Shown piece after piece: positions 1-56,389 of a stretch of DNA of 56,389 bases. Location: NCBI GenBank assembly GCA_022614915.1, contig JAKEHV010000346.1, positions 1 to 56,389 of the forward strand, written 5' to 3'. Position numbers and translations under genes: made by a program. Below the pieces are notes generated by a model that saw only the letters and a list, made by a program, of their open reading frames with translations, searched no databases and was not told the DNA's origin. Every line of letters starts with the position of its first letter. Position 1 is the first letter of the stretch. Source of the stretch: Gemmataceae bacterium. GTDB lineage: Bacteria > Planctomycetota > Planctomycetia > Gemmatales > Gemmataceae.

Positions 1-447
1 ATATGGGTTGTTTGCGGCGAGCGGAGCTTCCTCCGAAAAGGCGCCGGTTGGGCCCAAGCTGCCGTAGACCTCGTCGGTTGAGATGTGAACAAAGCGCTTC
101 AGGCCATGCCTGCGGGCGGCATCGAGCAGGATTTGTGTTCCCAGCACGTTGGTTCGGACAAAGGGTTGAGCGTCGTAGATGCTGCGATCGACGTGGCTTT
201 CGGCTGCAAAATGAAACACCGACTCGGCTTCCGCCACGAGGCGATTGACTTTTTTTGCATCCGTAATGTCGCCGCGCACGAAGCGATAGCGAGGATTGGA
301 CTCCAAGTCCGCGAGGTTTTCCGGATTGCCCGCGTATGTAAGGCTGTCGAGGTTAGTGATGTGAACGATTGGATCCACACGAAGCAGGTGTCGAATGAAG
401 TTGCTGCCAATGAATCCGCACCCGCCGGTAATGAGGACACGGCCCAT
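1..447 (-). CDS. rfbB: dTDP-glucose 4,6-dehydratase, 3' end outside window
   Basis: The frame is open from an ATG at 447 to the window edge, so 149 N-terminal residues are present and the C-terminus is missing. It opens with the Rossmann NAD-binding motif TGGCGFIGSNF and contains FHFAAESHVDRSI and the HISTDEVYG block, which together are diagnostic of dTDP-glucose 4,6-dehydratases of the extended SDR family. The YxxxK catalytic pair lies beyond the edge. The enzyme makes dTDP-4-keto-6-deoxyglucose, the precursor of dTDP-rhamnose and other deoxysugars of surface polysaccharide. The 5' side is a gene-poor gap that faces HU, so its promoter should lie between 448 and about 650. A related sugar-nucleotide epimerase/dehydratase is a less likely alternative. 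Confidence 0.9.
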   Translation of the reverse strand, partial: MGRVLITGGCGFIGSNFIRHLLRVDPIVHITNLDSLTYAGNPENLADLESNPRYRFVRGDITDAKKVNRLVAEAESVFHFAAESHVDRSIYDAQPFVRTNVLGTQILLDAARRHGLKRFVHISTDEVYGSLGPTGAFSEEAPLAANNPY

Positions 448-799
448 AGGCGTTCCTTCGCAAGAGTGTCGTCCTGGCGGCCAAAGATAGCGAGAAGGTA
501 GACCTTGGAGCAAGACTGAGCGCGGGGAGCGGTGGGCGGGCAGCGCGACCAATCCCACAACTTCCTTGTGCTCAAATGTTTATGGAGAAACAAGCCGCAA
601 AGTCGGTTCATTGGGCCATTTGAATCCGTGTCGGCTGCGAAGCTACGACAGCCATTTCAACATAAACCAATAAAAATTAATAACTTATGGCGAATGATCT
701 CACCGGAATCGCCGCCGGCCGCTGGCTGCGCCTAGCGCGGCCGCGGCGTTTCAGACACCGGAAACTCGGCAGCGGCAGTGCCCGAGGACTTGATTTTCC
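448..799. other. gap between divergent rfbB and HU genes
   Basis: No credible gene is seen here. The stretch from about 650 to 700 is AT-rich compared with the surroundings and is a plausible place for the rfbB promoter, but no clear -35/-10 pair was recognised on that strand. Confidence 0.5.
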
Positions 800-828
800 T
801 TGACATTACTCCATGATATCTTTACACT
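800..828 (+). promoter_or_regulatory. sigma-70 promoter of the HU gene
   Basis: A perfect -35 box TTGACA at 800-805 is followed after exactly 17 bases by TACACT at 823-828, a near-consensus -10 box. Transcription would start near 835, about 45 bases upstream of the HU start codon. This is the best housekeeping promoter by eye in the window. Confidence 0.8.
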
Positions 829-880
829 TAAAACAACGTCACCACGCAGGTTTCTGCGTTCCTCTGGGGAGAATAGAGCC

Positions 881-1255
881 GTGACCAAGAAAGAGATTGT
901 GAAACAGATCTCCGAGAAGCTGGGTTTGACCCAACTGAAGACAAAAGAAATCGTGCAGCAGACTTTTGACGCCATCGTTGAGACCTTGCTGGAAGAGAAA
1001 CGGATCGAGTTGCGCAACTTTGGCGTGTTCGAAGTGAAGCTTCGCAAAGCGCGCAAGGCGCGCAATCCGCGCACGGGGGAGCGCGTGGACGTGGAGCCCA
1101 AATTCGTCGTAACCTTCAAGCCGGGTAAAGAGATGGAAGAAAAAGTCCGCAAGCTTGATACCGGCGCCCTCGCCGCCGTTGGCGCCGGCGGGGAGTCCGA
1201 CGGCAACGGCGCTATGGGTAAGTCCAAGCCGGCAGCTGCGCGCAAACCGTCATGA
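881..1255 (+). CDS. HU/IHF family DNA-binding protein
   Basis: A 124-residue histone-like protein. The start is the GTG at 881, which begins the conserved VTKKEIV segment, lies behind GGGGA at 866-870 and follows the promoter; the frame upstream of it overlaps that promoter and is not coding. The fold is complete: helical dimerisation part, [11 protein letters not shown] strand region and the DNA-binding arm [12 protein letters not shown] with the intercalating Arg-Asn-Pro. About 35 residues of low-complexity Gly/Ala/Lys tail follow the core, longer than in E. coli HU, and may add non-specific DNA contact. It has its own promoter and terminator and so is probably monocistronic. It bends and compacts nucleoid DNA. 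HU and IHF subunits cannot be separated by eye. Confidence 0.93.
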
Positions 1256-1281
1256 TCCCACGCAAATGTCCTCTCCATCTT

Positions 1282-1308
1282 AACCCGGGCAACATCCCGG
1301 GTTTTTTT
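1282..1308 (+). terminator. rho-independent terminator of HU
   Basis: The stem AACCCGGG / CCCGGGTT (1282-1289 with 1296-1303) has a 6-base loop and runs directly into a T tract ending at 1308. It lies 26 bases after the HU stop codon. Confidence 0.9.
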
Positions 1309-1439
1309 GTCTACGTTCCCTTGGGATATTCGGCAAACGCGGAGTTTTTTCGCAAGATTCCCTCAAGCACATACCCGCTAACGCCGATACAACCCTTAAA
1401 TCCATCGACCGGTTGGACTTTTCGGCGAAGGAGCGCGAC

Positions 1440-1667
1440 ATGCGTCGGCTGTGGAGCTTGGCGGCGGTAGCTGGCTTGGCCTTGGCGAACACCGGCTGCT
1501 TTATCAACATGTGGTCCAGCGATCCCAATGAACGGACCGAACAGCTCATTCATTGGTCCGAAAACCTGCGCCAAGTGAAGGGTGAATGGAATCGCTTCTG
1601 GTTCAATGATCAGCCCAGCCACTTGACACCGATGACGATTCACGGCGGCATCCAGCCCGGCATCTAG
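1440..1667 (+). CDS. small exported lipoprotein, unknown function
   Basis: A 75-residue protein. The ATG at 1440 is chosen because GAAGGAG lies at 1427-1433; an in-frame ATG at 1413 is upstream of that ribosome site. The N-terminus is a lipoprotein signal: MRRLW, a hydrophobic stretch, then LANTGC, which fits a lipobox with Cys18 as the lipidated residue. The mature part of under 60 residues contains an ERTEQLIHWSENLRQVKGEWNRFWF segment that looks like an amphipathic helix rich in Trp. A hairpin and a terminator follow. The family is not recognised. Confidence 0.75.
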   Translation: MRRLWSLAAVAGLALANTGCFINMWSSDPNERTEQLIHWSENLRQVKGEWNRFWFNDQPSHLTPMTIHGGIQPGI

Positions 1668-1670
1668 GTA

Positions 1671-1698
1671 GTAGCGCAATTCGCAAGAATTCCGTTAC
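1671..1698. repeat. dispersed palindromic repeat, family F
   Basis: An imperfect inverted repeat GTAGCGcAATTC / GAATTCCGtTAC with a 4-base loop. A close relative lies inside a TadE-like gene at 19695-19719, so it is a dispersed element and not a private structure of this locus. It starts four bases after the lipoprotein stop codon. Confidence 0.6.
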
Positions 1699-1724
1699 GC
1701 TTCAAATCTTGATGAAAGCACGAC

Positions 1725-1770
1725 GCAGGTCGCGAAGAGGCAAGGACGCTTCTTGGCGACCTGCTTTTTT
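1725..1770 (+). terminator. terminator after the lipoprotein gene
   Basis: The stem GCAGGTCGC (1725-1733) pairs with GCGACCTGC (1756-1764), an inner GAAG/CTTC pairing extends it, and a run of six T follows. It ends the rightward lipoprotein transcript just before the convergent queC stop codon. Confidence 0.8.
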
Positions 1771-1797
1771 GAGTTGACCACACACTGGGAGTGACGT

Positions 1798-2445
1798 CTA
1801 CAACGCATACGCCGTCGGATCGGTCATTCCCGCATCCAAGAAAGCTTGGCGTCGCTCCGCACACTTATTGCATTGACCGCAATGTCGCTTGCCGCGCGGC
1901 TCGATGCATGAAAAGGTATGTTCGAGCGGCAAGTCCTTTCCCAACCACATCACCTGCGTCTTCTTCATCGCCGCGAACGGCAAAACGATGTGGACCTTGC
2001 CTGCCACCGCTTGATTGGCGACGGCTTGCATTAGGGAGAAGAATGCCGGCGTCGCATCGGGGAAGGGATTGCTCGCCAGCGTGCCTAGAGCGATCTTTGC
2101 CACGTCGTTCAAATGACACCACAAGAGCGCCTTGCCCAAGAGCAGCAGGTTGCGTCCCGGCAAGAACACCGCTTCGTCCGGCGTCGCGGCATCCGGTACC
2201 CCACTGCCGCTCAGGCTCCAATGCCGCCCATAGAGATCTGCGACGGGCTGCTGCAGGACCGTCAACGGCCGCAGCGCGGGCCTGGCGAGCGCATCGAGGT
2301 AGCGGCGCAAGTATTCCTCCTCCACCGCTTCCCAAGCCAAACCGCAGCGAATGTAAAGCGGAAAGACAGACGCTTCGCGCGAAAGGGCATCACCCAGGAG
2401 AATGGCTGAATCGAGACCGCCGGATATGAGCACTGCAAAGGACAT
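1798..2445 (-). CDS. queC: 7-cyano-7-deazaguanine synthase
   Basis: QueC converts 7-carboxy-7-deazaguanine to preQ0 with ATP and ammonia in queuosine biosynthesis. The 215-residue protein starts at the ATG at 2445, placing the PP-loop SGGLDS at residues 8-13; a longer frame upstream is repeat sequence. FLPGRNLLLL and the C-terminal zinc site Cys180, Cys189, Cys192 and Cys195 (CGQCNKC) are intact, and the length is normal for the family. It stands alone; no queD, queE or queF is in the window. A dispersed inverted repeat lies immediately upstream of the start, so its promoter must be inside or beyond the repeat. Confidence 0.93.
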   Translation of the reverse strand: MSFAVLISGGLDSAILLGDALSREASVFPLYIRCGLAWEAVEEEYLRRYLDALARPALRPLTVLQQPVADLYGRHWSLSGSGVPDAATPDEAVFLPGRNLLLLGKALLWCHLNDVAKIALGTLASNPFPDATPAFFSLMQAVANQAVAGKVHIVLPFAAMKKTQVMWLGKDLPLEHTFSCIEPRGKRHCGQCNKCAERRQAFLDAGMTDPTAYAL

Positions 2446-2450
2446 AAGAA

Positions 2451-2598
2451 TGCAAATCCGAAAATCGAAATCCGAAACCCCAAACAAATTCAAATATCAA
2501 ATAGGAAACTCAAGGGAAATTCTCCGTTGTTTCGTTATTTCTGCTTCGGGTTTCGTACTTGTTTCGGATTTGGATTTTGAGATTTCGGATTTGAATCG
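2451..2598. repeat. dispersed AT-rich inverted repeat between STAS gene and queC
   Basis: The left arm (about 2451-2485) carries repeated AATCCGAAA-type words and the right arm (about 2543-2598) carries the complements (GTTTCGGATTTGGATTTTGAGATTTCGGATTT-like, read in pieces). The whole gap between the two genes is this element. It is unusually AT-rich for the region and may form a long hairpin that both ends the STAS transcript and lies in the queC leader. Confidence 0.6.
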
Positions 2599-2600
2599 GT

Positions 2601-2978
2601 CTAATCGCCGCTCAACGCCGCAAGGGCCGCCTTTTTGGAATCATAAATGGCCCAGAGCGTCTCCAGGTCCAGCAGCTTCAGCAATTCACGGGCGGGCTCG
2701 GAAGCTCCCGCCAGCACGATCTCGCTGCCGTTTTTCTTGGCCAGCGCATGGCAGCGCAACAGAAAGGACACGAACACCGAGCCGAAATAATTCACCTGGC
2801 TTAGATCGACGACGATGCCGGCCGGCGGATCTTCTTTCAAGGACTGCACCACCATGCGGGCGGCCTGCTCGATCAGCGTCTCGTGCATCTCCTCGACCCG
2901 TGCCGAGGGGAGCACGACCGCGATCTCTTGGTGGCGCTCGATGCGAAACGACTGCTCGTGGCTGGCTTCTTGGGACAT
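2601..2978 (-). CDS. STAS-domain protein (anti-sigma factor antagonist type)
   Basis: A 125-residue single-domain STAS protein like SpoIIAA/RsbV. The core reads VVDLSQVNYFGSVFVSFLL, the strand-loop-helix that holds the phosphorylatable Ser in RsbV-like proteins; here the Ser follows Phe-Gly where Asp-Ser is usual. The N-terminus (MSQEASHEQSFRIERHQEIAVV) and C-terminus match the family length. Such proteins bind or release an anti-sigma kinase in partner-switching networks. No cognate kinase or phosphatase lies next to it, so the partner is unknown. A separate solute-transporter STAS origin is unlikely because no membrane part exists. Confidence 0.85.
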   Translation of the reverse strand: MSQEASHEQSFRIERHQEIAVVLPSARVEEMHETLIEQAARMVVQSLKEDPPAGIVVDLSQVNYFGSVFVSFLLRCHALAKKNGSEIVLAGASEPARELLKLLDLETLWAIYDSKKAALAALSGD

Positions 2979-3117
2979 GGCATCCTTCTTTGCGCGTCAG
3001 GCCGGACGCTTGCGTCGCGGTGCTGTGAACGGCGTTCTCCCAAAGTATAGCGGGAATGAAGCCAAGGGGAAGGATAGAATGGTCCTGTAAGCGAAACCGC
3101 TAGTGGATGTCCGCAGC

Positions 3118-3999
3118 ATGCAATTTCCGTCCATTCCCTTGGCCCATCTCGACGACCTCTGGTTTCAGGTCTCCGGCACCGTCTGCAACCTTGCCTGCAC
3201 GCACTGCTTCATCAGTTGCAGCCCGCACAACCATTCGTTCGGCTTTCTCGACTTCGAAACCATCCGCACTAATTTAGAGGAATCCGTCGCACTTGGAGTG
3301 AAAGAATACTACTTCACAGGCGGGGAGCCGTTCCTGCACCCGCGCATGACCGAAATCCTCGAACTCACTCTGCGCTACGGCCCTGCCACGGTCCTCACGA
3401 ACGGAACGGTTTTCAAAGACCATTGGCTGCAACGCTTGCGCGCGGCGGAAGACGCTTCCACTTATAGTTTGGAATTCCGAGTATCCATGGACGGCTACAC
3501 GCCCGAGGCCAATGACGCCTTGCGCGGCCACGGCACATTTGAGCGCATCCTGCGCGGCGTGCGGCAGCTCCTGGATCACGGCTTTTTGCCGATCCTCACC
3601 GTCACACCCGCCAACCACGAAGACGATCCACACTTGTTCGAGCGCTTTGTCCGGCTTCTTCGCGAAAACGGCTACGACCGGCCGCGCCTCAAGTTTCTGC
3701 CCACCTTGCGCATCGGCGCCGAGGCGAAACGCGGGCGCGGCTACGACGAACACGAGCGCGTCACGCCTGAGATGATGATCGGCTACGATCAGGCGCGGCT
3801 CGTCTGCAACCATAGCCGGGTCGTCACGGACCGCGGCGTCTATGTCTGCCCGATTCTTCTGGAAGCGCCGGACGCGCGGCTGGGTGATTCGTTGACCGAA
3901 GCGCTCGCGCCCTTCGCGCTCGCACATCAGCCTTGTCATACCTGCTATCAATACGGAGCTTTGTGCGCCAATGCCTCCAGCCGACAGCGCGACACCTGA
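3118..3999 (+). CDS. radical SAM protein paired with a metallophosphoesterase
   Basis: A 293-residue radical SAM enzyme. The cluster motif is CNLACTHC (Cys23, Cys27, Cys30), followed by a second Cys pair at residues 33-34 region (FISCSP) and the SAM-binding TGGEP at 67-71. The C-terminal part has Cys-rich segments (VCNHSRVVTDRGVYVCPI and HQPCHTCYQYGALC) that look like a SPASM/twitch-type auxiliary cluster region. ATG 3118 is preferred, though a GTG five codons upstream at 3103 is possible; neither has a good ribosome site. The last 29 bases overlap the next gene, which implies translational coupling. The substrate is unknown; twitch-type enzymes often modify peptides or small metabolites. Confidence 0.85.
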   Translation: MQFPSIPLAHLDDLWFQVSGTVCNLACTHCFISCSPHNHSFGFLDFETIRTNLEESVALGVKEYYFTGGEPFLHPRMTEILELTLRYGPATVLTNGTVFKDHWLQRLRAAEDASTYSLEFRVSMDGYTPEANDALRGHGTFERILRGVRQLLDHGFLPILTVTPANHEDDPHLFERFVRLLRENGYDRPRLKFLPTLRIGAEAKRGRGYDEHERVTPEMMIGYDQARLVCNHSRVVTDRGVYVCPILLEAPDARLGDSLTEALAPFALAHQPCHTCYQYGALCANASSRQRDT

Positions 4000-4813
4000 G
4001 TATCGCCGCATCGCGGTATTCGGGGGTGTCTACAGCAACTACCTGGCGCTGGCGGCGGCCCTGGATGACGCCCGCCGGCGCGGCGTCGAGGCGTGCTTCT
4101 GCCTGGGCGACATGGGCGCGTTTGGCCCGCATCCCGACCGCGTGTTTCCCTTGTTGCGCGACTTCGGCGTGCACTGTATCCAGGGAAACTACGACAACTC
4201 CATCGCGCGCGGCTTGGACGATTGCCAATGCGGCTACACCGATCCGCGCGACAATCATTTCGCGCGCCTAAGTTACCGGTACACTTTCGCCCACACGAAT
4301 CCGGACAACCGCGCTTGGCTGGGCACGCTGCCCACTGCGCTCCGGCTGCAACTTGGCAATTACCGGCTCTTGTTGTGCCACGGCAGCCCGCGGCAAATGA
4401 ACGAGTTTCTCTGGGAATCGACCACCTCTTCGGCGTTTCTCGACTACTTGATGCGCCAATACGACACGGACGTGATCTTGGCCACGCACACGGGCATCAA
4501 ATGGCATCGTGCCTTGGAGGGCGGCAGACATTTCGTCAATGCCGGCGTTCTGGGCCGGCCCGAGAACGACGGGCGTCCGAACGTTTGGTACGCGCTCTTG
4601 ACACTAGCCCAAAGCGCGAGCGAGGGACTCGTAACGGCCGATCCCGCGCTGCAAGTCGAGTTCATCCCCGTGTCCTACGACCACGAGCAACTAGCGGCCC
4701 AGATGCGCGCGGAGCAATTGCCGGACGAGTTTGTGGCGACCGTGCGGACCGGCTGGTGGACAACCTGCCTGGAAGTGTTGCCTCAAAAGGAGCGTCGTTG
4801 CGGCCGATTTTAG
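3971..4813 (+). CDS. atypical calcineurin-like metallophosphoesterase
   Basis: A 280-residue protein whose frame overlaps the radical SAM gene by 29 bases. Family blocks are recognisable in order: GGVYSNY (18-24), CLGDMGAFGPHP with Asp47, QGNYD (71-75), LLCHGSPR and ATHTGIKWH. In ordinary enzymes the first block is GDxHGN, where Asp and His bind metal; here both are replaced (Gly19, Tyr21), while the GD, GN, and later His blocks remain. It may bind one metal, use a changed site or act non-catalytically. Residues around 211-220 (LTLAQSASEG) are encoded by a dispersed repeat. It likely works with the radical SAM partner, but the reaction is unknown. Confidence 0.8.
   Translation: MPPADSATPEYRRIAVFGGVYSNYLALAAALDDARRRGVEACFCLGDMGAFGPHPDRVFPLLRDFGVHCIQGNYDNSIARGLDDCQCGYTDPRDNHFARLSYRYTFAHTNPDNRAWLGTLPTALRLQLGNYRLLLCHGSPRQMNEFLWESTTSSAFLDYLMRQYDTDVILATHTGIKWHRALEGGRHFVNAGVLGRPENDGRPNVWYALLTLAQSASEGLVTADPALQVEFIPVSYDHEQLAAQMRAEQLPDEFVATVRTGWWTTCLEVLPQKERRCGRF
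4601..4626 (+). repeat. dispersed repeat family A inside the metallophosphoesterase gene
   Basis: The sequence ACACTAGCCCAAAGCGCGAG plus CGAGGG matches the elements at 15229-15255, 19030-19160 and 19637-19664. Here it is read in frame as TLAQSASEG without breaking the gene. Confidence 0.75.
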
Positions 4814-4928
4814 CGCCGCAAACTTTTCCCACCTTTTCCATTTTTTCCTTGACATTTCACACTTGCGAAATCACCGTAGGCCAAATGCAGCTGGATTGGG
4901 GGATTCGGCAGCTGAAAGGATTGACCCC

Positions 4929-5672
4929 ATGACCCATCCGGAGGCCTTTTTCGAGGAGATTCTGGAAAACCCCAACGACGACGCACCCCGATTACGCTAT
5001 GCCGATTGGTTGGACGAGCATTGCGATGCTTTGGGGGAGTTCATCCGCGTCCAATGCCGCCTCGCCCATTTGCCCCTGGACCATTTTGCGACCTTGGAGC
5101 TGGAAACGCGCGAGCGCGAGCTCTTGCACGACAACGAAAGCCAATGGGTCGGCGACCTCGCCGACTTCGTGGACTGGTGGACGTTTCGCCGCGGCTTTGT
5201 CGATGAGATTTCGACGACGTCGGCAAACTTTTTGGCGCACGCCTGCGCGCTGTTCCAGCGGGCGCCGATTCAAGAAGTCCACTTGAACGGGCCGCGTGAC
5301 GATCTCGAGCCCCTGGCGGCATCCGCCTTTTTGCAACGCGCCGCCTACCTCGACCTTTCCAACTACCATGTCCGCGACCAGGGGGCGCGGCTCCTGGCCC
5401 GTTCACCCCACATGGCCCACGTGCGCGGCCTCAACCTGTCGTCGAGCGGCATCGGCGATTCGGGCCTTAAGGCGCTGGCCGGTTCGCCGCACTTGTGCGC
5501 GCTGCGCGAGCTCTACCTGTGCGACAATCGCATCACCACGAGCGGCGCGCGCGCCCTCGCCCAGTCGGCCCTTGCGGAACACTTGCAGCTGTTGCACCTG
5601 CGCTTCAACTGCATTGGCACCGACGGAGCCGACCTCTTGCAGCGCCGCTTTGGGACGCGCGTGCAGCTGTAA
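4929..5672 (+). CDS. TIGR02996-domain protein with leucine-rich repeats
   Basis: A 247-residue protein starting at the ATG at 4929. Residues 1-45 are the repeat-companion domain TIGR02996: FFEEILENPNDDAPRLRYADWLDE then GEFIRVQC. Residues from about 130 to the end are three or more RNI-type leucine-rich repeats, seen as YLDLSNYHVRDQGARLL, GLNLSSSGIGDSGLKAL and LYLCDNRITTSGARAL. This architecture is typical of Gemmata-like planctomycetes, where it is abundant. No signal peptide or membrane segment is seen, so it is probably cytoplasmic. A protein-binding role is inferred from the repeats only. Confidence 0.88.
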   Translation: MTHPEAFFEEILENPNDDAPRLRYADWLDEHCDALGEFIRVQCRLAHLPLDHFATLELETRERELLHDNESQWVGDLADFVDWWTFRRGFVDEISTTSANFLAHACALFQRAPIQEVHLNGPRDDLEPLAASAFLQRAAYLDLSNYHVRDQGARLLARSPHMAHVRGLNLSSSGIGDSGLKALAGSPHLCALRELYLCDNRITTSGARALAQSALAEHLQLLHLRFNCIGTDGADLLQRRFGTRVQL

Positions 5673-5813
5673 ATCGCGCATTTGCAGCTGCAAATCAGTG
5701 CCGCGCGCAAGTCCGAGCCGCGACCATGAGGGAGCGGGCGACCGCTTGGTTAGTACGCGGATTCCGCGGACGAACACCGTCGTGCAGACGACGACACCAT
5801 AAGATGCTTGGGT

Positions 5814-6572
5814 ATGCTCCAAGCACTTGATGCCCTGACGGGTACGATTGTGGCCGGCGCTGAGGCTTCGCGCGCTGGACGCTACATGTGCCCAGAATGC
5901 AGTGCGCTGGTCGCGCTCCGCGCGGGCAGCCACAAAGTTCCGCACTTCGCTCATTTCTCACGGCGCTTGTGTTCGCTTGCCGAGCCCGAAAGTCCGCGCC
6001 ATCGCGCCCTCAAATGGCTGTGCAAAAAGTACTTTGCTCCCCTGCCGGTCGAGTGGGAAGTGCGTCTGGGAAAGCGTCGCGTCGATGCGTTTGTGAACAG
6101 GCAGTTCGTTGTGGAATGTCAAGCGTCGCCCTTGGCTTGGCGCGAATGGCAAGCGCGGACGGCAGACCACAACCGTCACGGTTATCCTGTGCTTTGGCTG
6201 TGGGACGTGAAGCGGCTGTGTGGCAAAAACACGCTGACGGAAGCACTAGAGCTGGAAGGCAAAGGACGCGCCGTGTGGGCGGCGCCGGAGATTCGCCTGT
6301 GCCATGAGGAAAGCCACGACCACCTCTACGTCGCCGACAAGCACGACATCATGCCATGCCGTCTATCGCCGTTGAGCGGCGTCGAGCTCGAATCGGCGAC
6401 GGCCCGGGGAGGATGGACCGATGCGGTTTTCTGGCCGCAGTCCTTGCGCAGAATGACGTTTTTCCCGGACTGCGACAAGAACGAGCGTTTTCACTTCGCG
6501 AGCCGATCGAAGCAGTTCCGCTTGGTTCGTTTGGGCAAGCAAACAGCGGCACCGTCGGAGCCGCGCCCGTAA
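5814..6572 (+). CDS. CoiA-like nuclease family protein
   Basis: A 252-residue protein, with ATG 5814 preferred over a TTG two codons earlier. The N-terminus has the CoiA-type zinc segment (YMCPECSALVALRAG followed by PHFAHFS) and then a PD-(D/E)xK-like core, RRVDAFVNRQFVVECQAS, in which Asp and Glu-x-Gln are in the expected order. CoiA proteins help process incoming DNA in competent Gram-positive bacteria, and relatives occur widely in other phyla. No competence or recombination genes are adjacent, so a role in DNA uptake is not shown. The C-terminal third is not recognised. Confidence 0.7.
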   Translation: MLQALDALTGTIVAGAEASRAGRYMCPECSALVALRAGSHKVPHFAHFSRRLCSLAEPESPRHRALKWLCKKYFAPLPVEWEVRLGKRRVDAFVNRQFVVECQASPLAWREWQARTADHNRHGYPVLWLWDVKRLCGKNTLTEALELEGKGRAVWAAPEIRLCHEESHDHLYVADKHDIMPCRLSPLSGVELESATARGGWTDAVFWPQSLRRMTFFPDCDKNERFHFASRSKQFRLVRLGKQTAAPSEPRP

Positions 6573-6633
6573 GTAAAAAAGCGGTACGCGCCGCGCTCAT
6601 CCGCTTCTTTTCGTGCGCGGCTCTCAGGCCAAG

Positions 6634-7290
6634 TCACTTCCTCTTCCCCCACACCTTAACGTCGTCCCAGTTGCCGGAGTCATCGAAGGAGCCAAGGCCG
6701 ACGCGGCCCCAGGTGAACGTCTTGTCCTGGGCGGTCATGATCGGCGTCTTCATTTCGTCGAAGTAAATCTCGATCGAGCCGCTCTCGGTTTGCCGCACGA
6801 TCTTGACAGGATGCCACTTGTCCGTCCAAGGCGTGCCCTTGGTGGAGGTGATGGAGATCTTCTTTCGTGCGTCGTCGTTGACAATGAAAATCTGGTTGGC
6901 GTGATCGTCCGCGGCCTTGGCAATATGCACGTAATAGAAATGGGCCGGATCCTGGTAGCCGAAGAACAGACACATGTCGCGATGGGCGACATCCTTGCCG
7001 GTGCTTTGCACTTTGGCTTCCAGGACGAAGTCGGTGAGGACGAGGTCTTTCACAAGAGAGATGTTGAGCGGACTGCGGTGCGGCGGCTTATAGTTGCTCG
7101 TCTGAAATTGGTTGTAGACCTTGCCCTTGTCGCCGTCCGCGATCCGCCACGCCTTGACATCAGTCGGCTCCCAGCGCTCGGCGCCTTTTTCGAAGTTCTC
7201 CTCGAAGACCAACGGGAGTTTCACGGCGTCGCCGGCCGATGCGGCCGCACCAAGGACAGCGAGAACCAATGCCGAACACATGTGCCTCAT
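6634..7290 (-). CDS. secreted concanavalin-like domain protein
   Basis: A 218-residue protein. GGAGGG lies 7 bases upstream of the ATG at 7290. The first 19 residues form a signal peptide ending near SAGDA. The rest looks like an all-beta laminin-G/DUF1080-type fold: FEENFEKGAERWEPTD at the start, a central FFGYQDPAHFYYVHIAK, and a closing GRVGLGSFDDSGNWDDVKVWG, the usual end strand of such domains. In planctomycetes these proteins often accompany sulfatases or glycoside-degrading enzymes. It is downstream of the DUF1501 gene on the same strand but separated by a repeat hairpin, so cotranscription is uncertain. Carbohydrate binding or hydrolysis is inferred. Confidence 0.7.
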   Translation of the reverse strand: MRHMCSALVLAVLGAAASAGDAVKLPLVFEENFEKGAERWEPTDVKAWRIADGDKGKVYNQFQTSNYKPPHRSPLNISLVKDLVLTDFVLEAKVQSTGKDVAHRDMCLFFGYQDPAHFYYVHIAKAADDHANQIFIVNDDARKKISITSTKGTPWTDKWHPVKIVRQTESGSIEIYFDEMKTPIMTAQDKTFTWGRVGLGSFDDSGNWDDVKVWGKRK

Positions 7291-7307
7291 GAGATCCCTC
7301 CGAATTC

Positions 7308-7412
7308 AACCGCGGAGGCGCAGAGAGACGCAGAGCAAGACAAGGATTGACTTATGGTCTGCATATTCTCTTGCCCGCCCTGTCTCCGCGTTCCTCCGCG
7401 CCTCTGCGGTTT
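7308..7412. repeat. dispersed repeat family B, inverted pair
   Basis: Left arm 7308-7341 (AACCGCGGAGGCGCAGAGAG...) and right arm 7381-7412 (...TTCCTCCGCGCCTCTGCGGTT) are complementary and could form a long hairpin between the DUF1501 gene and the secreted protein gene. Related copies are at 17231-17263 and 29501-29577. Confidence 0.75.
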
Positions 7413-7415
7413 AGA

Positions 7416-8822
7416 CTACGACAGAATATCGCGCACGACGTTGCCGAACACGTCCGTCAGCCGGAAGTCGCGGCCGGCGTAGTGGTAGGTGAGACGTTCA
7501 TGGTCAAGGCCGAGCAGGTGCAAAAAAGTGGCCTGCAGATCGTGAATGTGCATGGGATTTTCGACGACGTGGAAGCCGAGTTCGTCGGTGGCCCCATAAG
7601 TGAGGCCGGGCTTGACGCCGCCGCCGGCCAGCCAGATCGTGAACGCTTGCGGGTGATGGTCGCGGCCAAGGCTGCGGCCCAGCGCTGGGTTGCTTTCGAC
7701 CATGGGTGTTCTGCCGAACTCGCCGCCCCAGATAACCAAGGTGCTGTCGAGCAGGCCGCGCCGCTTGAGATCTTTGACGAGCGCCGCCGATGCCTGATCG
7801 GTCGTCCGGCAATTGCCGCGCACGTTGCCGGCCACATCGGTGTGGGCGTCCCAGCCTTCGTGATAGATGTTGACGAAGCGCACGCCGCGTTCGACGAGAC
7901 GCCGGGCGACGAGACAGGCGCGGGCGAAAGTCGGCTGCTCGGGATTACAGCCGTAGAGATCGAGCGTGGCTTGGGTCTCGCCGCGAAGGTCCATCAACTC
8001 CGGCGCGGAGGTTTGCAGGCGAAACGCCATTTCGTAGGCGTTGATGCGCGTGGCGATTTCGGGATCGCCGAGGGCGTCAAGGCGTTGCCGATTGAGCCGC
8101 GTGACCAAATCAAGAGTCGCGCGCTCTAGCGTCGGATCGATTCCTTGAGGGCTGGCGACGTTGAGGATTGGTTCGCCGGAGTTGCGCAGACGAACGCCCG
8201 CATAGATGGTGGGCAGAAAGCCGCTGGCCCAATTGGCCGCCCCGCCGCTGATGCCCGAGCCGGTGGACATGACGACAAAGGCGGGCAGGTTTTCGGTTTC
8301 CGCGCCGAGGCCGTACACGACCCACGAACCGAAGCTGGGGCGGCCGGGCTGAGCGAAGCCGGTGTTAAGGAAAATCTGCGCCGGGCCATGATTGAACTGA
8401 TCCGTGCGGACCGACTTGATGATGCAGAGGTCGTCCACCACGCTCGAAAGGTGAGGCAACATCTCGGACAATTCGGCCCCGCATTGGCCGTGGCGCGCAA
8501 AGCGAAAGCGCGGACCCAATACGGCGGCGTCATGACGGATGAAGGCGTAGCGCTGGCCGCCGATCACTTCCGGCGGGAGAGGTCGGCCTTCAAGTTGGGC
8601 GAGGCGCGGCTTGTAGTCGAACAATTCCAACTGGCTGGGCGCTCCCGCCATGAACAGATGAATCACCGCCCGCGCTTTGGGTGTAAAGTGCGGCCGGCGC
8701 GGCGCGAGCGGATTCGGCGTTTGTCCCCGGGCGGAAGCTGCGCCGGTCAAGAGCGAGGCCAAGGCGATCTTGCCGACGCCGTAGCCGCACTGCTGGAAGA
8801 AATGCCGACGTGTGAGGTTCAT
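7416..8822 (-). CDS. DUF1501 family protein, Tat-exported
   Basis: A 468-residue sulfatase-fold DUF1501 protein. It starts with a twin-arginine signal (LTRRHFFQQCG, then a hydrophobic stretch ending near ASARGQ). Family blocks include AGAPSQLELFDYKP, NHGPAQIFLNTG, NIYHEGWDAHTD, VIWGGEFGRTPM and GRDHHPQAF, which contain the Asp/His residues expected for the metal site of the alkaline phosphatase superfamily. It follows the PSD1 cytochrome gene by 15 bases, the standard planctomycete pair, so both are one transcript. The enzymatic activity of DUF1501 proteins is not established; an envelope or periplasmic hydrolase role is inferred. Confidence 0.93.
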   Translation of the reverse strand: MNLTRRHFFQQCGYGVGKIALASLLTGAASARGQTPNPLAPRRPHFTPKARAVIHLFMAGAPSQLELFDYKPRLAQLEGRPLPPEVIGGQRYAFIRHDAAVLGPRFRFARHGQCGAELSEMLPHLSSVVDDLCIIKSVRTDQFNHGPAQIFLNTGFAQPGRPSFGSWVVYGLGAETENLPAFVVMSTGSGISGGAANWASGFLPTIYAGVRLRNSGEPILNVASPQGIDPTLERATLDLVTRLNRQRLDALGDPEIATRINAYEMAFRLQTSAPELMDLRGETQATLDLYGCNPEQPTFARACLVARRLVERGVRFVNIYHEGWDAHTDVAGNVRGNCRTTDQASAALVKDLKRRGLLDSTLVIWGGEFGRTPMVESNPALGRSLGRDHHPQAFTIWLAGGGVKPGLTYGATDELGFHVVENPMHIHDLQATFLHLLGLDHERLTYHYAGRDFRLTDVFGNVVRDILS

Positions 8823-8837
8823 GGCGTATTCTCCGTC

Positions 8838-11800
8838 CTACTTTACGATCATCTCGTCCAGATTGAACATCGCCCGTGCGACCAAGGTCCAGGCGGCGCG
8901 CTCAACCAGGTTGGCGTCGTCGCCGCCGGCGATTTGCTTGGCGTTGAGCGCGCCCGATTGCAAACGTTCGCGTTGCCGGCGGTGGAAATCCACTAGCGCG
9001 GTCAATTCCGACTCTGTCGGCGGCCGCGTCAGCGCTCGGCGGAATAAGAGCCGCATGCGCTCTTCGACACTGCCCGAAGCTTCCGCTGTCTTTTTGCCCA
9101 GCGCTTGGGCCGCTTCCATAGCAACCACGTCGTTCAGCATCGTGAGCGCCTGTAACGGCGTGTTCGAAACTTCACGCCGCGCTTGGCAAACCTCGCCGGT
9201 CACGCCATCGAAGGTCGCGAACATGGCGTAGGGGATCGAACGCTTGAGAAACGTGTACAAGCCACGACGATAACGATCTTCGCCCGCACTCGGCTTCCAT
9301 TGGATCGCGCCGTAGACGCCTTCGGTCGTGACCGAGGGCGGCTGCGGCGGGAATACGCTCGGCCCGCCCAGCTTCGCGGACAAGAGTCCGCTCGCGCGCA
9401 ACAGGCTATCGCGAATCATTTCCGCTTCGAGGCGCACGCGCGGCCCGCGCGCCAAGAGCTTGTTCTCGGCGTCCTTTTCCAGGTGCTCGGGCGTCGCCCG
9501 CGCCGCTTGCTGATAGGTGGCGCTCATTACGATCAGCCTGTGCAGCTTTTTCAGCGACCAGCCCTCGTTCACGAACTCGAGCGCCAACCAGTCCAGAAGC
9601 TCCGGGTGCGTGGGAAACTCGCCTTGGAGGCCGAAGTCTTCGGTGGTGCGCACGAGCCCGCGGCCAAAAAACGCTTGCCACTGGCGATTCACCGTGACGC
9701 GCGCGGTGAGCGGATTGTCCGGCGACACGAGCCACTGGGCCAGGCCGAGACGATCGCGCGGCGCAGCCTTCGGGAAGGGCTGCAAGGTCGAAAGCACGCC
9801 CGTTTGCACCTGGTCGCGTGGCGCCAGAAACTCGCCGCGGTGATGGATGTGAGTTGGCCGTGGATTATCCTTGGGCCGCTCCTTCATCACCATCGTCGTC
9901 TGATAGGCCGGCAGCGACGCGCGCAGTTTTTCGATCTCTGTGCGCGGCTCGGCCAACGCCGGCGTCACCTCGAGAAAGCGGCGCAAGAGTTTCTGTTTTT
10001 CCTCCGCGGTTCTGTCCGACGCCGGTTTCGCGAGGATGAACTCCAAAATCGCGCCATGTCCTGTCGCTTCGGCCTTGCTCGCAGCGGTCGTGGCGGAAAT
10101 GCGGAATCGACCCAGGCCGCAGGAGTAATGCCGCTCGAATATCATCTGCAAGGTCATGCCTTCGTCGAGGTCAACAGGCGCGGTGAATTGGAAAACGGCG
10201 GCGTGCGGCTTGCCCGGTTGATCGGTCGTAGACCAGCCCGTGCCGGCCTGGCCGTCGAAGCAGTATTGGGCGCCGACTTTGCCCGCGCCGAAGCCGCCGT
10301 TGGCATGGCTGTGCGAGCCGCCGCTGAAGGGGATTTTCTTGCCGCCTACCGTTACCGAAAGCTCGCTCAAGAAGAAGTCGCCCTTGGGACCTTCGTAGTA
10401 AGCCCGGCCCGGCCCGCGCGCCGGCAGGCTCTCGTCCGGCAATACTTCCAACCGTAGCGCGGTCACGCGCTGCAGCGTTTCTTGGAAGGTCAGCTCGTAA
10501 GTGTCGCTCTTCGTTTGATCGCCGCTCGCCAAGACAGAGCCGTCGTCGAGTGTTTGCAGAAAGGACATGTTCGTTTTCGTCGCCGCGGGCCGAAGCACGC
10601 GCCACGCGACCGCCTTGGCCGACGCGCGCTCGTCCCATTCGGCCAGACTCTTGTTCAGGGCCTCGACGCCGCCGGGAAACTTGTCCGCGAGCGTGGTTTC
10701 GAGGTCCGCGATTCGTTTTTCGAAGTCCGCCCGGCGTCTGGCGATGTCCGCATCTGGAATCTCGTAGTCCGGCTCGTCCGCGTTGTTGAGAAATGCCATG
10801 AGCTGGTGGTACTCGCGCTGCGGGACGGGATCGTACTTGTGCGTGTGGCACTGGGCGCAGCCCAAGGTTAGACCGAGCCAAACCGTCCCAGTCGTGTTGA
10901 CGCGATCGACCACGGCGTAATAACGAAACTCCAACGGATCGATGCCGCCCTCTTCGTTGATCATCGTGTTGCGGTGAAAACCGGTCGCGACAATCTGATC
11001 CGGCGTCGGCTTGGGCAGCATGTCGCCGGCGATTTGCTCGATGGTGAATTGATCGAAAGGCATGTCCGCGTTGAGCGCCTGGATGACCCAATCGCGATAG
11101 GGCCAAATAATGCGCTGGCGGTCTTTTTCGTAGCCGTTGGTGTCGGCATAGCGCGCCAGATCGAGCCAGCGCCGCGCCCAGCGCTCGCCGTATTGCTTCG
11201 AAGCGAGCAGGCGATCGACAAACTTCTCATAGGCTGCTTGGAACTTGGTTTCGTAGGACGGATTGTCAATCCGTCCCACTTCGGCCAGCACCGCGTCCAC
11301 TTCTTCGAGCGTAGGCGGCAGACCAACAAGATCGAGTGAAACGCGGCGCAAAAGCGTATAGGGATCGGCGAGCGGCGACGGCTTCAATCCATTGGCTTCG
11401 AGCCGGGCCAGGACAAAGTAGTCAATCGGATTGCGCGGCCAGTTTTTCTGCTTGCACGCGGGCAAAGGCGCTTGCTTGGGCGGCACGAACGCCCAATGCG
11501 GCTGATACTCGGCCCCCTCGGCGATCCAGCGCTTGAGAATCTGCTTTTGCTTCTCGGAAAGCTCCATCTTGGTGGAAGCCGGCGGCATGCGCTTTGACAG
11601 TTTCTCGGCAAAAACACGGGCCACGAGTTCGCTGTCGTCGGGCTGGCCGGGAACGATCACCTTTTCCACTGCCTTTTCGCGCACGTCGAAGCGCAACTTC
11701 GCCTTGCGCGTGCTCTCGTCCGGGCCGTGGCACTTGAAGCAAAAGCGCGACAGGATCGGGCGAACTTCGCGCGTGAAATTGACTTTGTCGTCGGCGTGCG

Positions 11801-11864
11801 CGACGGAGACGCCCCACAGAATGGAACCGCAAATGACCGTGCAGAATCCGAAATTGCGAATCAT
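8838..11864 (-). CDS. PSD1 and cytochrome c domain protein (DUF1549/DUF1553)
   Basis: A 1008-residue exported protein. ATG 11864 is chosen because it begins a signal peptide (MIRNFGF, hydrophobic, ending near AHA); the frame extends 33 codons upstream without a signal. Residues 42-46 are the haem motif CFKCH of the planctomycete cytochrome C domain (PSCyt1). Then come DUF1549 (WARRWLDLARYADTNGYEKD), a second CxxCH-like CAQCHTHKYDP, a beta insert, and DUF1553 (RVTVNRQWQAFFGRGLVRTTEDFG and PTHPELLDWLALEF). It precedes the DUF1501 gene in an operon. A periplasmic redox or polysaccharide-related role has been suggested for this family but is not demonstrated. Confidence 0.93.
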   Translation of the reverse strand: MIRNFGFCTVICGSILWGVSVAHADDKVNFTREVRPILSRFCFKCHGPDESTRKAKLRFDVREKAVEKVIVPGQPDDSELVARVFAEKLSKRMPPASTKMELSEKQKQILKRWIAEGAEYQPHWAFVPPKQAPLPACKQKNWPRNPIDYFVLARLEANGLKPSPLADPYTLLRRVSLDLVGLPPTLEEVDAVLAEVGRIDNPSYETKFQAAYEKFVDRLLASKQYGERWARRWLDLARYADTNGYEKDRQRIIWPYRDWVIQALNADMPFDQFTIEQIAGDMLPKPTPDQIVATGFHRNTMINEEGGIDPLEFRYYAVVDRVNTTGTVWLGLTLGCAQCHTHKYDPVPQREYHQLMAFLNNADEPDYEIPDADIARRRADFEKRIADLETTLADKFPGGVEALNKSLAEWDERASAKAVAWRVLRPAATKTNMSFLQTLDDGSVLASGDQTKSDTYELTFQETLQRVTALRLEVLPDESLPARGPGRAYYEGPKGDFFLSELSVTVGGKKIPFSGGSHSHANGGFGAGKVGAQYCFDGQAGTGWSTTDQPGKPHAAVFQFTAPVDLDEGMTLQMIFERHYSCGLGRFRISATTAASKAEATGHGAILEFILAKPASDRTAEEKQKLLRRFLEVTPALAEPRTEIEKLRASLPAYQTTMVMKERPKDNPRPTHIHHRGEFLAPRDQVQTGVLSTLQPFPKAAPRDRLGLAQWLVSPDNPLTARVTVNRQWQAFFGRGLVRTTEDFGLQGEFPTHPELLDWLALEFVNEGWSLKKLHRLIVMSATYQQAARATPEHLEKDAENKLLARGPRVRLEAEMIRDSLLRASGLLSAKLGGPSVFPPQPPSVTTEGVYGAIQWKPSAGEDRYRRGLYTFLKRSIPYAMFATFDGVTGEVCQARREVSNTPLQALTMLNDVVAMEAAQALGKKTAEASGSVEERMRLLFRRALTRPPTESELTALVDFHRRQRERLQSGALNAKQIAGGDDANLVERAAWTLVARAMFNLDEMIVK

Positions 11865-11929
11865 GAACCCATCACTACTCTCTGCCGCTCCCAAAATGGG
11901 ATCGGCACGTTTTCCGGATACCGAATGTA

Positions 11930-12238
11930 TCAAATGATATCGATCCGGTGGGCCGTGATCCAAATGTCAACCTGGTCGAATCGAGCCTTGAGTGTTTCTT
12001 TGAAGCCGCGCACGGCTTGCCAGTTTTCCGGTACGTCATCAAGGTCGAGGCGAACACGAATGAGTTGATCGGAAAAGACAGTGCTTTGGTACAGCCATCG
12101 ACCACGAACGACGACCGTGTCTGTACTCGTTGCGCCGAATTGCGCCACGAGTTCGTCGTCGGTAAGTACAAATTTCTCCGCTTCCACGGACCTGCCGTCG
12201 TTATAGAACAGAGGGAGCAGGATTTCGAATCTGATCAT
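11930..12238 (-). CDS. conserved small protein, second gene of an overlapping pair
   Basis: A 102-residue protein starting at ATG 12238, which lies inside the 3' end of the upstream gene (38-base overlap); the frame continues a little further upstream. It begins MIRFEILLPLFYNDG and ends DIWITAHRIDII, and has no signal peptide or membrane segment. The tight overlap means it is coupled to the 12201-12428 gene. I do not recognise a named domain. A toxin-antitoxin-like arrangement is possible from size and overlap, but no toxin motif is visible. Confidence 0.7.
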   Translation of the reverse strand: MIRFEILLPLFYNDGRSVEAEKFVLTDDELVAQFGATSTDTVVVRGRWLYQSTVFSDQLIRVRLDLDDVPENWQAVRGFKETLKARFDQVDIWITAHRIDII

Positions 12239-12428
12239 GAGCGATCTTGACCTCATCGTCACTCGCGCGACGATAGCCAATATGCAAATCTTCGAGGATC
12301 TTCAAGGCATCGCGCGCGACTTGATAAACTTCGCCGGGAATGCTGGCGATTCGTGAACGGCGGGCGAGTTCATAGAAGCCCCGCGTCCGATCTTCCTCGC
12401 TTAGGAACTTGATGTAAACGGTTTGCAT
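12201..12428 (-). CDS. small protein, first gene of an overlapping pair
   Basis: A 75-residue, mostly helical protein (MQTVYIKFLSEEDRTRGFYE at the start, AHDQIRNPAPSV at the end) with no membrane segment. Its end overlaps the start of the next gene by 38 bases. The function is unknown. Its position as the first, smaller gene of the pair resembles antitoxins, but this is only a size-and-order argument. Confidence 0.65.
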   Translation of the reverse strand: MQTVYIKFLSEEDRTRGFYELARRSRIASIPGEVYQVARDALKILEDLHIGYRRASDDEVKIAHDQIRNPAPSVL

Positions 12429-12621
12429 AGCGAGCCCTCTGATGCCTGGGCACGAGCATTTCCGATTCTCTTAGCCAGGCAGTCCGTCCATCTTATCACA
12501 ATAACCATTGTGGCGAAGCACGAAAACGGCTCAAACCGAATCCCGCGCGGAATTCGCTTTGCCGCGAGCGGCGTCTTTTCTACTATTGAAGGAGCAACCA
12601 GTCCCGCTAAGGAGATTCGAC

Positions 12622-13194
12622 ATGCGTCGCTATTGGATCGTCGCTTTGGGCTTCGTGTTTCTGCCGGCCGCCGTCTACACCCAGGAGAAAGGAAGCAAAC
12701 CCGTGCCCGCCGTCCTCAAGTTCCAAATGAAAGACATCGACGGCAAAGCCGTCGATCTTGCCAAGTATCAAGGCAAAGTGGTCCTCTTCGTCAATGTCGC
12801 CAGCGAGTGCGGCTACACCGATCAGTACAAGCCGCTGCAGGCGCTGCACGCCAAATACGCGAAGGATGGCTTGGCCATTATCGGCATACCCTGCAACGAC
12901 TTCGGCGGCCAAGAGCCGGGGACCGAGAAACAAATCAAGGAATTCTGCTCGACCAAGTACAACGTGACGTTCGACTTGTTCGCCAAAGTCGGCATCTCGA
13001 AGGACCCAGCCCCCTTGTACAAATTCCTGACTTCCAAGGACACGAATCCCAAGTTCGCCGGGCCGGTGCGCTGGAATTTCGAAAAGTTTTTGGTTGGCCG
13101 CGAAGGCGCGGTCGTCGCGCGCTTCGCCTCGGACGTCGATCCGGAAGGAGAGGCGTTCGTGCAAGCGATCCGGAAAGAGCTGGACAAGAAGTAA
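12622..13194 (+). CDS. glutathione peroxidase family thiol peroxidase, exported
   Basis: A 190-residue protein with AAGGAG at 12609-12614 and ATG 12622. Residues 1-20 are a signal peptide. The catalytic set of Cys-type peroxidases is intact: Cys63 in NVASECGYT, Gln97 in CNDFGGQEP, Trp151 and Asn152 in VRWNFEKFLV. It uses Cys and not selenocysteine; most bacterial enzymes of this kind are reduced by thioredoxin rather than glutathione. Export places it in the periplasm, where it would remove hydroperoxides. The downstream inverted repeat probably ends transcription. Confidence 0.92.
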   Translation: MRRYWIVALGFVFLPAAVYTQEKGSKPVPAVLKFQMKDIDGKAVDLAKYQGKVVLFVNVASECGYTDQYKPLQALHAKYAKDGLAIIGIPCNDFGGQEPGTEKQIKEFCSTKYNVTFDLFAKVGISKDPAPLYKFLTSKDTNPKFAGPVRWNFEKFLVGREGAVVARFASDVDPEGEAFVQAIRKELDKK

Positions 13195-13198
13195 TATG

Positions 13199-13326
13199 GG
13201 AACCGCAGATGAACGCGGATGAACGCAGATTGGAAAGCGAGAATAGGAATGGATGTGCGACAGGAACCGTGGAGAGTGTCCCCGTTTCTTTCTTATCTGC
13301 GTTCATCTGTGTTCATCTGCGGATTC
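13199..13326. repeat. dispersed repeat family C hairpin between convergent genes
   Basis: The left arm 13199-13230 repeats GATGAACGC words after GGAACCGCA; the right arm 13294-13326 carries the complement ending ATCTGCGGATTC. The same structure recurs at 28969-29040, again between convergent genes. The last bases supply the stop codon of the leftward gene at 13325. Confidence 0.8.
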
Positions 13327-13999
13327 ATAGGACCACTCCCGCGACTGCAGCGCGGCGTGAATCGCGGTTGTTCGTGGGAGCGGCCTGCACGTTCATGCCT
13401 TGCGCGCTCGCTTTCACCACCGCGCACTCATTAGGCGTCATCGAATCGATCAGCCAGAGCATGTGCCCCTGATGCAGTGCGTCGCACGTCTCGAAGAAGC
13501 GATGGTCGCCGTATTTCTCGCAGAAGTAGCGCTGCAAAACGAAATACTCAGGGACGGTCAATCCTTGCCAGCCTTTTAGCTCAAACAATTCACGAATCTG
13601 CTTGCCCGTCTTGCCCCAGGCATTGGCCACCGGATTCGGATTGAACAGCAGGAAGTACGGCCCTTCCTCGCGCCCCGCCAAATCGTCGCGCCGCTGCAAG
13701 ACTTTGCCGTTGGCCGTCTTGGTCCAGGTGTCGGCCAGGAACGGCGCCGTGCTATACTGTTGATTGTCGGGCACTGCGGGTGCTGGTCTGCGCGCGGTTT
13801 CCTCGATTAACTGGTCGAGCGTTTCCATCTGCAGTGCGAATGGGGGAAACGCGAAGCCCGCGCGGAAGCCGAGTTCGACAGCGCGGTGGACGGTGTCTTC
13901 GTTGGATTCCGCTGCCTTCGGCAACGGCGCGCGCCAATCCGGCAAGTTGTGCTCGTGGTAGAAACGCCGGCTCGTCTTGAGAATTTGTTGCAGGTCCAT
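13325..13999 (-). CDS. unknown protein divergent from hemW
   Basis: A 224-residue soluble protein with no signal peptide, membrane segment or recognised domain. It is rich in aromatic residues, with features such as RRFYHEHNLPDW near the start and FFETCDALHQGHMLWLIDSMTPNE in pieces near the end. Its ATG (13999-13997) overlaps the hemW ATG by two bases on the opposite strand within CCATGG. The coding call rests on frame length, codon composition like its neighbours and normal end at the repeat hairpin. Function unknown. Confidence 0.7.
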   Translation of the reverse strand: MDLQQILKTSRRFYHEHNLPDWRAPLPKAAESNEDTVHRAVELGFRAGFAFPPFALQMETLDQLIEETARRPAPAVPDNQQYSTAPFLADTWTKTANGKVLQRRDDLAGREEGPYFLLFNPNPVANAWGKTGKQIRELFELKGWQGLTVPEYFVLQRYFCEKYGDHRFFETCDALHQGHMLWLIDSMTPNECAVVKASAQGMNVQAAPTNNRDSRRAAVAGVVL

Positions 14000-15230
14000 G
14001 GCAAATCGACCACCTTGGCTTTGGCCGCGCGCCGCCTACATCCACATTCCGTTTTGCGCCCATCACTGCGGCTATTGCGACTTCGCTGTTGCCGTCGGTC
14101 TAGACGACCGCATCGACGCCTATCTGGACGCCTTGGCTGCGGAACTGACTCGGCTGGAAACGCCGCAAACGGTGGACACGCTGTTCTTCGGCGGCGGCAC
14201 GCCCTCGTATCTGTCCGCGCCCCAGCTGGAAAAACTGCTCGCGATTGTCGGGCGCTGGTTCACGCTCGCGCACGGGCACGAGTTTTCCCTCGAAGCCAAT
14301 CCCAGCTCGCTCGACGAAGCCAAGTTGAAGCTGCTCGCCGGGCACGGAGTCAACCGCCTCAGTCTTGGCGTGCAATCGTTTTCGCCGCCGCTTTTGCGCG
14401 TGCTGGAGCGCGACCACGAGCCCGCGGACGTGGGCAAGGCTTTCGAGCTTACCAGGAAATATATCCCAAACGTCTCGCTCGATCTCATTTTCGGCGTGCC
14501 GGGTCAAACGCTCGAAAGCTGGCGCGCGGATCTGGAAGCAGCCGCGGCCCTGACGCCGAGCCATATCGCGACGTACGGCTTGACGTATGAAAAAGGGACG
14601 CGTCTATGGAAGCAGGAACGGCAAGGTCTGGTTCAGAAACTGGGCGAGGACACGGAGCTTGGGCTCTACACGTTCGCGATGGACTTTCTCGAACAGGCCG
14701 GCTTCGAGCACTATGAGATTTCGAATTTCGCCCGCGCCGGTTTTCAGTGCCGGCATAACGCGACCTATTGGGCCAACGAAGCGTACTTCGGCTTCGGCAT
14801 GGGCGCCGCCCGGTACGTCGACGGCGTCCGGCAAACGAATGTGCGCGAACTGGGCGCCTACGTCGACCGCGCCCTAGCTGGCAAGCCGACTCACTTTCAA
14901 TCCGAACAGCTCGAGCCGCGCGACCGGGCCTTTGAAACCATGGCCCTGCAGCTGCGCCGCGCCCAGGGCATCGACCGCCTCGGGTTTTGCGCGCAAACCG
15001 GCTTTGCGGCCGACGACCTTGCCGGTCCCGCCATTTTGAAACTGGAAGAGCTCGAGCTGCTCTCGAGCGATGTCTTGTCGGTTCGTCTTACCCGCAAAGG
15101 AAAATGTCTGGCGGACGCCGTCGTCGCCGAACTGATGGCGGCGAGATCTCCTGAGACCGCCAACTCGCAAGGTGAATCGGCCAAATCATGTGAACAGCAC
15201 AAGTCATTATTGCCAATTGCTAATCGTTAA
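13998..15230 (+). CDS. hemW: radical SAM haem chaperone HemW
   Basis: A 410-residue protein formerly annotated as oxygen-independent coproporphyrinogen oxidase. YIHIPFCAHHCGYCDF carries the 4Fe-4S ligands Cys20, Cys24 and Cys27, and FFGGGTPSYL and NRLSLGVQSF are standard HemN/HemW blocks. The Cys after the third ligand found in true HemN (CxxxCxxCxC) is replaced by Phe, which favours HemW, a haem-insertion chaperone. ATG 13998 is only 12 residues before the conserved core. The C-terminal 25 residues are low-complexity and the stop codon is the first bases of a family A repeat, so the natural end may have been altered. Confidence 0.88.
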   Translation: MANRPPWLWPRAAYIHIPFCAHHCGYCDFAVAVGLDDRIDAYLDALAAELTRLETPQTVDTLFFGGGTPSYLSAPQLEKLLAIVGRWFTLAHGHEFSLEANPSSLDEAKLKLLAGHGVNRLSLGVQSFSPPLLRVLERDHEPADVGKAFELTRKYIPNVSLDLIFGVPGQTLESWRADLEAAAALTPSHIATYGLTYEKGTRLWKQERQGLVQKLGEDTELGLYTFAMDFLEQAGFEHYEISNFARAGFQCRHNATYWANEAYFGFGMGAARYVDGVRQTNVRELGAYVDRALAGKPTHFQSEQLEPRDRAFETMALQLRRAQGIDRLGFCAQTGFAADDLAGPAILKLEELELLSSDVLSVRLTRKGKCLADAVVAELMAARSPETANSQGESAKSCEQHKSLLPIANR

Positions 15231-15255
15231 CACTAGCCCGACGCGCGAGCGAGGG
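15229..15255 (+). repeat. dispersed repeat family A at the hemW stop
   Basis: AACACTAGCCCGACGCGCGA plus GCGAGGG. The TAA stop of hemW (15228-15230) is formed at the edge of the element. Confidence 0.75.
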
Positions 15256-15287
15256 TTTGTTAACAACCCTATTACGAGTCAAACAGG

Positions 15288-17225
15288 TCAACTCGAGTTG
15301 GAACGACCCGACCAGATTAGCGCGAGCAACAAGCAGAGCGGAAGGACGCCGGCGGCAGCCAAGAGCGGGTAGGCTTGCACGAGTGCCCACAGTGCGGCCG
15401 GTGTGAACCCGCCCGCCGCGCCGCGCGCGGAGGCGGCGGCCACGAAGCCGAACAGTCCGCCGGCGCTAATCGCCGCCAGCGCCGCCATCAGCACAGGCCG
15501 CAGCGACATCGGCGTCAGTCCCAATTCGTCGGCGGGACTTTGACAAAGCTCGAGAAGACTGCGAATGGTTGCCTGATCGGCGGCGGCAAGTGTCTGCGCG
15601 CTCAACCAGGGTTGGACGAGGCCGGCGAGTTTTTCGAAGGTCGCGCGCTGTGCCGCATCGGCCCGGTCGCGGGCGCGGCTGAGTTCCTTTAATAGTAGTG
15701 CGTGCAGTTGGTCATACTCTTCACCCTGCCAATTCGGAGTTCGGCGACTGGCGACTGCCCGAACGACGCCGATCCATTGCCGCCAACACTGCTTGAGGGC
15801 CGATTTCGCGACGCCCCCGCCATCATGCGTTGCCGGGGCCGGCGCGAGCGCCGGCGCTGGTTCATCTTTCTTGTTCTGGGACGCGGCCGGCGGCGCTGGT
15901 TGCGTCCAGCGAATGGGTCGCACCGGCGCGAGATTCGTCGTCCTAGCCATGTCCGGCAGCGGGGTCGCCGAGGAGGCAGGTTCCAGCGAAGGCGGCAGGG
16001 GCTTGATCAGTTTTTTTGTTTGCTTATCCGGCTTGGGGTTGACGTCGACGTGTTCGCGCGCCGGATTAGTGTTTTCCGGCGTCGCGGCGACGACCTGGCC
16101 GAAGAGAAACGTCAATTCCGACACCAGTTCGGCGGGCGTTTGGAAGCGCTTGTCGGGATCGCGCGCCATCAACCGGCGCAGCACGCTGCCCAAAGCCGGC
16201 GGCGTCTCCGGGCGGTGCTGCTCGATTGGCGTCGGCGTTCGCTCCAGGTGCTGGACTATGGTTTCGAGCGGCGAATCGCCGCGGAAGGGATATTGTCCCG
16301 TAAGCGCGAAGTAAAACGTGCAGCCCAGGCTATAGAGGTCGGAGCGGATGTCGGCTTCGTGGCTGTCGCGCGCCTGCTCCGGCGAAACAAATTCCGGCGT
16401 GCCCAGAAAACCGCGCTTCTGGGAGGGCATCATGCTCGCCGCCGAGGCCGAGCCTTGGAGCCGCGCCAGGCCGAAATCAACGATCTTCACCAACAACGGC
16501 GGCACCGGCAAACCTTCACCGCCGACTCCTCTGCCCCAAGGGGAAAGGGGGGTGGAAGCCTGCAGACAAGCGACGGCGCTTGTCGGAATGAGCAAATTGG
16601 CAGGCTTGATGTCGCGATGTACAAGACCTTGCTCGTGGGCGTATTGCAAGGCTTTGCCGGCTTGGTGCAAAAGCTCGCAGCCCAAGCGCAAAGGCAATGG
16701 TCCGTGCTTGCGGACTAGTTGATGCAGATTCAGTCCGTCCACAAACTCCATGGACAAGAAAAGCAGCCCATCGGCCTCGGCGGCATCGTAGGCGAGAACG
16801 ATATTGGGATGCGTGAGGCGCGTGACGGCGACGATCTCCCGGCGAAACCATTGCCGCGCCCGCGCGTCTTCGGCGACTTCGGGGGCGATCACCTTAAGGG
16901 CGACGGTACGCTCCATAAGAGAATGCCGGGCCTTGTAGACGGCGCCGAACCCGCCGCGGCCGATCTCTTCAAGCAAACGATACGGCCCGATCACGAGCCG
17001 CGAGTTGCCGATGAGGAGTTGTTTGACTTGATACAGGGTAAGCAGTCCGGCCTGGTGCAGGGAACCGGCAAATGCCGGCGCGGGCGAGTGAGGCGAGACG
17101 CCTTCAAGCGCAGACGTCAACTGCTCCTCGGACAGCAGTTTGCTGTTGCGAAGACGTTGGAGAAACTCATCGACGCAAAGGTCGACGACTTCCGGTTTCC
17201 AAGTGCGCTCGACGCTTTCCAACAC
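15288..17225 (-). CDS. Ser/Thr protein kinase with C-terminal membrane segments
   Basis: A 645-residue Hanks-type kinase. The start is GTG 17225, downstream of AGAGAAG; no ATG lies near. Residues 1-75 form an N-terminal helical module common in planctomycete kinases, the Gly loop is GRGGFG (89-94), Lys111 the ATP lysine, HRDIKPANLL at 203-212, DFG at 250-252 and GTPEFVSPEQ follows. Between HRD and DFG, residues 225-238 (STPLSPWGRGVGG) come from a family D repeat. After a Pro-rich linker there are two hydrophobic C-terminal segments, so the kinase is membrane-anchored. It is the last gene behind the Tad pilus cluster on the same strand, which hints at, but does not prove, a link with pilus control. 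Confidence 0.92.
   Translation of the reverse strand: MLESVERTWKPEVVDLCVDEFLQRLRNSKLLSEEQLTSALEGVSPHSPAPAFAGSLHQAGLLTLYQVKQLLIGNSRLVIGPYRLLEEIGRGGFGAVYKARHSLMERTVALKVIAPEVAEDARARQWFRREIVAVTRLTHPNIVLAYDAAEADGLLFLSMEFVDGLNLHQLVRKHGPLPLRLGCELLHQAGKALQYAHEQGLVHRDIKPANLLIPTSAVACLQASTPLSPWGRGVGGEGLPVPPLLVKIVDFGLARLQGSASAASMMPSQKRGFLGTPEFVSPEQARDSHEADIRSDLYSLGCTFYFALTGQYPFRGDSPLETIVQHLERTPTPIEQHRPETPPALGSVLRRLMARDPDKRFQTPAELVSELTFLFGQVVAATPENTNPAREHVDVNPKPDKQTKKLIKPLPPSLEPASSATPLPDMARTTNLAPVRPIRWTQPAPPAASQNKKDEPAPALAPAPATHDGGGVAKSALKQCWRQWIGVVRAVASRRTPNWQGEEYDQLHALLLKELSRARDRADAAQRATFEKLAGLVQPWLSAQTLAAADQATIRSLLELCQSPADELGLTPMSLRPVLMAALAAISAGGLFGFVAAASARGAAGGFTPAALWALVQAYPLLAAAGVLPLCLLLALIWSGRSNSS
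16516..16556. repeat. dispersed repeat family D inside the kinase gene
   Basis: The core CCCCAAGGGG palindrome (16534-16543) lies in a C/T- and G/A-rich element related to those at 43317-43365, 44021-44058 and 49623-49652. It is read in frame as PLSPWGRGVGGEG. Confidence 0.7.
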
Positions 17226-17230
17226 TTTTC

Positions 17231-17263
17231 TTCTCTGTGCGTTCCTCCGCGCCTCTGCGGTTA
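17231..17263. repeat. dispersed repeat family B, single arm
   Basis: TTCTCTGTGCGTTCCTCCGC then GCCTCTGCGGTTA: one arm of the family seen at 7308-7412. It fills the gap between the TadG-like gene and the kinase start and contributes to the kinase leader. Confidence 0.7.
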
Positions 17264-17274
17264 CCCTGAATCGT

Positions 17275-18540
17275 TCATTCCACGAGCCGGATTTCTGGAA
17301 TCTGCGGCCCGTTGCCCAAGAGATCGATGCTGATGTTGCCCACGCCGCTGATGTTGATGGTGTTGGCGATTACGCCGCCGGCCAACAGGTCCAGACCCAG
17401 GGCAGCCAAGCCGCGCAGCTGAACGTCGGCGGCGGCCGCGTAGATCAAGCCGGTATTTGTGACGCTGGCTGTCCCTGTCAGGCTGAGCGGCAGCGCCACG
17501 TTACGATCCTGATAGATGCCAATGCCGCGATAGTAGCCGGTCAAAGGCGCGGCCAGGATGACTTTGCCCAAGCTGTTCAGGGTGATCGGCCCGGCGGGAA
17601 AAGCGCCTTGCGTGTTGTAGATCATCGTGCTGACGCCGGTGAGCGTGGCCAAGTTCGTGACTTCGAGGCCGCCGCCTTCCAGGATGTACACTCCGGGCAT
17701 CATGATCACGATGCTGATGCCTTCAATCTTTATGCCGCCGCGATAAATGCCGGGCTGCAACATGCGCGGCAAAAGCGAATTGATGGTGAGCTTATTGTTG
17801 CTGCGCACCGTCAAGCTGGCCGGATCGGGCGGCGGCAGATAGCGCAAGGGATCGGCGATGGGCGCGGAGCCGGAGTTGATCTTGGTCAAAACTGCGCCGC
17901 TGCCGGAGTTGATCCAGCCGCCGCTTACGTCGATCGATGCCGCAGACAATACACCGTTGCTCTTGTTGTCAAATGCGGCGGGGTCGTCCGAGTTCACATA
18001 GATGCCGGAGCCGAGCAACGTCAAGGCGAGCTGTGCATCGTTGACAAACGAAGACGCGCCGTTTGGCCGCAGCGCAACCAGGCCCAACGGCGCGGGCCGG
18101 CCCAGTGCCACGGAGCGCGCTTTGACGACGAGATCCTCGCCCGATACGGCGGCGCCGAATGTGGCAGACAAATGCGATTCGATTGTGATCTCGGCGTAAG
18201 CCTTCTTGCCCGCGAAGGCGCCGGTCTTAGGAGGAATCTCGACAGTGACCTTGGACTTCTTGCCGTCGTTGGCGTAACCGTTGCTGGCCGCGCTCGCCAA
18301 GGCTGCGCTCTTGGCAAGTCCTTTCGAATCGGAACCTTGGGCCGTGGGGTACAGCTGATAGAGTTCGCGCGCGGCAGCCAAAGCTGCCGCATCGGCGCTC
18401 GCCTGAGCGCGGCGGCGCTCCTCCATGAGCCGGCCCCCGTCGGTCGTCAGAGCCACGATGGCGATGATGGCCCCAAGACAAAGGAACAACCAGAAGATCG
18501 CTCCCCCGTCACGACGCTGATTTTTTTTCCTGGTGCTCAT
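17275..18540 (-). CDS. TadG-like pilus assembly protein
   Basis: A 421-residue protein starting at ATG 18540. The N-terminus is basic (MSTRKKNQRRDGG) followed by one membrane segment and ALTTDGGRLMEERRRAQASADAAALAAA, the TadE/TadG signature in which a prepilin-like N-terminus is followed by an Ala-rich helix. The large extracellular remainder is a Gly/Ala/Ser/Leu-rich beta-type region. TadG proteins are thought to help tether the Flp pilus at the envelope. It follows the two TadE-like genes closely, in one operon. Confidence 0.85.
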   Translation of the reverse strand: MSTRKKNQRRDGGAIFWLFLCLGAIIAIVALTTDGGRLMEERRRAQASADAAALAAARELYQLYPTAQGSDSKGLAKSAALASAASNGYANDGKKSKVTVEIPPKTGAFAGKKAYAEITIESHLSATFGAAVSGEDLVVKARSVALGRPAPLGLVALRPNGASSFVNDAQLALTLLGSGIYVNSDDPAAFDNKSNGVLSAASIDVSGGWINSGSGAVLTKINSGSAPIADPLRYLPPPDPASLTVRSNNKLTINSLLPRMLQPGIYRGGIKIEGISIVIMMPGVYILEGGGLEVTNLATLTGVSTMIYNTQGAFPAGPITLNSLGKVILAAPLTGYYRGIGIYQDRNVALPLSLTGTASVTNTGLIYAAAADVQLRGLAALGLDLLAGGVIANTINISGVGNISIDLLGNGPQIPEIRLVE

Positions 18541-18553
18541 GTTCGGTTGCGGG

Positions 18554-19168
18554 TCAGAATGCCATGGGAAACTCGCTCGTGCTTTCCAATTGGATCGGCC
18601 CGGCCACCAAGAACTCCGGGAGCCAGTCGTAGCGCACGGTGACGCGTACACGACACGTCACGTGTTCCTTGGAGGCGTTCAGCGTGCGCGGCCACTTGGA
18701 GGCGCTGTCCCAATCGACGGCCGTGCCCGTCGCGCCGTTGATCCAGTGCACCTCGACCGTCAGCTTGGCTGGGTCCATCGTTTTCGCAAGCGGCAAGATC
18801 ACTTGCTTGCGCAGCTCGTCTTTGGTGGGGCATTTCTTGCCGGTTTCTTTTTGCCAATCGCTGCCGCGCACCGCCAGCCAGCGCGTGGCTTCGCGCGCTT
18901 GATGGGCCACTTGCTGGTAATGGAAGATGCCAAGGCCGCCGACCACGATGGCCACCAGCAGAAAGAACAGCACGGGCAAAACCAAGGCGGCTTCCACGGT
19001 GACAGCGGCGCGGCGCACACGGCGCTTGCTGGCGCGTCGGGATTGCATGCGTGCGTGACGTCGGTCGCCCTCGCTAGCGCGTCGGGCTAGTGTGCGTGCG
19101 TGAAGTCGGTCGCCCTCGCTAGCGCGTCGGGCTAGTGTGCGTGCGCGTCGGGCTAGTGTTGCCAGCAT
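18554..19168 (-). CDS. TadE-like pilus assembly protein with repeat-made N-terminus
   Basis: A 204-residue protein. ATG 19168 overlaps the TAA of the preceding gene as TAATG, which argues for translational coupling and this start; a start at 19048 (MQSRRAS) would give 164 residues. The functional core is AAVTVEAALVLPVLFFLLVA, a TadE-type membrane segment with Glu, followed by an extracellular part. The N-terminal 40 residues are Arg-rich copies of LARRASEGDR with a 15-residue (45-base) period, produced by tandem family A repeats. The extra positive charge sits on the cytoplasmic side. Confidence 0.82.
   Translation of the reverse strand: MLATLARRARTLARRASEGDRLHARTLARRASEGDRRHARMQSRRASKRRVRRAAVTVEAALVLPVLFFLLVAIVVGGLGIFHYQQVAHQAREATRWLAVRGSDWQKETGKKCPTKDELRKQVILPLAKTMDPAKLTVEVHWINGATGTAVDWDSASKWPRTLNASKEHVTCRVRVTVRYDWLPEFLVAGPIQLESTSEFPMAF
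19030..19160. repeat. tandem family A repeats in the TadE-like gene
   Basis: Two full 45-base units plus partial copies, on the minus strand CACTAGCCCGACGCGCTAGC then GAGGGCGACCGA(C/A)..., read in frame as TLARRASEGDR(L/R)HAR. The unit length is a multiple of three, so expansion keeps the frame. Confidence 0.85.
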
Positions 19169-19737
19169 TAGGGCACCTTGGGCAAGCGGATGGTTCGCTC
19201 CAGCTTCAGCATTCGCGAAGAGTCCAGGATCGGCGTCAAAAGCTCGACTTCATATTTCACCGTGACTACCACCGACGATGCGTCGAACGTTACGCTGACC
19301 TGGTCTTTGGTCAACGGTGGCCGCAGCGAGGCCCCTTCCGCGAGGGCAGCTTGCTTGGCTGCTTCGGTGGGATCGTAACCGCCTTGCGACGGTTGGCCGC
19401 CGTTGCCCCCGAGCAAGGGCGCCAAGGGATCGAGCAAACCGGAGAGCAGATTATCCGGCGGATGATACTCCTTCGGCCCGCACGCGCCGCTGGCGTGCAA
19501 GGCGGCGGCATGCGCGCAGTTCTGCAGCGTTTCCGTGTTGTGGTAGACGCGGCAATAGTCCACGACAACCAGGAACAAGAAAACCAAGAAGGGCAACACG
19601 ACGGCCAACTCGGCCGTCCAGGTGCCTGGGCGCTCGTTAACACGAGCCCGAAGCGCGAGCAAGGTTCCGCACGAGTTCCGCTGCGAAGGCCGCCCGGAGT
19701 TCTTTCGAATTCCGCTACGGTTAACCACGGCATGCAT
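19168..19737 (-). CDS. TadE-like pilus assembly protein
   Basis: A 189-residue protein; ATG 19737 starts 17 bases after the tadC stop, while a farther ATG at 19830 would overlap tadC by 75 bases. The recognisable part is TAELAVVLPFLVFLFLVVVDYCRVY, a TadE membrane segment with the conserved Glu, then an extracellular domain with two Cys. The first 35 residues before it are encoded by family F and family A repeats (SGIRKNSG, then LLALRARVNE), so the native N-terminus has been rebuilt. It ends in TAATG with the next TadE-like gene. Confidence 0.8.
   Translation of the reverse strand: MHAVVNRSGIRKNSGRPSQRNSCGTLLALRARVNERPGTWTAELAVVLPFLVFLFLVVVDYCRVYHNTETLQNCAHAAALHASGACGPKEYHPPDNLLSGLLDPLAPLLGGNGGQPSQGGYDPTEAAKQAALAEGASLRPPLTKDQVSVTFDASSVVVTVKYEVELLTPILDSSRMLKLERTIRLPKVP
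19637..19720. repeat. family A and family F repeats in the TadE-like gene
   Basis: Family A lies at 19637-19664 (TTAACACGAGCCCGAAGCGC...) and family F at 19695-19719 (GTAGCGGAATTC, GAAA, GAACTCC on the minus strand). Both are within the coding sequence and in frame. Confidence 0.7.
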
Positions 19738-19754
19738 GGACTTCGTCTCCGTTG

Positions 19755-20684
19755 CTATCTCGAAAACAACCGCGCCAGGTGCACGGCGGCGGGACCGAGC
19801 GTCACCAAAAAGATCGTCGGGAAGATGCAAAGCAGCATCGGAAACAGGATCTTGACGCTCGCCTTTTGCGCCTGTTCTTCGGCGCCTTGTTGTCTCTCTA
19901 AGCGCCAGGTGTCGGCGTGCAGCCGGATCGACTTGGCGACGCTGGCGCCGTACTTTTCGGATTGCAAGAGTACAAAAGCCAGCTCGCGGAGATCGTCCAA
20001 GCGCGTGCGCTCGGCAAAGCGCTGAAAGGCCTCGCCCGGCGACGCGCCCATGTCCAATTCGCGCTGGACGATGTTCATTTCGACCGCCAGTTCCGGATGC
20101 ACGAGCGGCAATTCGTCGTTGACGCGCTGCAGTGCGGCCGGCAGACTCGCTCCGCCCTCAAGACAAAGGACGAGCATGTCCATCGCGTCCGGCAAGGCGC
20201 AGCGCAAACGCCGCAGCCTTTGCGCGCCTTGCCAATCGAGCCAGTAGTTCGGCCCGAAGAATCCCAACGCCGTCGCGACCATGCCGCCAATCATGGCTTG
20301 ATTGGGACTGAGCCAGCCGAGCGTCCAAGGAACGAGCACGCACGCCAAAGGCAGCACCAAGAGCAGCACGAGCTTGACGCCGAGGAAGATCGCCAAGGCA
20401 TGCGGGCCGTAATAGCCGGCCTGCGCCAGCCGCTGCCGCCAGAAGGAAACCTGGCTTTCCTTGGTCGGCATGATGAGATTGCCGGCTTTCGGCAATGCAG
20501 CAGTGATCTTGGCGGGCTTTTCCGGCTCGAGAGGCGCTTTGTCGTCGGAAAGCGCGCGCAGCCGCGCCACGGCCCGGCGTCGATCCGTGAACAGCCAAAC
20601 GAACACGAGCGCGCTGATCCCCAGGACGGCCCCGAAGACCAACAGAAAAACCAGCATGCTGACGAGAGCAGGGTTGTCGAACAT
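19755..20684 (-). CDS. tadC: Tad pilus inner-membrane protein TadC (T2SS F family)
   Basis: A 309-residue type II secretion F-domain protein. ATG 20684 follows the tadB stop by 5 bases; frame upstream of it is not coding. A membrane segment at residues 10-32, two more in the middle (LVLLLVLPLACVLVPW and the next), then the F domain with LPDAMDMLVLCLEGGASLPAALQRV and a C-terminal membrane segment (FPMLLCIFPTIFLVTLGP). TadB and TadC form the platform on which the TadA ATPase works. Confidence 0.92.
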   Translation of the reverse strand: MFDNPALVSMLVFLLVFGAVLGISALVFVWLFTDRRRAVARLRALSDDKAPLEPEKPAKITAALPKAGNLIMPTKESQVSFWRQRLAQAGYYGPHALAIFLGVKLVLLLVLPLACVLVPWTLGWLSPNQAMIGGMVATALGFFGPNYWLDWQGAQRLRRLRCALPDAMDMLVLCLEGGASLPAALQRVNDELPLVHPELAVEMNIVQRELDMGASPGEAFQRFAERTRLDDLRELAFVLLQSEKYGASVAKSIRLHADTWRLERQQGAEEQAQKASVKILFPMLLCIFPTIFLVTLGPAAVHLARLFSR

Positions 20685-20689
20685 ATTGC

Positions 20690-21661
20690 TCAATACTCGA
20701 AATTCACAATGCGCCGGATCCACAGGATGCCGATTGTCATGGAGACAAAGGAGGCCACCAGGAGCCGCGGGTGTTGGAACAGCGTTTCCGCATAGGGGCG
20801 ATTGAGAACCATCAGTACGCCGAACAAAACGAAAGGCAACACGACCAAAGTCCAGCCCTGCAGGCGTCCTTCGGCGGTGTGCGTCTTGACTTGGCTCTGG
20901 ATGCGGAGGCGCGCGCGTATCATGATCGCGAGCCGGTCCAAAACCTCGGCGAGATTGCCGCCGAGCTGCCGCTGGATGAGCATGGCCAGAACGAACAGGC
21001 GCATTTCCAGGATGCCGCTGCGCCGAGCCAATTCCTGGTAAGCAACTTCCGGTGAGAGACCGAGGTTCAGCTGATGTTGACTGCGTGCGAATTCTCCGGC
21101 GACCGGTTGATCGCAGGAATCGGCAACGGCTTGAAACGCTTGCTGCACGGATTGGCCGGCGCGCACCACACGCGACATCAAGTCGAAAACGGTGGGCAGT
21201 TGGCGCAAATACTTCTCGCGCCGGGCACGCGCGCGGACTTGCACCAACCACCATGGCACAATGCCGGCGCAGAAACCGCCCGCGATTCCCAAAAGCGGGC
21301 CGCGCCACCAGGTGAGTGCCGCGACGGCGACGGCAGCCAATCCGGCGGACAAAAGCGCTACCTGCGTCAATTGAAACGGGAGTTGCGCTTGTTCGAGTAG
21401 ATCGCGCCAACGAGTGGACAGCGGTTCGAGGCGCGACGTTGCATCCACGCGCAGGGCCTTATCGGTCGCGCGGTCGAGGTTCTTGAAAAGAGCGGAGCCG
21501 GCCGACGTTTCATGTTTCTCGTTGGCGAATTCTTCGCTGAGCCGCCGCCGCAATTGCTCCTCATCCGCCGTCCAATAGTCGCGCACGACCAGCGCGACAG
21601 CGCCCACGCACAGCGTGACGGTCAGGAAAATGAGAACGGTCAAGGTCACGGCAACCTCCAT
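20690..21661 (-). CDS. tadB: Tad pilus inner-membrane protein TadB (T2SS F family)
   Basis: A 323-residue F-domain protein starting at ATG 21661, five bases after the tadA stop. It has an N-terminal membrane segment (LTVLIFLTVTLCVGAVALVV), a central pair, the F domain LRQLPTVFDLMSRVVRAGQSVQQAFQ and RQLGGNLAEVLDRLAIMIR, and a C-terminal membrane pair. It partners TadC in the pilus platform. Confidence 0.92.
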   Translation of the reverse strand: MEVAVTLTVLIFLTVTLCVGAVALVVRDYWTADEEQLRRRLSEEFANEKHETSAGSALFKNLDRATDKALRVDATSRLEPLSTRWRDLLEQAQLPFQLTQVALLSAGLAAVAVAALTWWRGPLLGIAGGFCAGIVPWWLVQVRARARREKYLRQLPTVFDLMSRVVRAGQSVQQAFQAVADSCDQPVAGEFARSQHQLNLGLSPEVAYQELARRSGILEMRLFVLAMLIQRQLGGNLAEVLDRLAIMIRARLRIQSQVKTHTAEGRLQGWTLVVLPFVLFGVLMVLNRPYAETLFQHPRLLVASFVSMTIGILWIRRIVNFEY

Positions 21662-21666
21662 GTCTT

Positions 21667-23025
21667 CTATTGTTGGCCCAAAATACGACGCTCGAACAAT
21701 TCGGTCCCCAGCGGCGCGCCCATCGAATTCAGCCGGGCGAGACAGTTGGGCCGGAGGCCTGTGGCTTGGAAGTACCCTTGGCTGCGGCGTTCGCCGTCGA
21801 CTCCGGTTTGCTTGAAGAGGAACAAATCGTGCATGACCACGTTGTCTCCCTCCAGCCCGGTAACTTCGGAGATCTTGACGACTTTGCGCTGCCCGCCGAG
21901 CAAACGGCTGACTTGCACGACTACGTGAATGGCCGAAGCGATCTGCCGGCGAATGACCCAGATCGGCAAGTCGAAACCGGACATGCCGACCATGATCTCG
22001 AGCCGGCTGAGCGCGTCGCGCGTGTCGTTGGCGTGCACCGTGGTCAGACTGCCTTCGTGTCCCGTGTTCATCGCCTGCAACATGTCCAATGCCTCCGGAC
22101 CGCGGCATTCGCCGATGATGATGCGGTCGGGCCGCATGCGCAAGGCGTTGCGCACCAGGTCGCGTGTGTTGACTTCGCCCGCGCCCTCGATGTTGCTCGG
22201 GCGCGTTTCGAGCCTGCCGACGTGCGGTTGCTGCAAGCGCAGCTCGGCGGCGTCTTCAATGGTGACCACGCGTTCGTCGTCGGGGATGAATGCGGACAGC
22301 GCATTCAGCAGGGTGGTTTTGCCGCTGCCGGTGCCGCCGGACACGAGAATGTTCAAGCGCGAGCGCACGCACGCTGCCAGAAACTCCATCATCTCCACCG
22401 GCAACGAGTGATTGGCGACCAGGTCCGTGGCTAGAATCGGCTTGGCGCCGAAACGCCGGATGGAGACCAGCGCGCCGTCCAAGGCCAGCGGCGGAATGAT
22501 GGCGTTGATGCGGCTGCCGTCGGGCAAGCGGCTGTCCACCATGGGGCTGGTTTCGTCCACGCGTCGGCCGGTCTGGCCCACGACGCGCTGCACGATATGC
22601 AGCAAGTGTTTTTCGTCGTTAAAAGACACGTTGGCCCGTTCCATCCGGCCCGCGCGTTCGACGTACACAGTGTGGTGGCCGTTGATAAGGATGTCGGTGA
22701 TGGTCGGGTCTTTGAGCAATGGCTCGAGGGGCCCAAGTCCGAAGGTTTCATCGAGCACTTCGTTGACGAGCCGATCGCGCTCTTGCCGCGACAGCAGGCT
22801 GGCGCTGCGTTGACACAACTCGTCGGCGACGCGGCGGACTTCTTGCTGAAGCTGGGCCCGGTCCAGTGTGCCCATGGCGGCCAGGTCCATCGCCGTCACC
22901 AATTGCTGGTGCAGCTGCGCTTTGAGCTTGCGCAAATCATGGAGACGGCTGTCGGCGCTGGCTGCCTCGGAGACTTCCTTCCAGGCGGTGGCGGACGACT
23001 GCGGGGAGACGAAGGAACGGGACAT
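21667..23025 (-). CDS. tadA: Tad pilus secretion ATPase TadA/CpaF
   Basis: A 452-residue GspE/VirB11-type ATPase that powers Flp pilus assembly. Walker A is GGTGSGKTT (230-238), Walker B RIIIGECRGPEAL with Glu306, the Asp box VVTIEDAAEL lies between them, and SLTTVHANDTRDAL holds the His box. The N-terminal domain contains LLKDPTITDILINGHHTVYVER typical of CpaF. Length and motif order are standard. It is followed without delay by tadB and tadC in one operon. Confidence 0.95.
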   Translation of the reverse strand: MSRSFVSPQSSATAWKEVSEAASADSRLHDLRKLKAQLHQQLVTAMDLAAMGTLDRAQLQQEVRRVADELCQRSASLLSRQERDRLVNEVLDETFGLGPLEPLLKDPTITDILINGHHTVYVERAGRMERANVSFNDEKHLLHIVQRVVGQTGRRVDETSPMVDSRLPDGSRINAIIPPLALDGALVSIRRFGAKPILATDLVANHSLPVEMMEFLAACVRSRLNILVSGGTGSGKTTLLNALSAFIPDDERVVTIEDAAELRLQQPHVGRLETRPSNIEGAGEVNTRDLVRNALRMRPDRIIIGECRGPEALDMLQAMNTGHEGSLTTVHANDTRDALSRLEIMVGMSGFDLPIWVIRRQIASAIHVVVQVSRLLGGQRKVVKISEVTGLEGDNVVMHDLFLFKQTGVDGERRSQGYFQATGLRPNCLARLNSMGAPLGTELFERRILGQQ

Positions 23026-23239
23026 AAGACTCAGCTTTCCATTGCAGGTTGGTGAAGAGCCCCCGTGAAGTTACCGCTTCCTTAAGGGCGCGGCTCTGAA
23101 TTTTCGGTTTTTCATTCTCGATTGCCCGGTTGAGTTCCTCGCATCAGATCAACGGAGAAGGAGGAACCGAGAATGAAGAACGGACGGTTCGATTTCACCT
23201 CCCCACGCGGAGCGTGGGACAACTTTGACTTCCGCACCC

Positions 23240-24394
23240 TTATAGGATGGCGGCTGCTGCTGCCAGAATGCGTGGCGGCTGTTCCTTTTCTTTGCGGCGC
23301 TCGCACAGCTGCCTGGCCAACTGCACGATGCTTTGGGCGACTTTGGAATTAGGATACTTCAAAACGGCCGGCACTCCCAAATTGTTGGAGAGGTTGATCG
23401 TCTTGGGGTCATCCGGCACGTAGTGCAACATCTTTGCGCCCAATGCGTCTTCGGCTTCGTCCTTGGGAAGCTCGCCGGGCTGTCCATAGCGGTTGATCAC
23501 GCAGTGGATGCGGCTAATGCCTTGGTCGCGCAGGTATTCCAAAATGCGGCGGGCGTTCCGCAGCGACGTAAAATCCAAGCGGCAGACCAAGAGCACGTCC
23601 TTTGCCTGCCGAAACGCAACCAGTTGTTCTTCGTGGAAGCAGTCTTCCAGATCGACGAGGACCTGGGGGAATAGGCGGCGCGCCATGGTGAGTGCCTGAT
23701 CGACCCCCTGGGGCGAGACGACGCGTATGTCCGCGAACATTTGCGGCGCGCCGAGCAACTGCACGCCGCTGGGGTGGCGGGCCAGCATTTTCTCGAGCAT
23801 GGCGCGGTCGAGCCGGCCCACGTTCAGGCAGGCGTCAGCGAGAGTGAAACCAGGCTTGAGGTCCAAGAGCGGGGCCAAATCGCCGCGGCCGGGCTTGAGA
23901 TCGATAAGGCCGCATGCGCCGAAATCGCGGGCGACTGCGGCGGCCAGATTAACGGCGAGCGTGCTCGCGCCGGATCCCCCCGCGCAAGCAAGCACGCCCA
24001 GCACCTGTCCCAAGGCTCCGTTGGCGGTTTCGCTACGGTCCTGCCAGCGCGACAACACCGCTTCCAGCCCAGATTCCAGATCGGCTTCATCAAGGTAATG
24101 GTCGGCGCCTTCTTGCAGGGCGCGCAGAATGAGGCGCGAATCAGTAGCCTGGCCGACTGCGAGCACGTGGCCGGAGGAAAGACGGCGAAGTTGCCGCAGG
24201 ATTTCAATTCCTCGGTCCGGCTGCGGCGACAAGACGACGACAACAACCTGAGGCTGGGCTTGCAACAAGACGCGTTCGACGTTGGCAAAGGACGCGGCCA
24301 AGGGCCCTTGCGGGTCGACATGAGCGCGGAGCAGTTCGCGCACTTTCAAACAAACCGGCTCTTGAGCCGTTGGGCTTACCACCAGGGATCGCAT
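23240..24394 (-). CDS. tadZ: TadZ/CpaE-like pilus localisation ATPase
   Basis: A 384-residue protein: residues 1-120 resemble a response-regulator receiver fold, then a ParA/MinD-like ATPase. The P-loop reads CAGGSGASTLAVNLA (137-151). The signature Lys before the Gly pair of MinD-type deviant Walker A is absent (Ala) and the usual Lys of the classical loop is Ser, as in several TadZ proteins, so ATP hydrolysis may be weak or lost. DLKPGRGDLAPLLDL and DLEDCFHEEQLVAFRQAKDVLLV follow. TadZ positions the Tad machine in the cell. AGGAG lies 14 bases before the ATG. A 214-base gap with no gene separates it from tadA. Confidence 0.85.
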   Translation of the reverse strand: MRSLVVSPTAQEPVCLKVRELLRAHVDPQGPLAASFANVERVLLQAQPQVVVVVLSPQPDRGIEILRQLRRLSSGHVLAVGQATDSRLILRALQEGADHYLDEADLESGLEAVLSRWQDRSETANGALGQVLGVLACAGGSGASTLAVNLAAAVARDFGACGLIDLKPGRGDLAPLLDLKPGFTLADACLNVGRLDRAMLEKMLARHPSGVQLLGAPQMFADIRVVSPQGVDQALTMARRLFPQVLVDLEDCFHEEQLVAFRQAKDVLLVCRLDFTSLRNARRILEYLRDQGISRIHCVINRYGQPGELPKDEAEDALGAKMLHYVPDDPKTINLSNNLGVPAVLKYPNSKVAQSIVQLARQLCERRKEKEQPPRILAAAAAIL

Positions 24395-24600
24395 GGCGAC
24401 GACCGACTCCTAACGGGAAGGAGGGATGTCGGCGGGTTTAGGGGGAGAGCCGAATTTTTTCGCAGAATTCGCAACAAAACATAGGTCGCAAATGGAGTGC
24501 AGGCAAACCAGTCCGGCGCGAATTTTGAGGAAGAGGGACTCTAGGGCGTTGATGAATGCCGCCAACGACTAATCTCTTGTACACATCCATATGAAAAGCA

Positions 24601-24629
24601 AAGCCCTTGGGGATCAACTCCAAGGGCTT
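24601..24629 (-). terminator. terminator of the sigma factor gene
   Basis: Perfect 10-base arms AAGCCCTTGG (24601-24610) and CCAAGGGCTT (24620-24629) lie 20 bases after the sigma factor stop; reading leftward the stem is followed by TTGCTTTTC. Confidence 0.75.
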
Positions 24630-24649
24630 CGCGAACGGGACCCATTTGC

Positions 24650-25489
24650 TTATTCCATCCTTTGCCGAAGGCTTTCCAGGGCCTGCAGTTGCAATTGCCG
24701 GACGCGCTCGCGGGTCAAGAAAAGCTGCCTGCCAATTTCGCTCAGGTTCATGGGCTCGCCACCGGACAGGCCGAAACGCAGCTTAAGAACGGTGGCCTCG
24801 CGCGGCTCGAGTGTATCCACGAGCCGCAACATTTGCTTAATGTCATCGGAGCGGATGCACAATGAATCCGGATCGACCGACTTATGATCGGGCACCAGGT
24901 CCCAGGCCGCCCGGTCGCCTTCCTCGGTTTCCGCCTGCGTCTGGCCTTGATAAATCTGTAGGGCTTTCTTGATGATTTTGACCTGCTTGGGACGCAGCTC
25001 GAGGCGCTTGGCGATCTCTTCTTCGCAAGGGGTCCGTCCAGTTTGCTCGCGGATTTCCATGGCGGTGCGACGCCATTTGCTCACCAGATCGGCGGCATAG
25101 CTCGGAATGTGAATGCTTTTGTGCGCCCCTTTCAACAAGCGCTGGATCGATTGCATGATCCAAAACTTGGCATACGTGCTGAAACGGGTGTTGCGCTCCG
25201 GATCAAATGCTTCCACGGCCCGGACCAGACCGAGCGTGCCTTCTTGGACCAGGTCTTCAAACGTGACGCCGCGGCTGGCAAACTGCTTGGCAATCTTGAT
25301 AACCAGGCGCAGGTTGGCGCGAATAAACTGATCGCGCGCCTCGGAGTCGCCGTCTTGAACACGATAGGCCAATTCACGTTCCTCGAACGCGCTGAGCAAA
25401 GGTGTTTCGTTGACGTCTTCGAAGTAGGCGCTGAGGGTTGTTCTGGGGGTTGTTCTTGGGCGGCGGGCGGAGACAACTGCACTCTTCAT
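24650..25489 (-). CDS. sigma-70 family RNA polymerase sigma factor (RpoD/RpoS-like)
   Basis: A 279-residue sigma factor from ATG 25489. Region 1.2 (TPLLSAFEERELAYRVQ), region 2 (RDQFIRANLRLVIKIAKQF, FEDLVQEGTLGLVRAVEAFDP, RFSTYAKFWIMQSIQRLL), region 3 and region 4 (LEPREATVLKLRFGL and LSEIGRQLFLTRERVRQLQLQAL) are all present. It lacks the long acidic region 1.1 of a primary sigma factor and is shorter, so it is a group 2 factor. The target regulon cannot be told from the sequence. Confidence 0.92.
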   Translation of the reverse strand: MKSAVVSARRPRTTPRTTLSAYFEDVNETPLLSAFEERELAYRVQDGDSEARDQFIRANLRLVIKIAKQFASRGVTFEDLVQEGTLGLVRAVEAFDPERNTRFSTYAKFWIMQSIQRLLKGAHKSIHIPSYAADLVSKWRRTAMEIREQTGRTPCEEEIAKRLELRPKQVKIIKKALQIYQGQTQAETEEGDRAAWDLVPDHKSVDPDSLCIRSDDIKQMLRLVDTLEPREATVLKLRFGLSGGEPMNLSEIGRQLFLTRERVRQLQLQALESLRQRME

Positions 25490-25787
25490 GGAGGTTCCGG
25501 AGGAGGAGGATGGTAGGGTGGGACAACGGACAGTGGGAATGGATGGGAGCAATCAGCGTGCCGGAATTCTATTTTCAATGCTTTATCATCAAATGCCGGG
25601 TTTCTTCAGTCTTTTGACCATTGCCGGCACTGATCGAACTGAAAAAAACTCTGAGTTGTGCTGCGCGGTTGTCAAATGATTCTTCGGCCATCGTCAAAAA
25701 CTTCGACAAGTATTGATTAACTTGTCAGCGGCCACGATTGTCGGAGGTTTACATGACTCAAGTGAATTGCTGACTGTAAACGACGAC
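25490..25787. other. AT-rich gap between dapB and the sigma factor gene
   Basis: Nothing coding is seen. On the minus strand a TTGACA occurs near 25670 without a matching -10 at 17 bases. The stretch is less GC-rich than its neighbours and should hold the sigma factor promoter. Confidence 0.4.
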
Positions 25788-26582
25788 CTAAATGCCAAGC
25801 ACATCGTCCATCGTGTAGCGGCCCGCGGGTCGATTGGCCAAGAATTTTGCCGCTTGCAAGGCGCCGCGGACGTAGGCGTCGCGGGTGTGGCCTTTGTGCA
25901 CCAACTCCATGGTCTCACCCAACGTGCTGAAGAGAATCGTATGCTCGCCGACATTGTCGCCGGCCCGCACGGCGTGGATGCCGATTTCGCGCGGCGGCCT
26001 CTCCCCGACCAGGCCCTCCCGGCCATGCCGCATCGGCATCTCGCCCATGGCCTCCTGGATGACGCGGGCGAAATGCAATGCCGTGCCGCTGGGCGAGTCC
26101 TTCTTGAATCGATGATGGCGCTCGATGATCTCTATGTCGTAATCCTTGTCGCGGAGCAGTTTGGCCGCCTCGCGCACCAGCTGGTACAAGACATTGACGA
26201 CCAGGCTCATGTTGGGTGCAAAGAGGATGGCAGTGTGGTGCGCGGCCGCTTCGATGTCTTCCATTTGCTTCGCGGTGTGGCCCGTTGTGGCGACGACGAG
26301 GGGCAGCTTTCGCTCGAGGCAAGTCTCCAGCACCTTCATGGTGCCATCGGGCATGGAGAAGTCGATAACCACGTCGATGCGGTGGTTGATCGGAATAGTT
26401 GGCGTCACCGGGACGCCGAGCTTGCCGATGCCGGCGACGTCGCCGATGTCGTGACCCTGTTTGGGGTGCCCGTCCACGTCCAGTGCGGCCGCGATGACGA
26501 GTTCCTTGTCCTCGTGCGCAAGCTGCACGATCCGCTGCCCCATACGCCCGCACGCCCCATTGACGCCGATGTGGATTTTCAT
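25788..26582 (-). CDS. dapB: 4-hydroxy-tetrahydrodipicolinate reductase
   Basis: A 264-residue DapB, which reduces the DapA product with NAD(P)H in the lysine/diaminopimelate pathway. The nucleotide-binding loop is VNGACGRMGQ near residue 8, VIDFSMPDG and VVATTGHT are the second block, and ERHHRFKKDSPSGTA carries the His-His and Lys of the active site. The end (LANRPAGRYTMDDVLGI) is the usual family C-terminus. No other lysine gene is nearby. Start ATG 26582 gives a full-length protein. Confidence 0.95.
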   Translation of the reverse strand: MKIHIGVNGACGRMGQRIVQLAHEDKELVIAAALDVDGHPKQGHDIGDVAGIGKLGVPVTPTIPINHRIDVVIDFSMPDGTMKVLETCLERKLPLVVATTGHTAKQMEDIEAAAHHTAILFAPNMSLVVNVLYQLVREAAKLLRDKDYDIEIIERHHRFKKDSPSGTALHFARVIQEAMGEMPMRHGREGLVGERPPREIGIHAVRAGDNVGEHTILFSTLGETMELVHKGHTRDAYVRGALQAAKFLANRPAGRYTMDDVLGI

Positions 26583-26617
26583 GGTCGTTTCAACTACTCG
26601 ATGACCCCGACGCGGGG

Positions 26618-27520
26618 CTAGTTATCTCCCTTGAATCGGAACGGCCGACCGCCGATGAGCTGATCGGAGGTAACCGTTGGACACACGAACTTCTCGATAT
26701 GTTCGACGATGAGCTCAGTGCCGCGGAAGTGGGAGACATTGGGCCAGCTTTTGGGGTTGTACATCGTGTCGGTCATGTCGCGCATGAGGACGACGTTCTT
26801 GCCGTTCTTCGCCATTTGCCTGAGTCCAAACGGGCGGCCGAGCACACACATGTTGGTGTGCACGCCCACGAGAATGACGTTCTTGATGCCGCGCTCTTCA
26901 AGTAGGTTCCAGATCTCGACGCCGGAATCGCTGATGGCGTCTTCATCGTGGATTTTCAGGCCTTCGTGCTGCTTTGTCCAAGGCGCCTTGTGATTGAGGC
27001 CCTTCGCCTTGAGCTTGGCGTGCCATTCTTCGTGCTCCTTGGGATCGTCGTCCTCGCCGCCGTCGCTCTGATCGATGGGGTATTTGCCTTTTTCCTCGGC
27101 GGGAATCTTGTGGCACCATTTGCCGATATCTTCGGGGAGGGTCTTGGCCATCGGGGCGGCCTGAGCGCGTTTGCGGGCCGGATGGTCCTTGTAAGGCGCC
27201 ATGCAACTGCTCGGCGCGTGGATGATCAAAACCCCCAGCATGCGTGCTTTCTCCAAGACCTGATTCATGCGCGGCACCATCTCTTCTTCGCGGCGCACGG
27301 CATTGAGACAATGATGGGCGTCCCACATGTCGCAGACGATGAGCGCCGTCTGTTCCGACCGCCATTGTTCTTTGCGTAGGGCGATCTTGTAATCCTCCTT
27401 GCCGTCGACAGGAACGCGCGCGCGCAGCTCGAAATTCAAGACGGCTCTGACGTCTTGAGAGCGGACAGGCAGGAGAGAGAAACTGGTCAAGATCAGAAGA
27501 CCAAAGACGACGGAACGCAT
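26618..27520 (-). CDS. exported isochorismatase-family cysteine hydrolase
   Basis: A 300-residue protein. ATG 27520 follows GAGGTG and begins a signal peptide (MRSVVFGLLILTSFSLLPVRS). The alpha/beta hydrolase-like isochorismatase core shows Asp in LIVCDMWDAHHC and the nucleophile Cys in LVGVHTNMCVLGRPFG, with a cis-peptide-type VGVHT before it. A charged insert of about 60 residues (AEEKGKYPIDQSDGGEDDD...) separates the halves and is longer than in nicotinamidases. The substrate is unknown. An export signal on this cytoplasmic-type fold is common in planctomycetes. Confidence 0.85.
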   Translation of the reverse strand: MRSVVFGLLILTSFSLLPVRSQDVRAVLNFELRARVPVDGKEDYKIALRKEQWRSEQTALIVCDMWDAHHCLNAVRREEEMVPRMNQVLEKARMLGVLIIHAPSSCMAPYKDHPARKRAQAAPMAKTLPEDIGKWCHKIPAEEKGKYPIDQSDGGEDDDPKEHEEWHAKLKAKGLNHKAPWTKQHEGLKIHDEDAISDSGVEIWNLLEERGIKNVILVGVHTNMCVLGRPFGLRQMAKNGKNVVLMRDMTDTMYNPKSWPNVSHFRGTELIVEHIEKFVCPTVTSDQLIGGRPFRFKGDN

Positions 27521-28188
27521 GGAACACCTCAAAAGGATAAGCGGCCACTCACCACTCACCACTCACGAACCACTGTTTTGCACTTTTTACCCTGGACAAG
27601 CCCCATCGTAAAGCTTATACGCCCCGCTCCCAAATGCACCCAACTGTGGGAATTGCCTGAAACCGGCGTGGCGCGTGACCGGGGGGTCTTCGCCCAGTCC
27701 GGAGAATCGGGGGATTCTTCCGGGCAACGGACAGGCAATCCTTCCTGTTTGCCAGAGAGCGTGGATCGGACATTGCTGTCCCATTGCAAGCATGCTTGCA
27801 CCACGACTTTGGCCGGACGGGACTTGGGGGAGGCTTCGTCGCCGCCACCGGAGTTTTCATGAAGGTCGTTCGAACCGGGGGCCGATAACAACGAAGCGAG
27901 TGGGTTTGTTTTGTGAGGCTGCGCTTCGGGGGGACTTTTGTTTCGGGCGCTGCTTCACACTGACGGGGTCCGGCAAGCGGAATCTGGACCATCATCGACG
28001 CACCAAAGTTTAGCCGGGGAAGTCGTGCGCCGCGGGCGCTCGGGGATTGCGCCAGAGCGCATTCCTTGGCGAATTGGCGTTCCTCCTCTTGGTGCATGTG
28101 GATCGCGCGCCGGCGCAGTCAATTGGCTGCCCCAAGGGCGCACGCTCCGCATTGACCGACGCCGCTTGCCTTCATCAGGGAGGAATCC
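27521..28188. other. 668-base gap with a 16-base perfect palindrome
   Basis: No convincing gene is seen; a 111-codon frame at 27556-27891 has composition unlike neighbours and no known features. TGCAAGCATGCTTGCA at 27785-27800 is a perfect palindrome and could be an operator or a repeat. The end of the stretch is the leader of the downstream sigma factor. Confidence 0.45.
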
Positions 28189-28965
28189 ATGGTGACGCAC
28201 GTGGACGTGGACGTCCAGCAGCTTTGGAAAGACTATAAAACCGAGCCGACGGTCGAATGGCGCAACACGCTGGTCGAGTTGTATCTGCCGCTCGTGAAGT
28301 ACAACGCGGAACGCATCTGGGCGCGGCTGCCGGAAGGCGTGGACCTGGACGACCTCATCAGCGCGGGCGTTTTCGGCCTCATGGACGCGATCGACGCATT
28401 CGACCTGGAACGGGGCGTGAAGTTCGAGACCTATTGCGTGCCGCGCATCCGCGGCGCCATGCTGGACGAACTACGGACCATGGACTGGGTGCCGCGCCTG
28501 GTGCGCAGCAAGCACACCAAAGTGGAAGAATCGCGCAAACGTCTGGAAGCGGAGCTAGGCCGGCCGCCGCGGCCCGAGGAAATGGCCGCACGCATGGGCC
28601 TGTCGCTCGAAGAATTCGAAAAGCTGGTCGGCGACGCCACGGCGGTCAGCCTCGTCAGCCTGAACAAAAAGTGGTACGAAACGGACAGCTACAAAGACGT
28701 GCGCGAGATCGACATCCTCGAGGACAAGAAAGCCGAGGATCCCACGCACAAACTTCAAAACCGCGATCTCATGCGCCTGGTCACACGCGGCCTCAACCGC
28801 AACGAACGCCTCATCATCATCCTCTACTATTACGAAGACATGACCATGAAAGAGATCGGCGCGACGCTCGATCTCTCCGAATCACGCGTCAGCCAGATGC
28901 ATTCGAGCATCGTCGCCCGTCTTCAGCAGCAGCTCGCCAAACGCCGCCCCGAATTCAGTAATTAA
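28189..28965 (+). CDS. FliA/WhiG-family sigma factor
   Basis: A 258-residue sigma factor with AGGGAGGAA seven bases before ATG 28189. Region 2 is LVELYLPLVKYNAERIWARLP and VDLDDLISAGVFGLMDAIDAFD with GVKFETYCVPRIRGAMLDELR, the FliA hallmark; region 3 (GRPPRPEEMAARMGLSLEEFEKL) and region 4 (LNRNERLIIILYYYEDMTMKEIGATLDLSESRVSQMHSSI, in pieces) are complete. FliA-type factors direct flagellar, chemotaxis or developmental genes. No flagellar gene is adjacent and no anti-sigma FlgM is visible. A repeat hairpin ends the gene. Confidence 0.92.
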   Translation: MVTHVDVDVQQLWKDYKTEPTVEWRNTLVELYLPLVKYNAERIWARLPEGVDLDDLISAGVFGLMDAIDAFDLERGVKFETYCVPRIRGAMLDELRTMDWVPRLVRSKHTKVEESRKRLEAELGRPPRPEEMAARMGLSLEEFEKLVGDATAVSLVSLNKKWYETDSYKDVREIDILEDKKAEDPTHKLQNRDLMRLVTRGLNRNERLIIILYYYEDMTMKEIGATLDLSESRVSQMHSSIVARLQQQLAKRRPEFSN

Positions 28966-28968
28966 CTA

Positions 28969-29040
28969 GGAACCGCAGATAAACGCAGACAAGAACGCAC
29001 ACTTTCTTATCTGCGTTCATCTGCGTCCATCTGCGGTTCC
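28969..29040. repeat. dispersed repeat family C hairpin
   Basis: GGAACCGCAGAT and following AACGCAGA words (28969-28990) pair with the ATCTGCGTTC...CATCTGCGGTTCC arm (about 29010-29040). It separates two convergent genes, as at 13199-13326. Confidence 0.8.
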
Positions 29041-29044
29041 TTCC

Positions 29045-29434
29045 TCACTTCGCGCTCGAATCCGATTGCATCATGCCGAAGATATTGCCTTCGGTGTCGG
29101 TGGCGTAGGCCAGCCAGCCGACGCCGGGGATGGGCATCTTCGGCACGACGATGACGCCGCCTTTTTGCGTCACTTTCTGCACAAACTGGTCCAGGTTGGG
29201 CGTGTCGATCGTGCACGCATAGGCGTTCACGGCTTGCCCGCTGACGGGCGCCGGCCCCTGACGCCGGATCAGTCCACCGTTGATGCCGGGCGTGCCGTCC
29301 GGTCCGGTCTTGATGAGCCAGTAGTCGATCGGCCCGCCCCACTTGGTGAATTCCCAGCCGAAGATGTCGCGATAGAAGGCCACGGCCCGCTCGGGATTGT
29401 CGGCGTGGATTTCGAAATGGATGACGCGCGGCAT
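29045..29434 (-). CDS. VOC-family (glyoxalase-like) protein
   Basis: A 129-residue vicinal-oxygen-chelate protein. AGGAG stands 7 bases before ATG 29434; an upstream in-frame ATG at 29452 has no such site. It opens with HFEIHADNPERAVAFYRDIFGWEF, the usual beta-alpha start, contains a second half GGVIVVPKMPIPGVGWLAYATDTEGNIFGM, and has His/Glu residues at metal-ligand positions. No pathway partner lies next to it. These small proteins include glyoxalases, resistance proteins and unassigned binding proteins, so the reaction is not known. Confidence 0.85.
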   Translation of the reverse strand: MPRVIHFEIHADNPERAVAFYRDIFGWEFTKWGGPIDYWLIKTGPDGTPGINGGLIRRQGPAPVSGQAVNAYACTIDTPNLDQFVQKVTQKGGVIVVPKMPIPGVGWLAYATDTEGNIFGMMQSDSSAK

Positions 29435-29500
29435 GGATCGCTCCTGTTGCAAGAATAGTTGACGCCAAACTGGTGTGGACTGCTGTCGTCGAGTTTTTTC

Positions 29501-29577
29501 CTCTCAGCGATCTCAGCGTTCTCTGCGTTTCTAAGCAAAGATCGAAACGCAGAGGACGCCGAGTACGCGGAGAAAAA
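29501..29577. repeat. dispersed repeat family B hairpin
   Basis: Left arm 29501-29530 (CTCTCAGCGATCTCAGCGTT...) and right arm 29543-29577 (GAAACGCAGAGGACGCCGAG...) are largely complementary. The pair lies between two minus-strand genes. Confidence 0.7.
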
Positions 29578-29596
29578 GGCAGAGACTGTCGGCCGA

Positions 29597-30592
29597 CTAC
29601 TTCCGCCGCTTGCCGGCCACTTCCGGATTCACCCACGCCGGCAGCTTGTCGCCGCGCAGGCCGGCGAGCAGGTTCTGGGCGCAGATCATCGCCATGTTGT
29701 CGCGGGTGCGCACGGTGGCGCTGGCGATGTGCGGGGCCAGGATGACGTTGGGCAGCCGTAAGAGCGGGTCGTCTTTGTCCGGCGGCTCGGGATCGGTCAC
29801 GTCGAGGCCGGCGGCGAAGATGGTGCCGTCGCGCAAGGCGGCGGCGAGGGCTTTTTGATCGATGAGCGGGCCGCGCGCGGTGTTGATGAGGACCGCGGTT
29901 TTTTTCATCTTTTGTAACTGCGCTGCGCCGATCATGCCGCGCGTCTTGTCGTTCAGATCGGCGTGCAGCGACAGGAAATCCGATTCCTTAAGGAGCGTGT
30001 CCAAATCGACGCGGCGCGCACCGATTGTCATCTCCGATTTCTCATTTGAAAAGACGTCGCTATAGAGGATGCGCATGTCCCAGCCGCCCCGGCAGCGCTT
30101 CGCCAAGGCGTAACCGATGCGGCCCATGCCGACGATGCCAAGCGTGCGGCCCATGAGGTCTTGCCCCAAGTGGCCCAGCGGCTCCCACGTCTTCCACTTG
30201 CCCGCGAGCGTGTACTGATGCCCTTCGACGACGCGGCGGGCGGCGGCGATCAAGAGGCAAAACGCCATGTCCGCGGTGGCATCGGTAAGGACGCCGGGCG
30301 TATTGCCCACGCAGACCCCGCGCTCGGTGCAGGCGGGCACGTCGATATTGTTGAACCCGACCGCGAAATTACTGATGACCTTGAGCTTGGGCGCCTGGCC
30401 AAGCAGTGCGTCGTCGATCTTGTCGGTGAGCAGGGCGACCAGTCCCTCGCGGTCGGCGATCTTCTGGCGCAGCACGTCCGCGGGCGGCGGCAAGGCGTCG
30501 CGCCAAACGTCGGCGTCGCACATCTCTTCAATCAATTGCAACCCGGCGTCCGGCAGTACGCGTGTGACGAAGACCTTGGGTCGTTGGGCCAT
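29597..30592 (-). CDS. D-2-hydroxyacid dehydrogenase (glyoxylate/hydroxypyruvate reductase type)
   Basis: A 331-residue NAD(P)-dependent enzyme. VGFNNIDVPACTERGV, NTPGVLTDATADMAFCLL, the nucleotide loop VGMGRIGYALAKR, NTARGPLIDQKAL and LDVTDPEPP then APHIASATVRTRDNM are the family blocks, with the catalytic Arg, Glu and His in order. It reduces glyoxylate or hydroxypyruvate and probably serves glycerate metabolism. Length is normal. The minus-strand order places it upstream of the VOC gene, but a hairpin lies between them. Confidence 0.92.
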   Translation of the reverse strand: MAQRPKVFVTRVLPDAGLQLIEEMCDADVWRDALPPPADVLRQKIADREGLVALLTDKIDDALLGQAPKLKVISNFAVGFNNIDVPACTERGVCVGNTPGVLTDATADMAFCLLIAAARRVVEGHQYTLAGKWKTWEPLGHLGQDLMGRTLGIVGMGRIGYALAKRCRGGWDMRILYSDVFSNEKSEMTIGARRVDLDTLLKESDFLSLHADLNDKTRGMIGAAQLQKMKKTAVLINTARGPLIDQKALAAALRDGTIFAAGLDVTDPEPPDKDDPLLRLPNVILAPHIASATVRTRDNMAMICAQNLLAGLRGDKLPAWVNPEVAGKRRK

Positions 30593-31125
30593 GGCAGCTC
30601 CAAACTCAGATTCGCACCCCAGAGGAATGGACCCATTTTGCTACGAAAAGAGCTGTTTTGCAACGCATTCACTTTTTTTGCAAGCAATCCGCCCAGCTAG
30701 CGCCGTACCGACCGTCAAGCCATTCCGTATCTCACGCAACACCTTGCGAAGCGCGGTTAATGAATTGCATTGCGCGCTCCCCCAATACACACACTCACCG
30801 TAAACGTCCACTCACCCCCTGCTTCTCAGTGCTGCTTGAGAAAGAGCCGCCCCGCGCGACCTATCCGTTGCCGTAACTGTTTGAAGACAAAGGTAGTTGT
30901 GGAATTAGTCGCGCGGCACACCCCTTTCTGGCCCAAATCGTAAACCGGTTTCGATTTGAGGGTTGAATCATCGCTCTTTGCATCAGTGCCGCAAATCACG
31001 CCGCCGCAGGAATCCATTCCTTTTTCTGTTGACATTTCCGAAAATTCCGACAGGCTCTATATTAAGGAAGTGCCCTGCTTCCTCCCGCCTTTTACGTCTC
31101 ACCTTTGCTTTGGGGGGTTCCCGCC
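30593..31125. other. 533-base gap upstream of a DUF1501 gene
   Basis: No gene is seen. AAATCG, one base, AAACCGGTTT, CGATTT at 30935-30957 is a nearly perfect inverted repeat of 23 bases and looks like an operator. TTGACA near 31030 has no -10 at 17 bases; TATATT near 31058 has only a weak -35. Confidence 0.45.
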
Positions 31126-32463
31126 ATGTTCTCCTTTTCCACCGGTAGGAATGCCGCGGACTGTTCCGGCGTCTCGCGCCGCGACTTCCTGCAGATCGGT
31201 GGCCTGTCTGCCCTCGGCCTGACGCTCGCCGACTTCTTCCGCCTGCAGAATAACGCCCGGGCCACGCAGCCGGCCAACCGCCGCAGCGATATCAACTGCA
31301 TTCTCCTTTGGATGCAGGGCGGCCCCAGCCATATCGACACGCTCGACCCCAAGCCCGACGCCCCCGCCGAAATCCGCGGCGAGTTCGGCGTCATCCCGAC
31401 GCGCATACCCGGCGTCCGCATCTGCGAGCACATGCCGCTTCTGGCCCGCCAGTTCGACAAGCTCAGCCTCATCCGCGGCCACGACCCGCAGAACGGCAGC
31501 CACGGCGTCGCCGATCATCTCATGATGTCCGGCCATCGCTTTAACCCGGCCATGGCCTTCCCGTGCTACGGCTCGGTCATCGCCAAGGAGCGCGGCTATC
31601 GCAACGGCATGTTTCCGTTCGTTCAGCTTGGCCGCAACATCGACCGGCGTTTTAACGGCGGCGTCGCGGGCTTCTTGGGCGATCAGTTTAACGCGTTCGA
31701 GGTGCACGAAGACCCCAATGCCGCGACTTTCCGCGTCCGCGACCTCAGCATCGCCTCCGACGCCGAACGGGCCCGCCTCGAGCGCCGCTACTCGATGCTG
31801 CACGAAATGGACAACTTCCAGCGCGAAATCGAAGCGACGGCCACGGTGCAGGCGCGCGACGTGTTCTATGAACGGGCCCATGCTCTAATTACTTCGCCGG
31901 TCGCTAAGCGTGCTTTCGACATCGATCAGGAATCGAACCGCATCCGCGACTTGTATGGCCGCAATCCCTTAGGCCAATCGTGCCTCTTGGCGCGGCGTTT
32001 GATCGAAGCGGGCGTGCATTTTGTGACCGTGACCGACGGCGGCTGGGACACGCACACGAACAACTTCAGCAGCTTGCGGACTCGTCTCTTGCCGCGGCTT
32101 GACCGCGCTTATGCCGGGCTACTGCAAGACCTCGCGCAGCGCGGCCTTTTAGAAAACACGCTGGTCGTCTGGTTCGGCGATTTTGGCCGCACGCCCAAGG
32201 TGAATCCGTCGGCGGGCCGCGATCACTGGGCGACGGCGGGCGTGGCCACGATGGGCGGCGGCGGCGTCCGCATGGGCGAAGTCGTCGGCGCTACCAATGC
32301 CTTGGCCGAGGTCGTCGTCGACAGCCCGGTCCGCCCGCAAGACATCGCCGCCACGATTTACCACACGCTCGGCATCCCGCTGCACACCTGGTACCGGGCG
32401 CAGGATGGCCGGCCGATCGAGCTGGTGCCGACGGGGCGGCCGATACGGCAGCTGGTGGGATAA
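31126..32463 (+). CDS. DUF1501 family protein, Tat-exported
   Basis: A 445-residue DUF1501 protein. ATG 31126 is preferred, an ATG seven codons upstream is possible. The twin-arginine signal is SRRDFLQIGGLSALGLTLA near residue 25. Blocks LLWMQGGPSHIDTLDPKP, GSHGVADHLMMSGHRF, DGGWDTHTNNF, VWFGDFGRTPKVN and AGRDHWATAG supply the expected Asp/His residues. It stands alone without a PSD1 partner. The activity is unproven. Confidence 0.92.
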   Translation: MFSFSTGRNAADCSGVSRRDFLQIGGLSALGLTLADFFRLQNNARATQPANRRSDINCILLWMQGGPSHIDTLDPKPDAPAEIRGEFGVIPTRIPGVRICEHMPLLARQFDKLSLIRGHDPQNGSHGVADHLMMSGHRFNPAMAFPCYGSVIAKERGYRNGMFPFVQLGRNIDRRFNGGVAGFLGDQFNAFEVHEDPNAATFRVRDLSIASDAERARLERRYSMLHEMDNFQREIEATATVQARDVFYERAHALITSPVAKRAFDIDQESNRIRDLYGRNPLGQSCLLARRLIEAGVHFVTVTDGGWDTHTNNFSSLRTRLLPRLDRAYAGLLQDLAQRGLLENTLVVWFGDFGRTPKVNPSAGRDHWATAGVATMGGGGVRMGEVVGATNALAEVVVDSPVRPQDIAATIYHTLGIPLHTWYRAQDGRPIELVPTGRPIRQLVG

Positions 32464-32487
32464 GACCGAGTCAAGTGAGGATTGCGA

Positions 32488-32518
32488 AACCCGGCTCGCG
32501 TATGGGGCCGGGTTTTTT
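32488..32518 (+). terminator. terminator of the DUF1501 gene
   Basis: AACCCGGC (32488-32495) pairs with GCCGGGTT (32507-32514) and is followed by a T run to 32518. Confidence 0.85.
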
Positions 32519-32602
32519 CTTGTATCACCGGTTCCTTTTTGATAGCCTCACGTGGTCAATTCAGGATAATCAGCTGGAACAGTATTTCTTCGGAGCTGAC
32601 GC

Positions 32603-33640
32603 ATGCAACGGTTTATCGTGCCGTGCATTTTCTTGGTCGTCGCCGCGTTCGTGGTCCGGGGCGACTATCCAACGATCGGCGTTGACAAGGCGCGTTTCAA
32701 GGAACTGAAGGACAACCTGGATAACAACAATCCGCAAGTTCGCTGGGAAGCGGCACAAGCGCTGGGTCAAATCGCGGAAGAGATGCGAGCATCCCTAGGG
32801 CGATTGGAAATTCAGTTGCTGGACCCCAATCCCCGAGTGCGTTTGGAGTCCGCCACCGCGCTCGAAAAATTGGGGCCGTTTGCCAGTAGATCAGTATTTC
32901 GCTTGCGTCAATCTTTGAAAAAAGAGCAGGTTCCCGAAATCAAAACAAAAATGATTCAAGCCCTCGTTAGTATGCGCCCATTCTCGAAAGAGGCGATTCC
33001 AGACTTCTTGGAACAGGTCAAGGACAAGGACCGCAATGTCCGGAGGGCCGTGGTGGTAGGAGTGGGACTTTTCGAAGGGGACAGCAAAATCGCAGTCCCT
33101 GCATTGATTGAAGCCCTGAAGGATCCCGATGTGGCGCCCAATGAGCGCGAAACGCCGATTAGCCATGCTGCACTTGTTTCGTTGCGGCAAATCGGAATAG
33201 CCGCCAAAGAAGCCAGCCCAGTCTTGTTTCAGCTCGCCAAGGGAAATGACTTTGAGTTGGCTCGCCGCGCCATTGGAAGCCTGGCGTACATCGACCCGGA
33301 AAATCCGAATCTCGTCCCACTCTACCTGGAGATTCTGACTGATCCCAAGCGCCCCGCCCTGCGGCAAAGTGCCGCCTACGGTCTTAGCAAACTTGGAGTC
33401 AACGGGAAAGAAGCGATCCCGGCCTTGATGGACGCCCTGAAGCGAGCTGACGATGGTAATGAGTCGGACAGTAAATACACCAAAGGCGCAATTTTTCAGG
33501 CGCTAGGGAGTATGGGATCAGCGGCCAAACAGGCTGCTCCGCTGATTCGCGATTACGAAAAGCATCCTGACATTTATATCAGATCTTGCGCGCAGCGAGC
33601 GCTGGAAAAGATCCTGCGCAAAGAGCGCAAAGAGGACTAG
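32603..33640 (+). CDS. exported HEAT-repeat protein
   Basis: A 345-residue protein. The first 19 residues are a signal peptide (MQRFIVPCIFLVVAAFVVRG). The rest is a run of HEAT repeats, visible as DNNNPQVRWEAAQALGQI, DPNPRVRLESATALEKLG, DKDRNVRRAVVVGVG and ALRQSAAYGLSKLGVNG units. HEAT solenoids bind proteins; no catalytic motif is seen. It lies between the DUF1501 gene and a beta-rich exported protein gene, but nothing else links them. Confidence 0.85.
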   Translation: MQRFIVPCIFLVVAAFVVRGDYPTIGVDKARFKELKDNLDNNNPQVRWEAAQALGQIAEEMRASLGRLEIQLLDPNPRVRLESATALEKLGPFASRSVFRLRQSLKKEQVPEIKTKMIQALVSMRPFSKEAIPDFLEQVKDKDRNVRRAVVVGVGLFEGDSKIAVPALIEALKDPDVAPNERETPISHAALVSLRQIGIAAKEASPVLFQLAKGNDFELARRAIGSLAYIDPENPNLVPLYLEILTDPKRPALRQSAAYGLSKLGVNGKEAIPALMDALKRADDGNESDSKYTKGAIFQALGSMGSAAKQAAPLIRDYEKHPDIYIRSCAQRALEKILRKERKED

Positions 33641-33700
33641 GATCCGGAAAGATTTCATGACTCTCTTTCGAAGGAACAGCGCGTTTTGCAGGAGTCGAAC

Positions 33701-35591
33701 ATGCTCTTAGAATCGACTCTCAAACTGCTCAAGTCATTGCGCATTGGTTTCATTCCCTCTGGAAAGCGCCCTGCTTTGACGTTTGCTCCTCAGCTGAATT
33801 GCCTGTCGTTAGAGGAAGGAATTCCGACGAAGAAATGGTCGTTTCGACCCTATGGGGAGGGACTTGAAGAGCGCTGTGTCCTAGCAAACATTGACTTCAT
33901 CGGTAGTCAGGTCAACCAGCTTTGGTCGACCCCTGATAACTGGCAGGGCGGTGTGGTGCCCGGACCGGTGGATACAGCAGTTTTCAACGCGAATTCACCG
34001 GCGGAGTCTGTAGTAGACATTGCTTTCGCGGGGACGATCCTTGGCCTAGTGATGGACGAAGACTTTAACGGGAGAATTTTTGTTGAACGCCCATTGACAG
34101 CTACAAGCGTCGAGCAAAGTGCTGGCTCATTGACTGCAAACACAATCGGCGGGACTGCGGGTCTGACATTGGCGGCCGGTGGCGTGTACAACTGGAATGG
34201 CGGAGCCATCGAGGGCGCAAGCGTGGGGAAATTGGCTGTCAGTTTGCCAGTTAACACGATCATGAATATTGGCGGCGGGAACGCGCATTCATTGCTCGGT
34301 GGGACCATCATCTCAAGCGGTGTTATCCGTTTCAAGAACGGCACATTAACCATTGATCAAGGCGGGCGGATTAAGAACCATTCGGGCTCGGTCTTTTTCA
34401 TCGAAAATACGGCAGGGAATATTCTGGGTGGCGCAACGTCAATGATCGAACTGACTCAAGCGACAATGAACAAATCCACCGATGCTCTGAATGAGATCCA
34501 CGTCAGTTTTCTCAATGACCGGTCGACCGTAAACGTGCTAGTGAGGGAACTGCATATCCACGGCCCGTTGACTGCTTTGGATGGGACGTTTGATGTAACG
34601 GGTGTCCTGTCTACTTGGGATGCAGATTTCATCGGAAACAACACGGTGCGCGGAGCCAACGGAATCTGGTGGTCTGAGGAAACGGGGCAGCTGAATGTCG
34701 CGTCTGGTAGTCTAATGGTCTCAACTTGGTCGTTCCGTTTATTGGGCGACTTAACAGGTCCCGGTCTGTTTGACTTTCAGGGTACGAATTTTTGGTGGAA
34801 TGGGGACATGGAAGGGACAGGAGCCACCACTATTCGACAAGGTAGCACTTTGTGGATCGAGAGTTTTCTTCCCCTAACACCTTCCGCAACTGATCGGACG
34901 ATCAATAACAACGGAGTCGCAAACTGGGTTGAATCGAATCTGCCAATGCCAAACGCAGTTTTCAATAACGGGCTGACCGGAGTATTCGATGTCCGCTCGG
35001 ACGAATCGATGACCGGTGGAACATTCAACAACTTCGGCGTTTTCAAGAAAACCGCCGGCGGTGGAACGACGACCATTGCGACAACGTTCAATCAGAGCGG
35101 TATTCTGGAGTTTCGCAATGGTAAACTCTACTTCACCGATGACTTGATCCAAACATCGGGCCAAAGCCGCTTTCTCGGCGGAAGTTTGGACGTGTGGGGA
35201 TCTTTTACGATCTCGATCGGGTCCTCAGTTACCGGAGAAGGAGGGCATTGGATTTCGATCGCGGCATGGGATGTCATCAACTCCGGAACCATTGTTGTAA
35301 GCGAATCTGGCAATGGGGCTGCTTTACATGAAAATCGCCGGAGTCGCGGTATTTGATCGAGCGCTGATTGAGGGCACGGCGACGCTTGGTGGTACGCTCA
35401 ACCTATCCTTGTTCGGCGGCTTCCTACCAAACGAAGTGCTTTCATGGACGCTCTTGTCCGCCAATCAGCGCATCGGTTCGTTTGCCTTCACCAATTTGCC
35501 TCTTGGATTCGCAATTGATTATCCTGGATCAACTGCTCGCGCGACGTATACCCCGCCCCAACCACCCGGAGGCGGAGGCGGAGGAGGATAA
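33701..35591 (+). pseudogene. beta-rich exported protein with apparent frameshift
   Basis: ATG 33701 follows AGGAG. The first frame runs 551 codons to a stop at 35356. Its N-terminus contains GEGLEERCVLAN, the planctomycete LEER-type export motif, and the rest is a Gly/Asn/Thr-rich series of short beta strands as in autotransporter-like passenger proteins. The conserved end of such proteins (EGTATLGGTLNLSLFGGFLP) is found in the +1 frame from about 35330 to 35591. The frame change lies near 35325-35340. Either the gene is broken or the sequence lost or gained a base. The Gly-rich tail precedes the final stop. Confidence 0.65.
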
Positions 35592-35893
35592 GAAGCTGCT
35601 CGAATCTTTGCACAGGCAATGCAATTGCCCAAATCTCCCTGACTTGTCAGCCTCTGTTCCTTGCCAAGTTGACTCTTGCGCCTCTTCCAAATGTTCCGCA
35701 TTTTCCGGCGCTTCGACTTCAAACTATCGTGCATTCCTAGAAAAAACCCGCTTTTGGTTGTCCCGCGCTCAATCCAATCACGAATAATGTCAGTGCCCCG
35801 GCCAGTTTCTCTGGCGGTAGGGATGCCCTGGGCGGAACGCTTTCTCGCGGCGTTTCCTCGGATCGGGACCAATACCCCAAACCCGAGCATCCC
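35592..35893. other. gap without gene
   Basis: I see no gene, promoter or clear hairpin in this 302-base stretch; it must contain the leader of the following calpain-like gene. Confidence 0.4.
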
Positions 35894-37222
35894 ATGTCCA
35901 ACCGCCGCTCTCTCGGCTACAAGCCGTCGCTTACTCATTTGGAAGAACGCGTCCTGCCGGCCGCTTCAGTGTCGGCCACGTTGTTCGCCAACGGCGTCTT
36001 ACGCGTGCTCGGCACTGACAACGCCGATGCCATCCGCGTCACGCAAAACAGCAGCAATCAAATTTCCGTGCAAGGCGTCAATATCAGCGTCAACGGCGCG
36101 CCGCAACCCAGCGTCGGGGCGGCTTTGATTTCGAGCGTCGAGATCTATGCCAACGGCGGCAACGACAACGTCAACGTCGAAACGCTCGACAGACTCGCCA
36201 AAATCTGGGGTCTGGCCGGCAACGACACACTCGTCGCCGGCAAGTCGCACGATTACCTCTACGGCGGCGACGGCGACGACACGCTCTTTGGACGCACCGG
36301 CCACGACAAACTCTACGGCGAAGCGGGCCACGACAAGCTTTTTGGCGAATTGGGTTCCGACTTTCTCTCCGGCGGCGCGGGCCGCGATCAGTTCAGCGGC
36401 GGACCGACAGGCTCCATCGGACTAAGCTACGACAACTTCGACTTGTATCGCGACGAATTCAATCTGGCCAACCCGATCTACGACACCGCTTCGCCCTTGG
36501 ACATCATGCAGGGCGAAGCGAACAACTGCCAGACGCTGGCGGCGCTTGCGACCATCGCGGACCAAAAGGGCGCGGCCTGGGTCCGCGACCATATCCGCTA
36601 CCTGGGCAACAACCAGTTCGAAGTCTTTTTCCAAGGCGAGCAACGTTGGGTGACAGTCACTTTCGACGGGACCTGGTCCGACAATGACGCGCAGCCAAAC
36701 GCGCAAAACCGCTTCGATCCCACGTCGACCGTAGATCGCCCCGAGTTTTGGGCCCTCTTGATGAACCGCGCCCGCATGGCTGTCTTTGGCATCAACGTCT
36801 GGGCCCACTACACGACGGCCCGCTGGGACGAAGTAAACGCCCAGAATAGCTTCCGGCTCAAATCCGCCACGTACGCGCTTTGGCAATTCACGGGCGAGCT
36901 ATCCTTTTTCACCAAGATTCCGCAGGCGACGTTCAGCCAGGTGCAACAGGCACTTAACGCGGGCAAGTTCGTAATGGCCAACAGCTTCAGCGCGGGGACC
37001 AACGCTCTGGGCATAAATCCCAGCCACACCTACGCCGTCACCAACGCCTTCACCGTGAACGGCGTCGGCTACGTCGAAGTCTACAACCCGTGGGGCTTCG
37101 ACCGTGTCGGCGGCACCATCGACTTGGCGCCGGGTCAAGTCCCGCGGGCCGACGGCTACATCACGGTGCCGTTCAGCGACTTCAACAATCCCTCCAACTT
37201 CTCGTTCCTGTTCGTCGCCTAG
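35894..37222 (+). CDS. exported RTX-repeat protein with calpain-like peptidase domain
   Basis: A 442-residue protein. Residues 15-23 read HLEERVLPA, the planctomycete export motif. Residues 85-170 are RTX calcium-binding nonapeptides (GGDGDDTLFG, GEAGHDKLFG, GELGSDFLSG). From about 195 the protein matches a calpain-type C2 peptidase: QGEANNCQTLAALA gives Cys212, PSHTYAVTNAF gives His378 and VYNPWG gives Asn398. The usual GDCWFLAA is altered around the Cys (NNCQTLAA). The order export motif, RTX, protease suggests a secreted calcium-dependent peptidase. No type I secretion genes are adjacent. Confidence 0.8.
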   Translation: MSNRRSLGYKPSLTHLEERVLPAASVSATLFANGVLRVLGTDNADAIRVTQNSSNQISVQGVNISVNGAPQPSVGAALISSVEIYANGGNDNVNVETLDRLAKIWGLAGNDTLVAGKSHDYLYGGDGDDTLFGRTGHDKLYGEAGHDKLFGELGSDFLSGGAGRDQFSGGPTGSIGLSYDNFDLYRDEFNLANPIYDTASPLDIMQGEANNCQTLAALATIADQKGAAWVRDHIRYLGNNQFEVFFQGEQRWVTVTFDGTWSDNDAQPNAQNRFDPTSTVDRPEFWALLMNRARMAVFGINVWAHYTTARWDEVNAQNSFRLKSATYALWQFTGELSFFTKIPQATFSQVQQALNAGKFVMANSFSAGTNALGINPSHTYAVTNAFTVNGVGYVEVYNPWGFDRVGGTIDLAPGQVPRADGYITVPFSDFNNPSNFSFLFVA

Positions 37223-37223
37223 G

Positions 37224-37327
37224 TTGAGAGTGGAGCGCAGAGTGTGGAGCGCGAAGCGCGGAGAGTGGAGCGCGCTCTGCGCTCCGCGCTCTGCGCTCCG
37301 CGCTTCGCGCTCCATTCACCACTCAAC
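37224..37327. repeat. inverted repeat of GGAGCGC-type words
   Basis: GGAGCGCGAAGCGCGGAG (37246-37263) is exactly complementary to CTCCGCGCTTCGCGCTCC (37296-37313). The arms also contain shorter GTGGAGCGC repeats. The hairpin directly follows the calpain-like gene. Confidence 0.8.
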
Positions 37328-37373
37328 GCGCGCGCTTGACGCGTTTGCCGACGACGGTAAACTGAGTGCTAGC

Positions 37374-37456
37374 GCCGAAGTGGCGGAATGGCAGACGCGC
37401 CGGACTCAAAATCCGGTCCACGCAAGTGGGTGTGGGTTCAAGTCCCACCTTCGGCA
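37374..37456 (+). tRNA. tRNA-Leu, anticodon CAA
   Basis: A complete 83-base class II tRNA. Acceptor arms GCCGAAG and CTTCGGC pair, the anticodon stem CCGGA / TCCGG encloses CTCAAAA, giving anticodon CAA, and a variable arm CCACGC AAG TG GG-type stem and the GGTTCAAGTCC T loop are present. The discriminator is A and CCA is not encoded. It reads UUG codons. Confidence 0.95.
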
Positions 37457-37464
37457 GTAAGGAC

Positions 37465-38979
37465 TTACTGTTTCTTCGTCTTGTCACCGTACTCGGACTT
37501 GAGGAGGTTGACAGGAAGCGGGGAGCTCTTTGGCGGTGTCACGCCGGCGGCGAGCATCACGCGATGAAAGGCGGCCACGGTCGGCGGGGACGGCCTGAAG
37601 TTGAGGCCCGGCCGATGACCTTCGGCAATCACCAGGGGCGTCAAGCCGGACTTGTTTGCTTTGTTCCAGACCTCGATCTTGGCGCCCTTGTCGGCGAGGA
37701 GTTGCACGACCTTGGGATGGTTCCGGTAAGCGGCGCCGTGCATCGCATTCTCGCCGTTCTTATCTACTGCATTCACGTCCGCGCCGAGCTTCAATAAGAG
37801 CGCAACCACTTCGAGCGCTTCGGGCTCGCTGCCGGCGGCTTCCTCCGGAGCGCCGATGCCGACACCGGCCGCGGCCAAAAGGGGCGTGGAGCCCTGGGCG
37901 TTCGCAAGCTGCGGATCGGCGCCCAGTTCGATGAGCGTCCGCACGAGGGCAACGTCCGACGTGGAGGCAGCCGCGATCAGCGGAGTCGCGCCGACTCGGC
38001 TCAGGATTCCTCTGCCAGGCACGCCCTTTTTTTGCGCCAGATTCACTTTGGCGCCGTGGGCGACCATCTCTTTGACGAATTCAAGGCTGGTGAGCTTGCC
38101 CGAGCCGATGGGAGGAGGGTCGCCGTCTTCGCTGTCGCCGCGGTTGGGCTTGCGGACCCAGGAGAGCATGTGCAGCGCCGCGCAACCGGAGCGCTGATCG
38201 TTCGGGTCGGCGCCGGCTTTCACAAGCGCGATCGCCAGCTCGAAATGGCCGTTCTCAACCGCCAAGAGCAGCGCGCTGGTCCCGGCTTTGGGGCCGCGGG
38301 AAGGGACTTTTTTGGGCTGCATGGCTTCGTTGACGTCCGCGCCCGCCTTGAGCAGGATTCGAACGACGTCGAGCCGGCCTTCGCGCGCGGCAAAGTGCAA
38401 GGGCGTGAAGCCCGAGGACAACGGCGTGCGGAAATCCGCCCCGGCGGCGAGCAATGTTGATACCGCATCGGCGTGGCCGTCGGCCGCGGCCCACATGAGG
38501 GCCGTTTGTCCCTTGCGGTCCTTGGCATTTACCAGGGCGCCGCGCGCGAGCAGCGCTTTGAGCGGCCCGGCCCTTCCCGTGCGTGCGGCGGTCATGAGAG
38601 CGGTCTCGCCGCCGCGCAGCGTCGTATTGGGATCAGCGCCGGCCCCAAGCAGCAATTCCACGATCTGGGTGTTGCCGTTCGTGCACGCCAGGGAGAGGGG
38701 CGTCACGCCATAGCGGTTGGCCGCCTTGGCGCTCGCGCCGGCATTGACGAGGACGGTCGTTATCTTAAAATCGTCGTGATACGTCGCCCAGTGCAAAGCC
38801 GTCATGCCGTCCCCCTGGGAGGCATTGACATCAGCGCCTTGCTTGAGGAGGTCACCGATCTTCGCACGATCCTGCTTCTCCGCGGCATCGGCTAACGGAG
38901 CGCCGGATCGGGCGAATGCCGAACCGCTGGCGAGTAGCAACAAAACCAAGCCAGTGGCACCGAATCGTTTTGTGCCCAT
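37465..38979 (-). CDS. exported ankyrin-repeat protein
   Basis: A 504-residue protein with a signal peptide (residues 1-23, ending AFARSG) and about ten ankyrin repeats, for example DGMTALHWATYHDD, YGVTPLSLACTNGN, GGETALMTAARTGR and SGFTPLHFAAREGR. Ankyrin repeats mediate protein binding. In planctomycetes such genes often follow DUF1592/DUF1552 genes, and here it is at the end of the same-strand series, with a Fic gene between. No enzymatic domain is seen. Confidence 0.92.
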   Translation of the reverse strand: MGTKRFGATGLVLLLLASGSAFARSGAPLADAAEKQDRAKIGDLLKQGADVNASQGDGMTALHWATYHDDFKITTVLVNAGASAKAANRYGVTPLSLACTNGNTQIVELLLGAGADPNTTLRGGETALMTAARTGRAGPLKALLARGALVNAKDRKGQTALMWAAADGHADAVSTLLAAGADFRTPLSSGFTPLHFAAREGRLDVVRILLKAGADVNEAMQPKKVPSRGPKAGTSALLLAVENGHFELAIALVKAGADPNDQRSGCAALHMLSWVRKPNRGDSEDGDPPPIGSGKLTSLEFVKEMVAHGAKVNLAQKKGVPGRGILSRVGATPLIAAASTSDVALVRTLIELGADPQLANAQGSTPLLAAAGVGIGAPEEAAGSEPEALEVVALLLKLGADVNAVDKNGENAMHGAAYRNHPKVVQLLADKGAKIEVWNKANKSGLTPLVIAEGHRPGLNFRPSPPTVAAFHRVMLAAGVTPPKSSPLPVNLLKSEYGDKTKKQ

Positions 38980-39049
38980 CGCAATTGACTCCGATCATGC
39001 TCGTTTGCGAAATTACATTTGCCCAGCATGCATCACGCCTTCAACCGCC

Positions 39050-40522
39050 CTATAACTCCGTGCGCCAGTACTCCAAGCCCGACACAAGACAATCTTCCAG
39101 CCATTGCCTGAACCTCATTTTGACCGCTTCAGTGTCATCAAGATAAGTGAATTCGAAGAGATCATTGCTCAAGGGCTGGATATCGTCGATACGTGATTCG
39201 TTCGTTTCTGTGGGCTCTCGCCGGTATGCCATCGCCGCGCACACCAAGATTCCTCGCGGCTTCTGACCCAGGCCGTGAAAGCTGAAAAGCAGTTCCGTTC
39301 TAACGTTCGTTTGGATGTTTACTGCTGCCCATGCTCTATATGAGTTTGTGTTGGCAAAATAACCCATTGTGCGGGCATTTTGGATGATCTGATAGCGATG
39401 GTAAAAGTCATTGGGAGTGCCGTAAAGAGCATTCGCGCACCAACTTGAATATGCTGCGTCAGATTCCTTGACAATCTGCGAAACTTCCTCGGCTACGATT
39501 CGAAGCCGTTGAACTAAGCCAATAACTAGTGCGTTGGCGATCTTGTTAACTTGCTCGTAGTCTTTTTCCTGGGCAGCTAGTCGTTCTCGTATGGTCTCCC
39601 GCGCCGATTCGAGAACTTGCCGGACTTGGGCACCTTTTGCGAGTACCTCCTCAGACAGACTGAGACATTGGATGAAGGCGCGTTTTTGGCGCGAGGCGAA
39701 AAAATCTATCAGAGGTTTGAGTTGCCCAGAATCGGCTGTTTCAAGCGCTGAGATGTACACAGGCCGATCATCTCTTGTAATCACGAGTGGAAACCATTCC
39801 GCCTTGAGAAAGACCAAGGTGGCGAGGCATCGAGCGACTCGGCCGTTTCCGTCTTGAAATGGATGAATCTGAGTGAAGCGGTGGTGCAGCCAAGCAGCCT
39901 CGACTTCTGGCGGTACTCCTTTCCCTTCATGAAATCGGTGCCATTCGATCATATTGTTAATCTCGCTCTCGACATGTTCGGGCGGACAATACTCGTGAAG
40001 CCAGCTGCTGTTACGGCGAGTGGGGTTATTCGGCCACTTCTTCCATTCACCGCGCAGGAGGGTCACGGTGATAGGCTGGCCTTCCATGTTAACGGCCTCG
40101 ACGTGATGCTGATGCGCCGTAAGGACTTTGTGCAGTTCGCGCAAATATGCTTTCGTCAGAGGAGTCCGCGAGGCGATGTAGGCGAACATTCCTTCAATCG
40201 CGCTTTCGTGGTCCCGAATCATCGCGATAACTTCGGCGGCTGGTCTGTCCGTCGTACCATGTGGAACATAAACCTCATCAATTCCCTTTTCAATCAGCAG
40301 TTGTGTGACGCCCCGGTCAATGTTGTAAAGTCTCTCGATGATGCCCGTCTCGATCGCCAATTGGCGTCGGAGCCTATCAAGAAAGTCACGGTATGCTTCA
40401 GACTGCTTCAGCCGATCCGATTGCTCGTGCCACACTTGAACCAATGCAGGAAGTTCATTGCTGGCTAATCCCGAGATATCATCGGGGAGATCGGTTATCG
40501 ACGCCCATTTGTGACTAGACAT
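39050..40522 (-). CDS. Fic family protein (probable AMP transferase)
   Basis: A 490-residue Fic protein. ATG 40522 is nine bases after AGAGG; an ATG three codons upstream is at the same site. The catalytic motif HPFQDGNGRVARCL has His220. The N-terminal QLAIETGIIERLYNID resembles the inhibitory helix (S/T-xxx-E-G/N type) of self-controlled Fic proteins. Usually Fic enzymes transfer AMP from ATP to a protein hydroxyl. No antitoxin gene is adjacent, so control would be internal. It interrupts the series between DUF1552 and the ankyrin gene. The region has a lower GC content than its neighbours, which suggests horizontal acquisition. Confidence 0.92.
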   Translation of the reverse strand: MSSHKWASITDLPDDISGLASNELPALVQVWHEQSDRLKQSEAYRDFLDRLRRQLAIETGIIERLYNIDRGVTQLLIEKGIDEVYVPHGTTDRPAAEVIAMIRDHESAIEGMFAYIASRTPLTKAYLRELHKVLTAHQHHVEAVNMEGQPITVTLLRGEWKKWPNNPTRRNSSWLHEYCPPEHVESEINNMIEWHRFHEGKGVPPEVEAAWLHHRFTQIHPFQDGNGRVARCLATLVFLKAEWFPLVITRDDRPVYISALETADSGQLKPLIDFFASRQKRAFIQCLSLSEEVLAKGAQVRQVLESARETIRERLAAQEKDYEQVNKIANALVIGLVQRLRIVAEEVSQIVKESDAAYSSWCANALYGTPNDFYHRYQIIQNARTMGYFANTNSYRAWAAVNIQTNVRTELLFSFHGLGQKPRGILVCAAMAYRREPTETNESRIDDIQPLSNDLFEFTYLDDTEAVKMRFRQWLEDCLVSGLEYWRTEL

Positions 40523-40691
40523 CGGATACATCCTCTCGGGTGAGCGCCTGCAAAGATAGCCGGCGACTTAAAGTCATTCGGCCGAATTCCCTCTGCTTTC
40601 GTATGAGAATTGCAAAGGAACCGCTGGCTGTAACAATTCCAGGTCCAGTGCGCTGATCGACCATACCCATCGTAATCGATTTTGAATCGCA

Positions 40692-42041
40692 CTACATCGG
40701 CACTGGCTCGAACAACTCATCCATCCTGCCGCGGCTATCGCCAAACGAGTCGAGCCGGACGCCCACCTTGTCGAGCAGCGTCAGGTGCACATTGGCCAGG
40801 GGAGTTGCTTGTGCGAAGCGGATGTGGCGGCCGCCCCTCATCCGGCCCGCGGCGCCGCCAGCGACCAGAATCGGCAGATTGTCGTGATCGTGCACGTTGG
40901 GATTGCCCATGCCGCTGCCATACAGAAGAAGCGAATGGTCCAGGAGCGTGCCGTTGCCTTCCGGCGTGGCCCGCAACTTCGCGAGGTACTCCGCGAACAA
41001 CGAGACATGGAAGCGATTGATTCTGGCGATCTTCTCGACCTTCGCGGGGTCGTTGCCGTGGTGGGAGAGGGGGTGATGCGGGTCGGGAACGCCGATCTCG
41101 GGATAAGTCCGGTTGCTCGTTTCCCGCGCCAACTGGAAGGTGATGACTCGGGTAATGTCGCCCTGGAAGGCCAGCGCCTGCAGGTCGAACATGAGCCGGG
41201 CGTGGTCGGCGTAGGAGGCCGGCACGCCCACCGGGCGCTCGAGGTCGGGCAGCGGGTTGCCGCGCGCATTGGCCTCGGCGCGCTCTATGCGTCGCTCCAC
41301 TTCGCGAATGGTGTCCAGATACTGGGCGACCCTGGCGCGATCGGCCGGGCCGAGCTGGTTGTTGAGCTCTGAAAACTCCTCCATCACGGAATCGAGCAGG
41401 CTGGCCCGGCTCCTCAGGGCGGCGCGGCGTTCCGCTGTGGTCGCGCCGTCGCCGAACAGCCGCTCGAACACAATCCGCGGATGCGCTTCGCTCGGCAGCG
41501 GCGTGGTCGGCGAAGACCATGAGAGATTGTTCTGATAAACACAGGCATAGCCGTTGTCGCACTGGCCGGCGAGCGACATCATGTCCATGGACAATTCGAG
41601 CGAGGGGAGCTGCGTGCCTCTGCCGATTTGCCGGGCGGCGATCTGGTCGGCGGTGGTTCCGAGGTAATAGTCCGCGCTCTCCGTGAGCCTGGCCCGGGCG
41701 GCGCTTAGGAACGACGAGTTGGAAGTCGCGTGCGTGCCGGGGTAGGCGTTGCGCAATTCCAGATTGGAGATGACCGTGACGTGCTCTTTGACGCGTTCCA
41801 GCGGGGCGAGGCTGTGCGAAAGTTCGTCGAGCCGGTCGCCGCCGGGCGGCGTCCAGCGCGAGCGATCGCAGCCCATCGGCATGTAGACATAGCCGAGGCG
41901 GCGCAGACGCTGCGGCGCGGCAGGCGTCTGGGCCAACGCGGTCATGGAGGGAATCATGGCGTCCAAAAGTGGCAATGCCACCGCGGCTCCCACTCCGCGC
42001 AGGAAGGTCCGCCTCGACAATGCTTTCTTGGAAATGATCAT
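40692..42041 (-). CDS. DUF1552 family protein, Tat-exported
   Basis: A 449-residue protein related to DUF1501. Twin-arginine signal: ALSRRTFLRGVGAAVALPLLDA. Blocks include LGYVYMPMGCDRSRWTP, HATSNSSFLSAARA, DPHHPLSHHGNDPAK and LLLYGSGMGNPNVHDHDNLP. DUF1552 genes almost always accompany a DUF1592 cytochrome gene, which lies upstream on the same strand here, separated by a toxin-antitoxin pair. The activity is unknown. Confidence 0.92.
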   Translation of the reverse strand: MIISKKALSRRTFLRGVGAAVALPLLDAMIPSMTALAQTPAAPQRLRRLGYVYMPMGCDRSRWTPPGGDRLDELSHSLAPLERVKEHVTVISNLELRNAYPGTHATSNSSFLSAARARLTESADYYLGTTADQIAARQIGRGTQLPSLELSMDMMSLAGQCDNGYACVYQNNLSWSSPTTPLPSEAHPRIVFERLFGDGATTAERRAALRSRASLLDSVMEEFSELNNQLGPADRARVAQYLDTIREVERRIERAEANARGNPLPDLERPVGVPASYADHARLMFDLQALAFQGDITRVITFQLARETSNRTYPEIGVPDPHHPLSHHGNDPAKVEKIARINRFHVSLFAEYLAKLRATPEGNGTLLDHSLLLYGSGMGNPNVHDHDNLPILVAGGAAGRMRGGRHIRFAQATPLANVHLTLLDKVGVRLDSFGDSRGRMDELFEPVPM

Positions 42042-42125
42042 TGCGACTCCTCACCTGAATGGTCTGATCATCGCCGACGCCCAATCGACGACAACCTTTG
42101 ACTAACAAGCACGTTGGATTGGCAA

Positions 42126-42482
42126 CTAGCTCATCCCCAGTGCCGCCTTCAAACACTCGTTCGCTTTCCGCATCGCCTCGTCGGGCAGTTTTCCAATCAC
42201 ATCTTGCAATCGCTCCTCACTCATGAGCGACAGCAAATACCCGGAAAAAAGGCTGTCCTGCAAGATCCCCGCAATACGGCCTTCCGGTGTTCCCGCTTCA
42301 ATCAGAAAACAAGCGGGGTCGTCTTTATCGTCCAAGTTGGTGGTCACCTGAGCAACAACGGCGTGGCGCAGCCGCTTGTTATAAACGTCGGTTTGGACAA
42401 CGACAACCGGACGTTTCTTGCCTCGCGCGCCCGAAGCATGAGGAAAACGGGCGTTGATTACATGCCCGCGCTCAATGTTCAT
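42126..42482 (-). CDS. MazF/PemK-family toxin
   Basis: A 118-residue MazF-type protein: RGHVINARFPHASG, GKKRPVVVVQTDVYN and the later ILQDSLFSGYLLSLM match the fold of these ribosome-independent or -dependent mRNA endonucleases. ATG 42482 overlaps the antitoxin gene by 11 bases, the usual coupling. It is likely held inactive by the upstream protein. Confidence 0.85.
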   Translation of the reverse strand: MNIERGHVINARFPHASGARGKKRPVVVVQTDVYNKRLRHAVVAQVTTNLDDKDDPACFLIEAGTPEGRIAGILQDSLFSGYLLSLMSEERLQDVIGKLPDEAMRKANECLKAALGMS

Positions 42483-42684
42483 GAGACTCCCTTTGGGAGA
42501 TGATTTCATTCGCTTCGTCCGCCAGCAAGTTCATTTCCTCCTCCGTCCAGGGCCCCGTTTCGTAATCCGAATCCATGCGGAGGTAGACGTCCCTGCGGAC
42601 GAGAACGCATTCCATGCCGTCCACGTTCAACGCTAGCGGTTCTCCGCTTGCAACGGCCAATAGTTGTTCCTTATTCAAAACCAT
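42472..42684 (-). CDS. small antitoxin-type protein
   Basis: A 70-residue acidic protein (pieces: LNKEQLLAVASGEPL, YETGPWTEEEMNLLADEANE). No DNA-binding fold was recognised. The role is inferred from its place immediately before, and 11-base overlap with, the MazF-type gene. Confidence 0.75.
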   Translation of the reverse strand: MVLNKEQLLAVASGEPLALNVDGMECVLVRRDVYLRMDSDYETGPWTEEEMNLLADEANEIISQRESHEH

Positions 42685-42727
42685 GGACTAGCCCCTCACC
42701 ACGAACGGAATCAACTCATTCATTCTA

Positions 42728-45178
42728 TCACTGCGACTTCCTCATCTGAAAGGGTGCGCTGGTCGCCAGGCCCACGATCAGCGACGAGAAGCGGTAATTA
42801 TTCGCCCGCGCGTCGCGGACAATCTTGCGAATGGCGGGCGCGTCGAAGTCCTCGGGCGCCCGTCCCAGCGCGAAGGTGAACAGTTTTTCGGTCATCGTGC
42901 GGACAAACAACTCCGGCCGCGCAAGCAGCGCCTGCTCGAGTCCGGCGACGCCGTCGAATTCGCTGCCGTCGGGCAGTCCGCCGGCCGCATCGACCGGCTT
43001 GCCCTCTTCCAGCGTTCGAAAACGGCCGACGGCATCGAATTGTTCCAGCGAAAAGCCGACCGGATCGATGAGCCGATGGCAGCTCGCGCACGAGGCATTG
43101 GTGCGATGTTCCGCCAGGCGCTCGCGGATGGGGAGAGTTGCCAACACGGTGTTGTCGGCGAGCGAGCCGACATTGCCCGGCGGGGGCGGCGGCGGTGTCC
43201 CTAGAAAGTTCTCGAGGATCCACTTGCCCCTTATCACCGGCGAAGTGCGTGTGGCGTAGGAAGTAACGGTCAGAATGCTCCCATGGCGCAATAGGCCGCC
43301 CCGCTCCCGGTCGGCCCCCTCACCCCTACCCCTCTCCCCTTGGGGGAGAGGGGTAGGGGTGAGGGCGACACGACGAAAGCGATTGCCGTAGACATGGGGG
43401 ATTCCGTAGTGCATGGCGAGGCGTTCGTTGAGAAACGTGTAGTCCGCCTTTAAGAGATCGAGCACGCTCCGGTCTTCGCGCAGCACGCTTTCCACGAAAA
43501 GCTCCGTCTCCTGCCGGAAAGCCTTGCGCAGGTTGTCGTCGAAATCGGGGAACAGACGCAGGTCCGGCGTGATCGATTCCAGATTGCGAAGATGCAACCA
43601 TTGCACGGCGAAATTGGCGGCGAGGTTGCGCGCGCGGCCGTCCGCCAGCAGTCGCCGCACCTGTTTTTCGAACACCGCCGGCTTGCCTAGCTCGTTGCGC
43701 GCGGCCAGCTCCAGCAGCTCATCGTCCGGGATGCTGCTCCACAGGAAGAACGACAAACGCGACGCGAGATCGAGATCGCTGACTCTGTAGGCGGTCTTCG
43801 CGGCGAGGCCTGCCGGATCATGCTCGACGCGAAACAAGAACTGGGGATTCACGAGAATGGCGCTCAGGGCCGATTCGATCCCCGCATCGAAATCTCCGTC
43901 CGCACGCGCTTGCCGATAGAACTTCATCGCCTTCGCAAGATGGGCATCGGCGACCGGCCGCCGATAGGCCCGGCGCATGAGGGCGGAAAGGATCTTCTTG
44001 GCACAGTCTTCTTCGTCCGCCCTACCCCTCTCCGGGGGGAGAGGGGTAGGGGTGAGGGTCGGCTCGCAGACAAAAATGCGGGCGCGGCTGGGCGTCTGGC
44101 CGCGTCCCTTCCCGTTGTAGGGTCCCGTTATCGAAACCTGATAGACCGCCGGCGAAATGCGCGGATGACGATGCAAGTTGTAATGCGCCTGGTACGGCTG
44201 ACGCTGCGTTTCGAGCAAGGAGAACGGATTCTGCACAAACGTCACGCCCAGATCGTGCGGTCCGGCCGACACGGCGATGCGGGCCTTCAGATTCCCATCC
44301 ACCTTCTCATCGGCCTCATTGTTGACGGGCGGCTTGACGGTGATCGAAGCCAGGCGCTTTCGGTCCAGCAGCACTTCCAGCTCGTGACGCTCGCGCAAGC
44401 CTTCCACCTGCTCGTTGCGGTCGCGAGTCAGCCAAACCTGGATGTCGTACTCGCCGTCTTGCGGGAAGGTGTACGGAATCAGAATGCCGCCGCGCGTTCC
44501 CAAAGGAAGCCCTTCGACGCGACCTTCCTGAGTGAGGTCCGGCTGGACCCTGAAGGTGTCGCTGTTGGGAGATTTCGGCGCCCGGCCGACCGCCAACCGG
44601 CTGATCTTTTGCGCCGCCGTGATGTAACGGTCGAGAAGCGTAGGTGAGAGGTCGCCGTGGGGCGCGCTATCGAAGCCATGATTGGCTTCGTCCGCCGGCA
44701 AGAGCGCCGCGGCGTCGATATCGAGCGCCAAAAGATCGCGGATAGCGTTCTGGTATTCGGTGCGGTTCATTCGCCGCAAGGTTGCGGTTCGGCCGGGATT
44801 GGGGCGGGCGGCGGCAGCGCGGTCCAGCGCGTCTTCGAGCGCGGCGACGAAAGACTGGTATGTCCGCTCGTCCGGACGCGGCCTGCCCATAGGGGGCATC
44901 TGCCGCGCGGCAAGCTTCCGCACCACCTTTTCCCAAACTTCGGGGTGAGCGTCCACGTCTTCGGCGCTGACGGCATCGAGTGCCAGTCCGGCCCTCTTGT
45001 CATCGCTGTTGTGGCACTGCGTGCAGTGTTTTGTGACAAACTGTTTGACGGTGGCGCGATCAAGCTGCACCGCCCCGGAAGGCTTGGACGGTTCTTGTGC
45101 CCAGTCCACGCCAGCCAATCCACCAGCCAAGAATAGAACTGGTATGAAGCAACGGGCAGAAATCTTCGAACTAGGCAT
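42728..45178 (-). CDS. DUF1592-family cytochrome protein with repeat inserts
   Basis: An 816-residue exported protein. ATG 45178 starts the signal peptide; haem motif CTQCH at residues 52-56 and a late CASCH near 700. Blocks include RMNRTEYQNAIRDLLALD (DUF1587), the DUF1592 region with SRLSFFLWSSIPDDELL, FAVQWLHLRNLESITPD (DUF1588 part) and the closing SSLIVGLATSAPFQMR (DUF1585). Residues about 373-386 (TLTPTPLPPERGR) and 604-620 (LTPTPLPQGERGRGEG) are encoded by family D repeats. It is the first gene of the DUF1592/DUF1552 series. Confidence 0.92.
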   Translation of the reverse strand: MPSSKISARCFIPVLFLAGGLAGVDWAQEPSKPSGAVQLDRATVKQFVTKHCTQCHNSDDKRAGLALDAVSAEDVDAHPEVWEKVVRKLAARQMPPMGRPRPDERTYQSFVAALEDALDRAAAARPNPGRTATLRRMNRTEYQNAIRDLLALDIDAAALLPADEANHGFDSAPHGDLSPTLLDRYITAAQKISRLAVGRAPKSPNSDTFRVQPDLTQEGRVEGLPLGTRGGILIPYTFPQDGEYDIQVWLTRDRNEQVEGLRERHELEVLLDRKRLASITVKPPVNNEADEKVDGNLKARIAVSAGPHDLGVTFVQNPFSLLETQRQPYQAHYNLHRHPRISPAVYQVSITGPYNGKGRGQTPSRARIFVCEPTLTPTPLPPERGRADEEDCAKKILSALMRRAYRRPVADAHLAKAMKFYRQARADGDFDAGIESALSAILVNPQFLFRVEHDPAGLAAKTAYRVSDLDLASRLSFFLWSSIPDDELLELAARNELGKPAVFEKQVRRLLADGRARNLAANFAVQWLHLRNLESITPDLRLFPDFDDNLRKAFRQETELFVESVLREDRSVLDLLKADYTFLNERLAMHYGIPHVYGNRFRRVALTPTPLPQGERGRGEGADRERGGLLRHGSILTVTSYATRTSPVIRGKWILENFLGTPPPPPPGNVGSLADNTVLATLPIRERLAEHRTNASCASCHRLIDPVGFSLEQFDAVGRFRTLEEGKPVDAAGGLPDGSEFDGVAGLEQALLARPELFVRTMTEKLFTFALGRAPEDFDAPAIRKIVRDARANNYRFSSLIVGLATSAPFQMRKSQ
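43317..43365. repeat. dispersed repeat family D, perfect palindrome
   Basis: 23-base perfect inverted arms (43317-43339 and 43343-43365) of C/T- and G/A-rich sequence with loop TTG, inside the DUF1592 gene and in frame. Confidence 0.9.
44021..44058. repeat. dispersed repeat family D, shorter copy
   Basis: 13-base arms CCTACCCCTCTCC / GGAGAGGGGTAGG with a 4-base loop, then GGTGAGGG. It lies in the same gene and is also in frame. Confidence 0.85.
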
Positions 45179-45342
45179 GCGAGAAGACTCCTGCAACGAG
45201 ATGCGCACGCGTCGCTATTGTGAAAATGGCTAGCGAACGCAAACTCAAGGCGGGCATACGCTACGGTCGTTGGTATGCTGTCCAGCCTACGCCCTGTCAA
45301 ATACGTCGTCAAGGAAAGTTTGTTCGGAACTCTCCAGACTGG

Positions 45343-46479
45343 TTAGCTCGCCCGCTGGATTGCCTTGGCGTTGAACTCGACGCCGATGACCGCGGTGGCG
45401 GAGATTTGCTTGCCGCGCACATCGACAAAGCCGCGCCGCACTTGCACGCGCCAAACCAAGTCCTCGCCGGACTTAAGAATCTTCGGCACATCGTTTTTGA
45501 ATTCGGACACGGTCGTGATTTTGACAAGCGCTGTCTGGCCCGGCGCTAATTCGCCGCTTATGAGTTCGTCGTCCTTGAAGAATTGCAGGAAGCCGCCGAA
45601 GATTCTCTTTTGGCTCCAATCCAAATAGGTGTAGGGCAATTCTCTTCCTTTGGCATAGCGCAGGAACTCCTCGGACATCGGGTGGAACAGGTACTCCTGC
45701 GAGAGATTGCGCACCTTCAGATGAAGCACCAACTCGACATCGTCGACAGCCTCGACTTTGACCGGGGTCACTTCCACATCGCCGATGCGCAAGGCTTGGG
45801 CGAAGCGGGTCTTCAGCTTGCCGGACAGCGGCGAATCGTGAGCCACTTTTTGGCGCGGCCCCTCTTTGGGCTTGGGGTCCGGAAGGTGCTCGAGCGGGTC
45901 GTAATTCTTGCTCTGGTTGTAAAGCAAATAGGCGATGACTCCGGTGGCAATGAGGGCATACGGAACCAGGAATATGAGCAGATAGGGGACGAGCAGGCTG
46001 CGCTTTGCGGCCGCGACTTTGACGACGGTCGGCGGCGTATCCGGCGTCGGCAATTGCGCCGAGTCTTCGAATCGATCCGCCGCTTCGTCCTGGTTGGCGG
46101 TCGCGCTGGACCAGGGCGTGGCCGGCTCGGGCGCGGTCGGCAGCGGCAGCATCAAATGGGGCAGCGAAGTCGTCTCGAGCGTCGGCGACTCGATGGAATC
46201 CTCCGCGGACGACGGCTCGGGCGGCAATTCGACCAGAGGCTTGTCGGACGGCTCTTCAAACAACTCGTCCCCTTGACCCGGCGTGAAAATACTTTCGATT
46301 TCGCGGCTGTCGATTCCGGGAAAGTCCGCTCCGTCACTCCCCAAAGCGCGGGATGCATTATCAGTCGGCGCCTGCACGATTGCCTGACAGTGCGGACAGT
46401 GCACCTGGGCGCCCAAGTGCTCGACCTGGACCGCCATCACCTTGCCACAGCTGCCGCACTGTATTTGGACCGTTTCCAT
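45343..46479 (-). CDS. zinc-ribbon single-membrane-segment protein
   Basis: A 378-residue protein from ATG 46479. Residues 8-31 hold a zinc ribbon CGSCGKVM...CPHC. A Ser/Pro/Glu-rich linker follows to about 150, then one membrane segment (LLVPYLLIFLVPYALIATGVIAYLL) and a C-terminal beta domain with FVDVRGKQISATAVIGV. The architecture is seen in planctomycetes. The function is unknown; the ribbon would sit in the cytoplasm and the beta domain outside. Confidence 0.82.
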   Translation of the reverse strand: METVQIQCGSCGKVMAVQVEHLGAQVHCPHCQAIVQAPTDNASRALGSDGADFPGIDSREIESIFTPGQGDELFEEPSDKPLVELPPEPSSAEDSIESPTLETTSLPHLMLPLPTAPEPATPWSSATANQDEAADRFEDSAQLPTPDTPPTVVKVAAAKRSLLVPYLLIFLVPYALIATGVIAYLLYNQSKNYDPLEHLPDPKPKEGPRQKVAHDSPLSGKLKTRFAQALRIGDVEVTPVKVEAVDDVELVLHLKVRNLSQEYLFHPMSEEFLRYAKGRELPYTYLDWSQKRIFGGFLQFFKDDELISGELAPGQTALVKITTVSEFKNDVPKILKSGEDLVWRVQVRRGFVDVRGKQISATAVIGVEFNAKAIQRAS

Positions 46480-46484
46480 GATGT

Positions 46485-46551
46485 CGTAGGCGAAGCAGCT
46501 TGCTTCGCCGCTGCGATGCAGACAGTGGCGAAGCAGGCAGCTTCGCCTACG
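46485..46551. repeat. inverted repeat family E between EF-P and the zinc-ribbon gene
   Basis: CGTAGGCGAAGCAGC and TTCGCC words at the left (46485-46509) pair with GGCGAAGC...GCTTCGCCTACG (to 46551). It fills almost the whole gap. Confidence 0.75.
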
Positions 46552-46553
46552 AA

Positions 46554-47123
46554 TTATTTCGACCGGCTGAGGTACTCGCCGGTGCGGGTATCGACAGCGA
46601 TCATCTCGCCGATTTCGATGAAGGGGGGCACCGAGATTTTGAGTCCCGTTTCGAGGGTGGCAGGCTTGTACTGCGCCGCTGCAGTCGCCCCTTTGAGGCT
46701 CGGCTCCGTCTCGGTCACTTGCAGCTCGACAGTGGCGGGCAACTCGAGACTGAGCGGCTTGCCTTCGTAGAACACCACTTGCGCTTTGTTGCCTTCCTTC
46801 ATATATAGCATCAATTCCCCGACCCACTCTTTGGACAAGGTGGTCTGGTCGTAATTCTCCGTATCCATGAAGACGTAGCCGTCGCCGTCCTGGTAGATGT
46901 ATTGCAGCTCGCGCTTGTCCAGATAGGCCTGTTCGACCTTGTCTTCGGGGCGAACCCGGTTGGTGGTGATGGAGCCGGTCTTCAGGTTTTTGAGCTTGAG
47001 CTGCAGAATGGCCCGCCAGTTTCCGGGCGTATTCAAATCGCGATCCACGACGTAATAAAGCTGCCCGTCCTCGCCGACAAGGACCATGCCTTTGCGGACC
47101 TGGCTGTACGGTATCGACGCCAC
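46554..47123 (-). CDS. efp: elongation factor P
   Basis: A 189-residue EF-P, which helps ribosomes stalled on polyproline. The start is GTG 47123, with GAGGAGG eight bases upstream. The domain I loop reads NTPGNWRAILQLKLKN; the position of the modified Lys34 of E. coli is Asn35 here, and neither the Lys of the EpmA type nor the Arg of the EarP type is at the tip. The other domains (QYIYQDGDGYVFMDTENYDQ and PFIEIGEMIAVDTRTGEYLSR) are normal. Confidence 0.92.
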   Translation of the reverse strand: MASIPYSQVRKGMVLVGEDGQLYYVVDRDLNTPGNWRAILQLKLKNLKTGSITTNRVRPEDKVEQAYLDKRELQYIYQDGDGYVFMDTENYDQTTLSKEWVGELMLYMKEGNKAQVVFYEGKPLSLELPATVELQVTETEPSLKGATAAAQYKPATLETGLKISVPPFIEIGEMIAVDTRTGEYLSRSK

Positions 47124-47299
47124 GACAAACCTCCTCGCTATGCAAACGGTTCCGTTGTGCCCTATGTTTCGACAAGAGTAGGAGATAGAGTAACAAAAAA
47201 GCTCTACAACGACACCGCCATTTTTCATTGTGCGACGGAACGGAATCGATTAGATTATCGTCTAAGCAGGTAGAAAGTTGCGGGATAAAGGTGCGCCTT

Positions 47300-48094
47300 A
47301 TGAAAGTGCTGGCTCAGCTCGTTAGCTTCTTGGCCGTGGCGCTGTTCCTGCTGCCGGGAGTGACCGCGCAAGACAAGGACAAAAAGCAGCCCGACAAAGA
47401 AGAGAAAAAGGACGACAAAAAAGACGCCAAAGGCGAGGATGCCAAGGGCAAGAAGAAAAAATCCGACCCCAAGATGAAGGACGAGCCGGACGAGGACACG
47501 GTCGTCTTTGGCCAATACATCACGGGGCAGATCGCGCAGTTTGACTCCAATTCCGCGCGCGATTTTGCCGTCACGCTGCCGTACGCTAATCCGCTCAAGA
47601 TTCAGGAATTCAATCTTTGGAAATGGCAGCGCTATTCGATGATCATGCAAAGCGACAAGGCCACGCGCGCTGCGGACATGCAAGAATTCTACGTCGAGCT
47701 GGTCAAAAAGCAGAATGAGCTCAAAAGCACTATCAACCAGCTCGATCTGCGGGCGGGCGATGGGTGCAAGGTGCGCTCCAACTTCCTGCCCCAGGAATTC
47801 GACGACAAGGGCAACCCCAAGATCTGGACCAAGAAGGACATCGACGCCCTCAGGAAGAAAAGCGGCAAGCTGCCCGGCTTCCCCGCCGACTTCGACCAAC
47901 TGCGCCAGGGTCAGATCGTGACGGTGTATCTGGCCAAGCAGGAGAAAAAGGAAAAAGAGAAATCCGCGACCGGCGAGAAAGGCAAAGGCGCCGAAAAGGC
48001 CAAAAAGAAAATGCCGGAAGAAGACATGGAGCTGCAAACGCGGCAGGAATGCGTCATGATCCTTATCGTCCGCGAGGCGCCGCCGCGGCCTTGA
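47300..48094 (+). CDS. exported lysine-rich protein of unknown function
   Basis: A 264-residue protein from ATG 47300. The first 23 residues are a signal peptide (VLAQLVSFLAVALFLLPGVTA). Then comes a Lys/Asp/Glu-rich low-complexity stretch of about 40 residues, a folded domain (FGQYITGQIAQFDSNSARDF..., NLWKWQRYSMIMQSD), and a second Lys-rich stretch near the C-terminus. No catalytic motif is recognised. The terminator follows the gene. Confidence 0.78.
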   Translation: MKVLAQLVSFLAVALFLLPGVTAQDKDKKQPDKEEKKDDKKDAKGEDAKGKKKKSDPKMKDEPDEDTVVFGQYITGQIAQFDSNSARDFAVTLPYANPLKIQEFNLWKWQRYSMIMQSDKATRAADMQEFYVELVKKQNELKSTINQLDLRAGDGCKVRSNFLPQEFDDKGNPKIWTKKDIDALRKKSGKLPGFPADFDQLRQGQIVTVYLAKQEKKEKEKSATGEKGKGAEKAKKKMPEEDMELQTRQECVMILIVREAPPRP

Positions 48095-48111
48095 CCCCTT
48101 TCACATTGCCC

Positions 48112-48143
48112 AAACCCACGGCATAATAGCCGTGGGTTTTTTT
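48112..48143 (+). terminator. terminator after the lysine-rich protein gene
   Basis: AAACCCACGGC (48112-48122) pairs with GCCGTGGGTTT (48129-48139), loop ATAATA, followed by T to 48143. Confidence 0.92.
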
Positions 48144-48161
48144 GTTGAATGAGGGATCGCC

Positions 48162-48635
48162 ATGCCGCAATGTCCCCAATGCGCCAAGCCGCTGCGCGAA
48201 GTCACGCGCCGCTGCCCGTCGTGCCAGGCCGACCTCGCGCTGCTCGTCGATTACGTCAGTCATTTGAACGGCGGCCTGGAGCGCGCCGACAACTTGCTCA
48301 AAGCGGGCGAACTGGGCCCAGCGGTATGGGCCTATCTGGAAGTGCTCGAGGTCGATCCCGACAACGCCCCGGCGCGCCGGCAGGTGGGCCAGGTCGTCAC
48401 CGCGGTCCGGCAATTCGACCAGGTCAACGAGGGCCGGCGCTGGCTAAGTCGCATTCGCAGCGAGGCAGGCGACAACCTCTTACAGCGCTGGCGCAATTAC
48501 ATCTTGATCGCCGCCGGAGTCTTCTTGGCGTTTTCGATCGGCTTCTGGCTCGGCGGGCTGTCCTTCGAAGAATCAAACGGCGCCCAGCCTGATCCGCCCG
48601 TGCCGCAGCACAAGGATACGCTGTCGGGGAAGTAG
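48162..48635 (+). CDS. zinc-ribbon, TPR-like, membrane-anchored small protein
   Basis: A 157-residue protein with GAGGGAT before the ATG. Residues 3-21 form a zinc ribbon (CPQCAKPLREVTRRCPSC), 35-80 resemble a TPR unit (ADNLLKAGELGPAVWAYLEVLEVDPDN), and 110-130 are a membrane segment (YILIAAGVFLAFSIGFWLGG). The short tail is outside. Function unknown. It is convergent with the SPFH operon. Confidence 0.8.
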   Translation: MPQCPQCAKPLREVTRRCPSCQADLALLVDYVSHLNGGLERADNLLKAGELGPAVWAYLEVLEVDPDNAPARRQVGQVVTAVRQFDQVNEGRRWLSRIRSEAGDNLLQRWRNYILIAAGVFLAFSIGFWLGGLSFEESNGAQPDPPVPQHKDTLSGK

Positions 48636-48642
48636 AGTGCAA

Positions 48643-49590
48643 TTACTTTTTCTTCGGCATCAATGGGAACTGCGTAATGTTGAGCCCTTCGCCAGTGAGG
48701 AAATTGTCCAGCACGTCGATCCGTCCGGTCTCGCGCATGCGATTGTAGAGTCGCGTCATCTCATCTTGCCAGAGAGAGTTCAAGTAATTGGGGTCCTGGC
48801 GCACCAGCTTGCGGTACTGCTCCCACCGGCGAAGAAAGGTCTCCGCGTCGGCCTGGGCTTGCAGGCGTTGCTCGCGGACATAGGCGGCGGCGAGGCTCTT
48901 AATGCGAAACACTTCTCCGGCGGCTTCGCTCAACTTGCGGTTGGCTTCCTGCTCGGCCTGGTTTTTTTGGGTGCTGGTGGTCGTTTCCGCCTGAGCCAAG
49001 CGATCGAAGGCCTCCTTCACTTCTTCCGGAGGATACAAACGATTGACGCTGGCTTGCTCGATGCGGACGCCAAGGTCGTACGGCGCGATGCGGCTCTGCA
49101 CGGCTTGCACCAGATAGCCCGGCAGGACAGCCTTGCCGCGCCGCAGCGTTTCGAACACGTCGCGGCCGGCGATCCACTCCGCCAACGCGGTTTCCGCCGC
49201 CCGCGCCACCAGGGCGTCAACGCGATCCTTGTGCAGGACGAACTTCACTACCTCGTCCTCGACGACAGCGTAATTCACTTCCGCCTGGATGTTGACCAGA
49301 TTGTGATCGCCGGTCAGCAATTGACCGGGCGGCGTCAGCCGGTCTTCCTCAGTGGCCGGCGCCGCATCGATGCCGACGGCCACGCGCCGTACCTGCCCGA
49401 CCGCCACGCGCTCGACGCGGTCCCAGCCCCAGGGCAGGCCGATGAAAAGGCCTGGCCCCGGCTTGTAGTCCAGTATCCGGCCGAAACGGCGCACGACGGC
49501 CCGCTCGCCCGGCTCGACTTGCGTCACTGCCGACAGGGCCGTCCAACCAAGAAACAACACGAGCAGCGCCGCGAGCACGATTCGCTTCAT
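48643..49590 (-). CDS. SPFH/band 7 membrane protein, HflK/HflC-like (third gene)
   Basis: A 315-residue SPFH protein. An N-terminal membrane segment is followed by EPGERAVVRRFGRILDYKPGPGLFIGLPWGWD, the HflK-type prohibitin start, then the coiled-coil-rich part (EEVKEAFDRLAQAETTTSTQKNQAEQEANRKLSEAAGEV, in pieces). Its start overlaps the stop of the preceding gene by ATGA. SPFH proteins form large membrane rings; HflK/HflC control FtsH. Here the partner operon is the metal ATPase fusion, so a ring around that pump is an inference. Confidence 0.88.
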   Translation of the reverse strand: MKRIVLAALLVLFLGWTALSAVTQVEPGERAVVRRFGRILDYKPGPGLFIGLPWGWDRVERVAVGQVRRVAVGIDAAPATEEDRLTPPGQLLTGDHNLVNIQAEVNYAVVEDEVVKFVLHKDRVDALVARAAETALAEWIAGRDVFETLRRGKAVLPGYLVQAVQSRIAPYDLGVRIEQASVNRLYPPEEVKEAFDRLAQAETTTSTQKNQAEQEANRKLSEAAGEVFRIKSLAAAYVREQRLQAQADAETFLRRWEQYRKLVRQDPNYLNSLWQDEMTRLYNRMRETGRIDVLDNFLTGEGLNITQFPLMPKKK

Positions 49591-50591
49591 GGCATGCCTC
49601 CTTGCCCATTTTTCTTGTCGTCCTTGGGGAGAGAGGGGTTAGAAGTGAGGGGACGCGGCGGCATGAACAAGAGATCAAACAAGGGGCGATGGGTGGACAA
49701 CAGCAATACGGTCTTGTTGTCCGCGAGAATCGATTGCAGTTTCTCCATTTGCTTCAAGAAGGCGTAAAACTCCGGATCCTTCTGATGGGCCTGATTGCGG
49801 ATGAGCATGGCCTCCGTATCCGCCTGGCCTTTGAGTTTTTCCTCGTCGAAGCGGGCTCTGGCCAACAGCTCGCGCACCTTTTCTTCGGCGGCGCTTTCGA
49901 TGTTGCGGGCCTTGAGTTCACCTTCGCTCAGGATTTCGGTCACTTTTTTCTTGCGCTCGCTTCGGATGCGGTCGAAGATTGCCGAACGGACCTCGCCTGG
50001 ATGGCTGAAACGGCGCAGGCGAATGTCCACAAGATCGACGCCGTAGTCCCTGAGCAACGTTTCCCGAAGCTGCGTCATGAGCTCGAACTGCAGCTCTTGC
50101 ATTTTTTCATCGACGTGCGTCCGGCCTGGTTTTTCTCCGGCGTCCGTGCTAACCAGGTCGTGCATGCTCCGCTGCGTGATGGCTGCGCCAAGCTGGCTGT
50201 TGATGCGCGGACCCAGAATGTCGCGGGCACGCTCCGGCGTGCCCAGCCGGCGCACAAACTGATCGACGGCGTCGCTGCCGGCGATTTTCCAGCATACGTA
50301 GGCCTCAATGGACAAGGTCTTGTCGATCGTCTTGCCTTCCGGGTCGTGCGTGAGGACTTCGGTCGCGGGCAAGTCGAAGAATTGCAACCGGCGATCGAGG
50401 CGCTGCACGGAGCTGAAGGGCCAGGGCCAGCCCAGGTGCAACCCCGCGCCGTCCGCGCCGCCGTCGAAAGTCGCGACGTGCTTGCCCAGTATCGTCACAT
50501 AGCCATACTCCGCGGCGTCCACGGTGTAGAGCGACAGCCGCACGAGAAGGAGGAAGAGAGCGACCAATAGGATTTTCGAAAGCAAGCGCAT
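49587..50591 (-). CDS. SPFH/band 7 membrane protein, HflC-like (second gene)
   Basis: A 334-residue SPFH protein with GAGG before the ATG at 50591. The membrane segment and YTVDAAEYGYVTILGKHVAT start, ILGPRINSQLGAAITQRSMHDL and DYGVDLVDIRLRRFSHPGEVRSAIFDRI are typical of HflC. The C-terminal 20 residues (around 313-323) are encoded by a family D repeat. It follows the ATPase fusion by 20 bases and overlaps the next SPFH gene. Confidence 0.88.
   Translation of the reverse strand: MRLLSKILLVALFLLLVRLSLYTVDAAEYGYVTILGKHVATFDGGADGAGLHLGWPWPFSSVQRLDRRLQFFDLPATEVLTHDPEGKTIDKTLSIEAYVCWKIAGSDAVDQFVRRLGTPERARDILGPRINSQLGAAITQRSMHDLVSTDAGEKPGRTHVDEKMQELQFELMTQLRETLLRDYGVDLVDIRLRRFSHPGEVRSAIFDRIRSERKKKVTEILSEGELKARNIESAAEEKVRELLARARFDEEKLKGQADTEAMLIRNQAHQKDPEFYAFLKQMEKLQSILADNKTVLLLSTHRPLFDLLFMPPRPLTSNPSLPKDDKKNGQGGMP
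49623..49652. repeat. dispersed repeat family D in the HflC-like gene
   Basis: CTTGGGGAGAGAGGGGTTAG plus AAGTGAGGGG, a diverged copy of the family seen at 43317-43365. It is read in frame near the C-terminus. Confidence 0.65.
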
Positions 50592-50611
50592 GACAAAACC
50601 TCACTCGTTTT

Positions 50612-53600
50612 TCAGGGCTCATCCGGTCTGGGCGGAAACGGCGCGCGTAACGGACGGTCCTGCGGCAGCAACACCGGCACGGGCACGCGAAACTGGTCCG
50701 GGTCGACCAGAAATAGATTCCGCTGGCCTTTGATCTTGTCCGTGTCGATCAGAATCATCTCCCGTCCCAAAAGCGCCTTACCAAGCACGTCCCAGAAGTA
50801 GCGCGTGTCGCTTAGCGCCGCCTGCAAGGCCAAGGTCTGCGTGCGCCTCTTTTGGTAATACTTCTGTGCTTCCGGCAATTCCAATCCGGCAAGCGCCGTT
50901 TCAGCCAAGAGCCAAAGTTCTTGCTGCAATGTCAAGTCCTTGCGCCCCTTGTCGCGCGCCACAAAGCGGGCCAAGTCGCCTTGGGCTTGCAGCGTCTTCT
51001 CCGTCTTGCCGGCCCGCGCTTGTGCTACGATTTTCACACTGTCCGATTTAGCCGTGTTTATTTTGCGCGAACTATTCTCCTCTGCCTCGTTGATTCTCCG
51101 GTCTCGATCTTCCATCGCCCGGGCGACTTTGTAATAGTCTGCGACCACGTCCGCAGGCGGGTGCAAGTCCAGCAAGGACACGCCTTCAATGTCGATGCCG
51201 AGCCCGCCGTATTCCTGGACACGTTCCTCGAGGCGTGCCAAAACTTCTTGTTGAAACTGTCCTCGATAAACCGTCAACAAATCATGAAACGGCCGGCCGG
51301 CGACCATGCCGCGCAGCACAGCTTCCGCGGTCGCGCGCAGCAGCTCTTCGCCGTTTTGCACCTCGAACAGAAAAACATACGGCTGCGACACCTTATAGCG
51401 CACGACTGCCTGCACATCGATCAGGTTCTTGTCCCCAGTGATCATGAGCGCCTCTTCCCCGAGGCGGTTGTCCCGATGCGGGGCGGTCCACGTCAGCGAT
51501 GCCTTCTGAACGGAGACAAGCGCTTGGCGAAAACCAACTTCAACGCTGCGGACGCGCTGCGAAACACGCGTCGCCTCCTCAATCGGCCACGGCCAGCGCA
51601 GGTGCCAGCCCGGCCCCAAGTCTGCGACGTGCCGGCCGAAGCGGCGCACGACGGCGACTTCGTCCGGCGCAACAATGCGCAGGCCCGTCGCAACGTAGAG
51701 AAGCAACAGCACACCGGCGCAGGGGAGCAGCAAACGCCGCCAGCGGTGGCCCAGCCAATGCACGAACTCATCGACGTTGAGGTTTTTCTCAAGCCAAACG
51801 TCAGATTGCCGGAGCCAGCCCTTCCAGCGCACAACGAACCGGCTCGACGCCGTGCGCTCGAACCACAACAGCCGCATTGAGTTCAGCAAGACCGCCAGCG
51901 AGCCGATCTGATGGTAGATGACGGCGACGATCGGCGACTCGTCGTACAAGTGAGCGGGAGCGAAGATCGGCCAAAGCCAAGCGGTCAGGACGATGCCGAT
52001 GGCGTTGACGGCAAAGGCGAAAATGATGATGTTCTGGTGGATGATGCGGACGGTTTCACGAGACAGCCGGACCAAGAGCGGCAAGGGCCGCAAGGGATCG
52101 CCCATGAGGACAACGTCGCCCGCCTCGGCGGCGATGTCGGCGCCCGTGCCGCCGATCGCCAGCCCGACATCCGCTCGCGCCAGCGCCGGCGCGTCGTTGA
52201 TGCCGTCCCCCACCATGGCGACCGACTTGTCGCTTCGCGCGTCGCGCCCCTTTCTTAGCTTTTCAACGAAAGCCGCCTTTTGCTCGGGCAGCAGTTCCGC
52301 ATGTATCTCGGAAAACTGCAAGTCGGCCGCCAACGCCTGCGCCGCAGCCGGTCGATCCCCCGTCAAGAGCACGATCGGTTCGACGCCCAACCCGCGCAAT
52401 TCTTCGAGCACGCCTGCCGCTTCCGGCCGCACGCGGTCGCGTGCGCCGATCGCGCCCAGCACGATGCCGCCGCGCGCGACGAACAACCCGGTTTGGCCGC
52501 GTTTGTCCAGCTCTTGCAAAAGCTGTTGCGCTTCCGGTGTCAGCACAATTCTCTGCTCTTCCAGCAAGCGGCGCGTACCGACCAGCAGCCTGCCTGAAGA
52601 AAGCGTAACAGAGATGCCCGCGCCGGGGTGTGCTTGAAAATCGCTGGCCTCTTCCAACGCCAGGCCGCGTTCCTTGGCCGCCTGCACGATGAGCCGCCCG
52701 ATGGGGTGCTCGCTTTGCTGCTCGGCAGAAGCCGCCAAACGCAATAGCTCGGCGGGATGCACGTCGCCCAGCGGCAGAATCTCGCCCAATTCCAGCTTGC
52801 CTTCGGTGATGGTCCCGGTCTTGTCAAAGGCGATTGCCTTGACGCCCGCGAGCCGTTCCAAGGCGCTGCCGCCTTTGAGCAAGACGCCGGTGCCCGCAAG
52901 CCGGCCCATGGCGGCAATGACGGCGGCCGGCGTGGCGAGAATGAGCGCGCACGGGCACGCCACCACCAGCACGGACAGCGTCGGATACATGCTCAGCGTC
53001 AGGGCGGTGCGAAAGCCCAAGCGCGGCGCGTCGGCCAGCCTGAACCAGCCCGCGCCGTAGTGCAGCATGCCGGCAAGAAACGTGAGCGCCGCCAGTCCCA
53101 GCACCACCGGCAGAAACAGCCGGGCCATGCGGTCCGCCGTCCGCTCGATGTTTCCTTTGTCCTTGAGCGCTTTGGCCGTCATCTCGATGACCCGGCCGGC
53201 CACGGTTTGCTCCGCCACCTGGCGCGCTTCGATTGTCAGCGCGCCGAATTGGTTCACCGAGCCGGCTAATACCTCGTCGCCCGGGCCTTTGTCCTGCGGC
53301 AAACTCTCGCCCGTTAGCGCGCTCGTGTCCACCGCGGACCGGCCCTCGAGCACCACGCCGTCCACCGGGATTTTGCCCCCCGGCTTGACGAGGACCTTGT
53401 CGCCGGCCGCAAGTTGGCTGGTCAGCACGCGCGTTTCCTGGCCATTCTCGATGCGCCAACAGCGGATCGGAAACACCTCGGCGATTTTGGCGACAGCGTT
53501 TTGCGTGCGCGCGAAAGTGAACGCCTCAAGGCACTCACCGATCATGCCGATGAGCACAACCTCGGCGGCCACCAAGGGCTCGTTGATCAGGATGGCGGCG

Positions 53601-53896
53601 ATGCAGGCCAACGCCAGCGCGAGATCGGCGCCGATGCGGCCCTCGAGGAGACTTTGCAACGAGGTATAGAGAATCCGCGCCCCGCCCAGAACCGCGGCAA
53701 TGAGTGCAAATCGAAAGCGATCGCCTTCGCCAAAGCCTCGTGGCCATGACGCGACAGAGGAGATGCCCATCCAGCCGGCGATGGTGGGCGCTAGATCGAG
53801 CGCGATGAGCGCGGCCAACAGGCCGGTCATGAGATAAAGCGGCAGCCGGCTTTCCTGGGCGAAGGCGGAATCGCTGTGGGAAATCTCACGGTGCAT
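50612..53896 (-). CDS. P1B-type metal ATPase fused to an HflK-like SPFH domain
   Basis: A 1094-residue protein from ATG 53896. Residues 1-720 are a complete heavy-metal P-type ATPase: TGES block, membrane metal site Cys-Pro-Cys at 314-316, phosphorylation motif DKTGT with Asp358, SEHPIGRLI and GDGINDAP near 563. No N-terminal metal-binding CxxC domain exists, and the last membrane helices carry HQIGSLAVLLNSMRL, unlike the usual Zn or Cu patterns. A further membrane segment near 720-738 is followed by an SPFH domain (APDEVAVVRRFGRHVADLGPGW) to the end. The two next genes are separate SPFH proteins. Metal and direction are unknown. Confidence 0.9.
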   Translation of the reverse strand: MHREISHSDSAFAQESRLPLYLMTGLLAALIALDLAPTIAGWMGISSVASWPRGFGEGDRFRFALIAAVLGGARILYTSLQSLLEGRIGADLALALACIAAILINEPLVAAEVVLIGMIGECLEAFTFARTQNAVAKIAEVFPIRCWRIENGQETRVLTSQLAAGDKVLVKPGGKIPVDGVVLEGRSAVDTSALTGESLPQDKGPGDEVLAGSVNQFGALTIEARQVAEQTVAGRVIEMTAKALKDKGNIERTADRMARLFLPVVLGLAALTFLAGMLHYGAGWFRLADAPRLGFRTALTLSMYPTLSVLVVACPCALILATPAAVIAAMGRLAGTGVLLKGGSALERLAGVKAIAFDKTGTITEGKLELGEILPLGDVHPAELLRLAASAEQQSEHPIGRLIVQAAKERGLALEEASDFQAHPGAGISVTLSSGRLLVGTRRLLEEQRIVLTPEAQQLLQELDKRGQTGLFVARGGIVLGAIGARDRVRPEAAGVLEELRGLGVEPIVLLTGDRPAAAQALAADLQFSEIHAELLPEQKAAFVEKLRKGRDARSDKSVAMVGDGINDAPALARADVGLAIGGTGADIAAEAGDVVLMGDPLRPLPLLVRLSRETVRIIHQNIIIFAFAVNAIGIVLTAWLWPIFAPAHLYDESPIVAVIYHQIGSLAVLLNSMRLLWFERTASSRFVVRWKGWLRQSDVWLEKNLNVDEFVHWLGHRWRRLLLPCAGVLLLLYVATGLRIVAPDEVAVVRRFGRHVADLGPGWHLRWPWPIEEATRVSQRVRSVEVGFRQALVSVQKASLTWTAPHRDNRLGEEALMITGDKNLIDVQAVVRYKVSQPYVFLFEVQNGEELLRATAEAVLRGMVAGRPFHDLLTVYRGQFQQEVLARLEERVQEYGGLGIDIEGVSLLDLHPPADVVADYYKVARAMEDRDRRINEAEENSSRKINTAKSDSVKIVAQARAGKTEKTLQAQGDLARFVARDKGRKDLTLQQELWLLAETALAGLELPEAQKYYQKRRTQTLALQAALSDTRYFWDVLGKALLGREMILIDTDKIKGQRNLFLVDPDQFRVPVPVLLPQDRPLRAPFPPRPDEP

Positions 53897-54069
53897 GCAC
53901 GCCGACGGGGTGGGAAACAAGGAAGCGCCAGGACGCCCCCCATCCTACGCCGAAATGCGCGGCGTTACAAGGGCCGGTGGAATCGTTCGCGACCGCTTTT
54001 GGCATGTGCATTGCAACGACATGTGAGCGACGTTCATTCAAAGTGACTCAATACAACGGGAGGAACATC

Positions 54070-54390
54070 ATGCCCCGCGGCGACAAGTCCAAATACACGT
54101 CCAAACAGAAACGGCAGGCCGAGCACATTGAAGAAGGCTATGAAGAGCGCGGCTTGTCTACCAAAGAAGCGAAACGGCGCGCCTGGGCGACCGTGAATGC
54201 CATGACAGGCGGCGGCAAGAAAAGCGGCGCCGGCCGCGGCAAGCGCGTCAACAAGGCGCCCGCGAAAAAGGGAGGACACAAAGGCGGGGCCGCTTCGGCC
54301 GCCCGGCCGTTCCGCGCCCGCTCCGCCTCGGCCAAAAAGGCGGCTCGAACCCGGGCCCGCCGCAGAAAAACCAGCGCCTCCTCAACCTAA
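54070..54390 (+). CDS. basic small protein, plasmid-stabilisation-like
   Basis: A 106-residue protein with GGGAGGA before ATG 54070. The N-terminal RGDKSKYTSKQKRQAEHIEEGYEERGLSTKEAKRRAWATVN resembles small proteins annotated as plasmid stabilisation proteins; the C-terminal half is Lys/Arg/Ala-rich and histone-like. DNA binding is plausible. No partner gene is adjacent. Confidence 0.75.
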   Translation: MPRGDKSKYTSKQKRQAEHIEEGYEERGLSTKEAKRRAWATVNAMTGGGKKSGAGRGKRVNKAPAKKGGHKGGAASAARPFRARSASAKKAARTRARRRKTSASST

Positions 54391-54461
54391 CGCAAGCACT
54401 CCAACGGAGTATCGATCCTAGCTGCTGCCTCCGTTTCTGCGTCAATTGCCCAAGACAAAAA

Positions 54462-54487
54462 CACGCCGCCCATTGAAAGGCGGCGTG
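54462..54487 (-). terminator. terminator of the CsbD-like gene
   Basis: CACGCCGCC (54462-54470) pairs with GGCGGCGTG (54479-54487); reading leftward the stem is followed by a run of T (GTTTTTG). Confidence 0.75.
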
Positions 54488-54526
54488 CTGCTTGGCGCTA
54501 CGTAGTGCTTCGCAAGCGCGACGGGT

Positions 54527-54723
54527 CTACTCATCGGCAGTCAGTCTGGCCTCAATGTCCTCGCGCGTTTGGCCGGTCTTCTCTTTGAGCAATCCGACAA
54601 ACCGTTCGTAGTCGCCCTTGGCCTGCAAGGCCGCGTCGTCGGTGATGGCGCCCCAAATCTGTTTTGCCTTGCCGACGACTTGCTCCCACCGGCCTCCCAC
54701 TTTTGTTTGGTTGAACTTTGCAT
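54527..54723 (-). pseudogene. CsbD-family stress protein with apparent frameshift
   Basis: A ribosome site GGAG and ATG 54723 start a frame that reads MQSSTKQK and then leaves the family. In another frame from about 54700, GGRWEQVVGKAKQIWGAITDD and RFVGLLKEKTGQTREDIEARL match CsbD, a small bacterial stress protein, up to the stop at 54527. A GTG at 54700 could start a 57-residue protein but has no ribosome site. One base missing in the AAAA run before GTGGGAGG would join both parts. The gene may be broken or the base call wrong. Confidence 0.7.
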
Positions 54724-54816
54724 GAAAATCTCCTGTCCAATAAAGGAACGATCTAGCGTCAGAATCACCTAGAGCCAGTCCACGTCGAACCGATGCTCCA
54801 TGATGCGAAACGGATC

Positions 54817-54905
54817 AAAAAAACCACGGGCCACGGTAGACCTCACCTCCGCATGAGCAATCAATCCCCCTCCCTGCGAAGCGTGAGGCCTACGGTGGCC
54901 CGTGG
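54817..54905 (-). terminator. long hairpin with T run, leftward terminator
   Basis: Arms of 23 bases (54824-54846 and 54883-54905) pair with two mismatches around a loop of 36 bases; on the minus strand seven T follow. It lies 97 bases downstream of the DUF3309 gene stop and would end that transcript. The length exceeds ordinary terminators in this window. Confidence 0.65.
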
Positions 54906-55002
54906 GTCTTTATGAAGGGAAGGCGCAGTCGCCGTCCCAAAAAACGCTCCGATCTCGTTGTGTGCCGAGAAAGGCAGCGTTGTCACTGCACGCTCTGTGC
55001 GC

Positions 55003-55188
55003 CTAACGCACGGTAATGGTCGGTCCCCATCCCCAGGGAATAAGGTTGAGGAGCAACAAGATAATTAGGACCAAGAGCAGCAGTCCCAATAGGCCGCTGG
55101 AACCATAGCCCCAGCCGCGCGAATAAGGCCACGTAGGCGTGGCGCCTAACAGCAACACAATCAGCACGATCAAAAGGAGAAGTCCCAT
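55003..55188 (-). CDS. DUF3309 family small membrane protein
   Basis: A 61-residue protein with AAGGAAA before ATG 55188. Two hydrophobic stretches (LLLLIVLIVLLLG and LLGLLLLVLIILLLL) flank the conserved TPTWPYSRGWGYGSSG, the signature of DUF3309. These proteins are widespread in soil and plant-associated bacteria and are of unknown function. The gene was not visible as a long frame because it is short. Confidence 0.88.
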   Translation of the reverse strand: MGLLLLIVLIVLLLGATPTWPYSRGWGYGSSGLLGLLLLVLIILLLLNLIPWGWGPTITVR

Positions 55189-55821
55189 GGTTATTTCCTT
55201 TCGTGTAGATTTCTCGTCGGGCCGCGACGCGCAGGTCAGTCCTGGGCCGCGTCTAGGAACAAAGTCGCAAACGACTGCCGCATTCCAAAAAAGAACGCGC
55301 CGAGGAACTTTCGTTTCTCGACGCGTCCTCGATAAAGGAAAGGTCAATCAAGTTGGACCTTTCCAGAGATTCCAAAGATCTAACAATGCCGCCATCAACC
55401 TTTGCTTTTCGCAATTGTGGGTGTCTCACAATGCCATCTGTTCGCAGCGGCGAATCCACCCGAGGTGAATTACCAATCCCGCAAAGCCTGTGCCAATGGT
55501 CGCGTACAGTGCGTCCAGAAACTCCTTTCGTGTTGCATTATTCTGTCTCGCCATAGCCTCACGTTGACGCTGCGTTTCTTAGCCGTCACTACCAAGCCCG
55601 TCGAATGCGCACGTGTGTTCTCACTATGAGGCGAGCCGCTTCCCGTTTGTCGCACTGCTTTCCATGGTGCGACTGGATTTTGCCATCAAGAGTCGCCGAG
55701 CCGTCCTTCCGAAGTCAAAATCAAGCGTTTGGTCTGTCGAAATCACCCCTTTCGCATTCCTGGCATACGGCTTGCTCATTGCCCGTGCGAATTCAGCAAA
55801 CCTCTTACAAAGGAGTCTCTC
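55189..55821. other. 633-base gap between DUF3309 and DUF4142 genes
   Basis: No gene is seen. GGAAAGGTC (55337-55345) pairs with GACCTTTCC (55356-55364), a hairpin without a T run. This is the divergent leader of both small genes; the promoters were not identified. Confidence 0.45.
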
Positions 55822-56346
55822 ATGACCCGCCTCCTCAGGATCGCTTCGTTCGCCGTCTTGTGTTCGTTGGTGTCGATAGGCATCGCCCAAGAACAGAAGG
55901 GCACGGAAAAGCTCCCGACTGACACCGACTTCCTCGTCAAGGCCGTGAGCACCGGCATTTTCGAAGTGAAGATAAGCGAGCAGGCCACGAAAAACGCGAA
56001 CGACACCGACGTCAAGGCGTTTGCCCAGAAATTGGCCACGGAGCACAAACAACTCAATCAGAATCTGTTGAAGCACGCTCAACAGACCAAGACCGCCGTC
56101 GCGACCGACTTGGCGAAGGACAAGCAGGCAAGACTGGATCAACTCGGCAAGCTTACCGGGGCGGCCTACGATCGCGAATTCATGAAACAGAATATCGAGG
56201 GACATGAGGCGTCCGTGAAGCTGTTCAAAAACCAATCGGAAAAAGGGCAGATTGCCGAACTGAGAAAATTCGCTCAGGAGGTGCTGCCGACCATCGAAAG
56301 ACATCTCAAGGAAGCCCGCGCCATCGCCGCGAAGCTGCCGAACTAG
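55822..56346 (+). CDS. exported DUF4142 protein
   Basis: A 174-residue protein with AAAGGAG at 55809-55815 before ATG 55822. The first 21 residues are a signal peptide. The helical DUF4142 domain follows: DTDFLVKAVSTGIFEVKISEQATKNANDTDVKAFAQKLATEH in pieces, then DREFMKQNIEGHEASVKLF and LRKFAQEVLPTIERHLKEA, the usual end. DUF4142 proteins belong to the ferritin-like group and are seen in stress-related contexts. No metal ligands are certain. Confidence 0.9.
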   Translation: MTRLLRIASFAVLCSLVSIGIAQEQKGTEKLPTDTDFLVKAVSTGIFEVKISEQATKNANDTDVKAFAQKLATEHKQLNQNLLKHAQQTKTAVATDLAKDKQARLDQLGKLTGAAYDREFMKQNIEGHEASVKLFKNQSEKGQIAELRKFAQEVLPTIERHLKEARAIAAKLPN

Positions 56347-56360
56347 CGACGAACGCGAAT

Positions 56361-56389
56361 TGTAGCCGCAGGCTTAGCCTGCGGCTACA
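56361..56389. repeat. hairpin repeat after the DUF4142 gene
   Basis: TGTAGCCGCAGGC (56361-56373) pairs perfectly with GCCTGCGGCTACA (56377-56389), loop TTA. It may be a terminator or a dispersed repeat; it ends at the window edge. Confidence 0.8.

Follow-up and report, generated by a model that had tools for sequence, protein, structure and literature searches.

A P1B-type metal ATPase fused to an HflK-like SPFH domain in Gemmataceae, and SPFH gene trios that carry other metal transporters

Introduction

Among solved structures, the closest relatives of the SPFH proteins analysed here are HflK and HflC, which together build a cage around FtsH that may be closed or open (PMC13220708). Apart from FtsH, little is established about the contents of SPFH walls in bacteria. 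An association of SPFH proteins with a metal pump has been described in Pseudomonas aeruginosa, where the hmtA cluster PA2434-PA2439 encodes three HflK/HflC-like proteins along with an importer of the P-type ATPase family, is zinc-regulated and is induced by Zn depletion (PMC4542158). Zur binds the PA2439 promoter (PMC8531726), and the three SPFH genes of the cluster are PaFlo5-7 (PMC13086221). ATPases go unmentioned in a 2009 survey of prokaryotic SPFH proteins, and in the open-access literature we found no description of P-type ATPase-, CDF- or permease-SPFH fusions or of transporter exchange, an absence that is weak evidence by itself.

Here we describe an operon of three genes on the reverse strand of the window, a stretch of 56,389 nucleotides from a Gemmataceae bacterium, in which a P1B-type metal ATPase and an SPFH domain form one chain and two further SPFH genes follow. 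The component families are all known; it is their combination that is undescribed in the literature found.

Results

The first gene (50612..53896, reverse strand) encodes 1094 residues from an ATG start (MHRE...) and comprises a P1B-type metal ATPase, a ninth transmembrane (TM) helix and an HflK-like SPFH domain (SPFH1). An upstream TTG of the same frame gives 1102 open codons (53920..50612, reverse strand), as against 1094 from the ATG at 53896. A first-pass annotation of this DNA had read a full P-type ATPase and an HflK-like SPFH domain in one chain, and this was confirmed by Pfam and NCBIfam in one open frame. The domain search that it had recommended returned all three expected families on the single chain, E1-E2_ATPase at residues 143-334 (1.5e-47), Hydrolase at 352-576 (3.2e-31) and Band_7 at 741-940 (1.8e-25), the last lying in the C-terminal half. 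Membership of the P1B type is indicated by a score of 551.7 bits with the NCBIfam heavy-metal P-type ATPase model TIGR01525 (cut-off 346.25), and the hallmarks DKTGT, TGE, HP loop and GDGxNDxP are present together with both ATPase domains. In a fold search the ATPase matched the solved structures of CopA (4bbj) and ZntA (4umw) with E near 1e-45, and ZntA 4umv as well.

The actuator region assigned by Pfam (residues 143-334; 52895..53470, reverse strand) holds the TGES motif, whose E197 is invariant among 25 aligned fusions, as is the CPC motif of M4 (C314-P315-C316; 52949..52957, reverse strand). Pfam and the alignment place DKTGT with Asp358, the SEHP loop and GDGIND (563-568) in the P and N domains (residues 352-576; 52169..52843, reverse strand), and in the 25 fusions CPC, DKTGT, the S-x-H loop and GDGxND are kept, with CPC, D358 and GDGIND invariant or nearly so. 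The CPC, Asp358 and GDGINDAP named earlier are thereby borne out. The HQIGS that had also been picked out in the transport segment is the M6 motif at residues 662-666 (51899..51913, reverse strand), and the pattern H-[QE]-x-x-S occurs in 25/25 fusions. The usual N-terminal metal-binding domain had been reported as missing, and a Pfam search of the 1094-residue chain indeed found no HMA domain. Judged on its sequence, the fused ATPase should be active.

The ninth TM helix, seen in the hydropathy profile at residues ~719-742 (51671..51742, reverse strand) and modelled as a helix over 719-737, joins the cytoplasmic C-terminal end of the ATPase to the SPFH domain, and both linker and helix are conserved across the fusion relatives. 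The SPFH/Band_7 domain itself (residues 741-940; 51077..51676, reverse strand) is HflK-like by Pfam and NCBIfam and matches HflK in the PDB (7vhq, 2.1e-19). The AlphaFold2 model of the single fusion chain (pLDDT 79.8, pTM 0.58) consists of an ATPase fold, the helix, an SPFH fold and, past the latter, long C-terminal helices (residues ~915-1042; 50771..51154, reverse strand) as found in HflK/C wall subunits. Given eight TM helices in the ATPase plus the ninth, the SPFH domain is predicted to lie outside the cytoplasm, as in HflK.

The fusion stop codon is followed after 20 bases by the start of SPFH2 (334 aa; 49587..50591, reverse strand), which overlaps SPFH3 (315 aa; 48643..49590, reverse strand) by 4 bases; coordinates and NCBIfam assignments agree with the earlier reading of two HflC/HflK-like genes with 20-base and overlapping spacing. 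In addition to their Pfam and NCBIfam assignments, SPFH2 matches HflC in profile comparison (7vhp, 5e-58) and SPFH3 matches HflK (7vhq, 3e-46). All three chains pass PF01145 (Band_7; 90.5, 68.8 and 69.8 bits, gathering score 23.6), and the best NCBIfam family is hflK for SPFH1 and SPFH3 and hflC for SPFH2. All three nevertheless fall below the equivalog cut-offs, SPFH1 (139.6 bits) and SPFH3 (121.3 bits) for HflK (TIGR01933, 159.4) and SPFH2 (125.0 bits) for HflC (TIGR01932, 134.4).

The CopA, ZntA and CoaT types of P1B ATPase are told apart by CPC or SPC in M4 and by patterns in M5 and M6. The fusion departs from P1B-1 (CopA; CPC, YN in M5, MSxSS in M6) in having HQIGS in M6 and in scoring 380.7 with TIGR01511, whose cut-off is 397. 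It departs from P1B-2 (ZntA; CPC, Lys in M5, Asp in M6) in having Asn in M5 and His in M6, and from P1B-4 (CoaT/PfeT; SPC in M4, HEGxT in M6), with which it has the M6 His alone in common, in combining CPC with HQIGS. By these sequence signatures the fused ATPase conforms to none of the tested P1B classes. Among the ordinary P1B pumps of planctomycetes in this alignment the CopA type (MSxSS) predominates, and HmtA-type ATPases have CPC with HNLST in M6. Since no known class matches exactly, cargo and direction are less certain.

A first single-sequence scan of genome contigs gave no match. When the final ATPase helix and the SPFH region served as query across the class, most strongly matching genomes had the fusion in a single frame of ~1000-1200 residues, and in the table of this search ~80/94 other genomes of the window's own family, Gemmataceae, had a match at E < 1e-50. 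A phylum-wide search turned up another four genomes, in which the fusion aligned along most of the chain with identities of 40-43%. All told, the fusion frame runs without interruption in well over 100 genomes of Planctomycetia, and it also occurs in Brocadiia and on a single contig of Lentisphaerae (L161). Because the same architecture recurs unbroken in many independent assemblies, single-contig genomes included, the fusion is not a product of chance or sequencing error. The first-pass annotation was prepared to give up its claim if the fusion were absent from relatives and due to a missing stop codon; such a loss, or a misassembly of two neighbouring genes, has nothing in its favour except that the window's genome is a draft in 601 contigs. 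With the junction open in more than 100 genomes and the linker and ninth helix conserved, this reading is ruled out.

The neighbourhood survey proposed earlier for Planctomycetota showed the fusion recurring mostly as fusion-SPFH2-SPFH3. This order, on one strand, was present in 14 of 20 fetched class relatives and also in one further genome (G377) and on the Brocadiia contig, where identities with the window were 30-42%. The fusion stood alone in eight genomes (the remaining six of the class relatives, G373 and G216); when their Band_7 genes were placed in a tree, SPFH2 and SPFH3 orthologues were found elsewhere in 7/8, usually paired, and SPFH3 in the eighth. On this evidence the trio is retained by the genome even when its genes are unlinked. 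The Planctomycetia showed no extra operon gene conserved class-wide, and the P1B-fusion operons no conserved metallochaperone or folding factor. The one exception lies at the level of a family: ExbB/ExbD genes adjoin the operon in 5/5 Isosphaeraceae loci.

The trio is not confined to P1B ATPases. On a plasmid of Aquibium oceanicum the first of three SPFH genes encodes a CDF cation-efflux domain fused to an SPFH domain (Cation_efflux 4.5e-25, Band_7 2.9e-20); the other plasmid matches examined were hflK-hflC pairs. A scan of the genome collection with an SPFH2 alignment yielded 79 loci, ~35 of which, from about ten phyla, have CDF-SPFH1, SPFH2 and SPFH3 in that order, with hosts among Rhizobiales, Anaerolineae, Spirochaetes, Nitrospiraceae, NC10/Rokubacteria, Clostridia, Synergistaceae, Lentisphaerae, Planctomycetota and others. 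In 4 loci (L145-L147, L149) an SO_0444-family Cu/Zn efflux permease occupies the same N-terminal place; three of these were scanned with the NCBIfam model and scored 344, 324 and 311 bits (cut-off 300), and the sequence motif CSCSVLP is shared by L147. What these systems have in common is a metal transporter fused to the N-terminal side of SPFH1 and the presence of SPFH2 and SPFH3, either within the operon or elsewhere in the genome; we propose them as a class, the metal-transporter-SPFH trio. A parvulin-type isomerase accompanies 36/40 CDF loci and 0/32 P1B-fusion loci, and the ATPases adjoining CDF systems are mostly of the ZntA type, P1B-2 (M5 Lys, M6 Asp). A search with SPFH2 over Pseudomonadota gave mainly matches resembling canonical HflC.

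In the smaller of two trees the SPFH1 chains cluster across the three systems, as do the SPFH2 chains and the SPFH3 chains (SH-aLRT 77, 93 and 92), all apart from HflK/HflC, the cross-system grouping of SPFH1 having moderate support only. The larger tree recovered the SPFH3 group (91), left SPFH1 as a grade and did not separate SPFH2 from HflC. The simplest reading of the sequence comparisons is one ancestral trio, in which the SPFH chains are constant and the metal transporter is exchanged.

Pseudomonas genomes were reached with OprI as a genus marker together with Band_7 spacing, and five clusters were examined. All five consist of a long multi-TM SPFH1, SPFH2 and SPFH3, followed by a P1B ATPase; a His-rich N-terminus was seen on SPFH2 in the two clusters fully examined and on the ATPase in one cluster. 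We identify them as the hmtA cluster by gene order and composition, not by accession. From gene context the fused ATPase might have been an HmtA orthologue, an expectation rejected by the ATPase tree, in which the HmtA-like rows form a clade of their own with L029 (99) and the fused ATPases fall outside it. The SPFH chains of Pseudomonas diverge so strongly from the others that the larger tree does not place them reliably.

Discussion

We propose that the fusion, SPFH2 and SPFH3 form one membrane assembly, in which a transition-metal transporter sits in an extracytoplasmic HflK/C-type heteromeric SPFH wall, and we consider the chances of this reading about even. The data themselves establish the fusion and its conservation, the retained trio, the intact CPC and catalytic motifs, and the replacement of the transporter module by CDF and SO_0444 permeases; heteromer, wall, lumen role, topology, cargo and direction are inferred, the topology from the helix count and the wall by analogy with the solved HflK/C cages. 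SPFH1, SPFH2 and SPFH3 would build the wall against the inner membrane, on its extracytoplasmic side, and the P1B ATPase, tied to SPFH1 via the ninth TM helix, would be held within it or at its rim. The pump would use ATP for the transport of a transition metal, with Zn2+ or a comparable divalent ion as the most likely cargo and outward as the most likely direction. The metal would be released into or beside the space bounded by the wall, where it might be handed to extracytoplasmic metalloproteins or kept from free diffusion.

The first-pass annotation had suggested an SPFH ring or microdomain built around the transporter. The association is well supported by the conserved fusion, the co-retained trio and the two other transporters at the same place, while the formation of a ring or microdomain is something that we infer. 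It had also held the cargo to be unpredictable, which goes too far. Three observations suggest zinc or a different divalent metal of the first row, probably Zn2+: the combination of CPC with a histidine in M6, the families of the partner transporters, and the Zn-type ATPases that neighbour CDF systems. Outward transport is favoured, since P1B pumps are in general regarded as exporters (PMC10654040) and both substitute transporters, CDF and SO_0444, belong to families named for efflux. Several points weigh against the proposed assembly. If each copy of SPFH1 brings a bulky ATPase, a cage walled all round may not be easy to build for steric reasons, the P1B-fusion operons are without parvulin, the ExbB/ExbD genes next to the Isosphaeraceae operon hint at uptake and not export, and neither SPFH1 nor SPFH2 came out as a clean group in the larger tree.

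Scaffolding is a known role of SPFH proteins, and fusion with three unrelated transporters requires only co-localisation. The trio could accordingly do no more than cluster or stabilise an ordinary exporter in a membrane microdomain, with no enclosed space and no metal hand-over, a reading that suits the lack of a conserved metallochaperone or folding factor in the P1B-fusion operons. We think it unlikely, though a serious contender, since two further, separately conserved SPFH paralogues and the HflK/HflC/HflK pattern suggest a defined heteromer, and the parvulin of the CDF loci suggests work in the extracytoplasmic space. The Isosphaeraceae ExbB/ExbD neighbours and the analogy with hmtA keep alive another model, in which the ATPase would take up periplasmic Zn2+ or Cu, the activity reported for HmtA, and the SPFH wall would gather or shield metal in the periplasm for this uptake. 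In its favour, the Pseudomonas P1B ATPase follows three SPFH genes in the reported HmtA arrangement, PA2434-PA2439 are induced under Zn depletion from a Zur-bound promoter (PMC4542158, PMC8531726), and CPC and the M6 histidine are common to HmtA-like and fused ATPases. The position of the fused ATPases outside the HmtA clade, the unreliable placement of the Pseudomonas SPFH chains and the exporter character of both the substitute transporters and P1B pumps in general make import by the fusion improbable in our view.

That the nearest solved relatives are HflK and HflC could also mean that the SPFH chains bring in FtsH and, in the manner of HflK/HflC, control how the pump or other membrane proteins are turned over, and the first-pass annotation had pointed to the regulation of FtsH by known SPFH pairs. 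An ftsH-like frame was found in only 1/72 loci, all three chains score below the HflK and HflC equivalog cut-offs, and in the smaller tree they cluster apart from HflK/HflC; the appeal to FtsH is not supported by gene context, and we regard an FtsH modulator as very improbable.

The proposed assembly has a possible wider meaning. The parvulin of the CDF systems suggests that there the space may serve folding or metal loading of exported proteins. The three fusion types may constitute one undescribed cross-phylum class of extracytoplasmic metal-handling chambers, with a constant SPFH1-2-3 wall charged with metal by an exchangeable module (P1B, CDF or SO_0444) fused to the first subunit, and with a CDF version that, together with a parvulin foldase, loads or folds exported metalloproteins; we offer this tentatively and put its chances somewhat below even. 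A transporter covalently joined to the wall, and the recurrence of such a joint with three metal transporters that are unrelated to one another, bear on the question of what such walls enclose. The covalently tagged cargo gives structural studies a handle and makes a link of SPFH assemblies with metal supply testable, and chambers of this kind would also explain the three SPFH genes of the Pseudomonas hmtA cluster, so far listed in papers as FtsH modulators under zinc starvation.

Compared with known systems, the fused ATPase resembles CopA (P1B-1), ZntA (P1B-2) and CoaT-like P1B-4 pumps in its complete core, with CPC in M4 (SPC in CoaT), DKTGT, the HP loop and GDGxND, and differs from them in an M5 Asn and M6 H[QE]xxS that fit none of these classes, in the missing N-terminal metal-binding domain and in the C-terminal SPFH domain. 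The SO_0444 and CDF transporters are, like the P1B module, fused to the same SPFH1 with SPFH2 and SPFH3 after it, whereas known members of these families stand alone, and they are not ATPases. The hmtA cluster likewise combines one P1B ATPase with three SPFH proteins, a multi-TM SPFH1, an HflC-like chain and a third, but has a separate ATPase gene from another clade, divergent SPFH chains and Zur regulation. The cluster is thus an analogue with equally many parts but no fusion, and because its ATPase belongs to another clade and the divergence of its SPFH chains prevents their placement, the importer function is not carried over to the fusion. HflK and HflC, finally, have in common with the fusion trio the SPFH fold, the single TM helix before it, the HflK-like and HflC-like partners and the matches to solved cages, and are set apart from it as two SPFH chains that cage FtsH, with no transporter fused, against three chains, all below the equivalog cut-offs and with an ftsH-like frame in only 1/72 loci, of which the first carries a metal pump.

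A CDF cation-efflux domain was found fused to SPFH1, the first protein of the SPFH trio, at L078 (6296-9941), one of the loci compared with the window, and also at L105-L143 and L154. These loci are spread over about ten phyla, and the fusion is accompanied by SPFH2, SPFH3 and a parvulin isomerase of 560-790 aa, often with a Zn-type P1B ATPase close by. The CDF-SPFH protein of one member of the Spirochaetes (L137, 210-2630) carries an extra N-terminal membrane region of about 285 residues. An SO_0444-family Cu/Zn efflux permease is fused to SPFH1 in Phycisphaerae and other Planctomycetota (L145, 5457-7571; L146, 979-3057; L147, 2-1885; L149, 1-1953), and SPFH2 and SPFH3 follow the permease-SPFH1 gene.

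Most of the P1B ATPase-SPFH1 fusions in the window and its relatives start with MHRE (window 53885-53896), and their conserved N-terminal histidine sits just ahead of the first TM helix. The plus strand of the window (48162-48635) encodes a small protein that has a zinc ribbon and a TPR-like stretch. Its gene and SPFH3 are convergent, with 7 bases between their ends, and it showed no conservation among the relatives examined. In all five Isosphaeraceae loci (L040, L100, L101, L102, L103) the fusion operon is flanked, on the same strand, by an ExbB-ExbD-ExbD set and by a protein of about 320 aa that gave no Pfam matches.

A P1B ATPase with an SPFH gene directly upstream (L029, 68-3372), from a planctomycete of another class, groups with the HmtA-like ATPases. 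SPFH1 of the Pseudomonas hmtA-type cluster (L214, 3483-5423; L217, 3138-5117) has a multi-TM N-terminal region of about 330 residues, without Pfam matches, and SPFH2 of this cluster opens with a histidine run. On a Vibrio parahaemolyticus plasmid (L083, 5821-9208) the genes hflK-hflC-nhaA overlap, and NhaA is a further transporter linked to HflK/C through an operon.
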